Of a stretch of DNA of 64,000 bases, positions 1 through 64,000 are shown one piece after another. Both the position numbers and the translations under genes were made by a program. Under the pieces are notes generated by a model that did not search any database, was not told where the DNA came from, and worked only from the letters and a program-made list of their open reading frames with translations. Position 1 is the first letter of the stretch. Every line of letters begins with the position of its first letter. The DNA comes from an uncultured Clostridia bacterium (GTDB lineage Bacteria; Bacillota; Clostridia; Oscillospirales; Acutalibacteraceae): the NCBI GenBank assembly GCA_947166135.1, contig CAMVDB010000001.1, forward strand, positions 1 to 64,000, read 5' to 3'.

Positions 1-450
1 CAAGAACAAGGATCACTATATCAATAATACCAACGGCTTGAAATATGATAACGGAAATTCTGTCCAGAAGGATACTTATCACTTTGACGAACAGGGCAGG
101 ATGATCCTTCCGAACGGTATCAAGGGCGATTTCTACTATATTGAAGGCTCAAGAGTCCCGTCATATTACGGACTTGTCAAGGACAACGGCTATTTCTATT
201 ATGTTGCTGACAACGCGCGTATCATCAAGAACAAGGATCACTATATCAATAATACCAACGGCTTGAAATATGATAACGGATATCCTGTCCAGAAGGATAC
301 TTATCACTTTGATGAAAACGGCAGGATGGTCATTCCGAACGGTATCAAGGGCAATTTCTACTATATCGAAGGAGCGCGCGTCCCTTCGTATTACGGTTTG
401 GTCAAGGATGGCGACGATTACTACTACGTCGGCTCGAATGCACAGATCGT
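1..450 (+). repeat. Tandem 225-bp (75-aa) coding repeat
   Basis: caagaacaaggatcactatatcaataataccaacggcttgaaatatgataacgga at 1-55 recurs exactly at 226-280. Confidence 0.85.
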
Positions 451-562
451 AAAGAATAAGAATCAGTACTTGACTACAACAAATAACCTAACGTTTCCGG
501 ACGGGACAGCTATTCCGCGTAAGACATATTGGTTCGATGAAAACGGAAAAATGATTTATTAA
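2..562 (+). CDS. Cell-wall-binding-like repeat protein, 3' end only (5' end outside window)
   Basis: Frame is open from nt 2; repeated YYFDENGRM/GLVKDGDDYYYV motifs resemble choline/glucan-binding-type repeats; stop at 562. Confidence 0.6.
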   Translation, partial: KNKDHYINNTNGLKYDNGNSVQKDTYHFDEQGRMILPNGIKGDFYYIEGSRVPSYYGLVKDNGYFYYVADNARIIKNKDHYINNTNGLKYDNGYPVQKDTYHFDENGRMVIPNGIKGNFYYIEGARVPSYYGLVKDGDDYYYVGSNAQIVKNKNQYLTTTNNLTFPDGTAIPRKTYWFDENGKMIY

Positions 563-586
563 ATAGAAAAGGATGGATTCTGAAAA

Positions 587-1384
587 ATGATTTTGAAAAG
601 GATCTTGTGCTGTTTACTGGCGTGTCTGTTTATCGCAGCGTTCCTTGTCGGCTGTAATAAGGACGGAAAGAATGATAAGGGAGCTTCGTCGGATCAGACG
701 AGTGTCAGCGCAACGGAAGCACCGAAGGCAACTTTTGATATCGAAACGAAATATGGAACCCTGAAGTATCCTGAAATGTGGAAAGATAAGGTTAAGGTCG
801 CGATCGAAGATGGGGATGTGTATTCGGTTAAGTTTACATCGGACGATACGCCCCTGTTTGATTTGCTGTTCGGCGAAGGTGAAGGAGACATCATAGGCTC
901 CCTAACTACTAATGGCGAAACAACGGTTGTCCGTGTTAAGGCATATAATATTGAACCAAAGTCAAAGAATTTTGAAGAGAAGATCGCAATGCTTAATGAT
1001 GTGAACGTGGTCATCGAACACCTCGTTGAGGATTATGAGTTAAAGAGAGACGATGTTGGGGAATCAGCTTCCGACGAGGTGTTCGAGATCGAAACCTCCG
1101 TGACGACGCTGTATTATCCTTCCAAGTGGAAGGATGACGTTACCGTTGAGACAGATTCTGACGGCGCACGTTTTTCTTCAGGCGGGGTCAAGCTCTTTGA
1201 TCTGCTATTTAACAGCGCAGAGGGCGATCTTATCGGCAGTTTTGACGGTACGGATATCTCTGTCTTGTCCTATGAAATAAAGAAAAAAGCACTCACCGAC
1301 AGCGAATATACAAAGCTCATGGCGATGCAGGATGCGGTTAATGTGGTTATTGACCATTTACGAGAGAACGAAAAGTTTAAATGA
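587..1384 (+). CDS. Lipoprotein with two internally duplicated ~100-aa domains
   Basis: Lipobox-type signal MILKRILCCLLACLFIAAFLVGC; F(D/E)IET..TL.YP..WKD repeated. Confidence 0.75.
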   Translation: MILKRILCCLLACLFIAAFLVGCNKDGKNDKGASSDQTSVSATEAPKATFDIETKYGTLKYPEMWKDKVKVAIEDGDVYSVKFTSDDTPLFDLLFGEGEGDIIGSLTTNGETTVVRVKAYNIEPKSKNFEEKIAMLNDVNVVIEHLVEDYELKRDDVGESASDEVFEIETSVTTLYYPSKWKDDVTVETDSDGARFSSGGVKLFDLLFNSAEGDLIGSFDGTDISVLSYEIKKKALTDSEYTKLMAMQDAVNVVIDHLRENEKFK

Positions 1385-1410
1385 TAGATGATTACTGTTG
1401 TGAATGATCA

Positions 1411-2604
1411 ATGAAAGTTGTACAAATTAACATAACCGGCGGCAGCGGCAGCACAGGACAGATCTGCGTTGCCGTCAGTCGCTTGTTGACAGATCAGCAT
1501 ATTGAGAATATCATTTTTTACAGCCACGGAAGCTCAGATGTATCTGTCGCTGTTCGTTACCAAAAGCCGTATGACGTCAGATTCAATACCGTCAAAACGC
1601 GGCTGTGTGGCGACTGGGGATTTGAAGCGAGTTCTGCAACGCGTCGTTTAGTGAAGCGGATGAAGCAGTTTGAACCTGATATCGTTCAACTGCATAATCT
1701 GCACGGTCATAATATCAATCTTAAAATCCTGTTTGATTATCTCCGAAAGAGTAAGGTTAAGGTGTTTTGGACATTTCACGATTGTTGGGCGTTTACTGGG
1801 TATTGTATGCATTATGACATGATCGGCTGTCAGAAGTGGCAGACGGGCTGTAAAAACTGCCCTCAGCGCAGCAGATTCAGCTGGCTCTTTGACAGAAGCA
1901 GCACGCTTTATCGGCGGAAGAAGAAGCTCTTCTCCGAACTGGATATGACGATTATCACGCCGTCCTGTTGGATGGAGAGAGAGGTCAAAAAGTCATTTTT
2001 GAAGGATTATCCGACCAAGGTGATCCATAATGGCGTCGACACAGAGATCTTTCGCGCTGTCGCTTCTGACTTTCGGGAAAGGTATGACCTGAAGGAGAAG
2101 AAGGTCATCCTCGGCGTCGCGTTCGACTGGAGCAGCAGAAAGGGTCTGGACGTATTTGTACAGCTTGCCGAGCGATTACCTGACGATTTCCACATTGTGC
2201 TTGTCGGTACGAATGAAAGGGTAGAGGCGCAGCTCCCTGAGAATGTGATCTCAATCAGGAGAACACAAAACAAGAGCGAGCTATCGGCTGTATACACCGC
2301 TGCGGACGTATTTGTCAATCCGACTAGGGAAGAGGTACTTGGATTGACCAATTTGGAGGCTCTCGCGTGTGGTACGCCGGTCGTGACATTTGACACAGGA
2401 GGCAGTCCTGAGTGCATAAATGAAAGCTGCGGCATCGTCGTACCGAAGGACGACATAGACGATCTGATCAGGGCGCTGACATATATTTGTGAGGAGAGGC
2501 CCTTTACCGCGGAAGCTTGCAGAAAACGTGCCCGAAAATTTGAACAAGATAAACAATTTCGACAGTATCTGGATCTTTATACTGCCGTACAAAATTATGT
2601 ATGA
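1411..2604 (+). CDS. Glycosyltransferase family 4 type protein
   Basis: C-terminal PTREEVLGLTNLEALACGTPVVTFDTGGSPE, typical of GT-B GT4 enzymes. Confidence 0.85.
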   Translation: MKVVQINITGGSGSTGQICVAVSRLLTDQHIENIIFYSHGSSDVSVAVRYQKPYDVRFNTVKTRLCGDWGFEASSATRRLVKRMKQFEPDIVQLHNLHGHNINLKILFDYLRKSKVKVFWTFHDCWAFTGYCMHYDMIGCQKWQTGCKNCPQRSRFSWLFDRSSTLYRRKKKLFSELDMTIITPSCWMEREVKKSFLKDYPTKVIHNGVDTEIFRAVASDFRERYDLKEKKVILGVAFDWSSRKGLDVFVQLAERLPDDFHIVLVGTNERVEAQLPENVISIRRTQNKSELSAVYTAADVFVNPTREEVLGLTNLEALACGTPVVTFDTGGSPECINESCGIVVPKDDIDDLIRALTYICEERPFTAEACRKRARKFEQDKQFRQYLDLYTAVQNYV

Positions 2605-3743
2605 ATAACAGGATTTTTTATCTGGGATACTATGATATCCCCCAATACGCGGAGGAAGAGAGAAACGCTCCGCCCGCGGCAGTAGCAAAAATGACGTATA
2701 TCGTTAACGCTCTGAACCGCATCGGATATAGGGTCGAGTTGGTTTCTCCTGCTGCTGCGCAGAATAAAAAAACAGCAAAGGGAAGAAGAATATCCTTAGA
2801 TCAGAATAATACGCTGAAGCTCTTTTATTCCTTCGGCGGGAAAAATAAGATATCGGCGCTCATCAGATTTTTGCTGTTGAAGCTATCATTTTTCTTTTAT
2901 TTATTGTTCAGAGTCGATTCATCCGATACTGTACTGATATATCATTCCGCTGAGTTTATCGGAACTGTTTCCCTTTTGAAAAGGGTAAAAAAATTCAGGC
3001 TCGTGCTGGAAGTGGAGGAGATCTACGCTGACGTTACCGGCAAGGAAAAGGTCAGAAGGAAAGAGTACGGTATCTTTGAGCAGGCGGATGCGTATGTCTT
3101 TTCCACGGAATTGCTGAGTGAAATAATCAATCCGGATCATCAAAAACCGGAAACGGTCGTGTACGGTTCCTATTTGATTCCCGGACGACAAGTTGGCGGG
3201 CGTTTTGACGACGGCAAGATCCATTGTGTATATGCCGGCACCTTTGATCCGAGGAAAGGCGTTTTGACCGCTGCGAATGCCGCACGGTATCTGCCAGAGA
3301 ATTACCATATCCATCTTATCGGCTTTGGGACGAAGGCTGAGGTTGAACAACTGAGGTCGACAGTTGAGGCGGTCAGCGCCGAGGCGCGCGCGACACTGAG
3401 TTACGACGGCTTGCTGTCCGGACGAGACTATACGGATTTCCTCGGCAAATGCGATATCGGATTATGCCCGCAGGCTCCGGAAGCCTCGTTTAACGAAACC
3501 TCATTTCCATCAAAAACCTTGTCGTATTTGACGAACGGATTGTGGGTTGTGTCTGTTACGATCAAGTCCCTGCAGCGCTCCGCACTTCACCCGTATTTGG
3601 TTTACTTTGATGAATGTACGCCTGAGTCGATCGCCAAAGCGATCCTGAGCGTTCCCCTTTCAGATGATCATTCGGCATGTGAAGCGATCAAAGAATTGGA
3701 TAAGTCGTTTTGCTTACAGTTAAAGCAAATTCTATCACGGTAA
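2601..3743 (+). CDS. Glycosyltransferase (GT-B type)
   Basis: YAGTFDPRKGVLTAANAARYLPENYHIHLIGFG; overlaps upstream GT gene by 4 bp. Confidence 0.7.
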   Translation: MNNRIFYLGYYDIPQYAEEERNAPPAAVAKMTYIVNALNRIGYRVELVSPAAAQNKKTAKGRRISLDQNNTLKLFYSFGGKNKISALIRFLLLKLSFFFYLLFRVDSSDTVLIYHSAEFIGTVSLLKRVKKFRLVLEVEEIYADVTGKEKVRRKEYGIFEQADAYVFSTELLSEIINPDHQKPETVVYGSYLIPGRQVGGRFDDGKIHCVYAGTFDPRKGVLTAANAARYLPENYHIHLIGFGTKAEVEQLRSTVEAVSAEARATLSYDGLLSGRDYTDFLGKCDIGLCPQAPEASFNETSFPSKTLSYLTNGLWVVSVTIKSLQRSALHPYLVYFDECTPESIAKAILSVPLSDDHSACEAIKELDKSFCLQLKQILSR

Positions 3744-3746
3744 ATG

Positions 3747-3780
3747 AAAAGCGACCGCAGGATAATCTGCGGTCGCTTTT
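3747..3780. terminator. Bidirectional intrinsic terminator between convergent genes
   Basis: aaaagcgaccgcag-gataat-ctgcggtcgctttt, 14-bp perfect arms. Confidence 0.85.
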
Positions 3781-3804
3781 GACTTGTAATCCTCCGTTAC
3801 CAAT

Positions 3805-5328
3805 TCATGCTTCCTTATGCCACTTGAGCTTTTTTGCGGCGGTGGTGAGGAGAACTTGTCTGAAATCCCTGAAGAAGACGGCTTGAGAGCCGGCGAACAG
3901 AATCAGATTGATAACGACCAGTACGATACCGGCGACTGCAATCTGTAAATAATTCTGTATGGCGGGATGGATCAGATTGTATATGAGTTGGATGATCAGG
4001 AGATCGACGATACATACTGCGTATATCGCGATTGTTTTCATGCAAGAGCGGTGAAGAATACGCTTGTTGGAGTAAACAATCACGTCTACCGTTCGATATA
4101 GCAAAGCTACAACCGTACCCAGCAGAACGCCGTAGATTCCCAATTGCCATACTCCGAGGAGTGATACGGCAAGGTTAATGATCGTTTCTGCGACTGTCTG
4201 AGGCGTGGTAAGCTTGAAGTGACCGGCGTAGTTGATTGTCATCAGCATCGGTCTTCTCATAGCTGTCAGAATCGCGATCACACAGAACAGTAGCGGGAGC
4301 CAGACGTCCGTGTAGTTGATATCAGTTATCCCTCTTGTATAAACGCGCATGAACGGAAGATATAAACAATACGCGGTGGAGAACAACGCGAAGGATATAG
4401 CAGCGTATGCGGATTCAAAGATATCGATTCGCTTGATATAAAGCTGACGATTCACCTGAAAAAGTTGACCCAGCGCGAACTCCACCGAGTCGGAGATGAT
4501 ATTCAGTACGCTTTCCAGATGTGTGATAATCAGCTTATACAGTGAGTAAACGCTGACCACCCTCAGGTCGCAGATGACAGTCAGGATCAGAACGTCAGTG
4601 TTCTGAAAAACGATCTGTGCGATCTGGTGGATCAGGATGAAATTTTTCTGAGATATGGATTCGAAATCCGGATCGGTATTGACATCTAGCAGCTTGTAGT
4701 GCTTTTTGATATATAGGGGTATGAAAATCGCCTGTATCAAGCTGACAGCAAAGCTCGCGGCAAGGATGATTACGACGTTAAGACCCAGATAGATCAGAAC
4801 AACCTTAACGACTCCGGTCAGAATAGTTGTGATCGTCGTGAGGTTTGAGATAATATAGTTCTTTCCGTCCGCCCGCAGAAGGATCTTATATTTCCCCTGA
4901 AAGAAGAACATGACAACGTTGCCTATTCCGGTCAGAAAAACTACAGAAGCAACGACGAAGTAGTTGATAGAGCTGTGCGCCAGAAATGGGTAAATCAGGC
5001 TGAACGCCGTCAGTGTGATCAGGTACAGCGTACCGGTACGCTTGTAATAGATATTGGTTGCGCTCAGTGTCCGGCTGATTTGTCGGTAGTCGTTCTCGGC
5101 AATCGGCTTGTAAATCGCTTGCAGGGAGATGGAACCGATACCCGCTTCAAATAAACTGAAATATGCCAAAAACTGCTGAGCGGAGTTGATCAGACCGTTT
5201 GTTTCCGATCCGAACCCCGTGATGAAGAGCCTTGGCAGAAGGAGTCCGATTCCGATCGTGACAAGCTGACCGAAAGCCGCCCACAGCAGATTTTTCAGGG
5301 ATTTCTTTCGTGTAGATGATTTGTTCAT
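3805..5328 (-). CDS. Polysaccharide flippase-like (Wzx/MATE-type) membrane protein
   Basis: Multi-TM protein, N-term KNLLWAAFGQLVTIGIGLLLPRLFI; ORF track extends to 5349 but MNKSS start at 5328 avoids overlap. Confidence 0.75.
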   Translation of the reverse strand: MNKSSTRKKSLKNLLWAAFGQLVTIGIGLLLPRLFITGFGSETNGLINSAQQFLAYFSLFEAGIGSISLQAIYKPIAENDYRQISRTLSATNIYYKRTGTLYLITLTAFSLIYPFLAHSSINYFVVASVVFLTGIGNVVMFFFQGKYKILLRADGKNYIISNLTTITTILTGVVKVVLIYLGLNVVIILAASFAVSLIQAIFIPLYIKKHYKLLDVNTDPDFESISQKNFILIHQIAQIVFQNTDVLILTVICDLRVVSVYSLYKLIITHLESVLNIISDSVEFALGQLFQVNRQLYIKRIDIFESAYAAISFALFSTAYCLYLPFMRVYTRGITDINYTDVWLPLLFCVIAILTAMRRPMLMTINYAGHFKLTTPQTVAETIINLAVSLLGVWQLGIYGVLLGTVVALLYRTVDVIVYSNKRILHRSCMKTIAIYAVCIVDLLIIQLIYNLIHPAIQNYLQIAVAGIVLVVINLILFAGSQAVFFRDFRQVLLTTAAKKLKWHKEA

Positions 5329-5338
5329 AATAGCATAC

Positions 5339-6346
5339 CTATTTTCCAAGATATCTGAAATATAGCAATAAACTCAGCGCGGTTGTGTTTTTATGAAGGA
5401 TCATTGACCTTCTCAGCTTCGACAAACCTCCTGATGTATGCACAGTTGTATACGTCAGCACTTCCTGTACCGCATCGGATTCGGAAAATTGACCGAGCAG
5501 CTTTTTCTTTTCTTTCAGAGATTTCTTACTGCGTGAAAAAATCTGAGTTATGAAATTCCAGATAACGGATTCCTGATACTGATAATATGACTCCAAATTT
5601 CCTCCATCCAGCACCTTCCTGAGCCACGCACTGGAGGCAAAGTAGTATTCATAAGCGGATAAAGCGTTTTCGTTGAATCGCTTCATCAGAGAGGGCGTTT
5701 CCGCCTGAACATAGTAGTAATCGGATCGTCCTGTCAACGCGACGGTTTTACAGTGCGAGAGATACTCCATCACAAACGAGCAATCCTCAAAGATCGAAAA
5801 GTCCTCGTTGCAGTGGATGCCGTACTGTCGAATGATCTGAGTCCGATATAACTTAGCCCAGATAGAATTGAAGAAATAATTGGCGTACAATTTCTTGAAC
5901 TCCTCATTGAGCGAGGCGTCAAGCGCGATCGTCCCGGAGATAATATCTTTGTTTTGACGTCGACCATCTGGATAGATGTATACCATGCCCGACGCTGCAA
6001 GATCGGCATCTGTATTCAGAATTGTATTCAGCAGCTTTTTCAGCATGTCTTTTTCGATATAGTCATCGCTGTCGATAAAAAGTATGAAGTCGCCCTTTGC
6101 CTTGGAAAGCCCGGCGTTGCGCGCAGAACTGACGCCGCCGTTCTCTTTGTGAACAACAGAGACACGGCGATCTGCATCGGCATAGAAATCACAAGCGTCC
6201 GCGTCCTCTTCGGTAGAGCCGTCGTTAACGAGGATTAACTCAAAATACGGATATGTCTGAGACAGAACGCTCTCTACACATTGTTTAAGGGCGGCTCCGG
6301 TATGATAAACTGGGATAATGATAGAAATTAAGCGATTCTTTTCCAT
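5339..6346 (-). CDS. Glycosyltransferase family 2
   Basis: ISIIIPVYHTGAALKQCVESVLSQTYPYFELILVNDGSTEEDADACD, FIDSDDYIE. Confidence 0.9.
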   Translation of the reverse strand: MEKNRLISIIIPVYHTGAALKQCVESVLSQTYPYFELILVNDGSTEEDADACDFYADADRRVSVVHKENGGVSSARNAGLSKAKGDFILFIDSDDYIEKDMLKKLLNTILNTDADLAASGMVYIYPDGRRQNKDIISGTIALDASLNEEFKKLYANYFFNSIWAKLYRTQIIRQYGIHCNEDFSIFEDCSFVMEYLSHCKTVALTGRSDYYYVQAETPSLMKRFNENALSAYEYYFASSAWLRKVLDGGNLESYYQYQESVIWNFITQIFSRSKKSLKEKKKLLGQFSESDAVQEVLTYTTVHTSGGLSKLRRSMILHKNTTALSLLLYFRYLGK

Positions 6347-6393
6347 TTTTCCTCCATGACAGACGGGAATATCGGCAGTTCGGAACAATTGAT

Positions 6394-7524
6394 TTATGAT
6401 TTGTTCTTTGTTTTTGCGTTTTTTAGTTCTTTCAATTCTTTCATAATCTCTTTTCGCCTGGTGAAAACGCCTTTGATCGGGCGTGTGAGTTTCATAAGCG
6501 GCGCCAAGCGGGGATGCCTTGAATAAAACGGACTGTTTTGCACTTTTCTTTCTGACGTTTTCAGCCTGCTTCTGATATAACCGAGCTTCGTAAGCCCGTT
6601 TGGACCACCGACCGCGTTGTTGACCTTATTATGGATGAACTGGCGACGGTTGCCAAATAAACCGGAGAAAATAAAATAATCCAGTTCTTCGCTTTCCTTT
6701 TGCGTCAGACTGCGGGGCGTCCACAGCTTTTGACTAAGGTTTTCGATCATTTGAGAGAACTCGGTTATACCCAAGCGTTGAAGTTCTTCTTCGATGTAGC
6801 AGCGATCCATCACGCTGTCATACTTTTTCAGATACAGGTAAATGTCGATCAGCGGTCTGATACCGATTCCGGCATTGATATAATGCTGGTAAATATGACC
6901 CAATAAATAGATGTACATATCCTCGACGCTCATTTCACAGAGATATCCTGCGTTAGATTTCAAATATGTTTTTTCAGAAAAATAGCGCCAAACCTGCGGA
7001 TCATAAATATCGTCAAACAAATCCCGGTGCATTTCAAACGTGAAGAAGGGTGCTTTTTGATATACATCATGATTTGTCTTGCCATATTGCTTTATGGTGT
7101 ATCCTCTACTGACCATGATATCCCGAACCTTTTCGGCGGCAGTCCTGTCAAAGAGGATATCTATATCAGACATTTCACGCATTCCAACCTGAGGATACAG
7201 CTTTTTCAGCAGAATACCCTTGAGCGGCATATAACGAATCTCGGCTTTCTCAAGGCTTGCGGAGATTGTTGCGATTTCTCTATCGAACAGCAGGGATTTT
7301 CTGATTGCTTTTGCGTATGCTTCCTTAAAATCTTCGTCCAATGATCCGCTTTTGTTTAAGGCTGCGGCAACTAAAGCGGTGACTTGGTGTTTGTTTGATA
7401 TGAAAAACAATTTACTTAAATTTGGCTCGACTGATCCCGATCCGGCTTCAGGAGTAAGCTTCAGAGCGAGAGCGATATGATCAATTATCCGATAGGTATA
7501 TTGGCGGTATTCATCGTGTGTCAT
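6394..7524 (-). CDS. Nucleotidyltransferase family protein (NTP_transf_5-like)
   Basis: YMPLKGILLKKLYPQVGMREMSDIDILFD motif. Confidence 0.75.
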   Translation of the reverse strand: MTHDEYRQYTYRIIDHIALALKLTPEAGSGSVEPNLSKLFFISNKHQVTALVAAALNKSGSLDEDFKEAYAKAIRKSLLFDREIATISASLEKAEIRYMPLKGILLKKLYPQVGMREMSDIDILFDRTAAEKVRDIMVSRGYTIKQYGKTNHDVYQKAPFFTFEMHRDLFDDIYDPQVWRYFSEKTYLKSNAGYLCEMSVEDMYIYLLGHIYQHYINAGIGIRPLIDIYLYLKKYDSVMDRCYIEEELQRLGITEFSQMIENLSQKLWTPRSLTQKESEELDYFIFSGLFGNRRQFIHNKVNNAVGGPNGLTKLGYIRSRLKTSERKVQNSPFYSRHPRLAPLMKLTRPIKGVFTRRKEIMKELKELKNAKTKNKS

Positions 7525-7726
7525 ATGTCTCGCTACTCCTCATGGTTTTGTATTATCATACTATAGAATGCGTAAAGTGTCAATAAATTAACAGCCATTC
7601 GAGCTTACGGAATATGGAGCAGTTGCATAAAACTATGCAACATTTTAACCTGAAGTATTATAGATGACAGGGTGATTTATGAGAGGCGTTTCACCGACTG
7701 TTAATAGAATGAGAAAGGAAGAAAAT

Positions 7727-8272
7727 ATGAGTATCAGGGATCAGATAACACGGATCAAAGATACGGTCGCCTTGCAGAACAACGCGATCAACGCCGCACG
7801 TACTCTTTTGGCAACAAAGACAACGGAAGTCGAGCCGCCTGTTGAGCGGAATGTGCGTAAGTGGGTCTATAACAATGCGGCGGATTCCGCCGCTGGCGTC
7901 AATTTCACGATTACGGAGAATGACGAATGGCTACGGGCGAATCGAAACGACAGCTCGCTGACGATTGTACTCGCACCGTTGTTCACAGTCGGTTCCATCG
8001 CATCGGCAATCGTCTTATACATCAGTTCCAACCGATATGTCACAGGGACGAATTATGGACGCGTCGTCCGAAACAGCAGTTCCGGATCGCTGTCATCGAG
8101 CTATGTGATCAAGCCGATCAATGACAGTACTGCGGTCGCCACGTTTCCGGGCTTTAAGGTCGATGCCGATGGAACGCTGACGTTCACATGTCGGGACGGA
8201 GGCGGTCAGATCGTTCTCCCCGCGGGAAAATGGCTGATCACAGCCGCTATTGAAGGAGGAGATAGTATATGA
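7727..8272 (+). CDS. Hypothetical, phage tail/structural-like protein
   Basis: ATG at 7727 after gaaaggaag SD; 4-bp overlap with downstream SGNH gene; glycine/serine-rich beta-type sequence. Confidence 0.5.
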   Translation: MSIRDQITRIKDTVALQNNAINAARTLLATKTTEVEPPVERNVRKWVYNNAADSAAGVNFTITENDEWLRANRNDSSLTIVLAPLFTVGSIASAIVLYISSNRYVTGTNYGRVVRNSSSGSLSSSYVIKPINDSTAVATFPGFKVDADGTLTFTCRDGGGQIVLPAGKWLITAAIEGGDSI

Positions 8273-9522
8273 GCTTAGATGCAAACAGTGCCGCGCTTCG
8301 CGGCTTGATCGCAGAGATCAGAGCTCTCCCGGACAGCGCTTCGGTCGGAGCGGTGAATCTGCTAAACTATATCGTAGAGGAAATATCTGTTGTATCCTCA
8401 AACAAGTTTGATATGGGCGCCTACACAGCGGACGTCTATCTCAACTCGAACGGAGAAGAGACCGCGAATACGTCGTTCTGCGCCACAGGATTTATCCACT
8501 GCCGCAAAGGGCAGAATATCGTTATTTCCCGCGATAAAGGTCAATCCGATTCGGGAATTATTCGCGGCATCGCGTACTATGATATCAACAAAAAGCGGCT
8601 GTCGTGGGCTGAATCGTCAAGCTCCGTATCCGCGATGGGCTTTACCAATAAACACGTACAGGAGAACCGTCAGGACGCCGCAGCCGTGAATACAGCCGAC
8701 GGCAGTTATTATGTGAAAATCTATTTTCCGAAAGCTAATCTCAGCAGCTATATGGTTCGCGTACTGGATAGGAGTATTCAGATCGGCACGGGAACAACGG
8801 AATTGGAGACCTATTGTCCGTTCAAAAGAGTGGAGGGAGTAAGCATGTCCGGCTCCTTTTGGTACGGAAAAAAGCTCGCTTTCGACGGCGATTCTATCAC
8901 CTACGGATATGCCAGCGCAGAGCGCAGCTATGCAAACTATACTGCAGAGGCGCTCGGATGCACAGCCTCCAACACCTCGATCGGAGGCTCGACCCTAGCC
9001 GTCAATCCGTCTCCTCCGACAGATCGCACCCGCGACCCGTTGATCGAGCGTTTGGATTCACTCGATGATACAGCCGACGCGCTGATCATCAACATCGGTT
9101 CCAATGACTGGCATTATTCATGGACGCCGATGGGGGATATGAGCAGTTCTGATAAATATACCTTCTACGGCGCGCTGAAGCTGATGTGCGAGGATATCTT
9201 GGAGAGATTCAGCGGCAAACCAATCGTGCTGTGCACGCCGATCAAGCGTGTTCAGGGCGACGGTCTATCCTATGATCAGAAGAATTCCTACGGAAAGACC
9301 TTAAAGGACTATGCGGACGCTATCAAAGAGGTTGCGGAATTCTATGGAATCCCGGTACTGGATTTCTACAGCGAATGCCTGATTAATCCGCTGATTGTGA
9401 GCCATAAGAATGCGTACTTCGTAAGCGCTGACGGCGTTCACCCGAACGCACAGGGTCACACAATCCTCGCCCGCAGACTGAAAGGCTTTCTCCTTCGGCT
9501 TGCGGCTCCGGTGAGAGAGTAG
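8269..9522 (+). CDS. SGNH/GDSL hydrolase, possibly phage tail-spike derived
   Basis: FDGDSITYGYAS, GSNDWH, DGVHPNAQGH catalytic blocks; long N-terminal non-catalytic region. Confidence 0.8.
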   Translation: MSLDANSAALRGLIAEIRALPDSASVGAVNLLNYIVEEISVVSSNKFDMGAYTADVYLNSNGEETANTSFCATGFIHCRKGQNIVISRDKGQSDSGIIRGIAYYDINKKRLSWAESSSSVSAMGFTNKHVQENRQDAAAVNTADGSYYVKIYFPKANLSSYMVRVLDRSIQIGTGTTELETYCPFKRVEGVSMSGSFWYGKKLAFDGDSITYGYASAERSYANYTAEALGCTASNTSIGGSTLAVNPSPPTDRTRDPLIERLDSLDDTADALIINIGSNDWHYSWTPMGDMSSSDKYTFYGALKLMCEDILERFSGKPIVLCTPIKRVQGDGLSYDQKNSYGKTLKDYADAIKEVAEFYGIPVLDFYSECLINPLIVSHKNAYFVSADGVHPNAQGHTILARRLKGFLLRLAAPVRE

Positions 9523-9620
9523 AGGGCGCTCTTGCGCATATAGACAAACGTGGAGCAGGCGTCACCGGAAAACTAAGTTAAGAAAGCCTGACGTTCTGGG
9601 AAGCGCAAAAGCTCACTCCT

Positions 9621-9650
9621 AACGCCGCGACAGCTCGTCGCGGCGTTTCC
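9621..9650 (+). terminator. Intrinsic terminator
   Basis: aacgccgcga...tcgcggcgttt. Confidence 0.7.
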
Positions 9651-9806
9651 TTTCGCTCAAATATACAAGAAATGCAAGAAATCATTTTTTCTATTTGACA
9701 TCATAGCAATAAAGTTATACAATGTACTGGAATGTGAGAAGAGCAAACCGTTTGGCAAAGGATAGGAAGCGGTTTTGCAAGGGATGTTCCTACAATAAGC
9801 CTCTTA

Positions 9807-10412
9807 ATGTCGTCCGGCTATATCGCGGCGCGGTCGATAGATGGTTTGGAGAAAGAATTGATCAGAGAAATCTACTTTTTTATTATCCATTTTTTTAATT
9901 ATCACTCTCTTTGGTTGATTATCGCGGCGGTTGCTTTGTTTGCTGCCGGATGGGGTCTGCTTGAGTATTGGCTACGCCGTAACGCTAAGGTGTATACGGT
10001 TGTCAATTTGCTCCTGCTTTTACTGACTGTATTGTTTATTTTAAGCTGTACTTTGTTATTCAGAAGCGCAGATGCGCATAAGGAATTATCGCTGATCCCC
10101 TTTGACATCATCGGTCAAGCTATGAGCAATCAAGTGTTGATTAAATCAATCGCGATGAATATCGTGTTGTTTATCCCGCTGTCGTTATTTGGACTTAGCC
10201 TGATTCGGTGCCGTTCCAATAAGGCGGCTGTGATTTTTATTGTATCGGGAATCGTATTTTCTATCCTGATTGAAGCTCTGCAATATCTGTTAGTCCTCGG
10301 ACAGGCGGATATTGATGATGTGCTTTGCAATACAGCCGGACTGCTGATCGGCTTCTTGCTGTATCGACTGTATGACCGATATATGATGAAGCATAAGAAA
10401 AAATGGAGATGA
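9807..10412 (+). CDS. VanZ-like family membrane protein
   Basis: NIVLFIPLSLFGLSLI...LIEALQYLLVLGQADIDDVLCNTAGLLIGFLLY. Confidence 0.8.
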   Translation: MSSGYIAARSIDGLEKELIREIYFFIIHFFNYHSLWLIIAAVALFAAGWGLLEYWLRRNAKVYTVVNLLLLLLTVLFILSCTLLFRSADAHKELSLIPFDIIGQAMSNQVLIKSIAMNIVLFIPLSLFGLSLIRCRSNKAAVIFIVSGIVFSILIEALQYLLVLGQADIDDVLCNTAGLLIGFLLYRLYDRYMMKHKKKWR

Positions 10413-10517
10413 GTATATCAGCCGCCGACGCAATACAGGCATTATACAAAAAGGAAAACGGATCGACAGCAGATCGGCACAATCTGGCAACGCAAGATGA
10501 TTATGAAAGGTCTTTCG

Positions 10518-11594
10518 ATGAAATTAACTGAGAAGAATATATTGATCACCGGCGCCGCTGGTTTTATCGGCGCTAACCTGGTGATGGAGCTGATAAGAAC
10601 AAACGAGCCGATGACGATTATCGGGTTTGATAATATGAACAGTTACTATGATGTTTCGCTCAAGGAGTATCGTCTGGCGGAGATCGACAAACTTGTTGTT
10701 GAGAAAACACAAGTTAGCTGGAAGTTTATTAAGGGTGATCTGGCAGACAAAGCGCTAATCAACAGTATCTTTGCCGAGTACAAGCCTGATATCGTTGTCA
10801 ATCTTGCGGCGCAGGCGGGCGTACGCTATTCAATCATCAACCCCGACGCGTACATACAGAGCAACCTGATCGGTTTCTACAATGTTCTTGAAGCATGCCG
10901 CCATTCTTATGATAACGGTGCAAAGGGCGTCGAGCACCTCGTTTATGCTTCTTCCTCCTCTGTCTACGGCGGCAACACCAAGGTGCCTTTTTCGACGAAT
11001 GATAAGGTGGATAATCCTGTCTCTCTTTATGCGGTGACAAAAAAGAGTAACGAACTGATGGCGCACGCTTATTCAAAGCTATACAATATTCCCTCCACCG
11101 GGCTCCGATTCTTCACGGTTTACGGTCCCGCGGGGCGCCCCGATATGGCGTATTTCGGTTTTACCAACAAGCTGATCAAGGGTGAAACCATTCAGATATT
11201 CAACTACGGTAACTGTAAGAGAGACTTCACCTACGTTGACGATGTTGTCAAGGGCGTCAAGCGCGTCATGATGAAGGCTCCCGAAAGAAGAATCGGTGAG
11301 GATGACTTGCCTATACCTCCTTACGCAGTTTATAACATCGGCAACAGCAGTCCTGAGAATCTGCTCGATTTCGTCGATATTCTTCAGCAGGAGCTTATCA
11401 GAGCGGGTGTACTGCCTGAGAATTATAATTTTGAAGAACATAAAGAGCTTGTGTCGATGCAGGCGGGCGACGTTCCCGCGACCTTTGCCGACACGTCTCA
11501 GTTGGAGCGCGACTTCGGCTTTAAGCCGTCCACGCCGCTCAGAGAGGGACTTCGCAAATTTGCACATTGGTATAAGGACTATTATAACGTATAA
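10518..11594 (+). CDS. NAD-dependent epimerase, UDP-glucuronate 4-epimerase type
   Basis: ITGAAGFIGANL, YASSSSVYGGN, YAVTKKSNE; ORF track start 10497, start 10518 preferred for SD spacing. Confidence 0.85.
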   Translation: MKLTEKNILITGAAGFIGANLVMELIRTNEPMTIIGFDNMNSYYDVSLKEYRLAEIDKLVVEKTQVSWKFIKGDLADKALINSIFAEYKPDIVVNLAAQAGVRYSIINPDAYIQSNLIGFYNVLEACRHSYDNGAKGVEHLVYASSSSVYGGNTKVPFSTNDKVDNPVSLYAVTKKSNELMAHAYSKLYNIPSTGLRFFTVYGPAGRPDMAYFGFTNKLIKGETIQIFNYGNCKRDFTYVDDVVKGVKRVMMKAPERRIGEDDLPIPPYAVYNIGNSSPENLLDFVDILQQELIRAGVLPENYNFEEHKELVSMQAGDVPATFADTSQLERDFGFKPSTPLREGLRKFAHWYKDYYNV

Positions 11595-11604
11595 GGTGAG
11601 ATGA

Positions 11605-12837
11605 ATGAAAATCGCAGTAGCGGGCACCGGCTATGTCGGATTGTCGATTGCAGTGCTTTTAGCACAGCATAACACTGTCAAAGCAGTGGATATCATACCC
11701 GAAAAGGTGGAACTGATCAATAACAAAAAATCGCCCATTCAGGATGACTATATTGAAAAGTATTTGACTGAAAAAGAACTGGATTTAGAAGCGACGCTTG
11801 ACGCAGAGTACGCCTATCATGACGCAGATTTTGTTGTGATCGCCGCTCCGACAAATTATGACAGCAGGAGGAATCATTTCGACACCTCTGCGGTTGAAAA
11901 TGTTATCAAGCAAGTCATGAGTTATAATCCGAATGCGATTATGGTCATCAAGTCGACCGTTCCGGTAGGCTATACTGCGTACACCCGTGAAAAAACCGGC
12001 AGTAAAAATATCATCTTCAGCCCGGAGTTTTTGCGTGAATCAAAGGCGCTTTATGATAATCTTTACCCATCCCGTATTATCGTCGGAACGGATAAAAACG
12101 ATGAACGCCTGACTGATGCGGCGTACATCTTCGCAAAGCTCCTGCGGGATGGTGCGCTCAAAAAAGATATTGAGACCCGTATTATGGGATTCACAGAAGC
12201 AGAAGCAGTTAAACTCTTCGCCAACACCTATCTAGCGTTGCGCGTCAGCTACTTCAATGAGCTTGACACATATGCTGAGACGAAGGGATTGAACACACAG
12301 GATATCATTGAGGGAGTGTGCCTCGACCCTCGGATCGGATCGTTTTATAACAACCCGTCCTTCGGCTATGGCGGATATTGCCTGCCTAAGGATACTAAAC
12401 AACTGCTCGCAAACTATAATCAGGTGCCGCAGAATATGATATCAGCGATCGTGGAATCAAACCGCACCCGCAAGGATTTTATCGCTGACCGCATACTGGA
12501 AATAGCAGGCTACTACCACGAGAACAGCACCTATGACTGCCACGCCGAGCACAGCGTGACCATCGGCGTTTTCCGCCTGACGATGAAGAGCAATTCCGAT
12601 AATTTCCGTCAGAGTTCTGTTCAGGGAGTTATGAAGCGCATCAAAGCTAAGGGTGCGACGGTAATCGTGTATGAACCCACTTTACAGGACGGTACGACCT
12701 TCTTCGGATCAAGGGTCATAAATGATCTGGAAGCATTTAAAATGCAGTCAAATGCTATTATCGCCAATCGCTATGATTCCTGTCTTGACGATGTGAAGTT
12801 TAAGGTCTATACGCGCGATCTTTTTAAGAGAGATTGA
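11605..12837 (+). CDS. ugd: UDP-glucose 6-dehydrogenase
   Basis: [45 protein letters not shown]. Confidence 0.9.
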
Positions 12838-12870
12838 TCGGTCTGAAAAATGCAATACCTTTTCCGAGAT

Positions 12871-12905
12871 AGCCGCCTCAGCTTTTGGTTGAGAGCGGCT
12901 TTTTT
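12871..12905 (+). terminator. Intrinsic terminator
   Basis: agccgcctca...gagagcggct followed by ttttt. Confidence 0.75.
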
Positions 12906-13047
12906 CGGCTACATGGTTTTTGTGATGTTTAATTTTTGACTAAACTGTCACGGATTCTGAGCTAAAATAGGCGCTATACTTCTAATTTACAATTATAACG
13001 TTCATAATGTGCGGTATAATAAAAAAGAACTGAACGCAGGTGAAGCT

Positions 13048-13941
13048 ATGTTAACGAGAAAACAATTTGAGATACTGAGGCTGATAGCGGAACGAGAGAA
13101 CCTCCTGTCTCAGAGAATGATCGCCGGGATACTGGGATATTCTGTCGGAACCGTCAACAAGATACTGAAGGAGTTGAGCGGCTTAAACTGGCTTTCCTCC
13201 GGAAAGATCACGCAAATGGGGAGAGAGGCGCTTGAGCCTTACCGCGCAAAGCGAGCGATCTTCCTCGCGGCGGGAGTCGGCAGCCGCCTGATGCCCGTTA
13301 CATTGAATACGCCGAAGCCTTTGGTGCGCGTGAACGGCGTGCGGATGCTCGATGGACTGATCGACGCGTGCCTTGCCGTCGGGATAGAGGAGATCTATGT
13401 GACCCGCGGCTATTTTGCTGAGCAGTTCGACCAGCTCCTCTTGAAGTACCCGATGATCAAGTTCATTGAAAATCCTGTGTTCAATGAAACGAACGACATC
13501 TCCTCCGCCTACTATGCGCGTCATTTGATGCAAAACGCCTATGTATTTGAATCCGATCTGATCCTCTACCGCCCCGAGCTGATCAAAAAGTATCATTACA
13601 CCTCGGATTTCCTCGGCGTATATAAGGAGCGCTCCGACGACTGGTGCTTTGACGTCAGGGACGGCGTGATCACAGCGGAGAAGTACGGCGGCTTCAACTG
13701 CTACCAGATGATCGGTATCTCCTATTGGAGCGCGGAAGATGGCGCAAAGCTGGAGGAGCACATCGCTCAGGCGTATGAGCTTCCCGGCGGACGGGAAAGA
13801 TACTGGGAGCAAGCGCCCTTGACGGTATTTCATGATCAATATCGTGTTGAGATCATCCCCTGTCAGGAGGGGGACGTCGCGGAAATCGACACCTATAAAG
13901 AACTGAAAGCCATAGACCCTGCATATGCGGCTTTTCAATAA
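13048..13941 (+). CDS. Winged-helix domain + LicC-like (phosphocholine cytidylyltransferase-type) nucleotidyltransferase
   Basis: N-term MLTRKQFEILRLIAERENLLSQRMIAGILGYSVGTVNKILKEL (HTH); AIFLAAGVGSRLMPVTLNTPKPLVRVNG nucleotidyltransferase signature. Confidence 0.75.
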   Translation: MLTRKQFEILRLIAERENLLSQRMIAGILGYSVGTVNKILKELSGLNWLSSGKITQMGREALEPYRAKRAIFLAAGVGSRLMPVTLNTPKPLVRVNGVRMLDGLIDACLAVGIEEIYVTRGYFAEQFDQLLLKYPMIKFIENPVFNETNDISSAYYARHLMQNAYVFESDLILYRPELIKKYHYTSDFLGVYKERSDDWCFDVRDGVITAEKYGGFNCYQMIGISYWSAEDGAKLEEHIAQAYELPGGRERYWEQAPLTVFHDQYRVEIIPCQEGDVAEIDTYKELKAIDPAYAAFQ

Positions 13942-13959
13942 ATTCTAAGGAGAATTGTA

Positions 13960-15441
13960 ATGGAAAAGAACGTTCAGCAAAACCCCACCTTAAAACGTCA
14001 GCTGAATCCGATGCACGTTTGGGCGATCGCCTTCGGCTGTATCATCGGCTGGGGCTCGTTTATCAACCCGGGAAAGAAATTCCTCCCGAACTCCGGCGTT
14101 GCCGGAACCGCGATCGCGATGGCGCTCGGCGCGCTCGTCATGATGATCATCGCGTTCAGCTATGCTTATATGGTTCCGAAGTATCCGAAGGCGGGCGGTG
14201 AGTTCACCTTCACGAAGGAATGCTTTGGCAAAACCACCGCCTATATCTGCGGCTGGTTCCTCGTAGCGGCATACCTGACCAACGTCCCGATGAATTCCAC
14301 CGCGATCGGTCTAATCGTGGACGGTCTGGACGGCTCGGCAGATATCCTGAAATTCGGCTTTCATTATCAGATCGCCGGCTTTGACGTCTGGATGGGGGAG
14401 ATGCTGCTTGCCTTCGGCATCCTGATCCTGTTCGGTGTGCTGAATATCCTTGGCGTGAAGAAGGCGGGCATCGTGCAGACCGTCCTTGCCGCTTTGCTTG
14501 CCGTATCGGTCATTACCTTGACGATCGCTGCGCTGGTCAGCAGCAAGGCTTCCTTCGATAATATCGCGCCGATCTGGGGCTTTGATAAGTCCGCGGCGAT
14601 CGAGGCGGCAACTAACGGACAATATACCTCCGTCGATCAGTTTGCTCACAGCGGCTCGATGGGGATCGCCTCGGCTATCCTCGCGACCTTCGCGATCGCG
14701 CCGTGGGCGTTTGTCGGCTTTGATACGATCCCCCAGGCGGCGGAGGAGTTCAAGTTCTCCTATAAAAAGGTCAGCCTGATCATGCTGATCGCGATCATCT
14801 TCGGTTGCTTCGTCTATACCGCCAACAACACGATCGCGGCGGCGGCGCTGGAAAACTGGCCCGATCTGATCGTGGAATCCTCCTCCACTCCGTGGCTCTT
14901 ATTAGAAGCGGCGAAGCGACTGCTCGGCGTCCCCGGTATGGTGCTCGTCGGTGTAGCGGTATCCTGCGCGGTGCTGTCGGGAATCATGGGCTTCTATCTC
15001 GCGTCCAGCCGTCTGATGTACTCCATGAGCCGTGACGGCTATCTTCCTGCTTTCTTCGGAAAGGTCGACGCTAAGCACGGCACGCCGAAGAACGCGATGA
15101 TCTTCTGCATCATCATTTCTCTTGCCGGCCCGATCCTCGGTCGCGAGGCACTCGGATGGTTCGTGGATATGTCAGCGATCGGCGCGTCGATCGGCTACTT
15201 CTTCACCTGCGCGTCTACTTTGGTGACGATGAAGCGCTTCAAGGACGGCAGTATTTTCTTGAAAATCATGGCGGTCGTCGGCTTGATCTTCTCGCTTGGC
15301 TTCATGGTACTGCAATTGATTCCGATTCCCGGACTATCCGGCGTACATTTCGGAACGGAATCCTATATCATGCTCCTGGTATGGATCGCGCTCGGAATCA
15401 TCTTCTATCTCTCACAGCGCCGTAAAATGAACGCGAAATAG
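13960..15441 (+). CDS. APC-superfamily amino acid/amine permease
   Basis: 12-TM-like pattern, MHVWAIAFGCIIGWGSFINPGKKFLPNSG. Confidence 0.85.
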   Translation: MEKNVQQNPTLKRQLNPMHVWAIAFGCIIGWGSFINPGKKFLPNSGVAGTAIAMALGALVMMIIAFSYAYMVPKYPKAGGEFTFTKECFGKTTAYICGWFLVAAYLTNVPMNSTAIGLIVDGLDGSADILKFGFHYQIAGFDVWMGEMLLAFGILILFGVLNILGVKKAGIVQTVLAALLAVSVITLTIAALVSSKASFDNIAPIWGFDKSAAIEAATNGQYTSVDQFAHSGSMGIASAILATFAIAPWAFVGFDTIPQAAEEFKFSYKKVSLIMLIAIIFGCFVYTANNTIAAAALENWPDLIVESSSTPWLLLEAAKRLLGVPGMVLVGVAVSCAVLSGIMGFYLASSRLMYSMSRDGYLPAFFGKVDAKHGTPKNAMIFCIIISLAGPILGREALGWFVDMSAIGASIGYFFTCASTLVTMKRFKDGSIFLKIMAVVGLIFSLGFMVLQLIPIPGLSGVHFGTESYIMLLVWIALGIIFYLSQRRKMNAK

Positions 15442-15509
15442 TTGTTATATGATCAAACAATGACCATCCATACACCTCCATGTATGATTACCATAAAGCT
15501 ACGGTTTGT

Positions 15510-16304
15510 TTAATCGTATTCTTGAGACAATGTTTCGTAGTAACTCTCAACGGTAGTTGGCGCGCTGTAGAGTGCGCTCAGCATATAGGACTTGATGTTT
15601 TTTATGGGCTTTTTGAGCTTTTTCAAGCAATCTAATACATAGGTGATATGATCGGGCTCCAGGCTCAGAAATCTGTCGGCGACAAGCTCTTTGGGAATTT
15701 TCTCTTTTCCGATCTTGCACAACTGATCCGAGGCCATGAGTGTATCAGTCAAGAGCATGATGATCCCATCTATTTGCGAACTGCCGAACCTTTTGATTAG
15801 TTCCGGCGTTGCCAGCTTAAATTCAAATTCCTCGCGTGCCGCGCGCGCGTCATCGATCAAATCTATCACATTTGTTTGATCTTTTCTTTGTTCTTCTTTT
15901 ATTTGTAGCGTTCGATTTTCCGCGGTGGGGGAGACCGCCGTCGGATTATCCAATGACGGTTTTTCAACCTCCGGAGCATCATGAGATGTATCGGTTAACT
16001 GAACGTCGATCGGTTCCTCAAAGATCTCCCACTTGGACTTGCCGATCCGACCGTCGGAAGATCGAGTGCGAGATCTGAGCAGATATCCATTCTCTTCCAG
16101 TTCGTGCAGCGCCGAGGATAAAACGCCTTTTGTCATACCGGTGACCGCTTGCAGCCCTTCAGTTGAGTAAACCCAGCTATCCGGCAGGGAAAGCATGAAT
16201 ATCAGCAGATACTTTGCTTTTGAGGAGAGACGCATATCTCTGAGCAGGCTGTTGCTGATTTGTGTGAAATTTCCATTAGTTTTGTCTGATCTGTAAATTG
16301 CCAT
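15510..16304 (-). CDS. HTH replication-initiator-like protein (DUF6017-like C-terminus)
   Basis: MAIYRSDKTNGNFTQISNSLLRDMRLSSKAKYLLIFMLSLPDSW; paralog of 21416-22198; start set at 16304 after ggaggtaat SD. Confidence 0.65.
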   Translation of the reverse strand: MAIYRSDKTNGNFTQISNSLLRDMRLSSKAKYLLIFMLSLPDSWVYSTEGLQAVTGMTKGVLSSALHELEENGYLLRSRTRSSDGRIGKSKWEIFEEPIDVQLTDTSHDAPEVEKPSLDNPTAVSPTAENRTLQIKEEQRKDQTNVIDLIDDARAAREEFEFKLATPELIKRFGSSQIDGIIMLLTDTLMASDQLCKIGKEKIPKELVADRFLSLEPDHITYVLDCLKKLKKPIKNIKSYMLSALYSAPTTVESYYETLSQEYD

Positions 16305-16420
16305 GATAATTACCTCCAGCCTAAAATGGCATAAAAAGAACCGGCTTATTATTTCTAATAAAGCCGGCTGTGAATAACCTATTTTGTTTTGAGATACCGA
16401 TTTGGTGAATTGACTTGCCC

Positions 16421-17674
16421 TTACGGAACAATGCTGTCCTTGTTCAATAAAAAGTCGTAGATACTCATGACCAATACGCCCTCCTCTGTGTACCACGGAG
16501 CGGGGGCGTCCTTTGTAACGATGATCTTTTTGAAGTTATCGCTGATTCTCAGGAGCGAGCGCTGTTCCTGCTCCGTCTTTTCTGCTGTAGGCATCGCAAA
16601 TGCGGATTGGATGTAATAGCGTTCGGTACCCTTGTTGCAAACGAAATCTATTTCCAGCTGCTTTCGCACGGATTTCCCATTATTATCACGCGTATTGAGC
16701 TGTACGATCCCGACGTCTACGTTATAACCTCTGGAACACAGTTCGTTGTAGATGATATTTTCCATCGTATGCGTTTCCTCAAGCTGGCGGAAGTTGATGC
16801 GGGCGTTACGCAGGCCGATATCGGTGAAGTAGTATTTCAGCGGCGTATCAATATACTTTCGTCCGCGGATGTCATAGCGGTGAACCGCGCTGATCAGAAA
16901 TGCGTCGCTCAGGTATTCCAGATAATTACTGACGGTGTTGGGACTGATATTGACCTGCTTGACGCTTTTGAATGTTGCCGAGAGTTTCCGCGGATTGGTC
17001 AGAGATCCGATACCGGAGGAGAGGATATTCAGTAGCTCCTCCAGCTCCGAGCGGTTACGCACCTTATGCCGCCCGACGATATCGCTAATGTATGTTTTAT
17101 CCAGCAGAACCTTCAGAAGCTCGATCTTCTGCTCAACAGTCGGCAGGAGCACGACCGGGGGAAGTCCTCCGTAGAGCATATACTCGTTCCAAGCGTCATA
17201 GCGGTTTCCGCCATAGTTTTCCATGAACTCACAGAAGCGCAGGGGACCGATATGCAGCTCATCGCCTCGACCGCGAAATTCCGTGATGATATCCTTTGAG
17301 AGGAACTTTGCATTGCTGCCTGTGACATATACGTCCACGTTGCCCATCCGAAGCAAGCCATTGAGTACGGCTTCAAACTCGCCGAGCAGCTGAACCTCGT
17401 CAAAGAGGATATAGTACATCCCGCTGTCGGTGATCAGGCTTTTGATATACGGGTACAATACCTCCGGGTCGCGGAAGCGTTTATTCTCAAAAGAGTCAAA
17501 GCTCATTTCAATGATGTGATCCTCAGGGACGCCCTCGGATAATAAGTGCGCCTTGAACAGCGTAAACAGCAGATACGATTTGCCGCACCTGCGGATGCCG
17601 GTGATGACCTTGATCAGCCCGTTATGTTTTTTTAGAATCAACTTGTTCATCCATATTTCGCGCTTGAATTCCAT
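16421..17674 (-). CDS. AAA-family ATPase with DUF4143 C-terminus
   Basis: Walker A GIRRCGKS, Walker B YYILFDEVQ, VTGSNAKFLS; C-terminal LEIDFVCNK..RYYIQS. Confidence 0.85.
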   Translation of the reverse strand: MEFKREIWMNKLILKKHNGLIKVITGIRRCGKSYLLFTLFKAHLLSEGVPEDHIIEMSFDSFENKRFRDPEVLYPYIKSLITDSGMYYILFDEVQLLGEFEAVLNGLLRMGNVDVYVTGSNAKFLSKDIITEFRGRGDELHIGPLRFCEFMENYGGNRYDAWNEYMLYGGLPPVVLLPTVEQKIELLKVLLDKTYISDIVGRHKVRNRSELEELLNILSSGIGSLTNPRKLSATFKSVKQVNISPNTVSNYLEYLSDAFLISAVHRYDIRGRKYIDTPLKYYFTDIGLRNARINFRQLEETHTMENIIYNELCSRGYNVDVGIVQLNTRDNNGKSVRKQLEIDFVCNKGTERYYIQSAFAMPTAEKTEQEQRSLLRISDNFKKIIVTKDAPAPWYTEEGVLVMSIYDFLLNKDSIVP

Positions 17675-17690
17675 GAGATTCACTCCTGTT

Positions 17691-17798
17691 GAATATTTTT
17701 GTCGCAATACGCATTTTTGATCTATACTAAGTATAATGCGAATCTTTCGCTCTGTCAACCACCATAGAATATTTTTGCCGCAATACGCAAAAATATTC
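17691..17798. promoter_or_regulatory. Duplicated 23-mer and palindrome upstream of the ATPase gene
   Basis: gaatatttttgtcgcaatacgca (17691-17713) and gaatatttttgccgcaatacgca (17767-17789); second copy forms gaatatttttg...caaaaatattc (17767-17798). Confidence 0.7.
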
Positions 17799-17910
17799 AG
17801 TAAAATAGAGCCGCTATTTCTGATAAAGGCGACTCTGAAAAGTCAATATGTACACTGAAATGAAGTTAAGCAGACATCGAAATTTTTTCATTTTTTTAAG
17901 ATGGTTTTGA

Positions 17911-18267
17911 ACCTCTTCTTCCGGCGACGTGACGCTCCATGTACCTCGTCTGAAAGGCGTGAGCTTTGAAACAGCGATCATCGAAAGATATCGCCGCAGA
18001 GAAAGCAGTATCGAAGAGACGCTGACTTACTGTGACTTTCCATCGGAGCACTGGACGCGGATTCGGACGAACAACGTCATCGAAAGGCTGAACAGGGAGA
18101 TCCGCAGACGTACAAGAGTTGTCGGTTGTTTTCCGGACGGCAACTCGGCGCTGATGCTCGTTTGTGCCCGTCTCAGACACGTTGCCGGCACTCAGTGGGG
18201 CAACAAAAAGTATATGAACATGAAGCATTTGGAGGCGTTATTGGACGACGCTTTCCTTGCCGGTTGA
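17911..18267 (+). mobile_element. Internally deleted IS256/mutator-type transposase remnant
   Basis: GDVTLHVPRLKGVSFETAIIERYRRRESS (N-terminal block) joined directly to LTYCDFPSEHWTRIRTNNVIERLNREIRRRTRVVG (C-terminal block). Confidence 0.85.
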
Positions 18268-18410
18268 TCTTCATTCACAGATCCTGCAATCTTTTTTGCG
18301 CATAATTCTTGACAGTACCGCTTCTGCGGGAGGATTCCGGGATCTCGTCTGTCATACGCTTCTCCTGACAATCCCGCGTCTGCCAACAATTATTTTTCCT
18401 CTGAAAATAC

Positions 18411-18437
18411 AAAAAGCCCGAGTAAATCGGGCTTTTT
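18411..18437. terminator. Intrinsic terminator-like hairpin
   Basis: aaaaagcccga-gtaaa-tcgggcttttt. Confidence 0.75.
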
Positions 18438-18554
18438 GAGCTTGGTGCCAACGACGTAGACATTTACATCTCGCAGGCTCTCTTGACGAATGACTAAATA
18501 ATCACTCAAGCTTAATTATAATTTATCATATAATCTATTATTTATCAAGACTAT

Positions 18555-19601
18555 TTATACAACTTTCTTTAAAACTGGAATCTTACTAAGTATAAAAGAA
18601 ATTAAGTATGACAAAACAACTGATACTATAAATACTACAGGAATATTAATTAAAGCGAAATCAATATTGACTATTTTTATAATCCTATACATAATTGTTT
18701 CAATTAAAACATGTATAGCATATATTCCTAAACTATATTTCGAAATGGAATTTATAAGATTATTAGTATGCATATTTTTAAATTTATCTTTTATAATTAC
18801 AAAAACTGCTACTGCTTGAAATAAAACATTAATATATAAATTTCCATGCATTTGCAAAGCTTTTCCTGTAGTATTTGAAAGTATATATGTTCCCATAATA
18901 GTTATCAGTACGCCAAATAGACCCAATATATATATTATTCTTTTATTCTTAAGTTCATAATTATTAATATACCAACCTAAAATAAAATATGTTGTAAAAC
19001 CACCTACATATTTTAATGATAAGTTATTTTCTATAATATCATTTATATGTTCAAATAAATTACTATAGTTACTTCCTATACTAATGATTTGTGGAATTAT
19101 ATATGTAAAAATTATAGATAAAATAATAAAATACTCCACATATTTTTTATTAGCATCATTTACCCATAATCGTAACAATGGAACTATAAGATATAGTCCA
19201 ATTATCAAATAAACAAACCATAAATGATAATATCCCTTAATTAAAGAACCTATAATCTTAATGATATCAATAGATTCATGTTTTATTATTGAACCTACTA
19301 TATTAAATATAAAACAATACAAAACCGACCAAAAAACAAAAAAAACAATCATTCTTATTATATGGTTAATTATTTTTTGAGTTGAAAATTGATAGTTCTT
19401 ATCAAGCATTAAAGCTCCTGATATCATAATAAATAATGGAACTCCTATTCTTGCTAATCCATTAAATATATTACTTACCCAAAAATTAAACGAACCAATA
19501 TCTTTAACAACATACTGTGCACTAGAATGAATCATAATTACTGAAAAGCAAGCTATTACCCTTAAGACATCTATGTAAACTATTCTATTACTTTTTGTCA
19601 T
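18555..19601 (-). CDS. Acyltransferase family 3 membrane protein
   Basis: RIVYIDVLRVIACFSVIMIHSS, multi-TM; strongly AT-rich compared with neighbours. Confidence 0.85.
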   Translation of the reverse strand: MTKSNRIVYIDVLRVIACFSVIMIHSSAQYVVKDIGSFNFWVSNIFNGLARIGVPLFIMISGALMLDKNYQFSTQKIINHIIRMIVFFVFWSVLYCFIFNIVGSIIKHESIDIIKIIGSLIKGYYHLWFVYLIIGLYLIVPLLRLWVNDANKKYVEYFIILSIIFTYIIPQIISIGSNYSNLFEHINDIIENNLSLKYVGGFTTYFILGWYINNYELKNKRIIYILGLFGVLITIMGTYILSNTTGKALQMHGNLYINVLFQAVAVFVIIKDKFKNMHTNNLINSISKYSLGIYAIHVLIETIMYRIIKIVNIDFALINIPVVFIVSVVLSYLISFILSKIPVLKKVV

Positions 19602-19673
19602 TTTATTTTCCTCCTCAATTAAACTATATTATATAATATTTTGACAATATTTCAATAATTTTTAAGAATTTTG

Positions 19674-19835
19674 TTAAATATAAATCAATTCATTACAAAT
19701 TCTTTCTTCAGCTTGATTTTTAATAGTATTCATAGTTCCACCCCAATAAAGCATATCTGTATTTTTTATTTCTTCGGTTAAATCACTATTATCTTTTAGT
19801 TGTTTATCGTATCGGCAAATGCCTATAGAAAGATT
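19674..19835 (-). pseudogene. TnpV-like transposon-encoded protein, C-terminal remnant
   Basis: Manual minus-strand translation: DKQLKDNSDLTEEIKNTDMLYWGGTMNTIKNQAEERICNELIYI*, resembling TnpV C-terminus. Confidence 0.5.
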
Positions 19836-20055
19836 CTGAAAGCTCAATGATCAACTTGATAGGGGATGCCCGGTTCGTGAACTCAAGCGGTCAAAAAACG
19901 GACAAATCTGAATATTTCCAGTGAGTCTAAATCTATTCGTTCTTTGTTCAAAAAAGCAGAAAAAGTCTGGAAAAATGAAAAAATCTAAAAATTTTTTAGT
20001 ATCGCATAGGAAAGCCATTTTTGAGGATATAAATCAAGCTTTTTTATAAAAAAAC

Positions 20056-20085
20056 TTGACAAATTTGGCGAAATAGGGGTATAAT
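20056..20085 (+). promoter_or_regulatory. Sigma70/SigA-type promoter
   Basis: ttgaca (20056-20061) N18 tataat (20080-20085). Confidence 0.75.
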
Positions 20086-20713
20086 GAGTATCAAGATGGA
20101 TAAGTATACAAAGATGGCAGGTTTTTAACCTGCTTTTTTTACTGCCTTCTTTTTGAAAATAATACTTCCGCAAATTGCAATAGCAAGTTGCAATTTGCGT
20201 TTATTTAAAATTGAATAGTTTATTGATATCTTGTCACTTGGTGACGGATGATTTGTCAGTGGGCTGGTGTAAAACATTTTGTTTTTACAACAGCCCTTTT
20301 TGCATTTGTGAAGCCGATGCGCTTTACCGGTCATGTGCCGGTAATGATCGTATCGGCTTTTTTAATTGAAAAAAATTGTTACTCGGAGGCTTTGAGCCTC
20401 TGTATTTCGGTTTGATACCGATCTGAAAACTGAATATTGAATGCTTTGGTTGAGCATAGAGCTAAGTACATTAATCGCTTCATCTTTTCGTAGATGAAAA
20501 CCGATCTTGTGCAGCCTTTCAATAATATGCCCGATTATCGCTGATGGGACCGGCTGCATAATGCCGGCGGCCTTGCTATGTCCTTGCCCTAACTCACTTT
20601 GGCGGAAAGGACATGTTTATGCGTTTCTTCTGGTGGCTTTGTTACGCCGCAAAGTATCCGTGATCTCCTTGTTTTGATTTGAGAACACATCAAAATTTAA
20701 AGGAGATTATTCT
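20086..20713 (+). promoter_or_regulatory. Long structured leader with several hairpins and internal terminator-like stems
   Basis: gcaggttTTTaacctgc+T7 (20117-20140); cgcaaattgcaa/ttgcaatttgcg (20169-20199); gggctg...cagccc+T5 (20261-20300); agccgat[ttaccgg..ccggtaa]atcggct+T (20312-20364). Confidence 0.6.
20613..20663 (+). CDS. Possible leader peptide MFMRFFWWLCYAAKYP
   Basis: ATG with upstream ggaaagg, 16 codons, stop 50 nt before next gene. Confidence 0.3.
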   Translation: MFMRFFWWLCYAAKYP

Positions 20714-21283
20714 ATGAAAAGATATTATATCGAAGTAACAGACAGAGAGTTTTGCGACGAGAAAAAACACTACTCTATAGACGGAAAGCGTGCCTTTGTT
20801 GAACTTTCGGGTAAGGAAGCGTATGACTACCTGGCAGAGCACAAGGACTTACGCTTCTACGAGACGAGTACTGCCGAAGAATTCGGTAATACCGTGTTCG
20901 TTGAGGTACCGAAGCATCAGATCAAGAATGCTGAAGCGTGGAAGAACCATGAGAACTATGTCAAGAGGACGATGAGGGAGTGTGGGCGCGAGGTCGTCAG
21001 CTTATCTCGTCCTATCACCGAAGACGGTGATTTTACTTTGGAAGATATCACCGGCAATTCTGACGAGTCCGTCGAAGATAAGGTGATTCGTAATCTTGAT
21101 CTCGAGATTTTGCACCGCGCCTTGCATTCGCTGAGCAAGGAAGAATATCGCATTATCGAATGTTTGTATCTGGCGGATGAGACCATGACGGAAAGAGCCT
21201 TGGCGCAAGTCTTAGGAAAGTCGCAGCCGTACATTCATCGACTCAAAATGAAGATTTTCGATAAAATCAGAAAGTTTTTTTGA
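20714..21283 (+). CDS. Sigma-70-like regulatory factor of mobile element
   Basis: C-terminal LHRALHSLSKEEYRIIECLYLADETMTERALAQVLGKSQPYIHRLKMKIFDKIRKFF resembles sigma region 4. Confidence 0.7.
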   Translation: MKRYYIEVTDREFCDEKKHYSIDGKRAFVELSGKEAYDYLAEHKDLRFYETSTAEEFGNTVFVEVPKHQIKNAEAWKNHENYVKRTMRECGREVVSLSRPITEDGDFTLEDITGNSDESVEDKVIRNLDLEILHRALHSLSKEEYRIIECLYLADETMTERALAQVLGKSQPYIHRLKMKIFDKIRKFF

Positions 21284-21338
21284 TTTTTCGGTTATTAATT
21301 AAGAATTATTTCACCTATAGGAGGTAGAGAGACGAAAA

Positions 21339-21371
21339 CGGAGAGGGCATGCTGAAAAACCGCCCTCTCCG
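21339..21371 (+). promoter_or_regulatory. Stem-loop in 5' UTR of replication-like gene
   Basis: cggagagggc...gccctctccg, 10-bp perfect arms. Confidence 0.7.
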
Positions 21372-21415
21372 AAAAACAAACGGTCGCTCAATCGAATTGC
21401 AAGGAGAATCAGATC

Positions 21416-22198
21416 ATGTCAGTACACAGAACGGACAAATCCAAGGGGGATTACACCCCGATGAGCAATCACCATTTGAGAGATATTAACCTTTCTTTGA
21501 AAGCAAAGGGGCTTCTGTCCTTGATGCTGTCGCTGCCCGAAAACTGGAACTTTTTCGCAAAAGGCTTAGCGACGCTATGTCATGAGGGTAGGGATTCGGT
21601 CGAATCCGGACTCAAGGAGCTTGAAAGGGAAGGTTATCTTCTCCGTCAGAGGATCCGTTCACCCAACGGATGCTTTAGCAACATTCAATATGAGATCTAT
21701 GAAGAGCCACTCCCAAAAGACAAAAGGTCAGCTCAACCAAAGCCGGGAAAGTCGGAACAGGACTTATCGAAGGAGGATGTACCTGTATCGATGAATCAGA
21801 CACAATTAAGTATAGAAAAACAAACAACTGATAAAGAAAAAGAAGAACAGAACGACGCATACCTGTGGCGCATTAGGATCGAGAACAATATCGACTATGA
21901 TAATATGGCCCAAAGGTATGGAGAGAGTACCATCGACCATCTTGTTGAGTTGATGTTGGAGGTCATTGTTTCGGAAAGTCCCTATTGCTATATTGCAAAA
22001 GAAATGCTGCCCAGAGAGATCGTGAGGTCAAGAATGCTCAAGATCAACTCGGATCATATAGAATATGTTCTGGATGAGGTTGCCCATACATCGAAAAAGA
22101 TCGGTAACGCTAAAGCGTATGTGCTGGCTGCCTTGTTCAATGCTCCGGTCAATATGGACAATCATGACCAATTTGAGATCAACAAAGACTTTCGGTAA
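21416..22198 (+). CDS. HTH replication-initiator-like protein (DUF6017-like C-terminus)
   Basis: MSVHRTDKSKGDYTPMSNHHLRDINLSLKAKGLLSLMLSLPENW; aligned by eye with 15510-16304 product. Confidence 0.65.
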   Translation: MSVHRTDKSKGDYTPMSNHHLRDINLSLKAKGLLSLMLSLPENWNFFAKGLATLCHEGRDSVESGLKELEREGYLLRQRIRSPNGCFSNIQYEIYEEPLPKDKRSAQPKPGKSEQDLSKEDVPVSMNQTQLSIEKQTTDKEKEEQNDAYLWRIRIENNIDYDNMAQRYGESTIDHLVELMLEVIVSESPYCYIAKEMLPREIVRSRMLKINSDHIEYVLDEVAHTSKKIGNAKAYVLAALFNAPVNMDNHDQFEINKDFR

Positions 22199-22302
22199 GC
22201 GGATATCTACAGTCACCCTAATCATATAGTTCGTCATCGGGTCGCGGTCTCAACTGCCGCAAGGAGGCTGCGACCTATACCAAAAAAAGGAGGATTTACA
22301 CA

Positions 22303-22971
22303 ATGGTTAACATCGAGGAATGTATTAATAGCTTAAGAATTAAGGCTCTGGATCACAGCCTTGCTTTCCAAAAACTCGCGTCTTGCTATAGAGAAGGTGA
22401 GTATGTCAAGCTCTTGGAAGCGGGGGAGAACGCTATACGTTATACCGTGGAGCTTTACCGGCTCTATCGGGAGTTGTTGCTCTCGCTCTATGAGGTTATG
22501 CCTTCGGTTCCGAAGTCCCTGAATGTAAATGAGTTCTGCCGGGATTTGCTCGGCGTATCAGTTGAAAGGACAAAGGAATTCGAATTCCCTGTTTATAAGA
22601 TCACTCTGCCGGTTCTATTACCGAACAAACGTAAAAGGAAAGTCGAGCGCAACATTGTTATTACTGACTCTGTTAGTGTTGCTGTCAGTCGGTTTTGTAA
22701 CGAGTATCACATTACTCCTTTTACTCATGCGACAGTTGTTATCTTGTCGATTCATCAAAAGGGCGGCATTACCATTGATAATGATAATCTGGACAGCGCG
22801 GTCGTTATGAACTCACTCAACGGAAAATTTATACGTGATGATCGACCCGAAGTATGCAATACGATGTACTACTCAAAGGTTTCGGAAAAAGCTATAACAG
22901 AGATCTTTGTAGTTGACAGCGATCACGATATCGAAGTGTTGTCTTTGATCAAATCAACGTGTCACAAATAG
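22303..22971 (+). CDS. Hypothetical element protein with possible RusA-like C-terminus
   Basis: ITIDNDNLDSAVVMNSLNGKFIRDDRPEVCNTMYYSKVSEKAITEIFV resembles RusA D-x-DN...DDxxV pattern. Confidence 0.5.
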   Translation: MVNIEECINSLRIKALDHSLAFQKLASCYREGEYVKLLEAGENAIRYTVELYRLYRELLLSLYEVMPSVPKSLNVNEFCRDLLGVSVERTKEFEFPVYKITLPVLLPNKRKRKVERNIVITDSVSVAVSRFCNEYHITPFTHATVVILSIHQKGGITIDNDNLDSAVVMNSLNGKFIRDDRPEVCNTMYYSKVSEKAITEIFVVDSDHDIEVLSLIKSTCHK

Positions 22972-23165
22972 ATACAGCGCATCTGTCACAAACAGAGGAT
23001 ATTTAAGTTTTTGTTTGTGATATCTCTGATGAATGACAAAATCCGCTGTTGAAGCGGCTTGAGAGTAGGCGGGTCTGATGATTATGCGGCACCTTTTAAG
23101 GTACAATACATAAAAGCATTAATCCGGTTTGCCACAAGAAACAAAATACGAAAGGAGCAGCCGAC

Positions 23166-24272
23166 ATGACATTTGTTTCAAAGAACGAAGGAAATACCAA
23201 GTTCAAAGTAGATATGAGTGAGGGTAAATACAGATCCAGACGGGATGGTTTACTCAACATTTTATTTCATGCAACCGAATTACCCAATCATCTATACAGG
23301 CAGATGAATCTTTCCTATGATTATTATAGAAAGCTTATTTCCAATCTTCATCAGCTCGGTCTCATCAAGCGCGTCAGCCAAGACGGTATGGCGGGCTACC
23401 AATTAACATTGAAGGGCAAGCGACTCACAACTTCGGAGCTCCGTTATGTAAAGTATCAGGACTGTGTGGAAGAAGAATCCGACCGCCATTATTCAGCGAA
23501 GCGCCGCAAGAGAAAGCGAGCGTTTGCCTATATATACGCGCTGCTTGATCGCGTGGGGGTGCCATATGAGCTATTTGTCAAACCATACATCGAGGACGTT
23601 GATGTGAACGGTAAAGATATCTATTTCTACACCGCGTTGGAGTTCAAACGTATGATCAACATAGAATCCGCGCCGTTCCAAGGCAGCAAGCTGCTCGGCT
23701 TTTTGATCGGTCGCAGGAGGGTTATTTCGATTTTTAGGACGGATTTCCGGATGCCTGTTTTTGGCAGACATGAGGAATTGATCCCCGAATATGTAAGACG
23801 GTATTTTTCCGTTCCCCTCACTACAGCGGTTATGATTTGTAACTCCGATTTTTCAGCCGCCAATCTCTTTGCCGAGATCATAGATGGCAACAGCTATGAT
23901 AAAAAGAGCGTGAATACTGCCGGGTATAAAAACTTCTATGTCCTGCCGAGCGATGACAGCTTCATTAGTCATCTGAACGATCTGTATATCGACCATAGTG
24001 AAACAGAACAGAGATTGATCGAGCAATATAGGATCAACACTTCGGACAAGGATACTAACGGCAGGCTCCGTTTCCTCTTTGGCACAGGATTCATGGATGA
24101 TGATCCCATCTTGATCTGCGCGGGAAACGTAAACGCGGTGAAATTGAAATACTTTGTGCTCAACGCAGGGCATAACAGCAAGATGAGTTATATAGTCTGC
24201 AAGCACAGGGATCTTTCTGTGTTACAGAAGGTCACGGAGGACTACCCGATCAAGGTGCTCACGATTGATTAA
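23166..24272 (+). CDS. Hypothetical element protein with N-terminal winged-helix-like region
   Basis: LFHATELPNHLYRQMNLSYDYYRKLISNLHQLGLIKRVSQDGMAGYQLTLKGKRL; remainder unrecognised. Confidence 0.55.
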   Translation: MTFVSKNEGNTKFKVDMSEGKYRSRRDGLLNILFHATELPNHLYRQMNLSYDYYRKLISNLHQLGLIKRVSQDGMAGYQLTLKGKRLTTSELRYVKYQDCVEEESDRHYSAKRRKRKRAFAYIYALLDRVGVPYELFVKPYIEDVDVNGKDIYFYTALEFKRMINIESAPFQGSKLLGFLIGRRRVISIFRTDFRMPVFGRHEELIPEYVRRYFSVPLTTAVMICNSDFSAANLFAEIIDGNSYDKKSVNTAGYKNFYVLPSDDSFISHLNDLYIDHSETEQRLIEQYRINTSDKDTNGRLRFLFGTGFMDDDPILICAGNVNAVKLKYFVLNAGHNSKMSYIVCKHRDLSVLQKVTEDYPIKVLTID

Positions 24273-24324
24273 ATACGTTAATTTTGCCAAAACTATTGTC
24301 GAATACCACAAAGCAGGTGATCAG

Positions 24325-24531
24325 ATGAACAACAATGAGAATAACGCGCAAGGAGCGATTGCTGCACCGATTTCAAAGCAGGAGGTCAGCGCTCATAACG
24401 ATAAGAGCGTATCAATTGTTCCGAGCCCCCGAACCATGGAGATCGGTGACACGACCGTTCGCCTCAGTTTCAGCGAGAGCGGCGATTTCAACACACGACT
24501 CGCGAGTGCTTTTAACTCTATGCTGAAATGA
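24325..24531 (+). CDS. Small TnpW-like protein upstream of recombinase
   Basis: PRTMEIGDTTVRLSFSESGDFNTRLASAFNSMLK; position before serine recombinase. Confidence 0.45.
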   Translation: MNNNENNAQGAIAAPISKQEVSAHNDKSVSIVPSPRTMEIGDTTVRLSFSESGDFNTRLASAFNSMLK

Positions 24532-24561
24532 GTTTACCAATTTTTTCCGTTTGCTATTGAA

Positions 24562-24662
24562 GCGGCAGTATGGTATACTTGAATCGGATTCAGGATGGTA
24601 TACTGCCGCAACGAGGGGACTTTTGGTCACTCGTACAAATGAAAGTTCAGGAGGTATACCAT
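24562..24662 (+). promoter_or_regulatory. Repeat cluster upstream of recombinase
   Basis: gcggcagtat/atactgccgc inverted repeat; atggtatact at 24570 and 24595; ggtataccat overlapping start codon at 24653-24662. Confidence 0.65.
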
Positions 24663-26304
24663 GAGATATGATACTTATGAGCAGCCTGAGCAGGTGTTAC
24701 GTACCTATAAGGCTGCCCTTTATATTCGACTGTCCCGTGAGGACGGCGACAAACCCGAGTCCGATTCGGTTGTCAACCAGAAGCGGATCCTCGACAACTT
24801 TATTACCGCTCAGCCGGATATCGGACTGGTCGATTACTATGTTGACGACGGCTATTCCGGCGCGACCTTTGACCGTCCGGCTTTCCTGAATATGATGGCG
24901 GATATCTATGCCGGAAAAATCGACTGCGTGATCGTTAAAGATAGCTCCCGCTTCGGCAGAAACGCTTCCGAGAGCGGTCGATTCATCGGCGAGATTTTTC
25001 CGAGGTTACAGGTACGATTTATTGCTGTGAACGACCTGATCGATTCGGGAAAGAGTCAAAGCATCGCGAGCGACTTCCTCAATGTAGGTTTCCGAGGACT
25101 CTTGAACGAATACTATTTAGCCGCGAATTCAGAGTCGATCCGTTCAACGTTGAACATGGAACGCAGGAAAGGCGAGTTCATCGGCTCTTTCGCAAAATTC
25201 GGATATCAAAAAGACCCGACCGATCGCCACAAGCTCTTGATCGACGAGCCTGCCGCCGAAATCGTGCGGATGATCTACAGCCTTTACTTGAGCGGTGTCG
25301 GCATCCGCGGGATCGTGCGCCGGCTCAACGAGCGCGGTATCCCGAATCCCTCGACCTACAAGAGAATGCAGGGGTTGAATTTCAAGGCTCGCACCGTCGG
25401 CGATTCAAGCCTGTGGTGTGACAAGACCGTGCGTCGTATCCTTTGTGACGAGATGTATATCGGTACGATGGTGCAAGGCAAAAATAAAAAGATCAACTAT
25501 AAGAGTAAAGCGATCCGCAGTTGTGTACCCGACGAGTGGATACGGGTAGAGGGAACGCACGAGCCGATCATCAGCAAGGACAATTTTGACCGTGTACAGA
25601 AGATGCTGAACACGGGTGTCAAAGGCACCGTACAAAGCGGGAATATCGACCTGTTTGCGGGGCTTCTGAAATGTGCCGGCTGCGGTCATGCACTGATCAA
25701 AAAGACAAATCATAATTCTGACAAGACTTATGTTTATTATCGCTGTTCGACGCATTGTAAGTGCAAGACCGCCTGCTCCGCGCACACCATCCGATATGAG
25801 CGGCTGTACTACTGCGTGCTGTACTGCATCAGGCAGATGGTAGACGCCGCGGTGAACGCCGACGAGGTGATTCATCGGATGGAAGAGAATCGGGTAAAGG
25901 ACTTGGATGAGGGTCTGAATAAACAGCTCGATAAGCAGGAGCAGGAATTGGAGAAGGTCCTGCAGAGGATGGCGGATCTCTACCCCGACTTCAAGGACGG
26001 CACGATCAACGCCGATCAGTATCGGATCATGAAGGAAAAGTACGAGCAGGCGCAGAAAGATCTGACCAAAAGCATCGAAAAACTTAAAGAATCCCTCGAC
26101 CGGTCGGATGGTGATCATGTCGCGACCAACGACTTTATCGAACATTTCAAGAAACACGGCAATATCAAGAGCCTCACCCGCCCGATCCTGACAGAGCTGA
26201 TCGACAGGATCGTTGTCCACATGGACGGAACGCTGGATATCACCTTCAACTTCTGCGATACCTTTGCGGATTTACAGGCTCAGACTCGGAAAAAGTCAGC
26301 GTAA
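24661..26304 (+). CDS. Large serine recombinase / site-specific integrase
   Basis: AALYIRLSREDGD, VDYYVDDGYSGATFDRPAFLNMMADI, recombinase and Zn-ribbon regions, coiled-coil. Confidence 0.95.
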   Translation: MRYDTYEQPEQVLRTYKAALYIRLSREDGDKPESDSVVNQKRILDNFITAQPDIGLVDYYVDDGYSGATFDRPAFLNMMADIYAGKIDCVIVKDSSRFGRNASESGRFIGEIFPRLQVRFIAVNDLIDSGKSQSIASDFLNVGFRGLLNEYYLAANSESIRSTLNMERRKGEFIGSFAKFGYQKDPTDRHKLLIDEPAAEIVRMIYSLYLSGVGIRGIVRRLNERGIPNPSTYKRMQGLNFKARTVGDSSLWCDKTVRRILCDEMYIGTMVQGKNKKINYKSKAIRSCVPDEWIRVEGTHEPIISKDNFDRVQKMLNTGVKGTVQSGNIDLFAGLLKCAGCGHALIKKTNHNSDKTYVYYRCSTHCKCKTACSAHTIRYERLYYCVLYCIRQMVDAAVNADEVIHRMEENRVKDLDEGLNKQLDKQEQELEKVLQRMADLYPDFKDGTINADQYRIMKEKYEQAQKDLTKSIEKLKESLDRSDGDHVATNDFIEHFKKHGNIKSLTRPILTELIDRIVVHMDGTLDITFNFCDTFADLQAQTRKKSA

Positions 26305-26323
26305 ACATAATAATGCACATTTC

Positions 26324-26365
26324 GAAGATCACCCGTCGCGACAGTCGCCGTGAGGGGTGATCTTC
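26324..26365 (+). terminator. Intrinsic terminator-like stem after recombinase
   Basis: gaagatcaccc...gggtgatcttc. Confidence 0.75.
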
Positions 26366-26546
26366 ATTTTTGCTATAGTATCCAGAAAGTATATACTTTT
26401 TCTTGATGATATGGGATTATATTACTTACCGTCAAGAAAACGATTCGGAAGGATGAACCGATCTGTAGGATTATTGTGCGATTTGATGTTCAAGTTTGTA
26501 TGTCTTTTTCGGTGAGTATTATCCTAGAAATAATTGCTAATATGCA

Positions 26547-26610
26547 TTGACATTATACTCCTGCGGGAGTATAATGAAGTTGTAAAAGAAACTACTCCTC
26601 TGGGAGTAGT
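26547..26610 (+). promoter_or_regulatory. Consensus promoter overlapped by inverted repeats (candidate operators)
   Basis: ttgaca (26547-26552) N17 tataat (26570-26575); IR1 cattatactcc-tgcg-ggagtataatg (26551-26576); IR2 actactcc-tctg-ggagtagt (26591-26610). Confidence 0.85.
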
Positions 26611-26630
26611 CAGAGAAAAGAGGTAACAGG

Positions 26631-27308
26631 ATGATTCAGCGCATTTATCATGGTTCAAAGGACATCATTGAAAAGCCGAAGTTTGGCTACGGCAAGCGTT
26701 ATAACGACTACGGTCTCGGCTTCTACTGTACCGATTCCATCGAGATGGCTAAAGAATGGGGCGTGTCTTTAGACCGCGACGGTTTCGCCAATATCTATGA
26801 CATTGAGATGGAAGGCTTGAGCGTGCTTGATCTGAACAACGATGACTACTGCATCCTCCATTGGCTGGCGGTTCTGCTGGAGAATCGTGAGTTTGACGTC
26901 CCGTCCGGACTTGCCTTGGAAGCGAAGGAATACATCTTGAATAACTTCCTGATCGACTATTCAAAGGCAGATATCATGATCGGTTACCGCGCCGATGACA
27001 GCTATTTTTCCTTTGCGCAGGATTTCATCAACGGCACGATCTCCTACCGTCAGCTCAATAACGCGATGCACCTGGGCAAGCTGGGTCAGCAGATCGTCCT
27101 CAAGAGTAAAGAGGCATTCAAGCGCATACACTATGTCGGGAATGAGGTCGCTCTGCACAGCGAGTGGTACGCGAAAAAACAGCTTCGTGATAAAACCGCG
27201 CAGCGCGAATACTTCAATACGGAACGTAACAAACGACAAAGGGGTGATCTGTATATCACCACGATTTTGGATGAGGAGATGAAACCGCATGATCCACGCT
27301 TACGATAA
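26631..27308 (+). CDS. DUF3990-like protein, ADP-ribosyltransferase-fold toxin candidate
   Basis: MIQRIYHGSKDIIEKPKFGYGKRYNDYGLGFYCTDSIEMAKEWG; HGS...GLGFYCT...A..W pattern. Confidence 0.7.
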   Translation: MIQRIYHGSKDIIEKPKFGYGKRYNDYGLGFYCTDSIEMAKEWGVSLDRDGFANIYDIEMEGLSVLDLNNDDYCILHWLAVLLENREFDVPSGLALEAKEYILNNFLIDYSKADIMIGYRADDSYFSFAQDFINGTISYRQLNNAMHLGKLGQQIVLKSKEAFKRIHYVGNEVALHSEWYAKKQLRDKTAQREYFNTERNKRQRGDLYITTILDEEMKPHDPRLR

Positions 27309-27936
27309 GGTTTACCTTGAGAAAGCAAGAACGGCGCTGGGCAGGATGCTGGATTTCGCTGTATACGATCTTCATCTTGACTTGACGGAGTTTTGGAAAC
27401 GGTTTCTGGACAGCGACGTTTGTAAACGGTTTGAGCAAGGCGATTCCTCGCTTCTGGCAGGTATGTCAGGAATCGAAATGGCGTATGCTGTCATCGGTGA
27501 CACATCCGAACGTGTTCAGCCAAAGCCCTCTATGGATCGCTCCGAAGAATACTGGCTCGGCTGGGCGCTTGCGTACTACCAGTGGAATACAGGCATACCG
27601 TTTCGCGAGATTTTTGATGCGGAAGACATCATGAAGATCAAGGCGCTGTATTCTCCCTACCACGAAATGGATATCCGGCACTTCTGCGATCTGCTCGATG
27701 AAAGATACCTGAGCAACAGAACGACCAAGCTGAAGCAATACCGTCAGCGGGCGGGGCTGAGCCAGTCTCAGCTTGCCGAGGAGAGCGGCGTCCCGCTGAG
27801 AACGATCCAGCAGTATGAGCAGCGCCAGAAGAACATCAACATGGCGCGGGCTGAGTATGTAATCAAGCTGGCAAAGGCGCTGTATTGCGAACCCGAGGAG
27901 CTTCTGGAAAAAGTGGTTTCTTCAAAGCGGGTATAG
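27289..27936 (+). CDS. Antitoxin candidate with DUF3791-like N-terminus and XRE-type HTH C-terminus
   Basis: LKQYRQRAGLSQSQLAEESGVPLRTIQQYEQRQKNINMARAEYVIKLAKALYCEPEELL; 20-bp overlap with preceding gene. Confidence 0.75.
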   Translation: MIHAYDKVYLEKARTALGRMLDFAVYDLHLDLTEFWKRFLDSDVCKRFEQGDSSLLAGMSGIEMAYAVIGDTSERVQPKPSMDRSEEYWLGWALAYYQWNTGIPFREIFDAEDIMKIKALYSPYHEMDIRHFCDLLDERYLSNRTTKLKQYRQRAGLSQSQLAEESGVPLRTIQQYEQRQKNINMARAEYVIKLAKALYCEPEELLEKVVSSKRV

Positions 27937-28008
27937 TTTTTAGTTGATAACCGGGAAGAATCTTTATGATAAACCAAAACCATCTTACGATAGACTTCAT
28001 TGGCTGTT

Positions 28009-28339
28009 ATGCTTAATTGTTTTTTGGATGGATTGTTTGAAATTGCGCAGAACGAAGAAGAGCGCAGAATCTTTTCTAAAAATTTTATCGATATGGTCAC
28101 GCAGTTTGAAGATTTCTTGTTCCAAAAACGAAAACGCAGAGGATAGGGAAAAGCTCTTTTATACACCTCCCGAGTTGATGCGCACAGAGAAAGGAAAAGA
28201 GTATTATCAAGGTGAGTTTGAGGCATTGATGGAGTTGAATGATATACTGGAAAAATACACTGAAACGCTTCTCAAAATCGAAGGGGAATGGATAGATTAC
28301 CAGACGTTGCCCGAAAAGATATTTGACGTTGAATCGTAA
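28009..28339 (+). pseudogene. Frame-disrupted small gene downstream of toxin/antitoxin pair
   Basis: Frame 1 MLNCFLDGLFEIAQNEEERRIFSKNFIDMVTQFEDFLFQKRKRRG* continues in frame 2 as EKLFYTPPELMRTEKGKEYYQGEFEALMELNDILEKYTETLLKIEGEWIDYQTLPEKIFD. Confidence 0.6.
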
Positions 28340-28348
28340 TAAAATTTA

Positions 28349-28383
28349 AAAGGGCACTGGAATTTAATTAACCAGTGCCCTTT
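28349..28383. terminator. Bidirectional intrinsic terminator
   Basis: aaagggcactgg...ccagtgcccttt. Confidence 0.8.
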
Positions 28384-28444
28384 AAATTCTTGATATATAA
28401 CAGCTTTTATTTTTCATGCTGCGGTCGCAAACACTATAAAAGCG

Positions 28445-29647
28445 CTACTGCTTCGCTAACCAGTTACCGACATCAATAATCTGTATACCTTCATATTGAT
28501 AGGTGTCATGATGTGTTCTTGCAATCAGGATCTTTGGATATGCATCCTTAATATTCAGTAACGGATCAACCTCTCTTTGGAATGTATCTGGGCTACTGAT
28601 ATTATCGGATACTTGAATATACATTTTTTCATCACGTTTTATCGCCACAAAATCTATTTCTTTCTTATACAATACGCCAACATAGACCTCATATTTTCTT
28701 CGCAGCAGCTCTATAGCAACGATGTTTTCCAAAATTCTGCCGTAATCAAGATTTTTTGTTCCGAGCTTAGCATAGCGGAAGGTATGATCACTCAGATAAT
28801 ACTTGTCGTTTGAACTCAGATATTTCTTTCCTTTGATATCGTATCGTCTGATTTTGTAGAAGGCAAATGCGTTACAGAGATACTCAAGATAATTCGATAC
28901 TGTTTTATGATTGATCTTATCTTGATTATTCGTAAGTGCTTGTGCAATATTGCGTGCAGAAGATAGATTTGAGATATTATCCATTAGGAAATCAACAATT
29001 CTATCCATCAAAACAGGGTTTCTGATTTTATACTTTTGACGAATGTCGCGTAGAATCAAGGTGTTAAAAACATCCTCAATATAATCGTATTTCGCTTCTC
29101 TGTCACGATAGAGGTAAGAGCCCGCCATACCGCCTTCCGTGATATATCGGTCAAATGCCGAATAATGATCGTTTAAATCATAATAAGTCAGGAACTCTTT
29201 GAAAGAGAACGGGTACACCTTGATTTCAAAGGTACGTCCTGTGAACAAAGTTGCTAAATCTGAGCTGAGCAGAAAGGCATTTGAACCGGTAATGTAAATA
29301 TCGTACTGTTCAGAAGCGTGCAGGCTATTGATTGTCAATTCAAAGTCGGGACACATCTGGATCTCATCTATTAAGATATAGTTTTCAGCGCCGGAGATAT
29401 ACTTGTTTTGTATATACTCATTGAGGGTATGGTATTCTTTTAATTGTTCAAATTCACTGAGATTGTAATTAATATGAATGATATTGGCGTTTTCATATTC
29501 TTTTTCAAGATATGTCCTGAAGGCTTCTAAAAGCTTTGATTTACCGGATCGACGTACGCCTGTGATTACTTTGATATCTGGTGTTCCGATTACATTTTTT
29601 AGTTTATCTAAATACATTGTACGCTCTATCAGTTTCATACTTTTCAC
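28445..29647 (-). CDS. AAA-family ATPase with DUF4143 C-terminus (second copy)
   Basis: Walker A GVRRSGKS, Walker B YILIDEIQ, ITGSNAFLLS; C-terminal KEIDFVAIKRDEKMYIQV. Confidence 0.85.
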   Translation of the reverse strand: MKSMKLIERTMYLDKLKNVIGTPDIKVITGVRRSGKSKLLEAFRTYLEKEYENANIIHINYNLSEFEQLKEYHTLNEYIQNKYISGAENYILIDEIQMCPDFELTINSLHASEQYDIYITGSNAFLLSSDLATLFTGRTFEIKVYPFSFKEFLTYYDLNDHYSAFDRYITEGGMAGSYLYRDREAKYDYIEDVFNTLILRDIRQKYKIRNPVLMDRIVDFLMDNISNLSSARNIAQALTNNQDKINHKTVSNYLEYLCNAFAFYKIRRYDIKGKKYLSSNDKYYLSDHTFRYAKLGTKNLDYGRILENIVAIELLRRKYEVYVGVLYKKEIDFVAIKRDEKMYIQVSDNISSPDTFQREVDPLLNIKDAYPKILIARTHHDTYQYEGIQIIDVGNWLAKQ

Positions 29648-29668
29648 CTCGATGTTAGTATAACAAGA

Positions 29669-29709
29669 TTATTTCCCAAAATCAATATTTTTTTAATTTT
29701 GGGAAATAA
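29669..29709. promoter_or_regulatory. Perfect 14-bp-arm palindrome upstream of ATPase gene
   Basis: ttatttcccaaaat (29669-29682) / attttgggaaataa (29696-29709). Confidence 0.8.
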
Positions 29710-29732
29710 ATATAATTTAAATATTATATTGT

Positions 29733-30140
29733 TTAATAAAACAAAAGCGGAAAATGATATGGAACTATATCGCAGAATAGCTCTAAAACATCCGGAATTA
29801 AGCTGTTTCGCATTTTTTCGGAGCGTTCGATTTGATTTGTGTGGAAATATCCTGCGGCAGTCAGCGCTTTGTCATCAGAAATATCTTGCAGCTCGGAGAG
29901 CAACTCAGCAATTACTTCAGCGACGTCTTCGGGAGCAGCGCCGCTTTCATAAATGTTCTTTAAATGCTTATTTACAACGCTTCTGTCAATATCAAACAAT
30001 TCGGAAATCGCCTTTTGTGTCAGCCAAACAGTACCGTTCTGCACACGGACTTCGATTCCTTCCTCGTGAGCGTCTTTTGTGAAAACGAGAAAGTCAACTG
30101 TGCTATTACGGATTTGTATCTTCTTATCATCTTGCTTCAT
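29733..30140 (-). pseudogene. RhuM-family-like protein, apparently truncated
   Basis: DFLVFTKDAHEEGIEVRVQNGTVWLTQKAISELFDIDRSVVNKHLKNIY, shortened middle. Confidence 0.5.
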
Positions 30141-30143
30141 ATC

Positions 30144-30377
30144 TTATTCCTCGGTTTCGTCTGGTTTATTCTTCGCCCTGTTCTTATACACGTTATACTG
30201 ATACTTGCATCGTGGACTACAAAACACAGCGCTTGGTCGAATTGCTATAAAGAATTTAGAGCATTTCTTGCATACCCTCATAGGATTGTATTTGTCGGTC
30301 AGCATGTAGAAAAACATCATCTGAATACCGAGCAGGAGCGAATGGAAATCCCATACAAGCGTCGGTTGTTCAAGCAA
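30144..30377 (-). pseudogene. Zinc-ribbon C-terminal fragment
   Basis: YNPMRVCKKCSKFFIAIRPSAVFCSPRCKYQYNVYKNR; lacks N-terminal domain. Confidence 0.5.
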
Positions 30378-30640
30378 AATAATATATTACCAATATACTA
30401 ACTGCCTTTGCTACCGCCAAGGGCTTTTTCTATAAATAACTTTTGTTCCATCGTGAGAGGTTTTGCTCCAACATCGCTTGACAAAAACTCTTCTTGACAA
30501 GCTTTTCTGTTGAGTAGAATTATCATTAGAGGGTTTCACAGAACCTTTGCAGAAGAAGCAATTTATGTTCAGTTCCTCCTTGCAATAATATTACTGTACT
30601 ATTTGATTCATAGATAATCGATAGTATTTTGATATTTCAG

Positions 30641-30922
30641 TCACAGCTTCTCCCACCAGTAAGGCTCAAAGGTGAGCTTCCCGTTCGCCGCCTTCTGCGC
30701 AACTTTGATCTGATCAGCAAGCAGGTCGTTTTTATCGGCATTGTCCTTCGGTATCGGGTACGCTTCATCCAACCGCACGATCGCGTAGGCGGGGCGGTTA
30801 TGTTGGGTGATAATGGCGGGGGAGAGGTCGCGGGCGATCTTCAACGCTTCTTTGAGTTGTTCTTTCAGCTTTTCGACAGGGAAAAGGATCTTTGAGTTGA
30901 TGGTGAGTTTCGTTTCGGGCAT
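30641..30922 (-). CDS. Small protein, possible antitoxin-like
   Basis: MPETKLTINSKILFPVEKLKEQLKEALKIARDLSPAIITQHNRPAYAIVRLDEAY; start at 30922. Confidence 0.45.
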   Translation of the reverse strand: MPETKLTINSKILFPVEKLKEQLKEALKIARDLSPAIITQHNRPAYAIVRLDEAYPIPKDNADKNDLLADQIKVAQKAANGKLTFEPYWWEKL

Positions 30923-31044
30923 GGTGCATTTCCTTTCTGAGTATGTTTTTCCGAGGGTGCGGAAATGCACCTCCTTTCGCATGGATTTTGGATTCAAGAT
31001 GGTATTTTTGTGCCTATTTTGCTCCGCAGCCCTCGGATTTGTTC

Positions 31045-31445
31045 CCAGTATACCACTAACACCTGCTGCGGCGGACACCATTTACCGGTATCTGAAGGCG
31101 ACGGGGACTGAGCCGGAGGATTATGACGCGATCTTTACGGGTGATCTGGGACGGATCGGCAGCGAGCTCTTATATGATCTGATGAGGGAGAAGGGGGTCG
31201 AGCTTGAACCAAAGCATCGGGACTGCGGTGTAATGATCTTTGACGAGGAGCAGGATGTACACGCCGGCGGCTCTGGATGCGGATGCTGTGCCTCGGTGCT
31301 GTGCGGTCATATCCTGAGGAATATGTGCCGGCGACAGTATCATAATATCCTGTTCACGGCTACCGGAGCGCTGCTCAGTCCGACGACCGTTTTGCAAAAG
31401 CAGACGATACCGTCGATAGCCCATCTGGTCAATATCAGAATATAA
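31045..31445 (+). pseudogene. spoVAD: Stage V sporulation protein AD, C-terminal remnant
   Basis: TPAAADTIYRYLKATGTEPEDYDAIFTGDLGRIGSELL...VHAGGSGCGCCASVLCGHILRNM...ILFTATGALLSPTTVLQKQTIPSIAHLVNI. Confidence 0.8.
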
Positions 31446-31506
31446 AAAGCAAGATACCTCGTAAGCCTGAGAAGAGTACAGCTCCCGTGGCTGAATGTAT
31501 CGGCGC

Positions 31507-31552
31507 AAAAACCCTCCTGCGGCAGTTTATCGTTCTGCTGCAGGAGGGTTTT
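31507..31552. terminator. Intrinsic terminator-like stem
   Basis: aaaaccctcctgcggcag...ctgctgcaggagggtttt, one mismatch. Confidence 0.8.
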
Positions 31553-31618
31553 AAATGTGTAGCTTAGCATGTGCAAAAGCTGTGCTTTTATCTCAGGCTA
31601 TCTATTGAAAGTGTTATA

Positions 31619-33640
31619 TCATGATTCTTTGCGATATGCGCCGCTCTTTGCGGATACGATATAGGCAGCGTCCAGTACGTCGGTGGGATCTTCGCCGTCG
31701 AGCCGGTTGATCATTTCCATATCTTCTCTCCGGACCTCCGATACGGGCTTACCGGCAGGATAATAGAAGAATACTGCGCCGTCGAGTATATCTTCGCCGA
31801 CAAGCTTGAATGCATAGACGTTATCCTCTTTATCCGTAAGTTCCGTGATAGTACAGGTAGAGGTGTTTTTGTTTCCCGTCATACGACCGAGCGATGTAGT
31901 GGTCAGCTGCTCACCATCAATGTCGACGGAGAACAGATCTGTACCGCCCATAGAGACATAACTGGCGGTGTAATGACCTGCGATCTCGGAGAGCATATCT
32001 GCTTGTGAAACGCCGGTTTGTGCCGGTTGCTCAGGAGTCTCTGCGGATGAGGATTCGGCTGTAGACTGATTCTTGAGGAAGGTGATCGCTTCGTCGTAGG
32101 TCATCGCTTCATTCTTCTTCTCATCCATAGCGAGAGTGATCTTGTCCCCTAAGTTCACTCCTGCCGTGCCCTTGATCAGTACATGAGTCGTCTTGGCGAT
32201 CAGAGCGTCACAGCCGTTATTATATGCGTCGATAGAAGTATCCTTCTCGTCAACACGGATGTCGACGTTTCCGTTTGTATCATCTCTGTAGTACAGCGCC
32301 TCGGTCTTGCTTAAGGAGTTACCGTCGGGAACATAATGATCGGTTGTATAAGATTCGAAGTCATCGCCTATGGTATGGTGCAGGAAGAATCCCTTTTCGC
32401 CGTCGGCGGTAAAGACCGAGTAACATGTGCCGGCGGCTGAGAAAACATCAACTTTGTTCTCTACCAAAGCCGTGCTGACTGTACCGTTGTTGAAAGAATA
32501 TACCGATAGATCACCCTGAAAGCTGCTGGATGCTTCCATAACGAGCATTTCCGGTGCGGAATCGCCGCAGACATCCGCGAAGGCGATCGGGCGGGGCTCT
32601 GTGGAACTGCCCAGCTGCCAGCCATAGTTGCGAATGGCGGATTCGCGTCCCTCAAGCACCTCCAGATAGCTTGCGTACGCTGCGGAGTAATCCGGCTCGG
32701 TGGGCGCTTCTGTCGGCGCTTCGGTAGGAGCCTCGGTCTCAGCTGTTTGAGCTTGTGTAGGAACAGCGCTTCCCGCGGGCGTGTTGTTCAGCAGTTGGGA
32801 GATACCGAATACCGCTCCGCCGATCAGGGCGATACCGGCGATCGCGCCGATCGCGATCTTTGCGCCGAGCGACATCCCGACCTTGGCTGCGGTCGCGCCT
32901 GCCATATTGGCTGCTGCTGTACCCTGCGCGGCGCCTGCCGCAGCAGCCAGCCCCATGATGTGCTGATTGATTCCGTTCCAGATGCGCATCGCGGTCTCGG
33001 GCAGCATAGACTGTGAACGGGTGAGGTTGGTGAACAGTGTTCCGAACGGAAGCAATACCGCGCCGTAGAACTTGTCTCCGGACTCGCGCTCGCGCTCCTC
33101 GATCTCGGTCTTGATATGTTCCTTTGCGTATCGGATACGGGACTTGACCGTATTCTCGGAACAGTCCATCACCTCCGCAATCTCGGCGATGGACATATTA
33201 TTATAGATCTGCAGCATCAGCGCCTGACGCTGTACAGTGGGCAGATCGTCGATGATTTCTCTGAGTCGCTGAGAGAGATCAGCCTGCTCCGCGTACTGAT
33301 ACGGCAGCATGAAATCATCTTCGATACGTTCTGCCAAGGCGCCGTTTTCTTCATCATCCATAGAGATCTCTCCTTTGCGCTTGCGCAGGATAGCGTTACT
33401 CTCATTGATCGCGATACGCTGGATCCAAGTGTTGAACGCACTGTTGTTGTTAAGCGTTTGCAGCTTTTCGTAAACCTGGATGAAGGTCTGCTGCGTTGCG
33501 TCCTCGGCGTCCTGCGCGTTTTTCAATGTTGACATCGATAAGGCGTAGATCTTGTCCTTATACATTTGATAGAGGTGTTCAAAGGCGGCAATATTACCAA
33601 GCTTAGCCGCTCCGATCAGATCGATTGTGTACTTATCCAT
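31619..33640 (-). CDS. ECF sigma factor fused to TM segment and C-terminal extracellular-type domain
   Basis: N-term sigma regions 2 and 4 (DAEDATQQTFIQVYEKL; MSIAEIAEVMDCSENTVKSRIRYAKEHIK), TM AIGAIAGIALIGGAVFGI, TEAPTEAPTEAPTEPD linker. Confidence 0.85.
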   Translation of the reverse strand: MDKYTIDLIGAAKLGNIAAFEHLYQMYKDKIYALSMSTLKNAQDAEDATQQTFIQVYEKLQTLNNNSAFNTWIQRIAINESNAILRKRKGEISMDDEENGALAERIEDDFMLPYQYAEQADLSQRLREIIDDLPTVQRQALMLQIYNNMSIAEIAEVMDCSENTVKSRIRYAKEHIKTEIEERERESGDKFYGAVLLPFGTLFTNLTRSQSMLPETAMRIWNGINQHIMGLAAAAGAAQGTAAANMAGATAAKVGMSLGAKIAIGAIAGIALIGGAVFGISQLLNNTPAGSAVPTQAQTAETEAPTEAPTEAPTEPDYSAAYASYLEVLEGRESAIRNYGWQLGSSTEPRPIAFADVCGDSAPEMLVMEASSSFQGDLSVYSFNNGTVSTALVENKVDVFSAAGTCYSVFTADGEKGFFLHHTIGDDFESYTTDHYVPDGNSLSKTEALYYRDDTNGNVDIRVDEKDTSIDAYNNGCDALIAKTTHVLIKGTAGVNLGDKITLAMDEKKNEAMTYDEAITFLKNQSTAESSSAETPEQPAQTGVSQADMLSEIAGHYTASYVSMGGTDLFSVDIDGEQLTTTSLGRMTGNKNTSTCTITELTDKEDNVYAFKLVGEDILDGAVFFYYPAGKPVSEVRREDMEMINRLDGEDPTDVLDAAYIVSAKSGAYRKES

Positions 33641-33822
33641 TTCCGTTCTCCTTTGTGTTTTTCGCTTTTTGAAGCTTGTCTCTCAACTTCTGTCATATAG
33701 ATGGAATGAATCAGGAAAAAGTTTTATACTTTTCGAAATTTTTAAAAATTTTTCTGCCTTAGGATCACCTCGCGCAAAATGACGATGAAGACGCTTTAAT
33801 CATATTCCGATCATTGAGCTCA

Positions 33823-33841
33823 TATAGTATACCATACTATA
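33823..33841. promoter_or_regulatory. Palindrome upstream of sipL-like gene
   Basis: tatagtat-acc-atactata. Confidence 0.6.
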
Positions 33842-33857
33842 ATAAGGAGCGCAAGAA

Positions 33858-35384
33858 ATGGAATATCATCTGACTAAGAAAAACCTGTCCCGCCGCAGGG
33901 ATGTGCTGCACACGGCGGCGGAGCAGCCGGTAGACTTTGAACTGACCCTGCCCGATTACTGCCCCGATATCGAGCGGATCCTGTCCTGCACGCTGATCCC
34001 GAAGGTGTACCTGTCGAATGTAGGCGGAGACAGACTGAATGTCGAGGGCGGCTCGTGCGTGAGGGTGATCTATGTCGACGGAGATCAGGGAACGGTACGT
34101 TCGTATGAGTATACGCAGCCGTTTTCAGAAAGCATCCCTCTGGGAGAGAGCGTCAACGACTGCGCCGTGTATGTAGAAGCGAAGCCCGAGTACATAAACT
34201 GTCGTGCATTGAGCCCGCGTAAGCTCAGCCTGCACGGGGCGTTCTCCCTGTGCGCGGTTGTAGCGGTCTGTGACAGTGCCGAATACAGCACCTGTGAAGC
34301 GGAAGAGGATTTACAGATGAAGGGTGTGGCGTTAGCGGCGTCGTCCCTGTGCGGGCTGTGTACCGAGAACTTTAATGTTCAGGAGGATATCACCGCGGGT
34401 GCAAAGGACGGGATCGCTTCGCTGCTCTCTCACCGTCTGTCCGCGCGTATCACGGAGCTTAAGGCGATCCATAACAAGATCATGCTGACGGGAGAACTCA
34501 AGCTGGACATCCTTTATCTGAGCAACGGCGAGCAGCGGGAGATACAATGCCTGTCCTACAGTATCCCGCTGTCGCGGGTGATCGACTGTGAGGGAGCGGG
34601 GGAGGACGCCGTGATCGACGGCGAACTCTCCGTCATGAGCGAGGAGCTGAGATTGAGCGATGACGCGCTGGACGGCTCTCAGGTGTTGGGGCTGGACGCG
34701 CGGCTGTCCTTCAGCGCTTTGTGCTATCGTACTCAGGAGATCGAGGTGCTCGGCGACGCGTTCGCCACCGACCGCGAGGTCGATGTACGGCTGATGCCGT
34801 TCTCCTGCCGCGGCGATCTGATTTGCCGTTCCTATACGGATGTATGCAAGGCGACGCTGAGCGTAGATGAGGAGATCGGGAAGGTTTACGACGTCCATTG
34901 TGAGAAGATCACCGCCTCCGCCGCTGAGATCGACGGCGGTGTGCTCGTGAGCACCAAACTCGTCGTCGGCGTGCTGTATGAGACGCCGGCGGGTGAACTG
35001 CGATGCGTCAGGCGCGACGTCGAATTCAGTTACCGCCCCGATACCGCAGGCAGCGATACCGTCGAGAGCCTGCGCGCGTCGATCGAAAGCCTGAGCTATC
35101 ATCTTACGGACGGCAACTCCCTGGAGATCAGAGCCGAAATCAATTATCGCCTGACGTTATGTCGCAGGCTGAGCTGCTCCGCTGTCGATTCGGTGACGGC
35201 GGATGACGACGCGCCCGCTCGCGGCGCCGACAGCTCGCTGATCCTGTACTATGCCGACGGCTCGGACAGTGTGTGGGATATTGCGAAGCGTTTTTCGTCC
35301 CGACCTGCCGATATCCGTGCCGAGAACGCCGTCGAGGGCGACAGCGTCGGTAAGGGCACGATGCTGCTGATCCCCTCGGCTTAA
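33858..35384 (+). CDS. DUF3794/LysM protein, SipL-like (SpoIVA-interacting)
   Basis: FELTLPDYCPDIERILSC, repeated SPOCS-like regions, C-terminal DSVWDIAKRFSSRPADIRAEN LysM. Confidence 0.8.
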   Translation: MEYHLTKKNLSRRRDVLHTAAEQPVDFELTLPDYCPDIERILSCTLIPKVYLSNVGGDRLNVEGGSCVRVIYVDGDQGTVRSYEYTQPFSESIPLGESVNDCAVYVEAKPEYINCRALSPRKLSLHGAFSLCAVVAVCDSAEYSTCEAEEDLQMKGVALAASSLCGLCTENFNVQEDITAGAKDGIASLLSHRLSARITELKAIHNKIMLTGELKLDILYLSNGEQREIQCLSYSIPLSRVIDCEGAGEDAVIDGELSVMSEELRLSDDALDGSQVLGLDARLSFSALCYRTQEIEVLGDAFATDREVDVRLMPFSCRGDLICRSYTDVCKATLSVDEEIGKVYDVHCEKITASAAEIDGGVLVSTKLVVGVLYETPAGELRCVRRDVEFSYRPDTAGSDTVESLRASIESLSYHLTDGNSLEIRAEINYRLTLCRRLSCSAVDSVTADDDAPARGADSSLILYYADGSDSVWDIAKRFSSRPADIRAENAVEGDSVGKGTMLLIPSA

Positions 35385-35419
35385 CCATTATTCTGATATC
35401 AACCATTACGGAGGAACAT

Positions 35420-36898
35420 ATGGAAGAAAGAAGTATCTATAAGGATATAGAAAACAGAACGGGAGGCGATATCTATATCGGCGTGGTCGGACCCGTACGC
35501 ACGGGAAAGTCGACCTTCATCAAGCGTTTCATGGATACGCTCGTCGTTCCGAATATCACGGATGACAGTCTGCGTGAGCGGACGGTCGACGAGCTGCCTC
35601 AGAGCGCGGCGGGCCGCACCATCATGACGACGGAGCCGAAGTTCGTGCCCGAGAACGCAGTACCCGTTGCCCTCGAGGGTAACGCCCATCTGCGCGTGAG
35701 GATGATCGATTGTGTGGGCTATATCGTGGAGTCGGCAATGGGCTATATCGAGGAAGACGGCGAGCGCATGGTGCGTACACCGTGGAGCGAGAATGAGATG
35801 CCCTTCCGTCAGGCGGCGGAGCTCGGCACAAAGAAGGTGATCGACGACCACAGCACGATCGGCGTGTTGGTGACTACCGACGGCTCGATCGGCGATATTG
35901 ACCGCGAGGATTATGTCCGCGCGGAGGAACGCGTCGCGGCAGAGCTCGCGGCAGCGGGAAAACCCTTCTTGATCCTGCTGAACACCACCGCCCCCGAGAG
36001 TGCTTCGGCGTCGGCGATGGCGGCTTCTCTCTCTCGTCGTTACGGCGCTCCCGCAATCGCGGTCGACTGCGCCTTGATGGATGAGAACACGGTAAAGGGG
36101 ATCCTCGCGGCGATCCTGTTCGAATTCCCGATCCGTGAGATCCATGTGGATATCCCCGGCTGGGTGCAGGGACTCGAAAAGGACAACTGGCTCAGGCGCG
36201 CGGTATACGGCTCGATCCGCGAACGGGCAAAGGATATCTCGCGCATCCGCGAGGTACAGGACGCCGCCGCTGACCTTTCCGAGGAGGATTATATCGCAGA
36301 AGCCGAGCTCAGTAATATGGATCTGGGTATCGGAAGAGCGGATCTGAGGATCAAGCTGGACAGCGACCTGTTCTACCGCGTGCTGACCGAGAAGAGCGGA
36401 CTGGAGATCCACTCCGAGCGCGAGCTGATGCAGAGTATCTGTGAGCTTGCGTCGGCAAAGGACAGCGTCGACCGCATCGGTAAGGCATATGAGGAGGTGC
36501 TCGATAAGGGCTACGGTATCGTCATGCCGACGATGGAGGAATTGAGCCTTGAGGAACCCGAGATCGTGCGCCAGAACGGCAAGTACGGCATCCGCCTCAG
36601 AGCGAGCGCGCCGTCTATCCACATGATGCGCGTGCGTACCACCGCCGAGGTCACGCCGATCGTCGGCTCCGAGCAGCAGAGCGAGGAGCTGGTGACCTAT
36701 CTGCTCAAGGAGTTCGAGGAGAGCCCCGCGAAGATCTGGGACAGCAATATCTTCGGCAAGTCGGTCAGCGACCTCGTGAACGAGGGATTGCATAATAAAC
36801 TGTACCGCATGCCCGATAAGGCGAGGCTGAAGATAGGGGAGACCGTGGAGAAGATCATCAACGACGGCTGTAACGGTCTGATTTGTATTATTTTATAA
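35420..36898 (+). CDS. spoIVA: Stage IV sporulation protein A
   Basis: SIYKDIENRTGGDIYIGVVGPVRTGKSTFIKRFMDTLVVPNI, full length. Confidence 0.95.
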   Translation: MEERSIYKDIENRTGGDIYIGVVGPVRTGKSTFIKRFMDTLVVPNITDDSLRERTVDELPQSAAGRTIMTTEPKFVPENAVPVALEGNAHLRVRMIDCVGYIVESAMGYIEEDGERMVRTPWSENEMPFRQAAELGTKKVIDDHSTIGVLVTTDGSIGDIDREDYVRAEERVAAELAAAGKPFLILLNTTAPESASASAMAASLSRRYGAPAIAVDCALMDENTVKGILAAILFEFPIREIHVDIPGWVQGLEKDNWLRRAVYGSIRERAKDISRIREVQDAAADLSEEDYIAEAELSNMDLGIGRADLRIKLDSDLFYRVLTEKSGLEIHSERELMQSICELASAKDSVDRIGKAYEEVLDKGYGIVMPTMEELSLEEPEIVRQNGKYGIRLRASAPSIHMMRVRTTAEVTPIVGSEQQSEELVTYLLKEFEESPAKIWDSNIFGKSVSDLVNEGLHNKLYRMPDKARLKIGETVEKIINDGCNGLICIIL

Positions 36899-37070
36899 GG
36901 AAACAGAGCGGATCGCTGCGAAGAATTTGCGGCGGTTCGTTCTTTTCTGCTTTTTTTTGAATATTCTTTGTGAATATGCTCAATTTTGCTTGATTTATTA
37001 CAAAACATTTGATATAATAATTCTGACTATAGCAAGATGCTATCAGAATATATTATAAGGAGGACACAAT

Positions 37071-39899
37071 ATGAAGCTTAGCAAAAAGTTGATCAGCCTG
37101 CTGCTTGCAGTGCTGATGGTTTCTTCCTGCTGTGCAGCTGCCTTTTCGGTCAGCGCGGCGGAGACCGATGAAAAGCCATTTACCGTGACCAAGATCTCCA
37201 ACCCCGACCGCGGGGAGCGTGAGGTTGACGGTCTGATCGAGGGAGGTGATCGTGAGAACAGCTATACGTGGCGTCTTGCGATGCGCGGCGATGAGATCTA
37301 TATCGCAACCACCCGTAATATCGCCAGTGCGCTGGTAAATATGTACGGCGGTGAGTTCGCGAAGGCGGGTATCGATATCGACACCTTCTGGGCGATGATC
37401 GACGTGGTCGCTAACGGCGATATCCCGCGCAATGACGCTAACGAGGGCGCAAACATTATCAGCTATAACCGCCAAACCGGCGAGTTCAAGGTGATCTACA
37501 CCGCCGATACGGGTGATTACTTCCGTATGGCTGTCACCTTCGGTGACGATGTGTACTTTGGCTCCTATTCCGCTCTGCCTACCAACCCGCAGTATATCCT
37601 GAAGCTGGATACCGAGGGTAACTTCACCAAGGTTTTCCAGACCATGGGTTCCGTTTCTCTGCGCGCTAACTGCGAGTATGACGGACATCTGTTCTTTGCG
37701 GGCGCCGACGATCGTACGCCTGTTTATGACGGAACCACCGCTCCTGTCGCGAAGATGGCTGTTTTGCGTAAGAGCAACGAGGATGATACCGTCTGGGAGC
37801 GCGTCGCCGATTACAGAGATTTCGGTACGACCGCCTATGATCCGATCCACACCAGCTGGGCAGGCGCTCCGATCTGGGAGCTTGCGAACCACGACGGTTA
37901 CATCTATGCGACTGCTCCGACGCATGCGGGCTTCGTTATTTACAAGGGTCGTCCCGCACAGGACGGCGAGCAGGCAAACGAGTACGGATGGATCTGGACG
38001 GAGGTCGCGGGTACCACCAACGGTATCAACAACCCCGGTCTGTCCGATATAGAGGGCGGCGAGCCCGGTACCATGCGTTCGCTGATCGGTTCCGTTTATG
38101 AGTACAACGGCGAGCTGTATGCCTACAACTTCGACCACAGCTTCGGCGGCGAGGCTTCTGCTTTTGCGGGCGCTCTGCAGCAGCTCGCGGGCAAGGATGT
38201 CAAGGCGTCCGAATACCTCTTCTATCTGTACGATTCTCTCCATAATCCTCAGAAGGTCTGGAAGCTCAACGACGAGACCGGTAAGTTTGAGGAGCTCGAG
38301 GAATTCACCAAGCTGATGGAGGGTACTACCAACGAATATGTATGGAGACTCGGCGAGCACGAAGGCGATCTGTATATCGCTACCATGGACGCCGGTATCT
38401 TCTACAACTATCTGACCCAGTTGACCAACGGCAGCTTCTTCTCTATGTCTAAGGAGGAGATCGTTCAAAAGATCGGTTATATCAATAACCTGCTCTCCAT
38501 AATCGCAAAGAGCAAGGGCAGCGAGGCGCTGGAAAAGCTCAAAGAGAAGCTTGAGGAGCTCAAGGCGTTGCTTGAGGCAGGTAAGGATACTGACGCTGCT
38601 TTTAATGGCTCTATGCTCGACCTGCTCGAGGAGTACGGCGGTATGGATGAGGCAGTCGCCGAGATCACTGATCTGGTCATGCAGGCAAGACATGAGGTGA
38701 TCATGAACTTCGTCAAGAGCGTTATCGGTAATATGTTGGAGAATGATAAGGATATCGCCGCTACCGGTATCGATGAGATCCCGGAGGAGGGCGATGACGC
38801 CGATACCGGTATCGATCTGAGCATCTTTAAGGACCTGCTGACCGAGGAAGAACTCAAAGAGCTCGAGGAAATGCTGAAAAATCCCGACCCTACTTTCTCT
38901 ATCGAAATTGATACCGCAGAGCTCGAGCAGATGATCGAGACCTATGTCAATAAGTTTATTGATGAGTACAAGGATGAGATCGATAAGCTTGTCGATGCGG
39001 GTGAGCTGCTGAAAGCGACCGCCAATGCATACAAGCAGATCCTTGATATCTATAAGAATCAGGCGGTCGAGGAGCTCAAGGCGATGGCTGACGAAGGCAT
39101 TGAAAAGCTCAACGGCAAGTATGAGGAGCTCAAGCTTGAGTTCATGGCGGCGATGATGAAGTTGCAGGAGCTCGAGGAACAGCTCAAGGAAATTGTCGAG
39201 AATATCGACTGGGAAGGCCTGAGCATGTACTTATACATCAATAACGCGGTTGTCAATGATGATTGGGGCTTTGACCTGTATCGTACCAACGACGGCGAGA
39301 ACTTCCAGTGCATCACCAAGGACGGCTTCGGCGATAAGTACAACTACGGCTGCCCGAGCTTCCTCTCTACTGAGGAGGGTCTGTACATCGGTACCTGTAA
39401 TCCGTTCTACGGCGGTCAGCTTTATCTGCTGAGCAACGACAGCCCCGCTCCGGAAGGCTATATCGTCAGCGGTAATGTAACAAGCTTCCTCGATGCAGAA
39501 GGGGTAGTGACCGCGGAGCTGGTCTCCAAGACCGATGAAACGCTCGTCAAGTCCAGTGAGTCCGCCGACGATTATGCTTTCTACGATGTTCCCGCGGGCG
39601 AGTATACGCTGAGCGTATCGAAGAAGGATCACGTTACCCGTGAGTATGACGTAACGGTTGTTGACGCTGACGTAACGATGGACGTCAAGATCCACCCGGT
39701 CGGCGATATCAACGGCGACGGCAAGATCACGACTATCGACGCCGGCAGAGCTAATGCCTCTGCCCGTCAGACTGCTGAACTTGAGGGGTATGAACTCAAG
39801 TGCGCCGATATCAACGGCGACGGCAAGGTTTCTACGATGGAAGCCGGTCGTATCAACGCTCACGCCAAGGGTACTTCGTTCCTGTGGGTTGTAGAGTAA
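37071..39899 (+). CDS. Secreted dockerin-containing protein with propeller-like repeats and long helical insert
   Basis: Signal peptide; VGDINGDGKITTIDAGRANASARQT and CADINGDGKVSTMEAGRINAHAKGT dockerin repeats. Confidence 0.8.
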   Translation: MKLSKKLISLLLAVLMVSSCCAAAFSVSAAETDEKPFTVTKISNPDRGEREVDGLIEGGDRENSYTWRLAMRGDEIYIATTRNIASALVNMYGGEFAKAGIDIDTFWAMIDVVANGDIPRNDANEGANIISYNRQTGEFKVIYTADTGDYFRMAVTFGDDVYFGSYSALPTNPQYILKLDTEGNFTKVFQTMGSVSLRANCEYDGHLFFAGADDRTPVYDGTTAPVAKMAVLRKSNEDDTVWERVADYRDFGTTAYDPIHTSWAGAPIWELANHDGYIYATAPTHAGFVIYKGRPAQDGEQANEYGWIWTEVAGTTNGINNPGLSDIEGGEPGTMRSLIGSVYEYNGELYAYNFDHSFGGEASAFAGALQQLAGKDVKASEYLFYLYDSLHNPQKVWKLNDETGKFEELEEFTKLMEGTTNEYVWRLGEHEGDLYIATMDAGIFYNYLTQLTNGSFFSMSKEEIVQKIGYINNLLSIIAKSKGSEALEKLKEKLEELKALLEAGKDTDAAFNGSMLDLLEEYGGMDEAVAEITDLVMQARHEVIMNFVKSVIGNMLENDKDIAATGIDEIPEEGDDADTGIDLSIFKDLLTEEELKELEEMLKNPDPTFSIEIDTAELEQMIETYVNKFIDEYKDEIDKLVDAGELLKATANAYKQILDIYKNQAVEELKAMADEGIEKLNGKYEELKLEFMAAMMKLQELEEQLKEIVENIDWEGLSMYLYINNAVVNDDWGFDLYRTNDGENFQCITKDGFGDKYNYGCPSFLSTEEGLYIGTCNPFYGGQLYLLSNDSPAPEGYIVSGNVTSFLDAEGVVTAELVSKTDETLVKSSESADDYAFYDVPAGEYTLSVSKKDHVTREYDVTVVDADVTMDVKIHPVGDINGDGKITTIDAGRANASARQTAELEGYELKCADINGDGKVSTMEAGRINAHAKGTSFLWVVE

Positions 39900-39925
39900 T
39901 ACTTATATATAATTAAATTCATCGT

Positions 39926-39959
39926 GCAGGGCTGCCTTAATCGGCAGTCCTGCTTTTTT
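39926..39959 (+). terminator. Intrinsic terminator
   Basis: gcagggctgcc...ggcagtcctgctttttt. Confidence 0.75.
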
Positions 39960-40162
39960 GTATAAAACGGAAAATAAAGGTTGAAATATCATTCGGTTTG
40001 TAGTATACTATAACCTAGATTAATATGGGATAATCTTGTGCGATGTCGGTTGCGATCAATATATTATTATTCTGAATCAGAATAATATATTGTATGTTCT
40101 CGATAAAAAAGAGATATGACCGGCTGCAAGGGTCCTGCACAGATTAGGAGGTTATCTTTTGT

Positions 40163-40531
40163 ATGGGAGATAAATTCACATTGTCTTTGACGATACTGCT
40201 GACCGGATTTGCCGTTGTTTTTGCGGTTCTGCTGATTTTGATCGGTATCATCAAGGCGTACGGTACGGTTGTTTTCAACATCCAGAACAAGAAGCGGGAG
40301 AAGAAAGTATCCCGTAACGCCGATCTGCCGAAGGCTGAGCGCGAAGAACCCGCCGAGGTCATCGACGAAGAGCCTGAGGTAGATGACAACGAACTGATCG
40401 CGGTGATTTCAGCCGCGGTGTATTCCGTCTGCTCCTCTTCGAAGGTTCGTATCAAAAGCATCCGCAAGTCCCCCTCGCGCGGAAGCGCTTGGCGCAGCGC
40501 CGGACTGTCGGACAACGTCAGACCGTTTTGA
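40163..40531 (+). CDS. OadG-family sodium-pump decarboxylase gamma subunit
   Basis: Single TM then IKAYGTVVFN, acidic linker, ELIAVISAAVYSV. Confidence 0.7.
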   Translation: MGDKFTLSLTILLTGFAVVFAVLLILIGIIKAYGTVVFNIQNKKREKKVSRNADLPKAEREEPAEVIDEEPEVDDNELIAVISAAVYSVCSSSKVRIKSIRKSPSRGSAWRSAGLSDNVRPF

Positions 40532-40542
40532 GGAGGTAGAGC

Positions 40543-41784
40543 ATGGCTGTATTTAACGGATTTTTAGAAGCGATCAAGGGCTTGTGGCAGGACTCCGGTT
40601 TTACCCAGCTCGGATGGCAGAATTATGTGATGATTGGTATCGCGTGCGTACTCCTGTACCTCGCGATCAAAAAGCAGTATGAGCCGCTTTTGTTGCTCCC
40701 GATCGCCTTTGGTATGCTGCTCGTCAACCTTTACCCCGCGATCATGGCGCCTCCTTCGACCGAGATGATCGAATGCTCGGTGTATGAAGCTGCGCATCAG
40801 GGGCAGGTCATCAATTACGCGACGACGACGCTTAACGGCGTTCAGTATTATAACGTTCCTCAGTACGGCGGTCTGCTGTACTATCTCTATCAGGGCGTCA
40901 AGCTCGGTATCTACCCGCCGCTGATCTTCCTCGGTATTGGCTGTATGACCGACTTCGGTCCGCTGATCGCCAGCCCCAAGAGCTTTATCCTCGGCGCGGC
41001 TGCCCAGATCGGTATTTTCATTACCTTCATCGGCGCGATCCTCTTAGGCTTTACCCCTGCTCAGTCGGGCGCGATCGGTATCATCGGCGGCGCTGACGGT
41101 CCTACCGCAATCTATGTTACCTCGAAGCTTGCTCCCGAGCTGCTCGGACCGATCGCCGTCGCGGCGTACTCATATATGGCGCTGGTTCCGATTATCCAGC
41201 CTCCGATCATGAAGGTACTCACTACCAAGAAGGAGCGCTCCGTCGTGATGGGTCAGCTCAGACCGGTCTCCAAGCTCGAGAAGATCATCTTCCCGATCAT
41301 CGTCGTTATCATCGTTGCGATCGCGCTGCCCTCCGCGGCTCCGCTGGTCGGTATGCTGATGCTCGGTAATCTGTTCAAGGAGAGCGGCGTTGTAGAGCGT
41401 ATCTCCAAGACCGCGCAGAATGAGCTGATGAACATCATCACTATCTTCCTCGGCACCACCGTAGGCGCTACCGCTACCGGTACCGTCTTCCTCACGCCCA
41501 AGACCCTCGGCATCATCGCGCTGGGTCTGCTGGCATTCTGCATGGGTACGGCGTGCGGCGTGCTGTTCGGTAAGCTGATGTATAAGTTCTCCGGCGGTAA
41601 GATCAATCCGCTGATCGGTTCAGCCGGTGTTTCCGCTGTTCCGATGGCGGCGCGTGTATCCAACAAGGTCGGTCAGGAGGAGAACCCGGGCAACTTCCTC
41701 TTGATGCATGCGATGGGTCCGAACGTAGCGGGCGTTATTGGTTCCGCTGTTGCGGCAGGTGTTCTGCTGAGTATCTTAGGATAA
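40543..41784 (+). CDS. oadB: Sodium-ion-translocating decarboxylase beta subunit
   Basis: [46 protein letters not shown]. Confidence 0.95.
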
Positions 41785-41796
41785 TAGTAAAGATTG

Positions 41797-41837
41797 AAAC
41801 CTCTTTCGATGTGCTTTTTGAGCATCGAAAGAGGTTT
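41797..41837 (+). terminator. Intrinsic terminator
   Basis: aaacctctttcgatg...catcgaaagaggtttttt. Confidence 0.85.
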
Positions 41838-41976
41838 TTTACTATATAAGGAACTGCCCGTTTTTGATAAAGCAAAGATGATTTGTATGCCTGCTTAGCT
41901 TGCCGGAGCACTTCAACGAGCGCAACGTTGCGACCGCCGTCACGGAGCCTGCGGACGGTGCGCTGACTTTGTCGGC

Positions 41977-42945
41977 ATGGTGTTCATCGATGACGTCTAT
42001 GCCGGCGGTAAGCCGTCCGATCACGGCGATAAGTATCCGCTGCTGTCCGACGCCGTTAAGGCGGGTCTGTTCCATCCGCGCTGTAAGGACAGCTCGTCGA
42101 TGTATTTAGAGGGGATCAGCACGCCGCCCGATCGGGAGGTTCTTCCGAAAAAGGCGCAGGAAGATCTCACCGAGATCGAGCGTGCCGAACAGAAGGCGGC
42201 ATACGGCAAGCGGATGGAGAAAATGCACAAGCGCCTGTCAAAATACGCCCTTGATCCTGACAATAAAAAGATGTACCGCGGCCGCGCCGAGCAGTGGGCG
42301 GAATATACCGAAAAATGGCAGTCGTATCACGAAAAACAGCTTGAAAAAGCTGTAGGAAGTGGTATAATAGTAAACGAATCTTCACCACGAAAAATGAAAG
42401 ACATTTCATGCGCGGTAGATTGGAATATAATTCAGAGTGACACCTATTCAGAAAGATTTACAGCGTTATCTAATGACAAAAAAGTATCCTCCGCTATCGA
42501 AACCAGAGCAAAATGGGCTTTAAACAATCGCGATGGGGCAGATACCGAGGAAATATACGCTATAAGTTTATTTGATGGTCATGAGGTCGGCAGAATTACA
42601 AACCAACATATCAAATCTGCTGTGAGAAGAACCGAAAAGTTTACCCGTGAACTTGATGCCGCAGACTCCAGTGGTGAAAAAGTACTGCTGTTGCACAATC
42701 ACCCTAAAGGGTTGCCGCCCAGCATCTCGGATATCAACGCTTTATACAGAAATAAAAATGTTGCTGGTATCACGGTAGGTCATAACGGCAGTATATATTA
42801 TTATACGAGACCTGTTAAAGTGATATTAGAAAGCGAATGGAACTCTGCTTTACGAAAATATAAAAGATATTCCGAAATCACTTCAATGGAAAAAGCGTTA
42901 GAAGATTTATGTCAAGAATATGGTTTTATCTTTAGAATTCTATAG
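41977..42945 (+). CDS. Phage minor-capsid protein C-terminal segment joined to JAB/MPN-like domain
   Basis: YPLLSDAVKAGLFHPRCKDSSSMYLEGI (minor capsid-like); KVLLLHNHPKGLPPSISDINAL (HxHP-SxxD JAMM-like). Confidence 0.6.
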   Translation: MVFIDDVYAGGKPSDHGDKYPLLSDAVKAGLFHPRCKDSSSMYLEGISTPPDREVLPKKAQEDLTEIERAEQKAAYGKRMEKMHKRLSKYALDPDNKKMYRGRAEQWAEYTEKWQSYHEKQLEKAVGSGIIVNESSPRKMKDISCAVDWNIIQSDTYSERFTALSNDKKVSSAIETRAKWALNNRDGADTEEIYAISLFDGHEVGRITNQHIKSAVRRTEKFTRELDAADSSGEKVLLLHNHPKGLPPSISDINALYRNKNVAGITVGHNGSIYYYTRPVKVILESEWNSALRKYKRYSEITSMEKALEDLCQEYGFIFRIL

Positions 42946-42954
42946 GAGGGAAAC

Positions 42955-43089
42955 ATGACAAACGATTATATCTGTGATGATAGAAATATGCTGGAAGACA
43001 CTCAAAAGATACGTGCAATGTCTGATGAGGAGTTTGAAGCATATAACGTGGCGTTAAAGGAAAAAGAAAAAGCAGCAGATCACGGTTAA
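42955..43089 (+). CDS. 44-aa acidic small protein
   Basis: aggaggg SD then MTNDYICDDRNMLEDTQKIRAMSDEEFEAYNVALKEKEKAADHG*; below ORF-track cutoff. Confidence 0.5.
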   Translation: MTNDYICDDRNMLEDTQKIRAMSDEEFEAYNVALKEKEKAADHG

Positions 43090-43143
43090 CCGCTCCCACG
43101 ATGTGAGGGCGGTTTTTTGATGCCCAAAAGGAGGTGATATGAT

Positions 43144-43338
43144 GTGGAAAAAGCTGTAAAAGAGAAACTGATCAAGCTGACGGTCAAGCGTGATTTCTAC
43201 GATAAGACCGAGGGCTTGAAGAAGAAAAAGGCGGGTGAGGAGCTGACGGTCAGCCCCGACCGCGCCGACAAGTTGATATCGCTGGGTTTGGCTGAGAAGC
43301 TCGACGCCGGCGCATCCGAAGCGACTGCTGAAAAGTAG
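43144..43338 (+). CDS. Small phage head-region protein (GTG start)
   Basis: aaggaggtgat SD; VEKAVKEKLIKLTVKRDFYDKTEGLKKKKAGEELTVSPDRADKLISLGLAE. Confidence 0.5.
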   Translation: MEKAVKEKLIKLTVKRDFYDKTEGLKKKKAGEELTVSPDRADKLISLGLAEKLDAGASEATAEK

Positions 43339-43361
43339 CCGCTTTTATTATGTTCAAAATC

Positions 43362-43521
43362 GATTGAGATTGCCACACCCTGACGGGTTCGTAATGACAA
43401 TTGAAATGCCCGAAGGCATGGGTTCACATACCCGATAAACTACGGGAGGACACCGCGCAAAACTGATATGCAAAACAGTTGAGATTGCCACGGCTCTGAC
43501 GAGCCTCGCAATGACAATTCG
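43362..43521. repeat. Two copies of a REP-like palindromic repeat
   Basis: gattgagattgccacaccctgacgggttcgtaatgacaattg (43362-43403) and gttgagattgccacggctctgacgagcctcgcaatgacaattcg (43478-43521). Confidence 0.7.
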
Positions 43522-43590
43522 TTGAGCAGGGGAGGACACCCCGAAAACTGATAACAGGGAGACACCCTTATAACTGAAAGGAGCTTTTTT

Positions 43591-43932
43591 ATGAGCGAAA
43601 CTAACAACCAGAATCAGCAGAACAATCAGCAGAATACTCAGACCTCGCAGAGCAATCAGCAGGGCGGCAGTCAGCAGAATCAGACTGCTCCTGCGTTTGA
43701 CTACGACAAGCTCGCCGGGATCATCAACGGCAAGCAGCGCGCTGACGAGGATTCGATCCTCAAGAACTACTTCAAGAATCAGGGACTGTCCTCTGATGAG
43801 ATGAAGCAGGCGATCGCGGCGTTCAAGGAACAGAAGGCGAAGAACACGCCCGATGTAGGACAGCTGCAAACCAATCTGACAACCGTGAAACGTGTGATGC
43901 TTTGTCGAAAAGGAAAAATAACAGCACTATAA
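43591..43932 (+). pseudogene. Phage scaffold-like protein, truncated
   Basis: Q/N-rich N-terminus then FDYDKLAGIINGKQRADEDSILKNYFKNQGLSSDEMKQAIAAFKEQKAKN; tail reads out of family. Confidence 0.55.
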
Positions 43933-44026
43933 TTCTAAATAAGAATAATAATTGCAAACAATAGGATATAATATAAAATGATTAAATGGGGTATTATCCC
44001 TTTCGATATTTCTTTAGGAGGCTTAT

Positions 44027-44731
44027 ATGACCAAGCAGATAACCATCAGTGATCTGCTGCGTATGTTCTTGCAGCATATTAAGCTGATTATCGCGGTGAC
44101 TTTACTGGGCGGTGTACTGGCGTTTCTTTATGTCAGCTATATGGTAACGCCGATGTATACCACCAGCGCGCTGATCCTGGTACAGAACAGCAGTTCCTTT
44201 GATTCCGACGCGATCAGCAGCAGTAACAGCAACAATCTCAGCGGTGAAAAGGTCAACATGCAGGATATTTCGTCATCCGTTACGCTGGCGAATACATGCG
44301 CGACGCTGTTCACCGTCGATCCCGATATGAAGAGCATCATCAGCGGTGCGAGCATTTCGATCAACGTCATCGAGGATTCTTACTTCCTGCGTATCACCTC
44401 GACCTCTTCCGATCCTCATACCGCCGCGAATATCGCGAATCAGGTCGCCCAGACCGCGCCGCAGGTGTTCCGTAAGTACTTCCAGGACGCCGGTAAGGTC
44501 GATACGGTCGATGAAGCGAGTGTTCCGTCGTCCCCGTCCTCTCCCGATAAGAAGCGTTACGTCATCATCGGTCTGCTGGCGGGACTGGTGCTGTCTCTGG
44601 TGATCTCGTTCCTGCTGGAGATCGTCGATACGACGATCAAGCCGGGCGACGATCTGTATAAGCAGTACAATATCCCTGTATTTGCAGAGATCGTTGATTT
44701 TGAAGCGGAAGGCGGTGCCAAGAAGAGATGA
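44027..44731 (+). CDS. Capsular polysaccharide chain-length regulator (Wzz/CpsC type)
   Basis: ISDLLRMFLQHIKLIIAVTLLGGVLAFLYVSY...PSSPDKKRYVIIGLLAG. Confidence 0.85.
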   Translation: MTKQITISDLLRMFLQHIKLIIAVTLLGGVLAFLYVSYMVTPMYTTSALILVQNSSSFDSDAISSSNSNNLSGEKVNMQDISSSVTLANTCATLFTVDPDMKSIISGASISINVIEDSYFLRITSTSSDPHTAANIANQVAQTAPQVFRKYFQDAGKVDTVDEASVPSSPSSPDKKRYVIIGLLAGLVLSLVISFLLEIVDTTIKPGDDLYKQYNIPVFAEIVDFEAEGGAKKR

Positions 44732-45468
44732 AGCTGATCAACACCGGTAAGAAAAAAGCCGCTGACGCGCCTGAGAAGGCAAAAAATGTATTGAACAACG
44801 ATTCGAAATTCGCGATCGTTGAGGGTTATAAGATCGCCCGTACGAACCTGGTCTTTTCCTTGACTGCGCTCAACAGTAACTGCGTGGCGGTCACCTCCTG
44901 GTCGAAGGGCGAGGGAAAAAGTACCGCGACCGTTAACCTCGCCATCTCCTTCGCAAAGATGGGTAAGCGCGTGCTGCTGATCGATACCGATCTGCGCCGT
45001 CCGAACCTGCACAACCTGCTCAAGCTGAAGAATGAGTCCGGCGTATCCGACGTGATCGGTCAGTTCAATGATTTTGAGACTGCGGTTCACCGCGACGTCA
45101 TCCCCTGCCTGGATGTGTTGTCATCCGGCGCGATCCCGCCCAATCCCTCCGAGCTGCTTGCGTCGTCGTACTTTGCGGAGCTGGTTGAGAGAGCGAAGCA
45201 GGTTTATGATTACGTTATCATGGACACCCCGCCGCTGGGCGTCGTTGCCGATACTCTGACGATGAAGGATCTGGTCGGCGGTTATGTGCTGGTCGTACGC
45301 GAAAAGGTCACCTCACACGGCGATATCGAGCGTGCGCTGCAGAGCGTACAGCTTGCCGACAGTAAGGTGCTCGGCTTCCTGAAGGTCGGATGCGAGATGC
45401 GATCCAAGCGTTACGGTAGGAAAAATAACTACGGTTACAATTACGGCGGCACATATTACAGATATTGA
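44728..45468 (+). CDS. Bacterial tyrosine kinase (CpsD type)
   Basis: VTSWSKGEGKSTATVNLA, LLIDTDLRRPNLH, C-terminal Tyr cluster NYGYNYGGTYYRY. Confidence 0.9.
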   Translation: MKLINTGKKKAADAPEKAKNVLNNDSKFAIVEGYKIARTNLVFSLTALNSNCVAVTSWSKGEGKSTATVNLAISFAKMGKRVLLIDTDLRRPNLHNLLKLKNESGVSDVIGQFNDFETAVHRDVIPCLDVLSSGAIPPNPSELLASSYFAELVERAKQVYDYVIMDTPPLGVVADTLTMKDLVGGYVLVVREKVTSHGDIERALQSVQLADSKVLGFLKVGCEMRSKRYGRKNNYGYNYGGTYYRY

Positions 45469-45729
45469 TTTTGACTCTCCCTGCACGGTCGGTGCGGGGA
45501 GAGTTTTTGTATCATCAGGCAAGTGTATCGCACATATTGACCATATCGCGTCGGTTCTGCTGACCGTAATGCGCTAAACTGTACAAATTTTGCAGGAATT
45601 CAATAAAACTGTTGCAAAATCTCTCGGTCGGGTATATTATATTAGGGAAGAGAAATTGTGTTTTTGCAATTTTGTTTTACTAAATTTCATATTCAATGAG
45701 ATTGTGCAAGCAAATTAATACGATAAGGA

Positions 45730-47013
45730 ATGATGATGATGCAGTATATCGAATACACACCCGAGCAGCGTGAAGCAGAGCTTGCTTCTGTTCGTCAGCA
45801 GTTCGAGGAAATCAAGGCGATGGGGCTCAAGCTGAACATGGCGCGCGGCGTACCCTCGGTCGATCAGCTGAAGCTCTCTCTGCCGATTCTCGACATCCTT
45901 CATAAGGACGCGGACTGCACCGCCGAGGATGGAACCGACTGCCGTAACTACGGTGTGATGGACGGTATCCCCGAGTGCAAGCGTCTGATGGCGGATATGC
46001 TGGGCGTTTCGCCCGAGATGGTGATGGTCGGCGGCAATTCGTCGCTGAACATGATGTTCGATACGATCTCCTGCTTTATGAATACGCCCGTCGTACCCGG
46101 TACGCCCGCTTGGAGTCTGGTGCCCGACCGTAAGTTCCTCTGTCCCGTTCCCGGTTATGACCGTCATTTCGGTGTGACCGAGTATTTCGGCTTCGAGATG
46201 ATCCCGGTGCCGATGGATGAGAACGGTCCCGATATGGATATCGTTGAGGAGCTTGTCAAGGATCCCACTGTTAAGGGTATTTGGTGCGTACCGAAGTATT
46301 CGAACCCCAGCGGCATCTCCTATTCCGACGAGGTCGTGCGCCGTATCGCGGCTCTGAAGCCCGCCGCAAAGGACTTCCGCGTGATGTGGGACAACGCTTA
46401 TTGCATCCATGACCTTAGCGATGACGGCGATGAGATCCTCAATATCTTTGAAGAGTGTGAGAAGACCGGCAACATCGATCTCGTGATCGAGTTCGGTTCG
46501 ACCTCCAAGATCACCTTCCCCGGTTCCGGCGTAGCGGCAATGGCAGCCTCCGAGAACAACATGAAGGTCATCAAGAATAAGTACAAGTTCCAGACCATCG
46601 GTTACGATAAGCTGAACATGCTCCGTCATGTGCGCTTCTTCGGCGACTTCGAGGGAATGAAGGCACATATGAAGAAGCATGCCGAGGTACTGCGTCCGCG
46701 TTTTGATATCGTTGTCAATAAGCTCGGCGAGAACCTCGATGAGCTCGGAATCATCCGATATAACCGTCCCCGCGGAGGCTACTTCGTCTGCGTTGATGTT
46801 CTCGACGGAACAGCGAAGCGCGTGGTTGAGCTCTGTAAGGAAGCGGGCGTCAACCTGACCGGCGCCGGCGCGACCTATCCCTACGGCAACGATCCGCACG
46901 ACAGCAATATCCGTATCGCGCCGTCCTTCCCGACGCTCGAGGATCTTTCAAAGGCGATGGATGTGTTCTGCGTGTGTACCCGCCTCGCCGCTCTGGAGAA
47001 GCTCAGCGCGTAA
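45730..47013 (+). CDS. Class I/II PLP-dependent aminotransferase
   Basis: GGNSSLNMMFDT, CVPKYSNPSGISYSDE, EFGSTSKITFPGSG. Confidence 0.85.
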   Translation: MMMMQYIEYTPEQREAELASVRQQFEEIKAMGLKLNMARGVPSVDQLKLSLPILDILHKDADCTAEDGTDCRNYGVMDGIPECKRLMADMLGVSPEMVMVGGNSSLNMMFDTISCFMNTPVVPGTPAWSLVPDRKFLCPVPGYDRHFGVTEYFGFEMIPVPMDENGPDMDIVEELVKDPTVKGIWCVPKYSNPSGISYSDEVVRRIAALKPAAKDFRVMWDNAYCIHDLSDDGDEILNIFEECEKTGNIDLVIEFGSTSKITFPGSGVAAMAASENNMKVIKNKYKFQTIGYDKLNMLRHVRFFGDFEGMKAHMKKHAEVLRPRFDIVVNKLGENLDELGIIRYNRPRGGYFVCVDVLDGTAKRVVELCKEAGVNLTGAGATYPYGNDPHDSNIRIAPSFPTLEDLSKAMDVFCVCTRLAALEKLSA

Positions 47014-47034
47014 GTAAAAACCAAGATAAAAGAC

Positions 47035-47063
47035 AAAGACTCCGGCAGAAACCGGAGTCTTTT
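47035..47063. terminator. Intrinsic terminator
   Basis: aaagactccgg...ccggagtcttttt. Confidence 0.8.
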
Positions 47064-47084
47064 TATGTGCTTTCGGTATGGCAA

Positions 47085-47855
47085 CTAACCTAACGCGACA
47101 TCCAGCGCCATCATGACGGTGAAGCCGAACGCGAACAGGAGCACGCCGATGCGGGAACGACCCTCTCCCGCCGCGTCGGGCAAGAGTTCCTCGGCGACGA
47201 CGTAGATCATTGCGCCCGCGGCAAAGCTCAGCAGATACGGCATCGCAGGGATCACCAACCCCGCGAAAAGGATCGTCAGCGCCCCGAACAGGGGTTCTAC
47301 CGCGCCGGACAGAACACCGCTGAGGAACGCTCTCGGCTTCTTTTGTCCTCCCGCATGCAAAGGCATGGAGATGATCGCGCCCTCGGGAAAGTTCTGTATC
47401 GCGATCCCGAGTGCCAGCGCAAAAGCGCCGCCTGCGGTGATATCGGCATTTCCCGACAGGAATCCCGCGTATACGACGCCGACCGCCATGCCCTCGGGAA
47501 TGTTGTGCAGGGTGACGGCGAGCACCATCATCAGCGTGCGCTTCTCACGGGAACCGGTATGCATCGCTTTGTGACAGAGGCGGGGGATCAGCCTCTCGAG
47601 CAGGATCAGAAACAGTACGCCCAGCCAGAATCCGATCACGGGCGGGATGAATTGCAGCCTGCCGAGCCGACTGCTCTGCTCCGTTGCGGGGATGATCAGA
47701 CTCCATACGGAGGCTGCGGTCATCACACCCGCCGCGAAGCCGTTAAGCGCTTTTGTGACTGCTGTACTCAGCGATCGCCTCATGAAGAATACGGCAGCCG
47801 ATCCGAGCGCCGTACCGATAAACGGGACCATCAGACCCCGAAATACGTGATTCAC
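47085..47855 (-). CDS. ZIP family metal transporter
   Basis: LAVTLHNIPEGMAVGVVYAG, ALGIAIQNFPEGAIISMPL. Confidence 0.9.
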   Translation of the reverse strand: MNHVFRGLMVPFIGTALGSAAVFFMRRSLSTAVTKALNGFAAGVMTAASVWSLIIPATEQSSRLGRLQFIPPVIGFWLGVLFLILLERLIPRLCHKAMHTGSREKRTLMMVLAVTLHNIPEGMAVGVVYAGFLSGNADITAGGAFALALGIAIQNFPEGAIISMPLHAGGQKKPRAFLSGVLSGAVEPLFGALTILFAGLVIPAMPYLLSFAAGAMIYVVAEELLPDAAGEGRSRIGVLLFAFGFTVMMALDVALG

Positions 47856-47937
47856 ATCTATCTTTCCTTATGTTGATTATCTGTATAGAAACATTGTTGT
47901 TCCGTATTATTCTATGCGAAAGACAGGGGAGAGGTGA

Positions 47938-47978
47938 GGGGAGTTAGGAGTGAGGAGTCGGAAGTCAGGAATGGGATG
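47938..47978. repeat. Degenerate heptanucleotide repeat tract
   Basis: ggggagttaggagtgaggagtcggaagtcaggaatggg, ~7-bp period. Confidence 0.6.
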
Positions 47979-48120
47979 CGGGCAATTGAAAAAAATGAAT
48001 TGTACTGATATTTAATTCCATAAGCGAATAATAGTCTGATTATAATTCCGAAACAGAAAATTGGATTCTGCTTTTTTCTCTTAAGGCAACAGGATTCTTT
48101 AAAAATCTCGATTCTTTTTA

Positions 48121-48149
48121 TTGACTTTTACTACTCAAGTCTGTATAAT
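48121..48149 (+). promoter_or_regulatory. Sigma70/SigA-type promoter for secDF
   Basis: ttgact N17 tataat; followed by ttcagcgc-ctgt-gcgctgaa hairpin at 48182-48201. Confidence 0.7.
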
Positions 48150-48252
48150 TAATCTGTTATTGTGGATTTTTATATTGGTGTTTCAGCGCCTGTGCGCTGA
48201 ATTCCTGTAGAAATCCCGCAGAAGAACAGAAAAAAACATGGAGGTCCAAGGC

Positions 48253-49590
48253 ATGAAAAGAATTTCTAAGCCTGTATTCTTCATTGTCGCGATCCTCATC
48301 ATTTGCTTTGCCGTTACGGCTACCGTCGGCGTAAAGTATTATGAGGGCGATATCCAGAAGACCACGATCAAGGGTATCAGCGACATCAGATGGGGAATTG
48401 ACATCCGCGGCGGCGTTGAGGCGAGCTTTAAGCCCGCCGGCGATATCGACGCTACGGATGAGCAGTTAGAATCTGCTAAATCGATCATCGAGACCCGTAT
48501 GGTCTCGAACGGCATCACCGACTATGAGATCTACTCCGACAAGGGCAGCGATCGTATCATCGTTCGTTTCCCGTGGAAGGAAGATGACACCAACTTCGAC
48601 CCGGTCGCGGCGGTCGACGAGCTGGCGGCTACCGCTAAGCTGACCTTCCGCAATCCCTCCGGCGAGACCGTCATGGACGGTTCCGCGGTCGCGAGCGCTT
48701 CGGTCGGCGTTGATACATCCGACGGTAAGGCGGGTCAGTATATCGTACAGCTCGAGCTTACCTCCGAGGGCGCTAAGACCTTCGCCGACGTTACCTCTCA
48801 GTATCTGAACCAGCAGATCGCTATCTACATGGACGATACCATGCTGAGTAATCCTACCGTACAGAGCGTTATCTCCGAGGGTAAGGCACAGATCACCGGT
48901 AACTTCGACGCTGAATCCGCGACTAAGCTTGCGAACCAGATCAACGGCGGTGCGCTGCCCTTCGGTCTGGAGGCTGCTTCCTACAGCGGTATCAGCCCGA
49001 CGCTGGGTCAGAACTCTCTGACCGCGATGGGCTATGCGGCGATCATCGCCTTTGCTCTGATCGCGCTCTTCATGATCATCAAGTACCGCGTACCCGGCTT
49101 CGTAGCCGTTATCGCGCTGATCGGTCAGATGGCGTTGTCTATCGCAGCGGTTACCCGTTATTTCAGCGTGTTCAACTCCTTCACCATGACCCTGCCCGGT
49201 ATCGCCGGTCTGATCCTGTCGGTCGGTATGGGTGTTGACGCGAACATCATCACCGCCGAGCGTATCAAGGAAGAGTTCCGGGCCGGTAAGACCCTTGACA
49301 GTGCGATCGAGACCGGTACCAAGAACTCCCTGACCGCGATCATCGACGGTAACATGACCATCGTCATCGTATCCGTCATCCTGCTGCTGGTCTTCGGCCC
49401 GTCCAACATCCTGTCTTGGATCTTCGGCGAGTCCACCACCGGTACCATCTATGCCTTCGGTTATACCCTTTTGATGGGTGTTATCTCTAACTTCATCATG
49501 GGCGTATGGCTCTCCAGAGTCATGCTCAAGAGCATCGTAGGTCTCAATCCCCTGCGTAAAAAGTGGCTGTTTGGAGGTGAGGGTAAATGA
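48253..49590 (+). CDS. secD: Protein translocase subunit SecD
   Basis: IRWGIDIRGGVEASF...GMGVDANIITAERIKEE; start 48253 preferred (ggagg SD). Confidence 0.95.
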   Translation: MKRISKPVFFIVAILIICFAVTATVGVKYYEGDIQKTTIKGISDIRWGIDIRGGVEASFKPAGDIDATDEQLESAKSIIETRMVSNGITDYEIYSDKGSDRIIVRFPWKEDDTNFDPVAAVDELAATAKLTFRNPSGETVMDGSAVASASVGVDTSDGKAGQYIVQLELTSEGAKTFADVTSQYLNQQIAIYMDDTMLSNPTVQSVISEGKAQITGNFDAESATKLANQINGGALPFGLEAASYSGISPTLGQNSLTAMGYAAIIAFALIALFMIIKYRVPGFVAVIALIGQMALSIAAVTRYFSVFNSFTMTLPGIAGLILSVGMGVDANIITAERIKEEFRAGKTLDSAIETGTKNSLTAIIDGNMTIVIVSVILLLVFGPSNILSWIFGESTTGTIYAFGYTLLMGVISNFIMGVWLSRVMLKSIVGLNPLRKKWLFGGEGK

Positions 49591-50525
49591 AAAAGACGTT
49601 AAACTTCATCGGTAAGAGCAAGGTGTTCTTCGGCATCTCCCTCGCAATCATCGCCATCGGTCTTGTCTGCAACATCATCTTCGGCGCTACCCTCGACATC
49701 CAGTTCAAGGGCGGTACCATCGCGAACTATTCCTACGTCGGCGATATCGACGAGGCTGCTTTGAAGGATACGATCCAGAAGGCGACCGATCAGGAGGTAT
49801 CCTTCACGATCGCTCAGGATATCATGAACAACACCTCCGATCAGAAGGCGTATTCCGTCTCGATCCAGTTCTCCGGCAACAACAGCGTTGAGTCCAGCGT
49901 TCTGGACGGCGTTACCAAGGCGCTGGAGGAGAAGTTCCCCGATAATAACTTCCAGTACAAAGAGACTTCATCCGTCGAGGCTTCGATGGGCGTGAAGTTC
50001 CTCCTGAAGTGTCTGACCGCGGTCGCGATCGCTTCCGTACTCATGGTCATCTATGTAACCATCCGCTTCAAGCGTATCGGCGGTTTGTCCGCCGGCGTTA
50101 TGGCGCTGGTTGCCTTGTTCCATGATGTGGCGATGATCTACTTTATGTACGTCATCTTCCGTATGCCGATCGACTCGAACTTCATTGCTGTCGTCCTGAT
50201 GATCATCGGTTACTCGCTGAACGATACCATCGTTATCTACGACCGTGTCCGTGAGGAACGCCGTCTGGCAGGCCCCAAGGCGGATATCGCCGATGTCTTC
50301 AACCGCAGCGCGTCAGCGGTTATGGGTCGTACCATCGCCACCTCCGTTACTACGCTGGCTGCGATCGGCACCGTTTATGTTGTCGCTCTCGTTTTCAACC
50401 TTACTTCGGTACAGGGCTTCGCTCTGCCGATGATGATCGGTATTGTTTCCGGCTGCTACTCCTCCCTGTGCATCGCAGGTCCTCTGTGGGTGGCTTGGAA
50501 CAAGCGCAAGAGCAAAACTGCGTAA
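49587..50525 (+). CDS. secF: Protein translocase subunit SecF
   Basis: LDIQFKGGTIANYSY, GYSLNDTIVIYDRVREERR. Confidence 0.95.
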   Translation: MKKTLNFIGKSKVFFGISLAIIAIGLVCNIIFGATLDIQFKGGTIANYSYVGDIDEAALKDTIQKATDQEVSFTIAQDIMNNTSDQKAYSVSIQFSGNNSVESSVLDGVTKALEEKFPDNNFQYKETSSVEASMGVKFLLKCLTAVAIASVLMVIYVTIRFKRIGGLSAGVMALVALFHDVAMIYFMYVIFRMPIDSNFIAVVLMIIGYSLNDTIVIYDRVREERRLAGPKADIADVFNRSASAVMGRTIATSVTTLAAIGTVYVVALVFNLTSVQGFALPMMIGIVSGCYSSLCIAGPLWVAWNKRKSKTA

Positions 50526-50548
50526 ACAAATCTATTACATCAAGTTTA

Positions 50549-50577
50549 ACGGCACCGTTCATTCGAGCGGTGCCGTT
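50549..50577 (+). terminator. Intrinsic terminator
   Basis: aacggcaccg...cggtgccgtt. Confidence 0.75.
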
Positions 50578-50644
50578 TCTGTATTTACTTTGTAAGGTTC
50601 CGTGATCACCGGAAATCGGCAAGGGTCGGCTGGTTATAATGCTT

Positions 50645-51025
50645 TTAAAGAATATTATCCCATCTCAGCTGCTTCGACTGACGGATGGATTGGATCTCCC
50701 GTCTCGCACATGCGGAGGTCGCAAGGAACTCTGCACTGCTGCCTGTCTGTGCGTAGCGTATCATCATCATGAGGTCGCTCTCGATATCGCCGACCTCGCT
50801 GTGGTACATAAAGATGTTGAATATCCCGCTTTGATTCCTGAATCGATTGTTCAGGCGCTTTGCTGTCGATTCCGCCCCGATGAAGTCATGCTCCTCCATC
50901 CGTTGATCCGCTTCTTCCAGCATACGGAGATAGACGTTTGAATTTGATGTGACATAGCTGTATTCTGTGATACCCAGTAAGAGCGAAAGCGCGATCATTA
51001 CCAGTGCGATCCATCCTCTTTTCAT
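50645..51025 (-). CDS. DUF4363-like small membrane-anchored protein
   Basis: Single N-terminal TM; coupled to DUF421 gene by 4-bp overlap. Confidence 0.6.
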   Translation of the reverse strand: MKRGWIALVMIALSLLLGITEYSYVTSNSNVYLRMLEEADQRMEEHDFIGAESTAKRLNNRFRNQSGIFNIFMYHSEVGDIESDLMMMIRYAQTGSSAEFLATSACARREIQSIRQSKQLRWDNIL

Positions 51026-51573
51026 TTTTGTTCCTCCTGTATCTCGCTGAGTTCATCCTGCAGTTCCTTACTGCTGATGCTGTCGCCGCTGAGGGCTTCA
51101 TCCGTCAGCACGCTCAGCGTGCCGTTGGGCTCGATGATCCCGTAGCGTACGCTGCTTTCGTCGCTCAGCTCCTTCTCCCGAAGCAGGGAGTAAAGATCCT
51201 CGTGGCTGATGCGCAGACGGTGGAGCTCACTGTCGATGATCCTGCCATCCTTGATAACGACGATCGGATGACCGCAGATCAGGGCTCTTGCCTTACGGCT
51301 TTTCATCATCAGGAGCGAGATCAAAAGCTCGATTGCGACGATCATCATGATCGGGACCAGGGAGTTCAGCAGGGGACGTTCGGCGTTTTCGAGCGGGAGA
51401 GAGGCGACCTCCGAGATAATCAGCGTGATCACGAGCTCCGAGGTCTGCATGTCGCTGACCTGCCGCTTGCCCATAACGCGCAGCGCCGCCGTCACAACGA
51501 TGTAAATCACGATGGTGCGTATCAGAATTGTCAACATATATATCACCGTTGTTATCTTGTGAAAAACCGCCAA
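51022..51573 (-). CDS. DUF421 (YetF-like) membrane protein
   Basis: RVMGKRQVSDMQTSELVITLIISEVASLPLEN. Confidence 0.85.
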   Translation of the reverse strand: MAVFHKITTVIYMLTILIRTIVIYIVVTAALRVMGKRQVSDMQTSELVITLIISEVASLPLENAERPLLNSLVPIMMIVAIELLISLLMMKSRKARALICGHPIVVIKDGRIIDSELHRLRISHEDLYSLLREKELSDESSVRYGIIEPNGTLSVLTDEALSGDSISSKELQDELSEIQEEQK

Positions 51574-51722
51574 AATTATGTATGCAATTTCTGCATGAAA
51601 AAATGCATATTTCTTTATAAGTATTATAAATTATACTAAATGGAGTATAATTACCATGTATACGTTAAAAGTGTAACAATGCGCTTTTGTTCTCAAAATA
51701 ACAGTCAGAAAGAAGGCTTATT

Positions 51723-52691
51723 ATGAACGCGAGTCCGTATTATGTAACTCTCAAACGCCTGATCGACGAGATCGGGCTGACCGAATACTACATGCCTGTC
51801 GATCCTGAGGAGGTACACATCACTGTCTCGGACGTTGACCGCCCCGGACTCGAGCTGGTCGGTCATTTGAAGTATTACGACAGCCGATACCTGATCGCCT
51901 TCGGACTGACGGAGATGTCTTTCCTGGAAGGCGAGAGTGAAGAGAAGCAGCGCGAGCAGTTGGAGCCGATCGTGTCGAAGATCCCGCCCGCCCTGGTGAT
52001 CGCCCGCGATATCGAGCCTCTGCCGGTGATGCTGGAGCTTGCGAAGAAGTACAAGGTGCCGATCGTGACCTCTACGGACACTACCTCGGTACTGGACGCG
52101 GCGATCGTATCCTTCCTGAATGTCGAGCTTGCGCCGCGCATCACTCGCCACGGCGTACTGGTCGAGGTGTACGGCGAAGGATGCCTGCTGATCGGCGACA
52201 GCGGCGTAGGTAAATCCGAGACCGCGATCGAGCTGATCAAGCGCGGCCATCGACTTATCGCCGATGACGCCGTCGAAATCAAGCGCGTCTCGAAGAAATC
52301 CCTCATCGGTTCTTCTCCCGAGAATATCCGCCACTTCATCGAGCTGCGCGGCATCGGTATCATCAACGCCCGCCGTATCTTCGGTATCGGCGCGGTCAAG
52401 GTGAGCGAGAAGATCGATCTGGTCATCAACCTCGAGCTGTGGAATTCGAAGAAGGTCTATGACCGCATGGGTATGGATAACGAGTATATGGAGATCCTCG
52501 GTCTGGAAATCCCCGTCGTCACCATCCCCGTCAAGCCCGGCAGAAACCTCGCTGTCATCATTGAGGTCGCCGCGATGAATCATCGCCAGAAGAAGATGGG
52601 CTACAACGGCGCCCAGGAGCTCCTGCAAAACCTCGGTATGGACATCAGCCCCGACGATATCGGCAAAAAGAAGATCGATACGAACTGGTGA
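51723..52691 (+). CDS. hprK: HPr kinase/phosphorylase
   Basis: GVLVEVYGEGCLLIGDSGVGKSETAIELIKRGHRLIADD. Confidence 0.95.
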   Translation: MNASPYYVTLKRLIDEIGLTEYYMPVDPEEVHITVSDVDRPGLELVGHLKYYDSRYLIAFGLTEMSFLEGESEEKQREQLEPIVSKIPPALVIARDIEPLPVMLELAKKYKVPIVTSTDTTSVLDAAIVSFLNVELAPRITRHGVLVEVYGEGCLLIGDSGVGKSETAIELIKRGHRLIADDAVEIKRVSKKSLIGSSPENIRHFIELRGIGIINARRIFGIGAVKVSEKIDLVINLELWNSKKVYDRMGMDNEYMEILGLEIPVVTIPVKPGRNLAVIIEVAAMNHRQKKMGYNGAQELLQNLGMDISPDDIGKKKIDTNW

Positions 52692-52826
52692 GATCGGAGA
52701 ACGGTTAACGGAGAATGGATAACGGTTGCGGGAAACGCTTTGCGTTTTGGTTTTCTATATCAACGGGTGAGGGCTTAGCTCTCCTTTCGGCATGATTTGT
52801 TATCCGAATTATAACATGGAGTTATT

Positions 52827-53723
52827 ATGAACATAATTGATATTATAATTGACAAGGGTATATCATACATCGAGAACGAGCCGATGAGCGCGCATACGAC
52901 GTTTAAGATCGGCGGCGCTGCGGATGTGCTCGTGACGGTGCGTAACGTTGACGAGCTGAAAGCGACCGTCGACGCCTGTAAGGATTGCGGCGTACCCTAT
53001 ATGATCCTCGGCAACGGATCGAACCTTCTGGTTTCCGACGACGGTATCGAGGGCGCTGTGATCGCGCTCGACGGCGACTTTAAGCAGATCTCGGTCGATG
53101 GTACGGTCATCACTGCCGGAGCGGGCGCAAAGCTCTCTCGGCTCTGTACCGTGGCTCTTGAGAACGGTCTGACCGGCTTGGAGTTCGCCTACGGTATCCC
53201 CGGTACGGTCGGCGGCGCGATGTATATGAACGCCGGCGCTTACGGCGGCGAGATGAAGGATGTCGCGCTGAGCGTGACTGCGCTGACTGCGGACGGTGAG
53301 ATCGTTGAGGTTCCTGCCGCGGAGCTTGAGATGGGTTATCGTACCAGTATTTTTAAGAAGAACAACAGTATTATTCTATTTTCGAAATATAAGTTAAATA
53401 ACGGTGACAAAATCGCCATCAAAGCGCAGATGGATGACGTAATGAATCGCCGTAAAACCAAGCAGCCGTTGGAGTATCCCTCCGCAGGGTCGGTATTCAA
53501 GCGTCCCGAGGGCGCTTTCGCCGGTACGCTGATCGAACAGTGCGGACTCAAGGGAACGACCGTCGGCGGTGCTCAGGTCAGCGAAAAGCACGCGGGCTTT
53601 ATCATCAACGTCGGCGGGGCGACCTGTGAGGACGTGATGGGGCTGGTTGCTCTGATACAGGAGACCGTCAAGCGTGAGACCGGCTTCGAGCTGGAGCGCG
53701 AGATCATCCGTACAGGGAGGTAA
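52827..53723 (+). CDS. murB: UDP-N-acetylmuramate dehydrogenase
   Basis: HTTFKIGGAADVLV, ILGNGSNLLVSD, YPSAGSVFKRP. Confidence 0.95.
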   Translation: MNIIDIIIDKGISYIENEPMSAHTTFKIGGAADVLVTVRNVDELKATVDACKDCGVPYMILGNGSNLLVSDDGIEGAVIALDGDFKQISVDGTVITAGAGAKLSRLCTVALENGLTGLEFAYGIPGTVGGAMYMNAGAYGGEMKDVALSVTALTADGEIVEVPAAELEMGYRTSIFKKNNSIILFSKYKLNNGDKIAIKAQMDDVMNRRKTKQPLEYPSAGSVFKRPEGAFAGTLIEQCGLKGTTVGGAQVSEKHAGFIINVGGATCEDVMGLVALIQETVKRETGFELEREIIRTGR

Positions 53724-53725
53724 GT

Positions 53726-54592
53726 ATGGAATTCGTGATCGTCACCGGCTTGTCCGGCGCGGGTAAGACCAACGCCCTGCATGCGATGGAGGATATCGGC
53801 TTCTACTGCGTCGATAACCTGCCGCCGCTGCTGTTCGATACCTTCTATGACCTGTGCGAGAATTCCGCCGACAGAAGGATGAAGCAGGTCGCTGTTGTAG
53901 CCGACGCCCGTTCAGGCGAGATGTTCGCCGATATCGCGGACGTTATCAACAAGCTCCACGCGGAAGGTAAGCAATTCAAGATCCTGTTCCTCGACGCAAA
54001 GCAGGATACTCTGATCGTTCGCTTCAAGGAGACCAGACGTAAGCATCCGCTGATCGGCGAGATCATCTCCGGCTCCGTTGAAGAGGCGGTCGGTCTTGAA
54101 GTTGAGCTGATGAAGAACGTCAAGACGATGGCGGATTACGTCATCGATACGACTCTTATGGCGCCCGGAGAGCTCAAGGAGCGTGTGACCACGCTGTTCA
54201 CTGCGGGAGCGGGCGATACCATGCTGATTACCTGTATCTCCTTCGGCTACAAGTACGGGATCCCGCCCGAGGCGGATCTGGTATTCGATATGCGCTGTCT
54301 GCCCAACCCTTTCTATGTCAAGGAGCTTAAATCGCTGACCGGCCTCGATGAACCTGTCAGGGACTACATCCTCAGCTTTGAAGTCACCGGTCAGTTCGTA
54401 CAGAAATTATACGATTTTCTCGATTACACCGTCTCTCTGTATCAGCAGGAGGGCAAGAGCGAGCTGGTCATCGGCGTCGGCTGTACGGGCGGTAAGCACC
54501 GTTCCGTCACGGTTGCGCGTCTGCTCAATCTCCATTTCACCGAAAACGGCTTGAAGTCGTCCATCCACCACCGGGATATCTGGAAAGCGTAA
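53726..54592 (+). CDS. rapZ: RNase adapter/nucleotide-binding protein RapZ
   Basis: VTGLSGAGKTNALHAMEDIGFYCVDNLPP; GCTGGKHRSV. Confidence 0.95.
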   Translation: MEFVIVTGLSGAGKTNALHAMEDIGFYCVDNLPPLLFDTFYDLCENSADRRMKQVAVVADARSGEMFADIADVINKLHAEGKQFKILFLDAKQDTLIVRFKETRRKHPLIGEIISGSVEEAVGLEVELMKNVKTMADYVIDTTLMAPGELKERVTTLFTAGAGDTMLITCISFGYKYGIPPEADLVFDMRCLPNPFYVKELKSLTGLDEPVRDYILSFEVTGQFVQKLYDFLDYTVSLYQQEGKSELVIGVGCTGGKHRSVTVARLLNLHFTENGLKSSIHHRDIWKA

Positions 54593-54593
54593 A

Positions 54594-54719
54594 TAATTAG
54601 GAATTAGGAGTTAGGAGTTAGGAATTATAAACGTTTAAATGAGATTGACAACGGGATGAGAAGCTTAGCATGATCTCTTGTAATTCCTCATTCCTCATTC
54701 CTGATTCCTCATTGAATTA
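54594..54719. repeat. Heptanucleotide repeats in inverted arrangement
   Basis: taattaggaattaggagttaggagttaggaatta and taattcctcattcctcattcctgattcctcattgaatta. Confidence 0.75.
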
Positions 54720-55643
54720 ATGTCATTTTCAACCGATACCAAACGCGAAATTTGTCAGAAGCTCTCGACGCGCGTACCGCTGCAGTACAGCGAGCTGTAC
54801 GCGATGCTGCTGCTCTCGCGGGAGTTCAGCCCGAAGAGCATCGTTTTCAAGACCGAGAACGAACACGCCTTTTCGCATTTCATCTTTTTACTGAATAAAC
54901 TTTTTAAAGCAAAGTGTGAAGTCACCGCTCCGATGCGCGGCGAATCGGGGAAAAACCGAAACTATACCGCTGTCGTGACTTCTCCCGAGAAATGCCGCAA
55001 GATCTATGAACGCTACGGTCATGATGAGCACGAGGTCAATCTGCGTGTGAACCGCGCCAACATCGACGACGAAGATGAACAGCGCGCCTTTATCCGCGGG
55101 GCGTTCCTCGCCGGAGGCTCCGTGACCGATCCCGAGAAGGGCTATCACCTTGAGATTGCCGTCAGCCATCGCAACCTGTGCATGGATATCTGCCGCATCA
55201 TCAGCGAGATACCTGACTGTGATATCCGGGCAAAGTTTCTCTCCCGCGGCGGCACTTACATCGCCTATATCAAGGACAGCGAGCAGATCACTGATTTGTT
55301 GACCTATATGGGCGCGGTGGTGGCTTCGATGAATATTATGGGTACTAAAGCGCTCAAGCAGGTGCGCAACACCGCGAACCGCCGCGCGAATTCCGAGATC
55401 GCGAATCTGCAGAAGACTGCTTCCGCGTCGGCGCGGCAGATCAAGGCGATCAAAAAGCTCAGGAAGAACGGCAGGATCAACCTGCTGCCCGACGAGCTCA
55501 AGGAGGTCGCGAGCCTGCGCTACGATTACCCTGAGCTGACCCTGCGCGAGCTGGGTGCGATGCTCGACCCGCCGATCTCCCGCAGCGGCGTGAACCATCG
55601 ACTCGAGAAGATTATCCGCATGGCGGAGGAAGAGGATTCATGA
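54720..55643 (+). CDS. whiA: DNA-binding protein WhiA
   Basis: SFSTDTKREICQKL...LRELGAMLDPPISRSGVNHRLEKI. Confidence 0.95.
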   Translation: MSFSTDTKREICQKLSTRVPLQYSELYAMLLLSREFSPKSIVFKTENEHAFSHFIFLLNKLFKAKCEVTAPMRGESGKNRNYTAVVTSPEKCRKIYERYGHDEHEVNLRVNRANIDDEDEQRAFIRGAFLAGGSVTDPEKGYHLEIAVSHRNLCMDICRIISEIPDCDIRAKFLSRGGTYIAYIKDSEQITDLLTYMGAVVASMNIMGTKALKQVRNTANRRANSEIANLQKTASASARQIKAIKKLRKNGRINLLPDELKEVASLRYDYPELTLRELGAMLDPPISRSGVNHRLEKIIRMAEEEDS

Positions 55644-55879
55644 TGAAGGATTATAACGAGATGAACTTTGAACAGGCTTACGAAGCCTTGAACGAGCTTG
55701 TCACAAAGCTGGAGGACCCCGCCACCAAGCTTGACGAGAGTATCGAGCTTTACGAGCAGGCGTGTAAGCTTGTGGTACTCTGTCGACGCAAGCTCAATGA
55801 CAGCAAAGTCAAGATCACCGATATAAATGAGCGGATCGCCGAGCTTGAGAAGAACGGCGAGTCGCTAACCGAGGAATAA
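55640..55879 (+). CDS. xseB: Exodeoxyribonuclease VII small subunit
   Basis: NFEQAYEALNELVTKLEDPATKLDESIELYEQACKLV. Confidence 0.9.
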   Translation: MMKDYNEMNFEQAYEALNELVTKLEDPATKLDESIELYEQACKLVVLCRRKLNDSKVKITDINERIAELEKNGESLTEE

Positions 55880-55880
55880 G

Positions 55881-56753
55881 ATGAAGAATTATGTCGCGGC
55901 GATCGAAGCCGCTCTTGAAGGATATATTCCCACAGGGAATTATAAAGAACAAAAACTGTTGGACGCGGTTCGCTACTCTCTGCTCCTGCCCGGTAAGCGT
56001 GTGCGTCCTTCGCTGACGCTCTCTTTCGCTGAGCTGTGCGGCGGCACCGTTGAAGAAGCGATGCCCTTTGCCTGTGCGGTGGAGATGGTTCATGCCTACT
56101 CCCTGATCCACGACGATATGCCGTGTATGGATGATGACGATTATCGCCGTGGTAAGCCCGCGAATCATAAGGTCTACGGCGAGAATATCGCGCTTCTGGC
56201 GGGTGACGCCCTGCAGAGTATGGCGTATATGACGATGCTCGGTAATCTGTCCGTTGCCGCTGTCGGCGGCGACAGAGCCGCCCGCGCGGCGCGAGTACTG
56301 TCCGAAAAATCCGGTGTACTCGGTATGGTGGGCGGTCAGACGATCGACCTGAGTATCGAGCATCGGCACGTTGATATCGAGACCGTTCAGCTGATGGAGG
56401 AGAAGAAGACCGCCAACCTGATCGAAGCCGCCTGCATGATGGGGTGTATCGTTGCGGGTGCATCCGAGCAGCAGATCGGCGCCGCCGAGCGCTATGCGCA
56501 CGCGATCGGACTTGCCTTCCAGATCGTTGACGATATTCTCGACGTTACGTCGACCGCCGAGGAGCTGGGGAAGCCCATCGGCTCCGACGCGGATAACGAG
56601 AAGAACACCTTCATGTCCCTCTTGGGGATCGATCGCTGCCGCGAGCTCGTCGGCGAGCTGACCGAAGAAGCGATCAAAGCGCTCGACGCATTTGACGGCG
56701 ATACATCCGATCTGGTGGATTTTGCCGTCCGTCTCGCGAACAGAAGAAAATAA
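55881..56753 (+). CDS. ispA: Polyprenyl (farnesyl) diphosphate synthase
   Basis: LLPGKRVRPSLTL, HAYSLIHDDMPCMDDDDYRRGKP, FQIVDDILD. Confidence 0.95.
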   Translation: MKNYVAAIEAALEGYIPTGNYKEQKLLDAVRYSLLLPGKRVRPSLTLSFAELCGGTVEEAMPFACAVEMVHAYSLIHDDMPCMDDDDYRRGKPANHKVYGENIALLAGDALQSMAYMTMLGNLSVAAVGGDRAARAARVLSEKSGVLGMVGGQTIDLSIEHRHVDIETVQLMEEKKTANLIEAACMMGCIVAGASEQQIGAAERYAHAIGLAFQIVDDILDVTSTAEELGKPIGSDADNEKNTFMSLLGIDRCRELVGELTEEAIKALDAFDGDTSDLVDFAVRLANRRK

Positions 56754-56801
56754 CGCGACAGTACCCAAGGCAAATCTGTCGCATAACCTGATTGATTGAT
56801 T

Positions 56802-58646
56802 ATGTCATACGAGATTTTAGAAACAATTAAATCTCCCGCTGACGTTAAGGCGCTTAAAGAGGAACAGCTCGAGCAGCTGTGCTCCGAGATCCGCGAGAAG
56901 CTCATCGATATCGTGTCGGTCAACGGCGGCCATCTGTCGTCGAACCTCGGCGTGGTGGAGCTGACTGTAGCGATGCATCGGGTCTTTGACTGCCCTTCGG
57001 ACAGCATCGTCTTTGACGTCGGACACCAGAGCTATACCCACAAGATGCTCACAGGCCGCTACAAGGAGATCGGCACGATCCGCTGCGAGGGCGGGCTGTC
57101 GGGCTTTCCGAAGCGAAGTGAGAGTTCCTGCGACGCGTTTAACGCGGGTCACGCCTCCACCTCTATCTCGGCGGCGCTGGGTATCGCGAAGGCGAAGCAG
57201 CTTACGGGAGATCCTTCCTATACGATCGCCGTTATCGGTGACGGTTCCCTGACCGGCGGCATGGCTTATGAAGGGCTGAACAACGCCGGTCAGCATAAAA
57301 AGAATTTTATCATTATCCTGAACGATAACCGTATGTCGATCAGCAAGAATGTCGGCGCGATGGCGCGCTATCTCGGCTCGATCCGCATGCAGCCGTGGTA
57401 TCTTCGTTTGAAGAGCGGTACCGAGCGGGTGCTTTCACGTATTCCGCTGCTCGGCAGACCGATCAGCTCCGTGCTCAAACGCTCCAAGTCGAAGGTCAAG
57501 CACGTGCTCTACCGCCACACGATCTTCGACAAGCTCGGACTGTCCTACTACGGACCTGTCGACGGTCATAATATGCAGGAGCTTATCACGGCGCTCAATG
57601 CCGTCAAGCGGAGCAAGGATCCGGCTCTCCTGCATATCGTTACCAAGAAGGGTAAGGGCTATAAGTACGCGGAGGACGATTCCGCTTCCTATCACGGCGT
57701 AGGTGCTTTCGATATCGACACCGGCGAGCCGATCAGCTCGAAGGAGAACTTCTCTGCCGTTTTCGGTCATAAGCTCTGCGAGCTTGCGGCGAACGACGAA
57801 CGCATCTGCGCAGTGACCGCAGCCATGCGTACCGGTACGGGACTTGTTGATTTCTCCAAGCTGTACAAGGATCGCTTCTTCGATGTCGGTATCGCGGAAG
57901 AACACGCGGTGACCTTCGCGTCCGGTCTGGCACTGAACGGACTTTTACCGGTGTTCGCGGTCTACTCGACCTTTCTGCAACGCGGCTATGATCAGATGAT
58001 CCACGACGCGTCTATGCAGAATGCACATCTGGTGCTTGCGATCGACCGTGCGGGCGTCGTCGGCGAGGACGGCGAGACCCATCAGGGACTCTTCGACGTT
58101 TCGATGCTCAACAGCATCCCCGACGTAACCGTTTACTCTCCTTGTTACTTCGATGGCGTTGAGAACGCGTTGACTGCCGCTCTCTATGATACAAAAGGCC
58201 TGGCGGCGGTGCGATATCCGCGTGGGGGAGAGGGCGAAAAGCCCGACGGATATACCCGTGAGAACATTAATTTCGAGTTCATCGGCGATCGCGGCGATAC
58301 CCTGATCGTGACCTACGGAAGGCTGTTCAGCGAAGCGCTGAAGGCGCAGCGCCTGCTCAGGGAACAAGGCAGGGACGTCTGTATCCTCAAGCTCTGCCGT
58401 ATCAAGCCGATCGATCCGAAGGCAGTCGACGAGGCGAAGGCTTATCGAAATATCTTCTTCTTTGAAGAAGGCATGCGCAGCGGCTCTGTTGCCGATATGC
58501 TGCGCGATCAGTTCGAAGAAAACGGCTTTGACGGTCATTATCACGTCAGGGCTGTCGACAATATTTATGTACAGCACGCCGCGGTGCAAAGCTCGCTGAA
58601 AGCTCTCGGGTTAGACGCACAGAGCATGGCGGCGGCGATCGGGTGA
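56802..58646 (+). CDS. dxs: 1-deoxy-D-xylulose-5-phosphate synthase
   Basis: GHLSSNLGVVELTVAMHRVFD, AVIGDGSLTGGMAYEGLNNAG; ATG at 56802. Confidence 0.95.
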   Translation: MSYEILETIKSPADVKALKEEQLEQLCSEIREKLIDIVSVNGGHLSSNLGVVELTVAMHRVFDCPSDSIVFDVGHQSYTHKMLTGRYKEIGTIRCEGGLSGFPKRSESSCDAFNAGHASTSISAALGIAKAKQLTGDPSYTIAVIGDGSLTGGMAYEGLNNAGQHKKNFIIILNDNRMSISKNVGAMARYLGSIRMQPWYLRLKSGTERVLSRIPLLGRPISSVLKRSKSKVKHVLYRHTIFDKLGLSYYGPVDGHNMQELITALNAVKRSKDPALLHIVTKKGKGYKYAEDDSASYHGVGAFDIDTGEPISSKENFSAVFGHKLCELAANDERICAVTAAMRTGTGLVDFSKLYKDRFFDVGIAEEHAVTFASGLALNGLLPVFAVYSTFLQRGYDQMIHDASMQNAHLVLAIDRAGVVGEDGETHQGLFDVSMLNSIPDVTVYSPCYFDGVENALTAALYDTKGLAAVRYPRGGEGEKPDGYTRENINFEFIGDRGDTLIVTYGRLFSEALKAQRLLREQGRDVCILKLCRIKPIDPKAVDEAKAYRNIFFFEEGMRSGSVADMLRDQFEENGFDGHYHVRAVDNIYVQHAAVQSSLKALGLDAQSMAAAIG

Positions 58647-58653
58647 GGCGTTT

Positions 58654-59454
58654 ATGAAGAAACGACTGGATGTATTATTGGTAGAGAAAGGTTTCTTCGA
58701 GAGCCGCGAGAAGGCGAAGGCAGTCATCATGTCCGGCTGCGTCTACGTCAATAACCAAAAGGCGGATAAAGCCGGTACCAATTATGATGAGAACGCCGCT
58801 GTCGAGGTGCGGGACAATCACCTGCGCTATGTTTCGCGCGGCGGCTATAAGCTCGAGAAGGCGATGCAGGTATTCCCGATCACCCTTGACGGGAAAATCA
58901 CGATGGATATCGGCGCGTCGACCGGCGGCTTCACCGATTGCATGCTGCAAAACGGCGCGAGGAAGGTCTATGCCGTCGACGTCGGCTACGGTCAGCTCGC
59001 ATGGAAGCTTCGCAACGATGAACGTGTCGTCAATCTCGAACGCACTAATATGCGCTATGTGACCCATGAGCAGGTGCCCGAGGAGATCGACTTCTTCTCC
59101 GTCGATGTCGCGTTTATCTCGTTGAAGCTGATCCTTCCCGCGGCGCGGGGCATCTGTTCCGCCGAAGCCGAGGGCGTATGCCTGATCAAGCCTCAGTTCG
59201 AGGCGGGACGCGAGCACGTCGGCAAGAACGGCGTTGTCCGCGACAAGAAGGTGCATGTATCTGTCGTCGATGAGATCATCGGCTTCTGCCTCGAGAACGG
59301 CTTTTCCGTTCTGGGACTCGATTACTCGCCGATCAAAGGACCGCAGGGCAACATCGAATATCTCTTACACATCAAATACAGCGACGAGCCTGAAAACTTC
59401 CTGACGGGAACTGTCACAGAGGTTGTCGAGGCGTCACATAATGAATTGGACTGA
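58654..59454 (+). CDS. tlyA: TlyA family rRNA methyltransferase/hemolysin
   Basis: KRLDVLLVEKGFFESREKAKAVIMSG, DIGASTGGFTDCMLQNGA. Confidence 0.95.
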   Translation: MKKRLDVLLVEKGFFESREKAKAVIMSGCVYVNNQKADKAGTNYDENAAVEVRDNHLRYVSRGGYKLEKAMQVFPITLDGKITMDIGASTGGFTDCMLQNGARKVYAVDVGYGQLAWKLRNDERVVNLERTNMRYVTHEQVPEEIDFFSVDVAFISLKLILPAARGICSAEAEGVCLIKPQFEAGREHVGKNGVVRDKKVHVSVVDEIIGFCLENGFSVLGLDYSPIKGPQGNIEYLLHIKYSDEPENFLTGTVTEVVEASHNELD

Positions 59455-59459
59455 ATCAG

Positions 59460-60299
59460 ATGAAAGTTTCATTGATCGTCAATAAAAGTAAAAAGCATGC
59501 GATCGAGGCGGCGCGGCACGCCGTGTCCGTCCTGACCGAGGCGGGCGCTGAGGTGCTGACCTGCTCCGACTGCCCTGTGGAGGGTACGACGATCGCGGGC
59601 ACTGCCGATGAGATCATCCGCGACTGTGATATCACCGTTACGGTCGGCGGCGACGGCACGATCATCCATCACGCGAAGCTCGCCGCACTGTACAGCAAGC
59701 CGCTTCTGGGTATTAACCTCGGGCGGATCGGCTTTGTTGCCAATATCGAACCCGACGAGCTGGATGAGCTCGGTAAGCTGATCAGCGGCGAATACCGTAT
59801 CCAGCGCCGCATGCTTCTGGATATCGCCGTTACAAAAAACGGTGAGGAACAGCATTATACCGCTGTCAACGAAGTTGTCCTCCACCGCGATACGCTGGCG
59901 AATATGGTCGACTACACGGTCGAGACCGACGGCGAGCGCATCATCTCTTACCGCGCGGACGGCATGCTGTTCGCGACCCCGACAGGCTCTACGGCATATT
60001 CCTTCTCGGCGGGCGGTCCCGTGATCGAGCCCGATATGCGCTGTATCCTGCTGAATCCGATCTGTCCCCACGCGCTCTCCACCCGTCCCGTCGTATTCGG
60101 CGGCGACACGGTGCTGTACGCGCGGGCTTATCCGTCAGCCGACTTCAACTGTTACCTCACGGTTGATGGTCAAAACCACATCCCCTTATCCTCCGACGAT
60201 ATTATCACGGTGAAGAAATCACCGATGGAATTATCTTTGATAATTTTGAAAGAGAAAAATTTTTACACCCTTCTCAGCGAAAAACTAAAGGAGATCTAA
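59460..60299 (+). CDS. nadK: NAD kinase
   Basis: TVGGDGTIIHHAK, GINLGRIGFVANI, TPTGSTAYSFSAGGP. Confidence 0.95.
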   Translation: MKVSLIVNKSKKHAIEAARHAVSVLTEAGAEVLTCSDCPVEGTTIAGTADEIIRDCDITVTVGGDGTIIHHAKLAALYSKPLLGINLGRIGFVANIEPDELDELGKLISGEYRIQRRMLLDIAVTKNGEEQHYTAVNEVVLHRDTLANMVDYTVETDGERIISYRADGMLFATPTGSTAYSFSAGGPVIEPDMRCILLNPICPHALSTRPVVFGGDTVLYARAYPSADFNCYLTVDGQNHIPLSSDDIITVKKSPMELSLIILKEKNFYTLLSEKLKEI

Positions 60300-60303
60300 G
60301 CAC

Positions 60304-60753
60304 ATGAAAACAACAAGACACAATAAGATTCTGGAACTGATCAACAAGTACCCGATCACCACGCAGGAGGAACTGATCGATTATCTGCGCGCAGACGGTT
60401 ACGACGTCACCCAGTCTACGGTATCGCGTGATATCAAGCAGCTTCGCCTGACCAAGACCCTGCTGCCCGACGGCAAGTACCGTTACCAGGCTTCACCCAG
60501 TTCTGAGAAGGGGGCTAAAAACAACTTCCATACCATTTTCTCGTCCTCGGTTATCTCGGTTGAAACAGCGATGAATATCGTTGTCGTCAAGACCTTCAGC
60601 GGCATGGCGCAGGCTGCCTGTGCGGCGCTGGATATGATGTCCTTCGATGTGATCGTCGGCACCCTCGCGGGTGATGATACCATCATGGTCGTCTGTAAGG
60701 ATATCGAGGCGGCTCAGAAGTGTACCGAGGACTTCAACCGTTATCTTGCATAA
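60304..60753 (+). CDS. argR: Arginine repressor
   Basis: KILELINKYPITTQEELIDYLRADGYDVTQSTVSRDIKQLRL; GTLAGDDTIMVV. Confidence 0.95.
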   Translation: MKTTRHNKILELINKYPITTQEELIDYLRADGYDVTQSTVSRDIKQLRLTKTLLPDGKYRYQASPSSEKGAKNNFHTIFSSSVISVETAMNIVVVKTFSGMAQAACAALDMMSFDVIVGTLAGDDTIMVVCKDIEAAQKCTEDFNRYLA

Positions 60754-60806
60754 GTGAGATCCGCTTTTGAAGCGACTATATACATCAAACACAAAGGAAG
60801 TCTTTT

Positions 60807-62477
60807 ATGCTGACTAACCTTTACATCGAGAATATCGCAGTCATCGAAAAATCGAATATCGACTTTACCGAGGGGCTGAACGTCCTTACCGGTGAGACCG
60901 GCGCGGGTAAGAGTATCGTGATCGATGCGATCAACGCCGTGCTCGGTAAGCGCTCCTCCCGTGGGATGATCCGTTCGGGAGCGGACGCTGCCTTTGTCAG
61001 CGCGACCTTTGAGGAGCTTTCCGAGCTCGCTCTGAAGAAGCTTGGTATGATGGGCTACGAGGCGGAGGACGGAACGCTGATCCTCTCGCGCTCGCTCAGC
61101 GCCTCGGGCAAGAACACCTGCCGCATCAATTCCCGCCCCGCGACCGTCGCGGCACTCGGGGAGATCGGCGAGTACCTTATCAATATCCACGGTCAGAACG
61201 ATAATCTCGAGCTGATGAATCCCGCTCTTCACATCGTCTATATCGATGCGCTGGCGGATATCGGCGAGCGGCTTTCCGCCTATCGGAAGCTCTATCGCGA
61301 GCTGAGATCGGTAGAGGAAGAACTGAACTCTGCCGAAACCGACGAGGCTGAACGCCTCAGGCGGATCGACTTGCTGACCTTCCAGATCACCGAGCTCGAG
61401 GACGCGGATATCACCGTTGGCGAGTATGACAGCCTTACCGAAGAGCGCAACGCCCTGCAAAATCGTGAGAAGATCGCGAAGGAGCTGATGCGCGCGCGTA
61501 TCGCGCTGGACGGCGATGACGAGGTCGACGGCGCTTTGCGCATGCTTGACGACGCATCGACGTCGGTGATGAACGCTTCGCGTTATCTTTCCTCGCTCGA
61601 GGGTGCTTCCGATCGTCTGTCTTCCGCTCTGTATGAGCTACAGGATATCTCCCGCGAGCTGGAGAGCGCGATGGATGACATCGACGCCGACCCCGGACGG
61701 CTCGAGGAGATCGAGGAACGGCTCGACCTGCTCTATCGCCTGCGCCACAAGTACGGCGACACCGAGGAAGAGATGCTCGCTTATCTTGATAATGCTCAAA
61801 AAGAATTAAAATCCCTTACGGATTACGCTTACAACCGCGAACAGCTGGAGCGCCGCAGGGAAGATCTGTATAATAGTGCTTATAATTCCGCAAAAGAAAT
61901 ATCTGAGATTCGTAAAAAGGTTTGTGAAGACTTTCGCAGCAGCGTGGAACGCGAGATGGCGTTTTTGCAGATGCCGAATGTCCGACTGGCGATTCAGCAC
62001 GCCGAGGTCGAGCTGAATTCACGTGGTATCGACAAGCTTGAGTTTTTGATCTCTACAAACCCCGGCGAGGAGCCTAAACCCGTCAGCAAGATCGCCTCCG
62101 GTGGTGAGCTGTCGCGTATGATGCTCGCGATCAAGACCGTGCTGTCCCGCGCGGACTTTGTCCAGACGCTGATCTTCGACGAGATTGATACCGGTATCTC
62201 GGGTTCAGCCGCCGACAGGGTCGGCAAGAAGCTCAGTCAGCTTTCCTGCGACCGTCAGGTGCTTTGCGTTACCCATCAGGCGCAGATCGCCGCTTTTGCC
62301 GATAATCACCTCTTTATCAGCAAGGAGGTACATGGCGACCGCACCTTCACCCATGTTTCACCGCTTGACGACGACGGCAGGGTAGAGGAGCTCGCGCGGA
62401 TCGTCGGCGGCGAACAGATCACCGACAGCGCCCGCAACCACGCGAAGGAACTGCTGATTGCCGCAAGGAATGTATAA
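60807..62477 (+). CDS. recN: DNA repair protein RecN
   Basis: LTNLYIENIAVIEKSNIDFTEGLNVLTGETGAGKSIVIDAI. Confidence 0.95.
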   Translation: MLTNLYIENIAVIEKSNIDFTEGLNVLTGETGAGKSIVIDAINAVLGKRSSRGMIRSGADAAFVSATFEELSELALKKLGMMGYEAEDGTLILSRSLSASGKNTCRINSRPATVAALGEIGEYLINIHGQNDNLELMNPALHIVYIDALADIGERLSAYRKLYRELRSVEEELNSAETDEAERLRRIDLLTFQITELEDADITVGEYDSLTEERNALQNREKIAKELMRARIALDGDDEVDGALRMLDDASTSVMNASRYLSSLEGASDRLSSALYELQDISRELESAMDDIDADPGRLEEIEERLDLLYRLRHKYGDTEEEMLAYLDNAQKELKSLTDYAYNREQLERRREDLYNSAYNSAKEISEIRKKVCEDFRSSVEREMAFLQMPNVRLAIQHAEVELNSRGIDKLEFLISTNPGEEPKPVSKIASGGELSRMMLAIKTVLSRADFVQTLIFDEIDTGISGSAADRVGKKLSQLSCDRQVLCVTHQAQIAAFADNHLFISKEVHGDRTFTHVSPLDDDGRVEELARIVGGEQITDSARNHAKELLIAARNV

Positions 62478-62528
62478 ACCCATAATATATCGTAAAAAAC
62501 TACTTTTAATATAAAGAAAGGAGCCGTC

Positions 62529-64000
62529 ATGAAGAAATGGATTACCAGAAAACTGAATAAGGATAACGCGGTAGCCATTTCTCAGCGCTATGATCTGCCG
62601 ATGCTGATCGCCATGCTGCTGGATATCCGAGGGATCAGTGATGAGGCTTCGATCATCGACTACCTGTCGAACGAGACGCTCACCGCATCACCCTTCGAGA
62701 TCAAGGATATGGATAATGCAGTCGAAAGGATACAGGCAGCGATCGAGGACAACGAGCGCATCTGTGTTTACGGCGATTTTGACGCCGACGGCGTAACGGC
62801 TACGGCTCTCTTGTACTCCTATCTCTCCGATATCGGCGCAAACGCGATGTACTATATCCCTTCCCGTGAGACGGAGGGCTACGGACTGAACAAAGGCGCT
62901 GTCGGTCGGCTGTATGAGCAGGGGGTGAGCCTGATCGTGACCGTCGATAACGGCGTTGCGGCAGTCGATGAGGTCGATTACGCGAACAGCCTCGGTATCG
63001 ACACCGTCATTACCGATCACCATGCCGTTCCCGATGTTCTGCCCGACGCGGTCGCTGTGATCGACCTGCACCGTCCTGATTGCAATAGTTCTTTTAAGGA
63101 ATTATCAGGCGTCGGCGTCGCGTTTAAGCTGGTACAGGCGATCGAGGGAGAGTATGCCGATGTGGAGGGCTTGTTGGAGAACTACTCCGACCTCGCCGCG
63201 ATCGGTACCGTCGGTGATATCGTTTCTCTGCGCGGCGAGAACCGTGTGCTGGTCAAAAACGGTCTGCGCCATATCAATAACGGCGACCGACTGGGAATCG
63301 CCGCCCTCATTGAGGACGCGGGTCTCAGCGGCAAGCAGCTCTCAGCCGGTAACCTCAGCTTTACCCTTGTTCCGCGTATCAACGCGGGCGGCAGACTGGG
63401 ACTCTCTAAAAAATCCGTCACCATGCTCCTGACCGATGACGAAGAATATGCCGCCGATATCGCCGCGGAGCTCAGCGAGGATAATACCGAGCGCCAGCGC
63501 ATCGAGCGCGAGATCCTCTCCGATATCGACGATATGATCCGCGAGGAACCGTCCATCGTGAATAACCGAATCATCGTCGTCTACGGCGAAGGTTGGCACA
63601 AGGGTGTGATCGGCATCGTTGCTTCACGCATCAAGGAGGTCTACGCCAAGCCCGCTATCGTTATTACCCTCGACGGTGATATCTGCCGCGCCTCGGGACG
63701 TTCGGTCTCGGGCTTCTCGCTGATCGACGCGGTGTTCTCGTGTGAGGATCTGCTCGACCAGTGCGGCGGTCATCCGATGGCGGTAGGCTTCGGGGTCCGC
63801 AGAGAGAACATCGAGCTCTTTATCAAGCGTATCAACGCTTATGCGGCAGAGCATCCGATTCCCGTGCCGACTTTGCAGCTGGACTGCAAGCTCAATCCCG
63901 CTCAGCTGAGCGTGGATCTCGCCCGCGGTCTGAGCCTGATGGAGCCTTACGGCGCCGATAATCCGACTCCGCTGTTCGGACTGTTCAACATGACCCTCCG
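62529..64000 (+). CDS. recJ: Single-stranded-DNA-specific exonuclease RecJ, 3' truncated by window
   Basis: ICVYGDFDADGVTATALLYSYLSDIG, ITDHHAVPD; no stop before window end, absent from + ORF track. Confidence 0.9.
   Translation, partial: MKKWITRKLNKDNAVAISQRYDLPMLIAMLLDIRGISDEASIIDYLSNETLTASPFEIKDMDNAVERIQAAIEDNERICVYGDFDADGVTATALLYSYLSDIGANAMYYIPSRETEGYGLNKGAVGRLYEQGVSLIVTVDNGVAAVDEVDYANSLGIDTVITDHHAVPDVLPDAVAVIDLHRPDCNSSFKELSGVGVAFKLVQAIEGEYADVEGLLENYSDLAAIGTVGDIVSLRGENRVLVKNGLRHINNGDRLGIAALIEDAGLSGKQLSAGNLSFTLVPRINAGGRLGLSKKSVTMLLTDDEEYAADIAAELSEDNTERQRIEREILSDIDDMIREEPSIVNNRIIVVYGEGWHKGVIGIVASRIKEVYAKPAIVITLDGDICRASGRSVSGFSLIDAVFSCEDLLDQCGGHPMAVGFGVRRENIELFIKRINAYAAEHPIPVPTLQLDCKLNPAQLSVDLARGLSLMEPYGADNPTPLFGLFNMTL

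Follow-up and report, generated by a model that had tools for sequence, protein, structure and literature searches.

In a clostridial genome, the 3' end of a long structured leader appears to be a translational attenuator in which a leader peptide controls a mobile element's sigma-like gene, a reading to which we give a probability of about two in three. The small integrative element that carries this gene lies inside the window (the whole stretch of DNA analysed, 64,000 nucleotides long), with all its genes on the plus strand. In the proposed mechanism, as long as the leader ORF is unread, a hairpin (H2) would pair the nucleotides at and just past the leader stop codon with the Shine-Dalgarno (SD) sequence of the sigma-like gene and keep it silent. 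If a ribosome arrives at the conserved Trp-to-Pro-stop end of the leader peptide and terminates slowly, it would cover the 5' arm of H2 and free the SD, and the sigma-like factor then made could drive the element's genes. A further hairpin (H1), followed by a T-run in most relatives, would hide the leader's own SD and provide a second gate on leader synthesis. From the sequence we infer that the peptide delays the ribosome at the Pro-stop, that this frees the SD and raises synthesis of the sigma-like factor, and that the element is activated; a paused ribosome probably lets the element's regulator switch on.

Anatomy of the leader and its 3' module

The features on which the argument draws are the following:

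20056-20085, plus strand: predicted sigma-70 promoter, TTGACA-18-TATAAT, 12/12 consensus match
20116-20141, plus strand: terminator-like hairpin and T-run, ~25 nt past the expected start (fold 20105-20145, z -4.0)
20169-20199, plus strand: perfect 13-bp palindrome (fold 20165-20203, z -6.2)
20261-20301, plus strand: terminator-like hairpin with T-run (fold 20260-20304, z -3.4)
20310-20363, plus strand: strong nested hairpin with T-run, terminator-like (-29.7 kcal/mol; fold 20308-20366, z -7.1)
20384-20402, plus strand: 8-bp hairpin (fold 20381-20406, z -3.8)
20577-20615, plus strand: H1 hairpin, whose 3' arm holds the leader ORF's SD (AAAGGA, 20606-20611; z -4.1; covariance model)
20619-20663, plus strand: leader ORF, MRFFWWLCYAAKYP-stop, 14 codons (TGA stop at 20661-20663; conserved core from Trp at 20634 to the Pro-stop)
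20660-20710, plus strand: H2 hairpin, opening with the leader stop codon and hiding the sigma-like gene's SD (AAGGAG, 20700-20705; -18.8 kcal/mol, z -4.6)
20714-21283, plus strand: sigma-70-region-4-like protein, 189 aa (Pfam Sigma70_r4, E 7.9e-6), the putative regulated gene
24661-26304, plus strand: large serine recombinase of the same element (Pfam Resolvase, Recombinase, Zn_ribbon_recom, DUF4368)

H1, the leader ORF and H2 form a compact module at the 3' end of the leader (20577-20716), and its anatomy, like its conservation, stem co-variation and fixed stop-to-stem geometry, is seen directly in the sequence. It has the two parts expected of an attenuator: a short ORF with an SD of its own, AAAGGA, 7 nt upstream, and a hairpin masking the SD of the gene that follows. 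An attenuator had been among the readings offered in the preliminary description of this DNA; a regulatory leader of attenuator type stands, but the conserved attenuator is a translational one, built from a leader peptide and an SD-masking stem. Its direct target is the sigma-like gene and not excision, whose control had also been suggested. The stems listed at that stage are real, but H1, the 14-codon ORF and H2 had been overlooked, and these are the only parts of the leader with detectable homologues before other sigma-like genes.

Recurrence and co-variation of the module

Among 200 same-family genomes, blastn with the leader matched only its 3' end (about 75 nt, 20634-20710), scattered repeats including a dispersed palindrome, and a terminator. 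The 3'-end matches stand ahead of other sigma-like genes in two genomes (G080 and G159; loci L003 and L006). The peptide pattern alone, W-L-C-Y-x-A-x-Y-P, was found in 8 of 398 same-family genomes and a looser one, W-x-C-x-x-A-[KE]-Y-P-stop, in 11 of 347 genomes of the same order, with 0 hits for either pattern reversed. The stricter of these patterns, combined with the first bases of H2, gave 39 GTDB stretches, most of them from gut or rumen Clostridia by their record titles. In a viral collection the looser pattern gave 16 stretches, nine of them real and seven without any stem that look like chance. The leader DNA itself had no match among plasmids and phages; an 86-nt consensus of the module matched 2 plasmid and 3 phage records. 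Judged by sequence, dozens of Clostridia from gut and rumen share the peptide-plus-hairpin switch.

A covariance model (R1) trained on 23 loci, with the window left out, matched the 64-kb window at 20574-20716 (70.8 bits, E = 3.9e-15). It also found matches in 15 of 149 genomes of the order, several with diverged peptides such as WQPYIAKYP-stop and WTAYAARYP-stop; minus-strand loci were read by hand from the sequence, and the two weakest matches (L136 and L137) are doubtful. The conservation is partly selected for, because the search patterns and the model favour the known peptide. Less biased evidence comes from the free positions, the diverged matches and a stem-only pattern with no peptide constraint, which found five loci (L093 and L095 among them), all five with the peptide. 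Conversely, peptide searches that required no stem still returned loci with an SD-masking stem, even one of unrelated sequence (L100, L104, L110, L116, L117).

The peptide class that emerges is WxCYIA[KE]YP-stop, accompanied by the SD-masking stem. Trp and the terminal Pro are invariant in all 22 distinct peptides, and the Ala and the second Tyr are each changed twice. The window's own peptide deviates from the consensus in having Trp-Trp and Ala for Ile, and that of the locus with the second-closest sigma homologue (L018) reads MLFEWQPYIAKFP-stop. An ATG lies 1-6 codons before the Trp in 55 of 69 loci, and 50 of these 55 have an SD before it, with two more cut off by contig ends. In the remaining 14 leaders no ATG is present up to 8 codons from the Trp; L051, L052, L056, L060, L091, L100 and L110 nonetheless keep the Trp-to-Pro-stop core. 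An unusual start codon or a longer ORF is possible in such cases. The missing ATGs would also suit a quite different view, in which the ORF is untranslated and the conserved stretch is an RNA element, a riboswitch or protein site, that reads as WxCYIAKYP by chance. This is very improbable, since third codon bases vary freely while the residues are kept (CCG/CCA/CCT/CCC, TGC/TGT, TAC/TAT), and the SDs before the nearby ATGs also speak against it.

The stem co-varies in parallel. In 26 non-redundant loci (pairwise likeness of the H2 stretches at most 80%), the native H2 arms pair with each other at a mean of -17.9 kcal/mol, versus -11.7 kcal/mol for arms swapped between loci, and in 11 of the 26 the native arms beat all 25 swaps. 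The leader stop codon itself is paired in H2: TAA with TTA in 30 of 30 cases, never with TCA, and TGA with TTA or TCA. Peptide and masking stem persist together where the stem sequence differs completely. Because loop lengths misalign in a MAFFT alignment, RNAalifold recovered from it no more than the lower part of H2, where 2 pairs differ on both sides, and the swapped-arm comparison was used instead. A lack of covariation among homologous elements had been put forward as what would count against a regulatory leader; the swapped arms and the stop-codon pairing give the opposite result for the 3' module. By these sequence comparisons, peptide and H2 stem are both under selection.

Could a ribosome that simply terminates, with no stalling, account for all this? 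The anti-SD begins 0-3 nt past the leader stop in 69 of 69 loci. When a stop codon occupies the A site, the ribosome extends over roughly ten further nucleotides, and one waiting at the leader stop would therefore have the entire anti-SD within its footprint. In plain translational coupling, any ribosome terminating there would open H2 and the sigma-like gene would be read in proportion, with neither stalling nor sensing. The constant adjacency of stop codon and anti-SD is just what coupling would give, and it needs no special peptide; the same geometry would be expected without stalling. What coupling leaves unexplained is why Trp and Pro never change, and Ala and Tyr hardly do, in loci with differing stems and downstream genes. 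It is the main rival, explaining everything except the conservation of the peptide, and we consider it unlikely; the attenuator with a peptide-dependent delay remains the preferred reading.

The serial stems upstream

The strong promoter and the early hairpin with T-run of the preliminary description are both borne out by the features above, and the leader transcript likely starts from the promoter at 20056-20085. No left end of the element emerged from comparison with 20 same-genus genomes, and the promoter may sit outside the element. The claim that the leader is unusually structured also holds. The region 19500-21500 has 8 terminator-like sites versus 1.6 +/- 1.4 in shuffles, five of them on the plus strand inside the leader (20116-20134, 20169-20199, 20231-20247, 20337-20357, 20384-20402). 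The entire 625-nt leader (20092-20716) folds at an MFE of -208.5 kcal/mol (z -10.3 versus shuffles), and the stems named at the outset beat their shuffles.

These upstream stems are a heterogeneous set. The palindrome at 20169-20199 (31 nt, CGCAAATTGCAATAGCAAGTTGCAATTTGCG) recurs as a dispersed repeat in other genomes of the genus and the family, with copies at four places in G1082 and also in G1086, G1099, G055 and G196; not every stem is therefore specific to the leader, and this one probably is not. In relatives, terminator-like hairpins number 2.36 per 420 nt ahead of the leader Trp, versus 0.61 in shuffles; as a rule these are H1 and a single strong nested hairpin located at about -150 to -85. 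Comparable hairpins of the window, 20261-20301 and 20310-20363, sit farther upstream.

Transcription termination at the upstream stems is plausible, since relatives too have such hairpins in excess. This enrichment in window and relatives, together with the T-run that follows H1 in most relatives, is what would be expected if control were mainly transcriptional, the hairpins at 20116-20141, 20261-20301 and 20310-20363 and H1 being intrinsic terminators relieved by antitermination or leader translation, and H2 secondary. We regard this as improbable: the window's upstream hairpins have no sequence homology with those of the relatives, one of them being the dispersed repeat, no good T-run follows the window's H1, and the best conserved structure is H2.

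Several relatives (L018, L046, L050, L072, L097, L115, L119) share a segment, GAGTAAGCGGAG-hairpin-CTACC, ahead of the terminator, and a post-terminator segment in the same relatives is able to re-pair with the terminator's 5' arm (L115: -31 kcal/mol, z -7.2). They have no Rfam match and are absent from the window; the re-pairing occurs in a subgroup and is lacking in the window (z -0.1). The two segments are possibly a further regulatory RNA.

A stand-alone new ncRNA and an antisense-controlled plasmid replication leader had also been suggested. Neither found support: at gathering score Rfam 15 had no match in the window, and relaxed thresholds added only hits in the leader that look like chance. 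For a processive antitermination leader, likewise suggested, in which a cis RNA element would carry RNA polymerase past several terminators, Rfam gave no match in the window either. In 20 relatives the sole Rfam match was the pemK RNA, outside the leader.

Known attenuators and the element's neighbourhood

The module works like a known class, the leader-peptide attenuators; what is new is the peptide, the target and the stop-anchored geometry. TnaC arrests the ribosome at a stop codon; like the window's peptide class, it has a Trp upstream of its terminal Pro-stop. In TnaC, however, the Trp stands 12 residues before the Pro-stop and the regulated genes are tnaA/tnaB, whereas here the Trp-to-Pro distance is 8 and a sigma-like gene follows. 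Leader-peptide attenuation also controls conjugative-element functions in the Tn916 orf12/tet(M) leader; that attenuation is transcriptional, whereas a translational one is proposed here. In Erm-type attenuators (ermC/ErmCL and kin), stalling of a ribosome on the leader opens up the regulated gene's SD (PMC5118997). The short leader ORF followed by a hairpin hiding the regulated gene's SD is common to both. ErmCL stalls inside its own ORF, whereas the conserved residues here end at the Pro-stop, with the stop codon within the stem, and the target is a mobile-element sigma-like gene instead of a resistance gene. We know of no macrolide response for the window's module.

MsrDL (MYLIFM) arrests at its stop with erythromycin (PMC10314930); it acts on a transcription terminator, whereas the module here masks an SD. 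Clostridioides difficile CliM, encoded upstream of yidC, also arrests at its stop; it is about 76 residues long and contains a KYxIW motif (PMC13183943); compared with the text of that paper, the window's 14-aa peptide has no such motif. The E. coli uORF upstream of topAI-yjhQ senses translation stress and controls the downstream gene (PMC12121999); it too is a short upstream ORF and differs in host and target. The peptide found here differs from TnaC, MsrDL and CliM in sequence and length. Because stop-codon arrest is known for these three, a delay at the Pro-stop is plausible on such ribosomes. Attenuation by amino-acid starvation was rejected because the leader ORF has no run of repeated codons. 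The literature, largely open-access, yielded no paper on a WxCYIAKYP-type peptide or on leader-peptide control of mobile-element sigma genes, an absence that is not proof; the peptide-plus-hairpin module before an element sigma gene is apparently unreported.

A broader and more tentative proposal, which we put at a little under even odds, is that very short termination-arrest peptides (W-x-[CPA]-[YQ]-I-A-[KE]-Y-P-stop) constitute an undescribed family, a sensor of environmental or translation stress that would switch on the sigma-like regulators of integrative elements across gut and rumen Clostridia. To our knowledge, the triggers that wake such elements in gut Clostridia are largely unknown, and a switch before sigma-like regulators would make the trigger directly testable, as the condition that stalls ribosomes on WxCYIAKYP-stop. 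If the proposal is right, a new class of very short arrest peptides would join a small set, and translation stress, possibly including antibiotics, would be tied to element activation.

What does the switch stand in front of? Ten downstream proteins were tested: seven have a sigma-70 match (E <= 0.02), two a helix-turn-helix match only, and one no match. Several relatives have UmuC-like or LexA-like genes and a small zinc-ribbon protein (identified by eye) upstream of the leader; its sigma-like gene is followed by pemK RNA, the gene of a PemK toxin and a recombinase of the serine or tyrosine type. The switch therefore stands before a putative regulator of diverse integrative elements. In the window, an HTH_36/DUF6017 protein, a DUF6100-like protein and a winged-HTH protein are encoded between the sigma-like gene and the recombinase. 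A protein search of GTDB contigs confirmed no relatives of the sigma-like gene, and a six-frame search with its product matched mostly the sigma region-4 part of longer sigma factors. Directly after the recombinase lies a DUF3990 and HTH_3 gene pair (window 26631-27936) that two genomes of the same genus (G1092, G1097) share at 91-92% identity.

Half of 20 related loci have a pemK RNA (RF02913) directly downstream of the sigma-like gene (for example L046:2384-2447, L069:5292-5355 and L058:5554-5617), and where checked the gene beyond this RNA encodes a PemK toxin; the window has no pemK RNA in the corresponding interval. Ahead of the leader-sigma module, genes for a UmuC-like polymerase, a LexA-like S24 peptidase or an IrrE-like peptidase occur in four loci (L086, L071, L083 and L087), neighbours that hint at a link to DNA damage.
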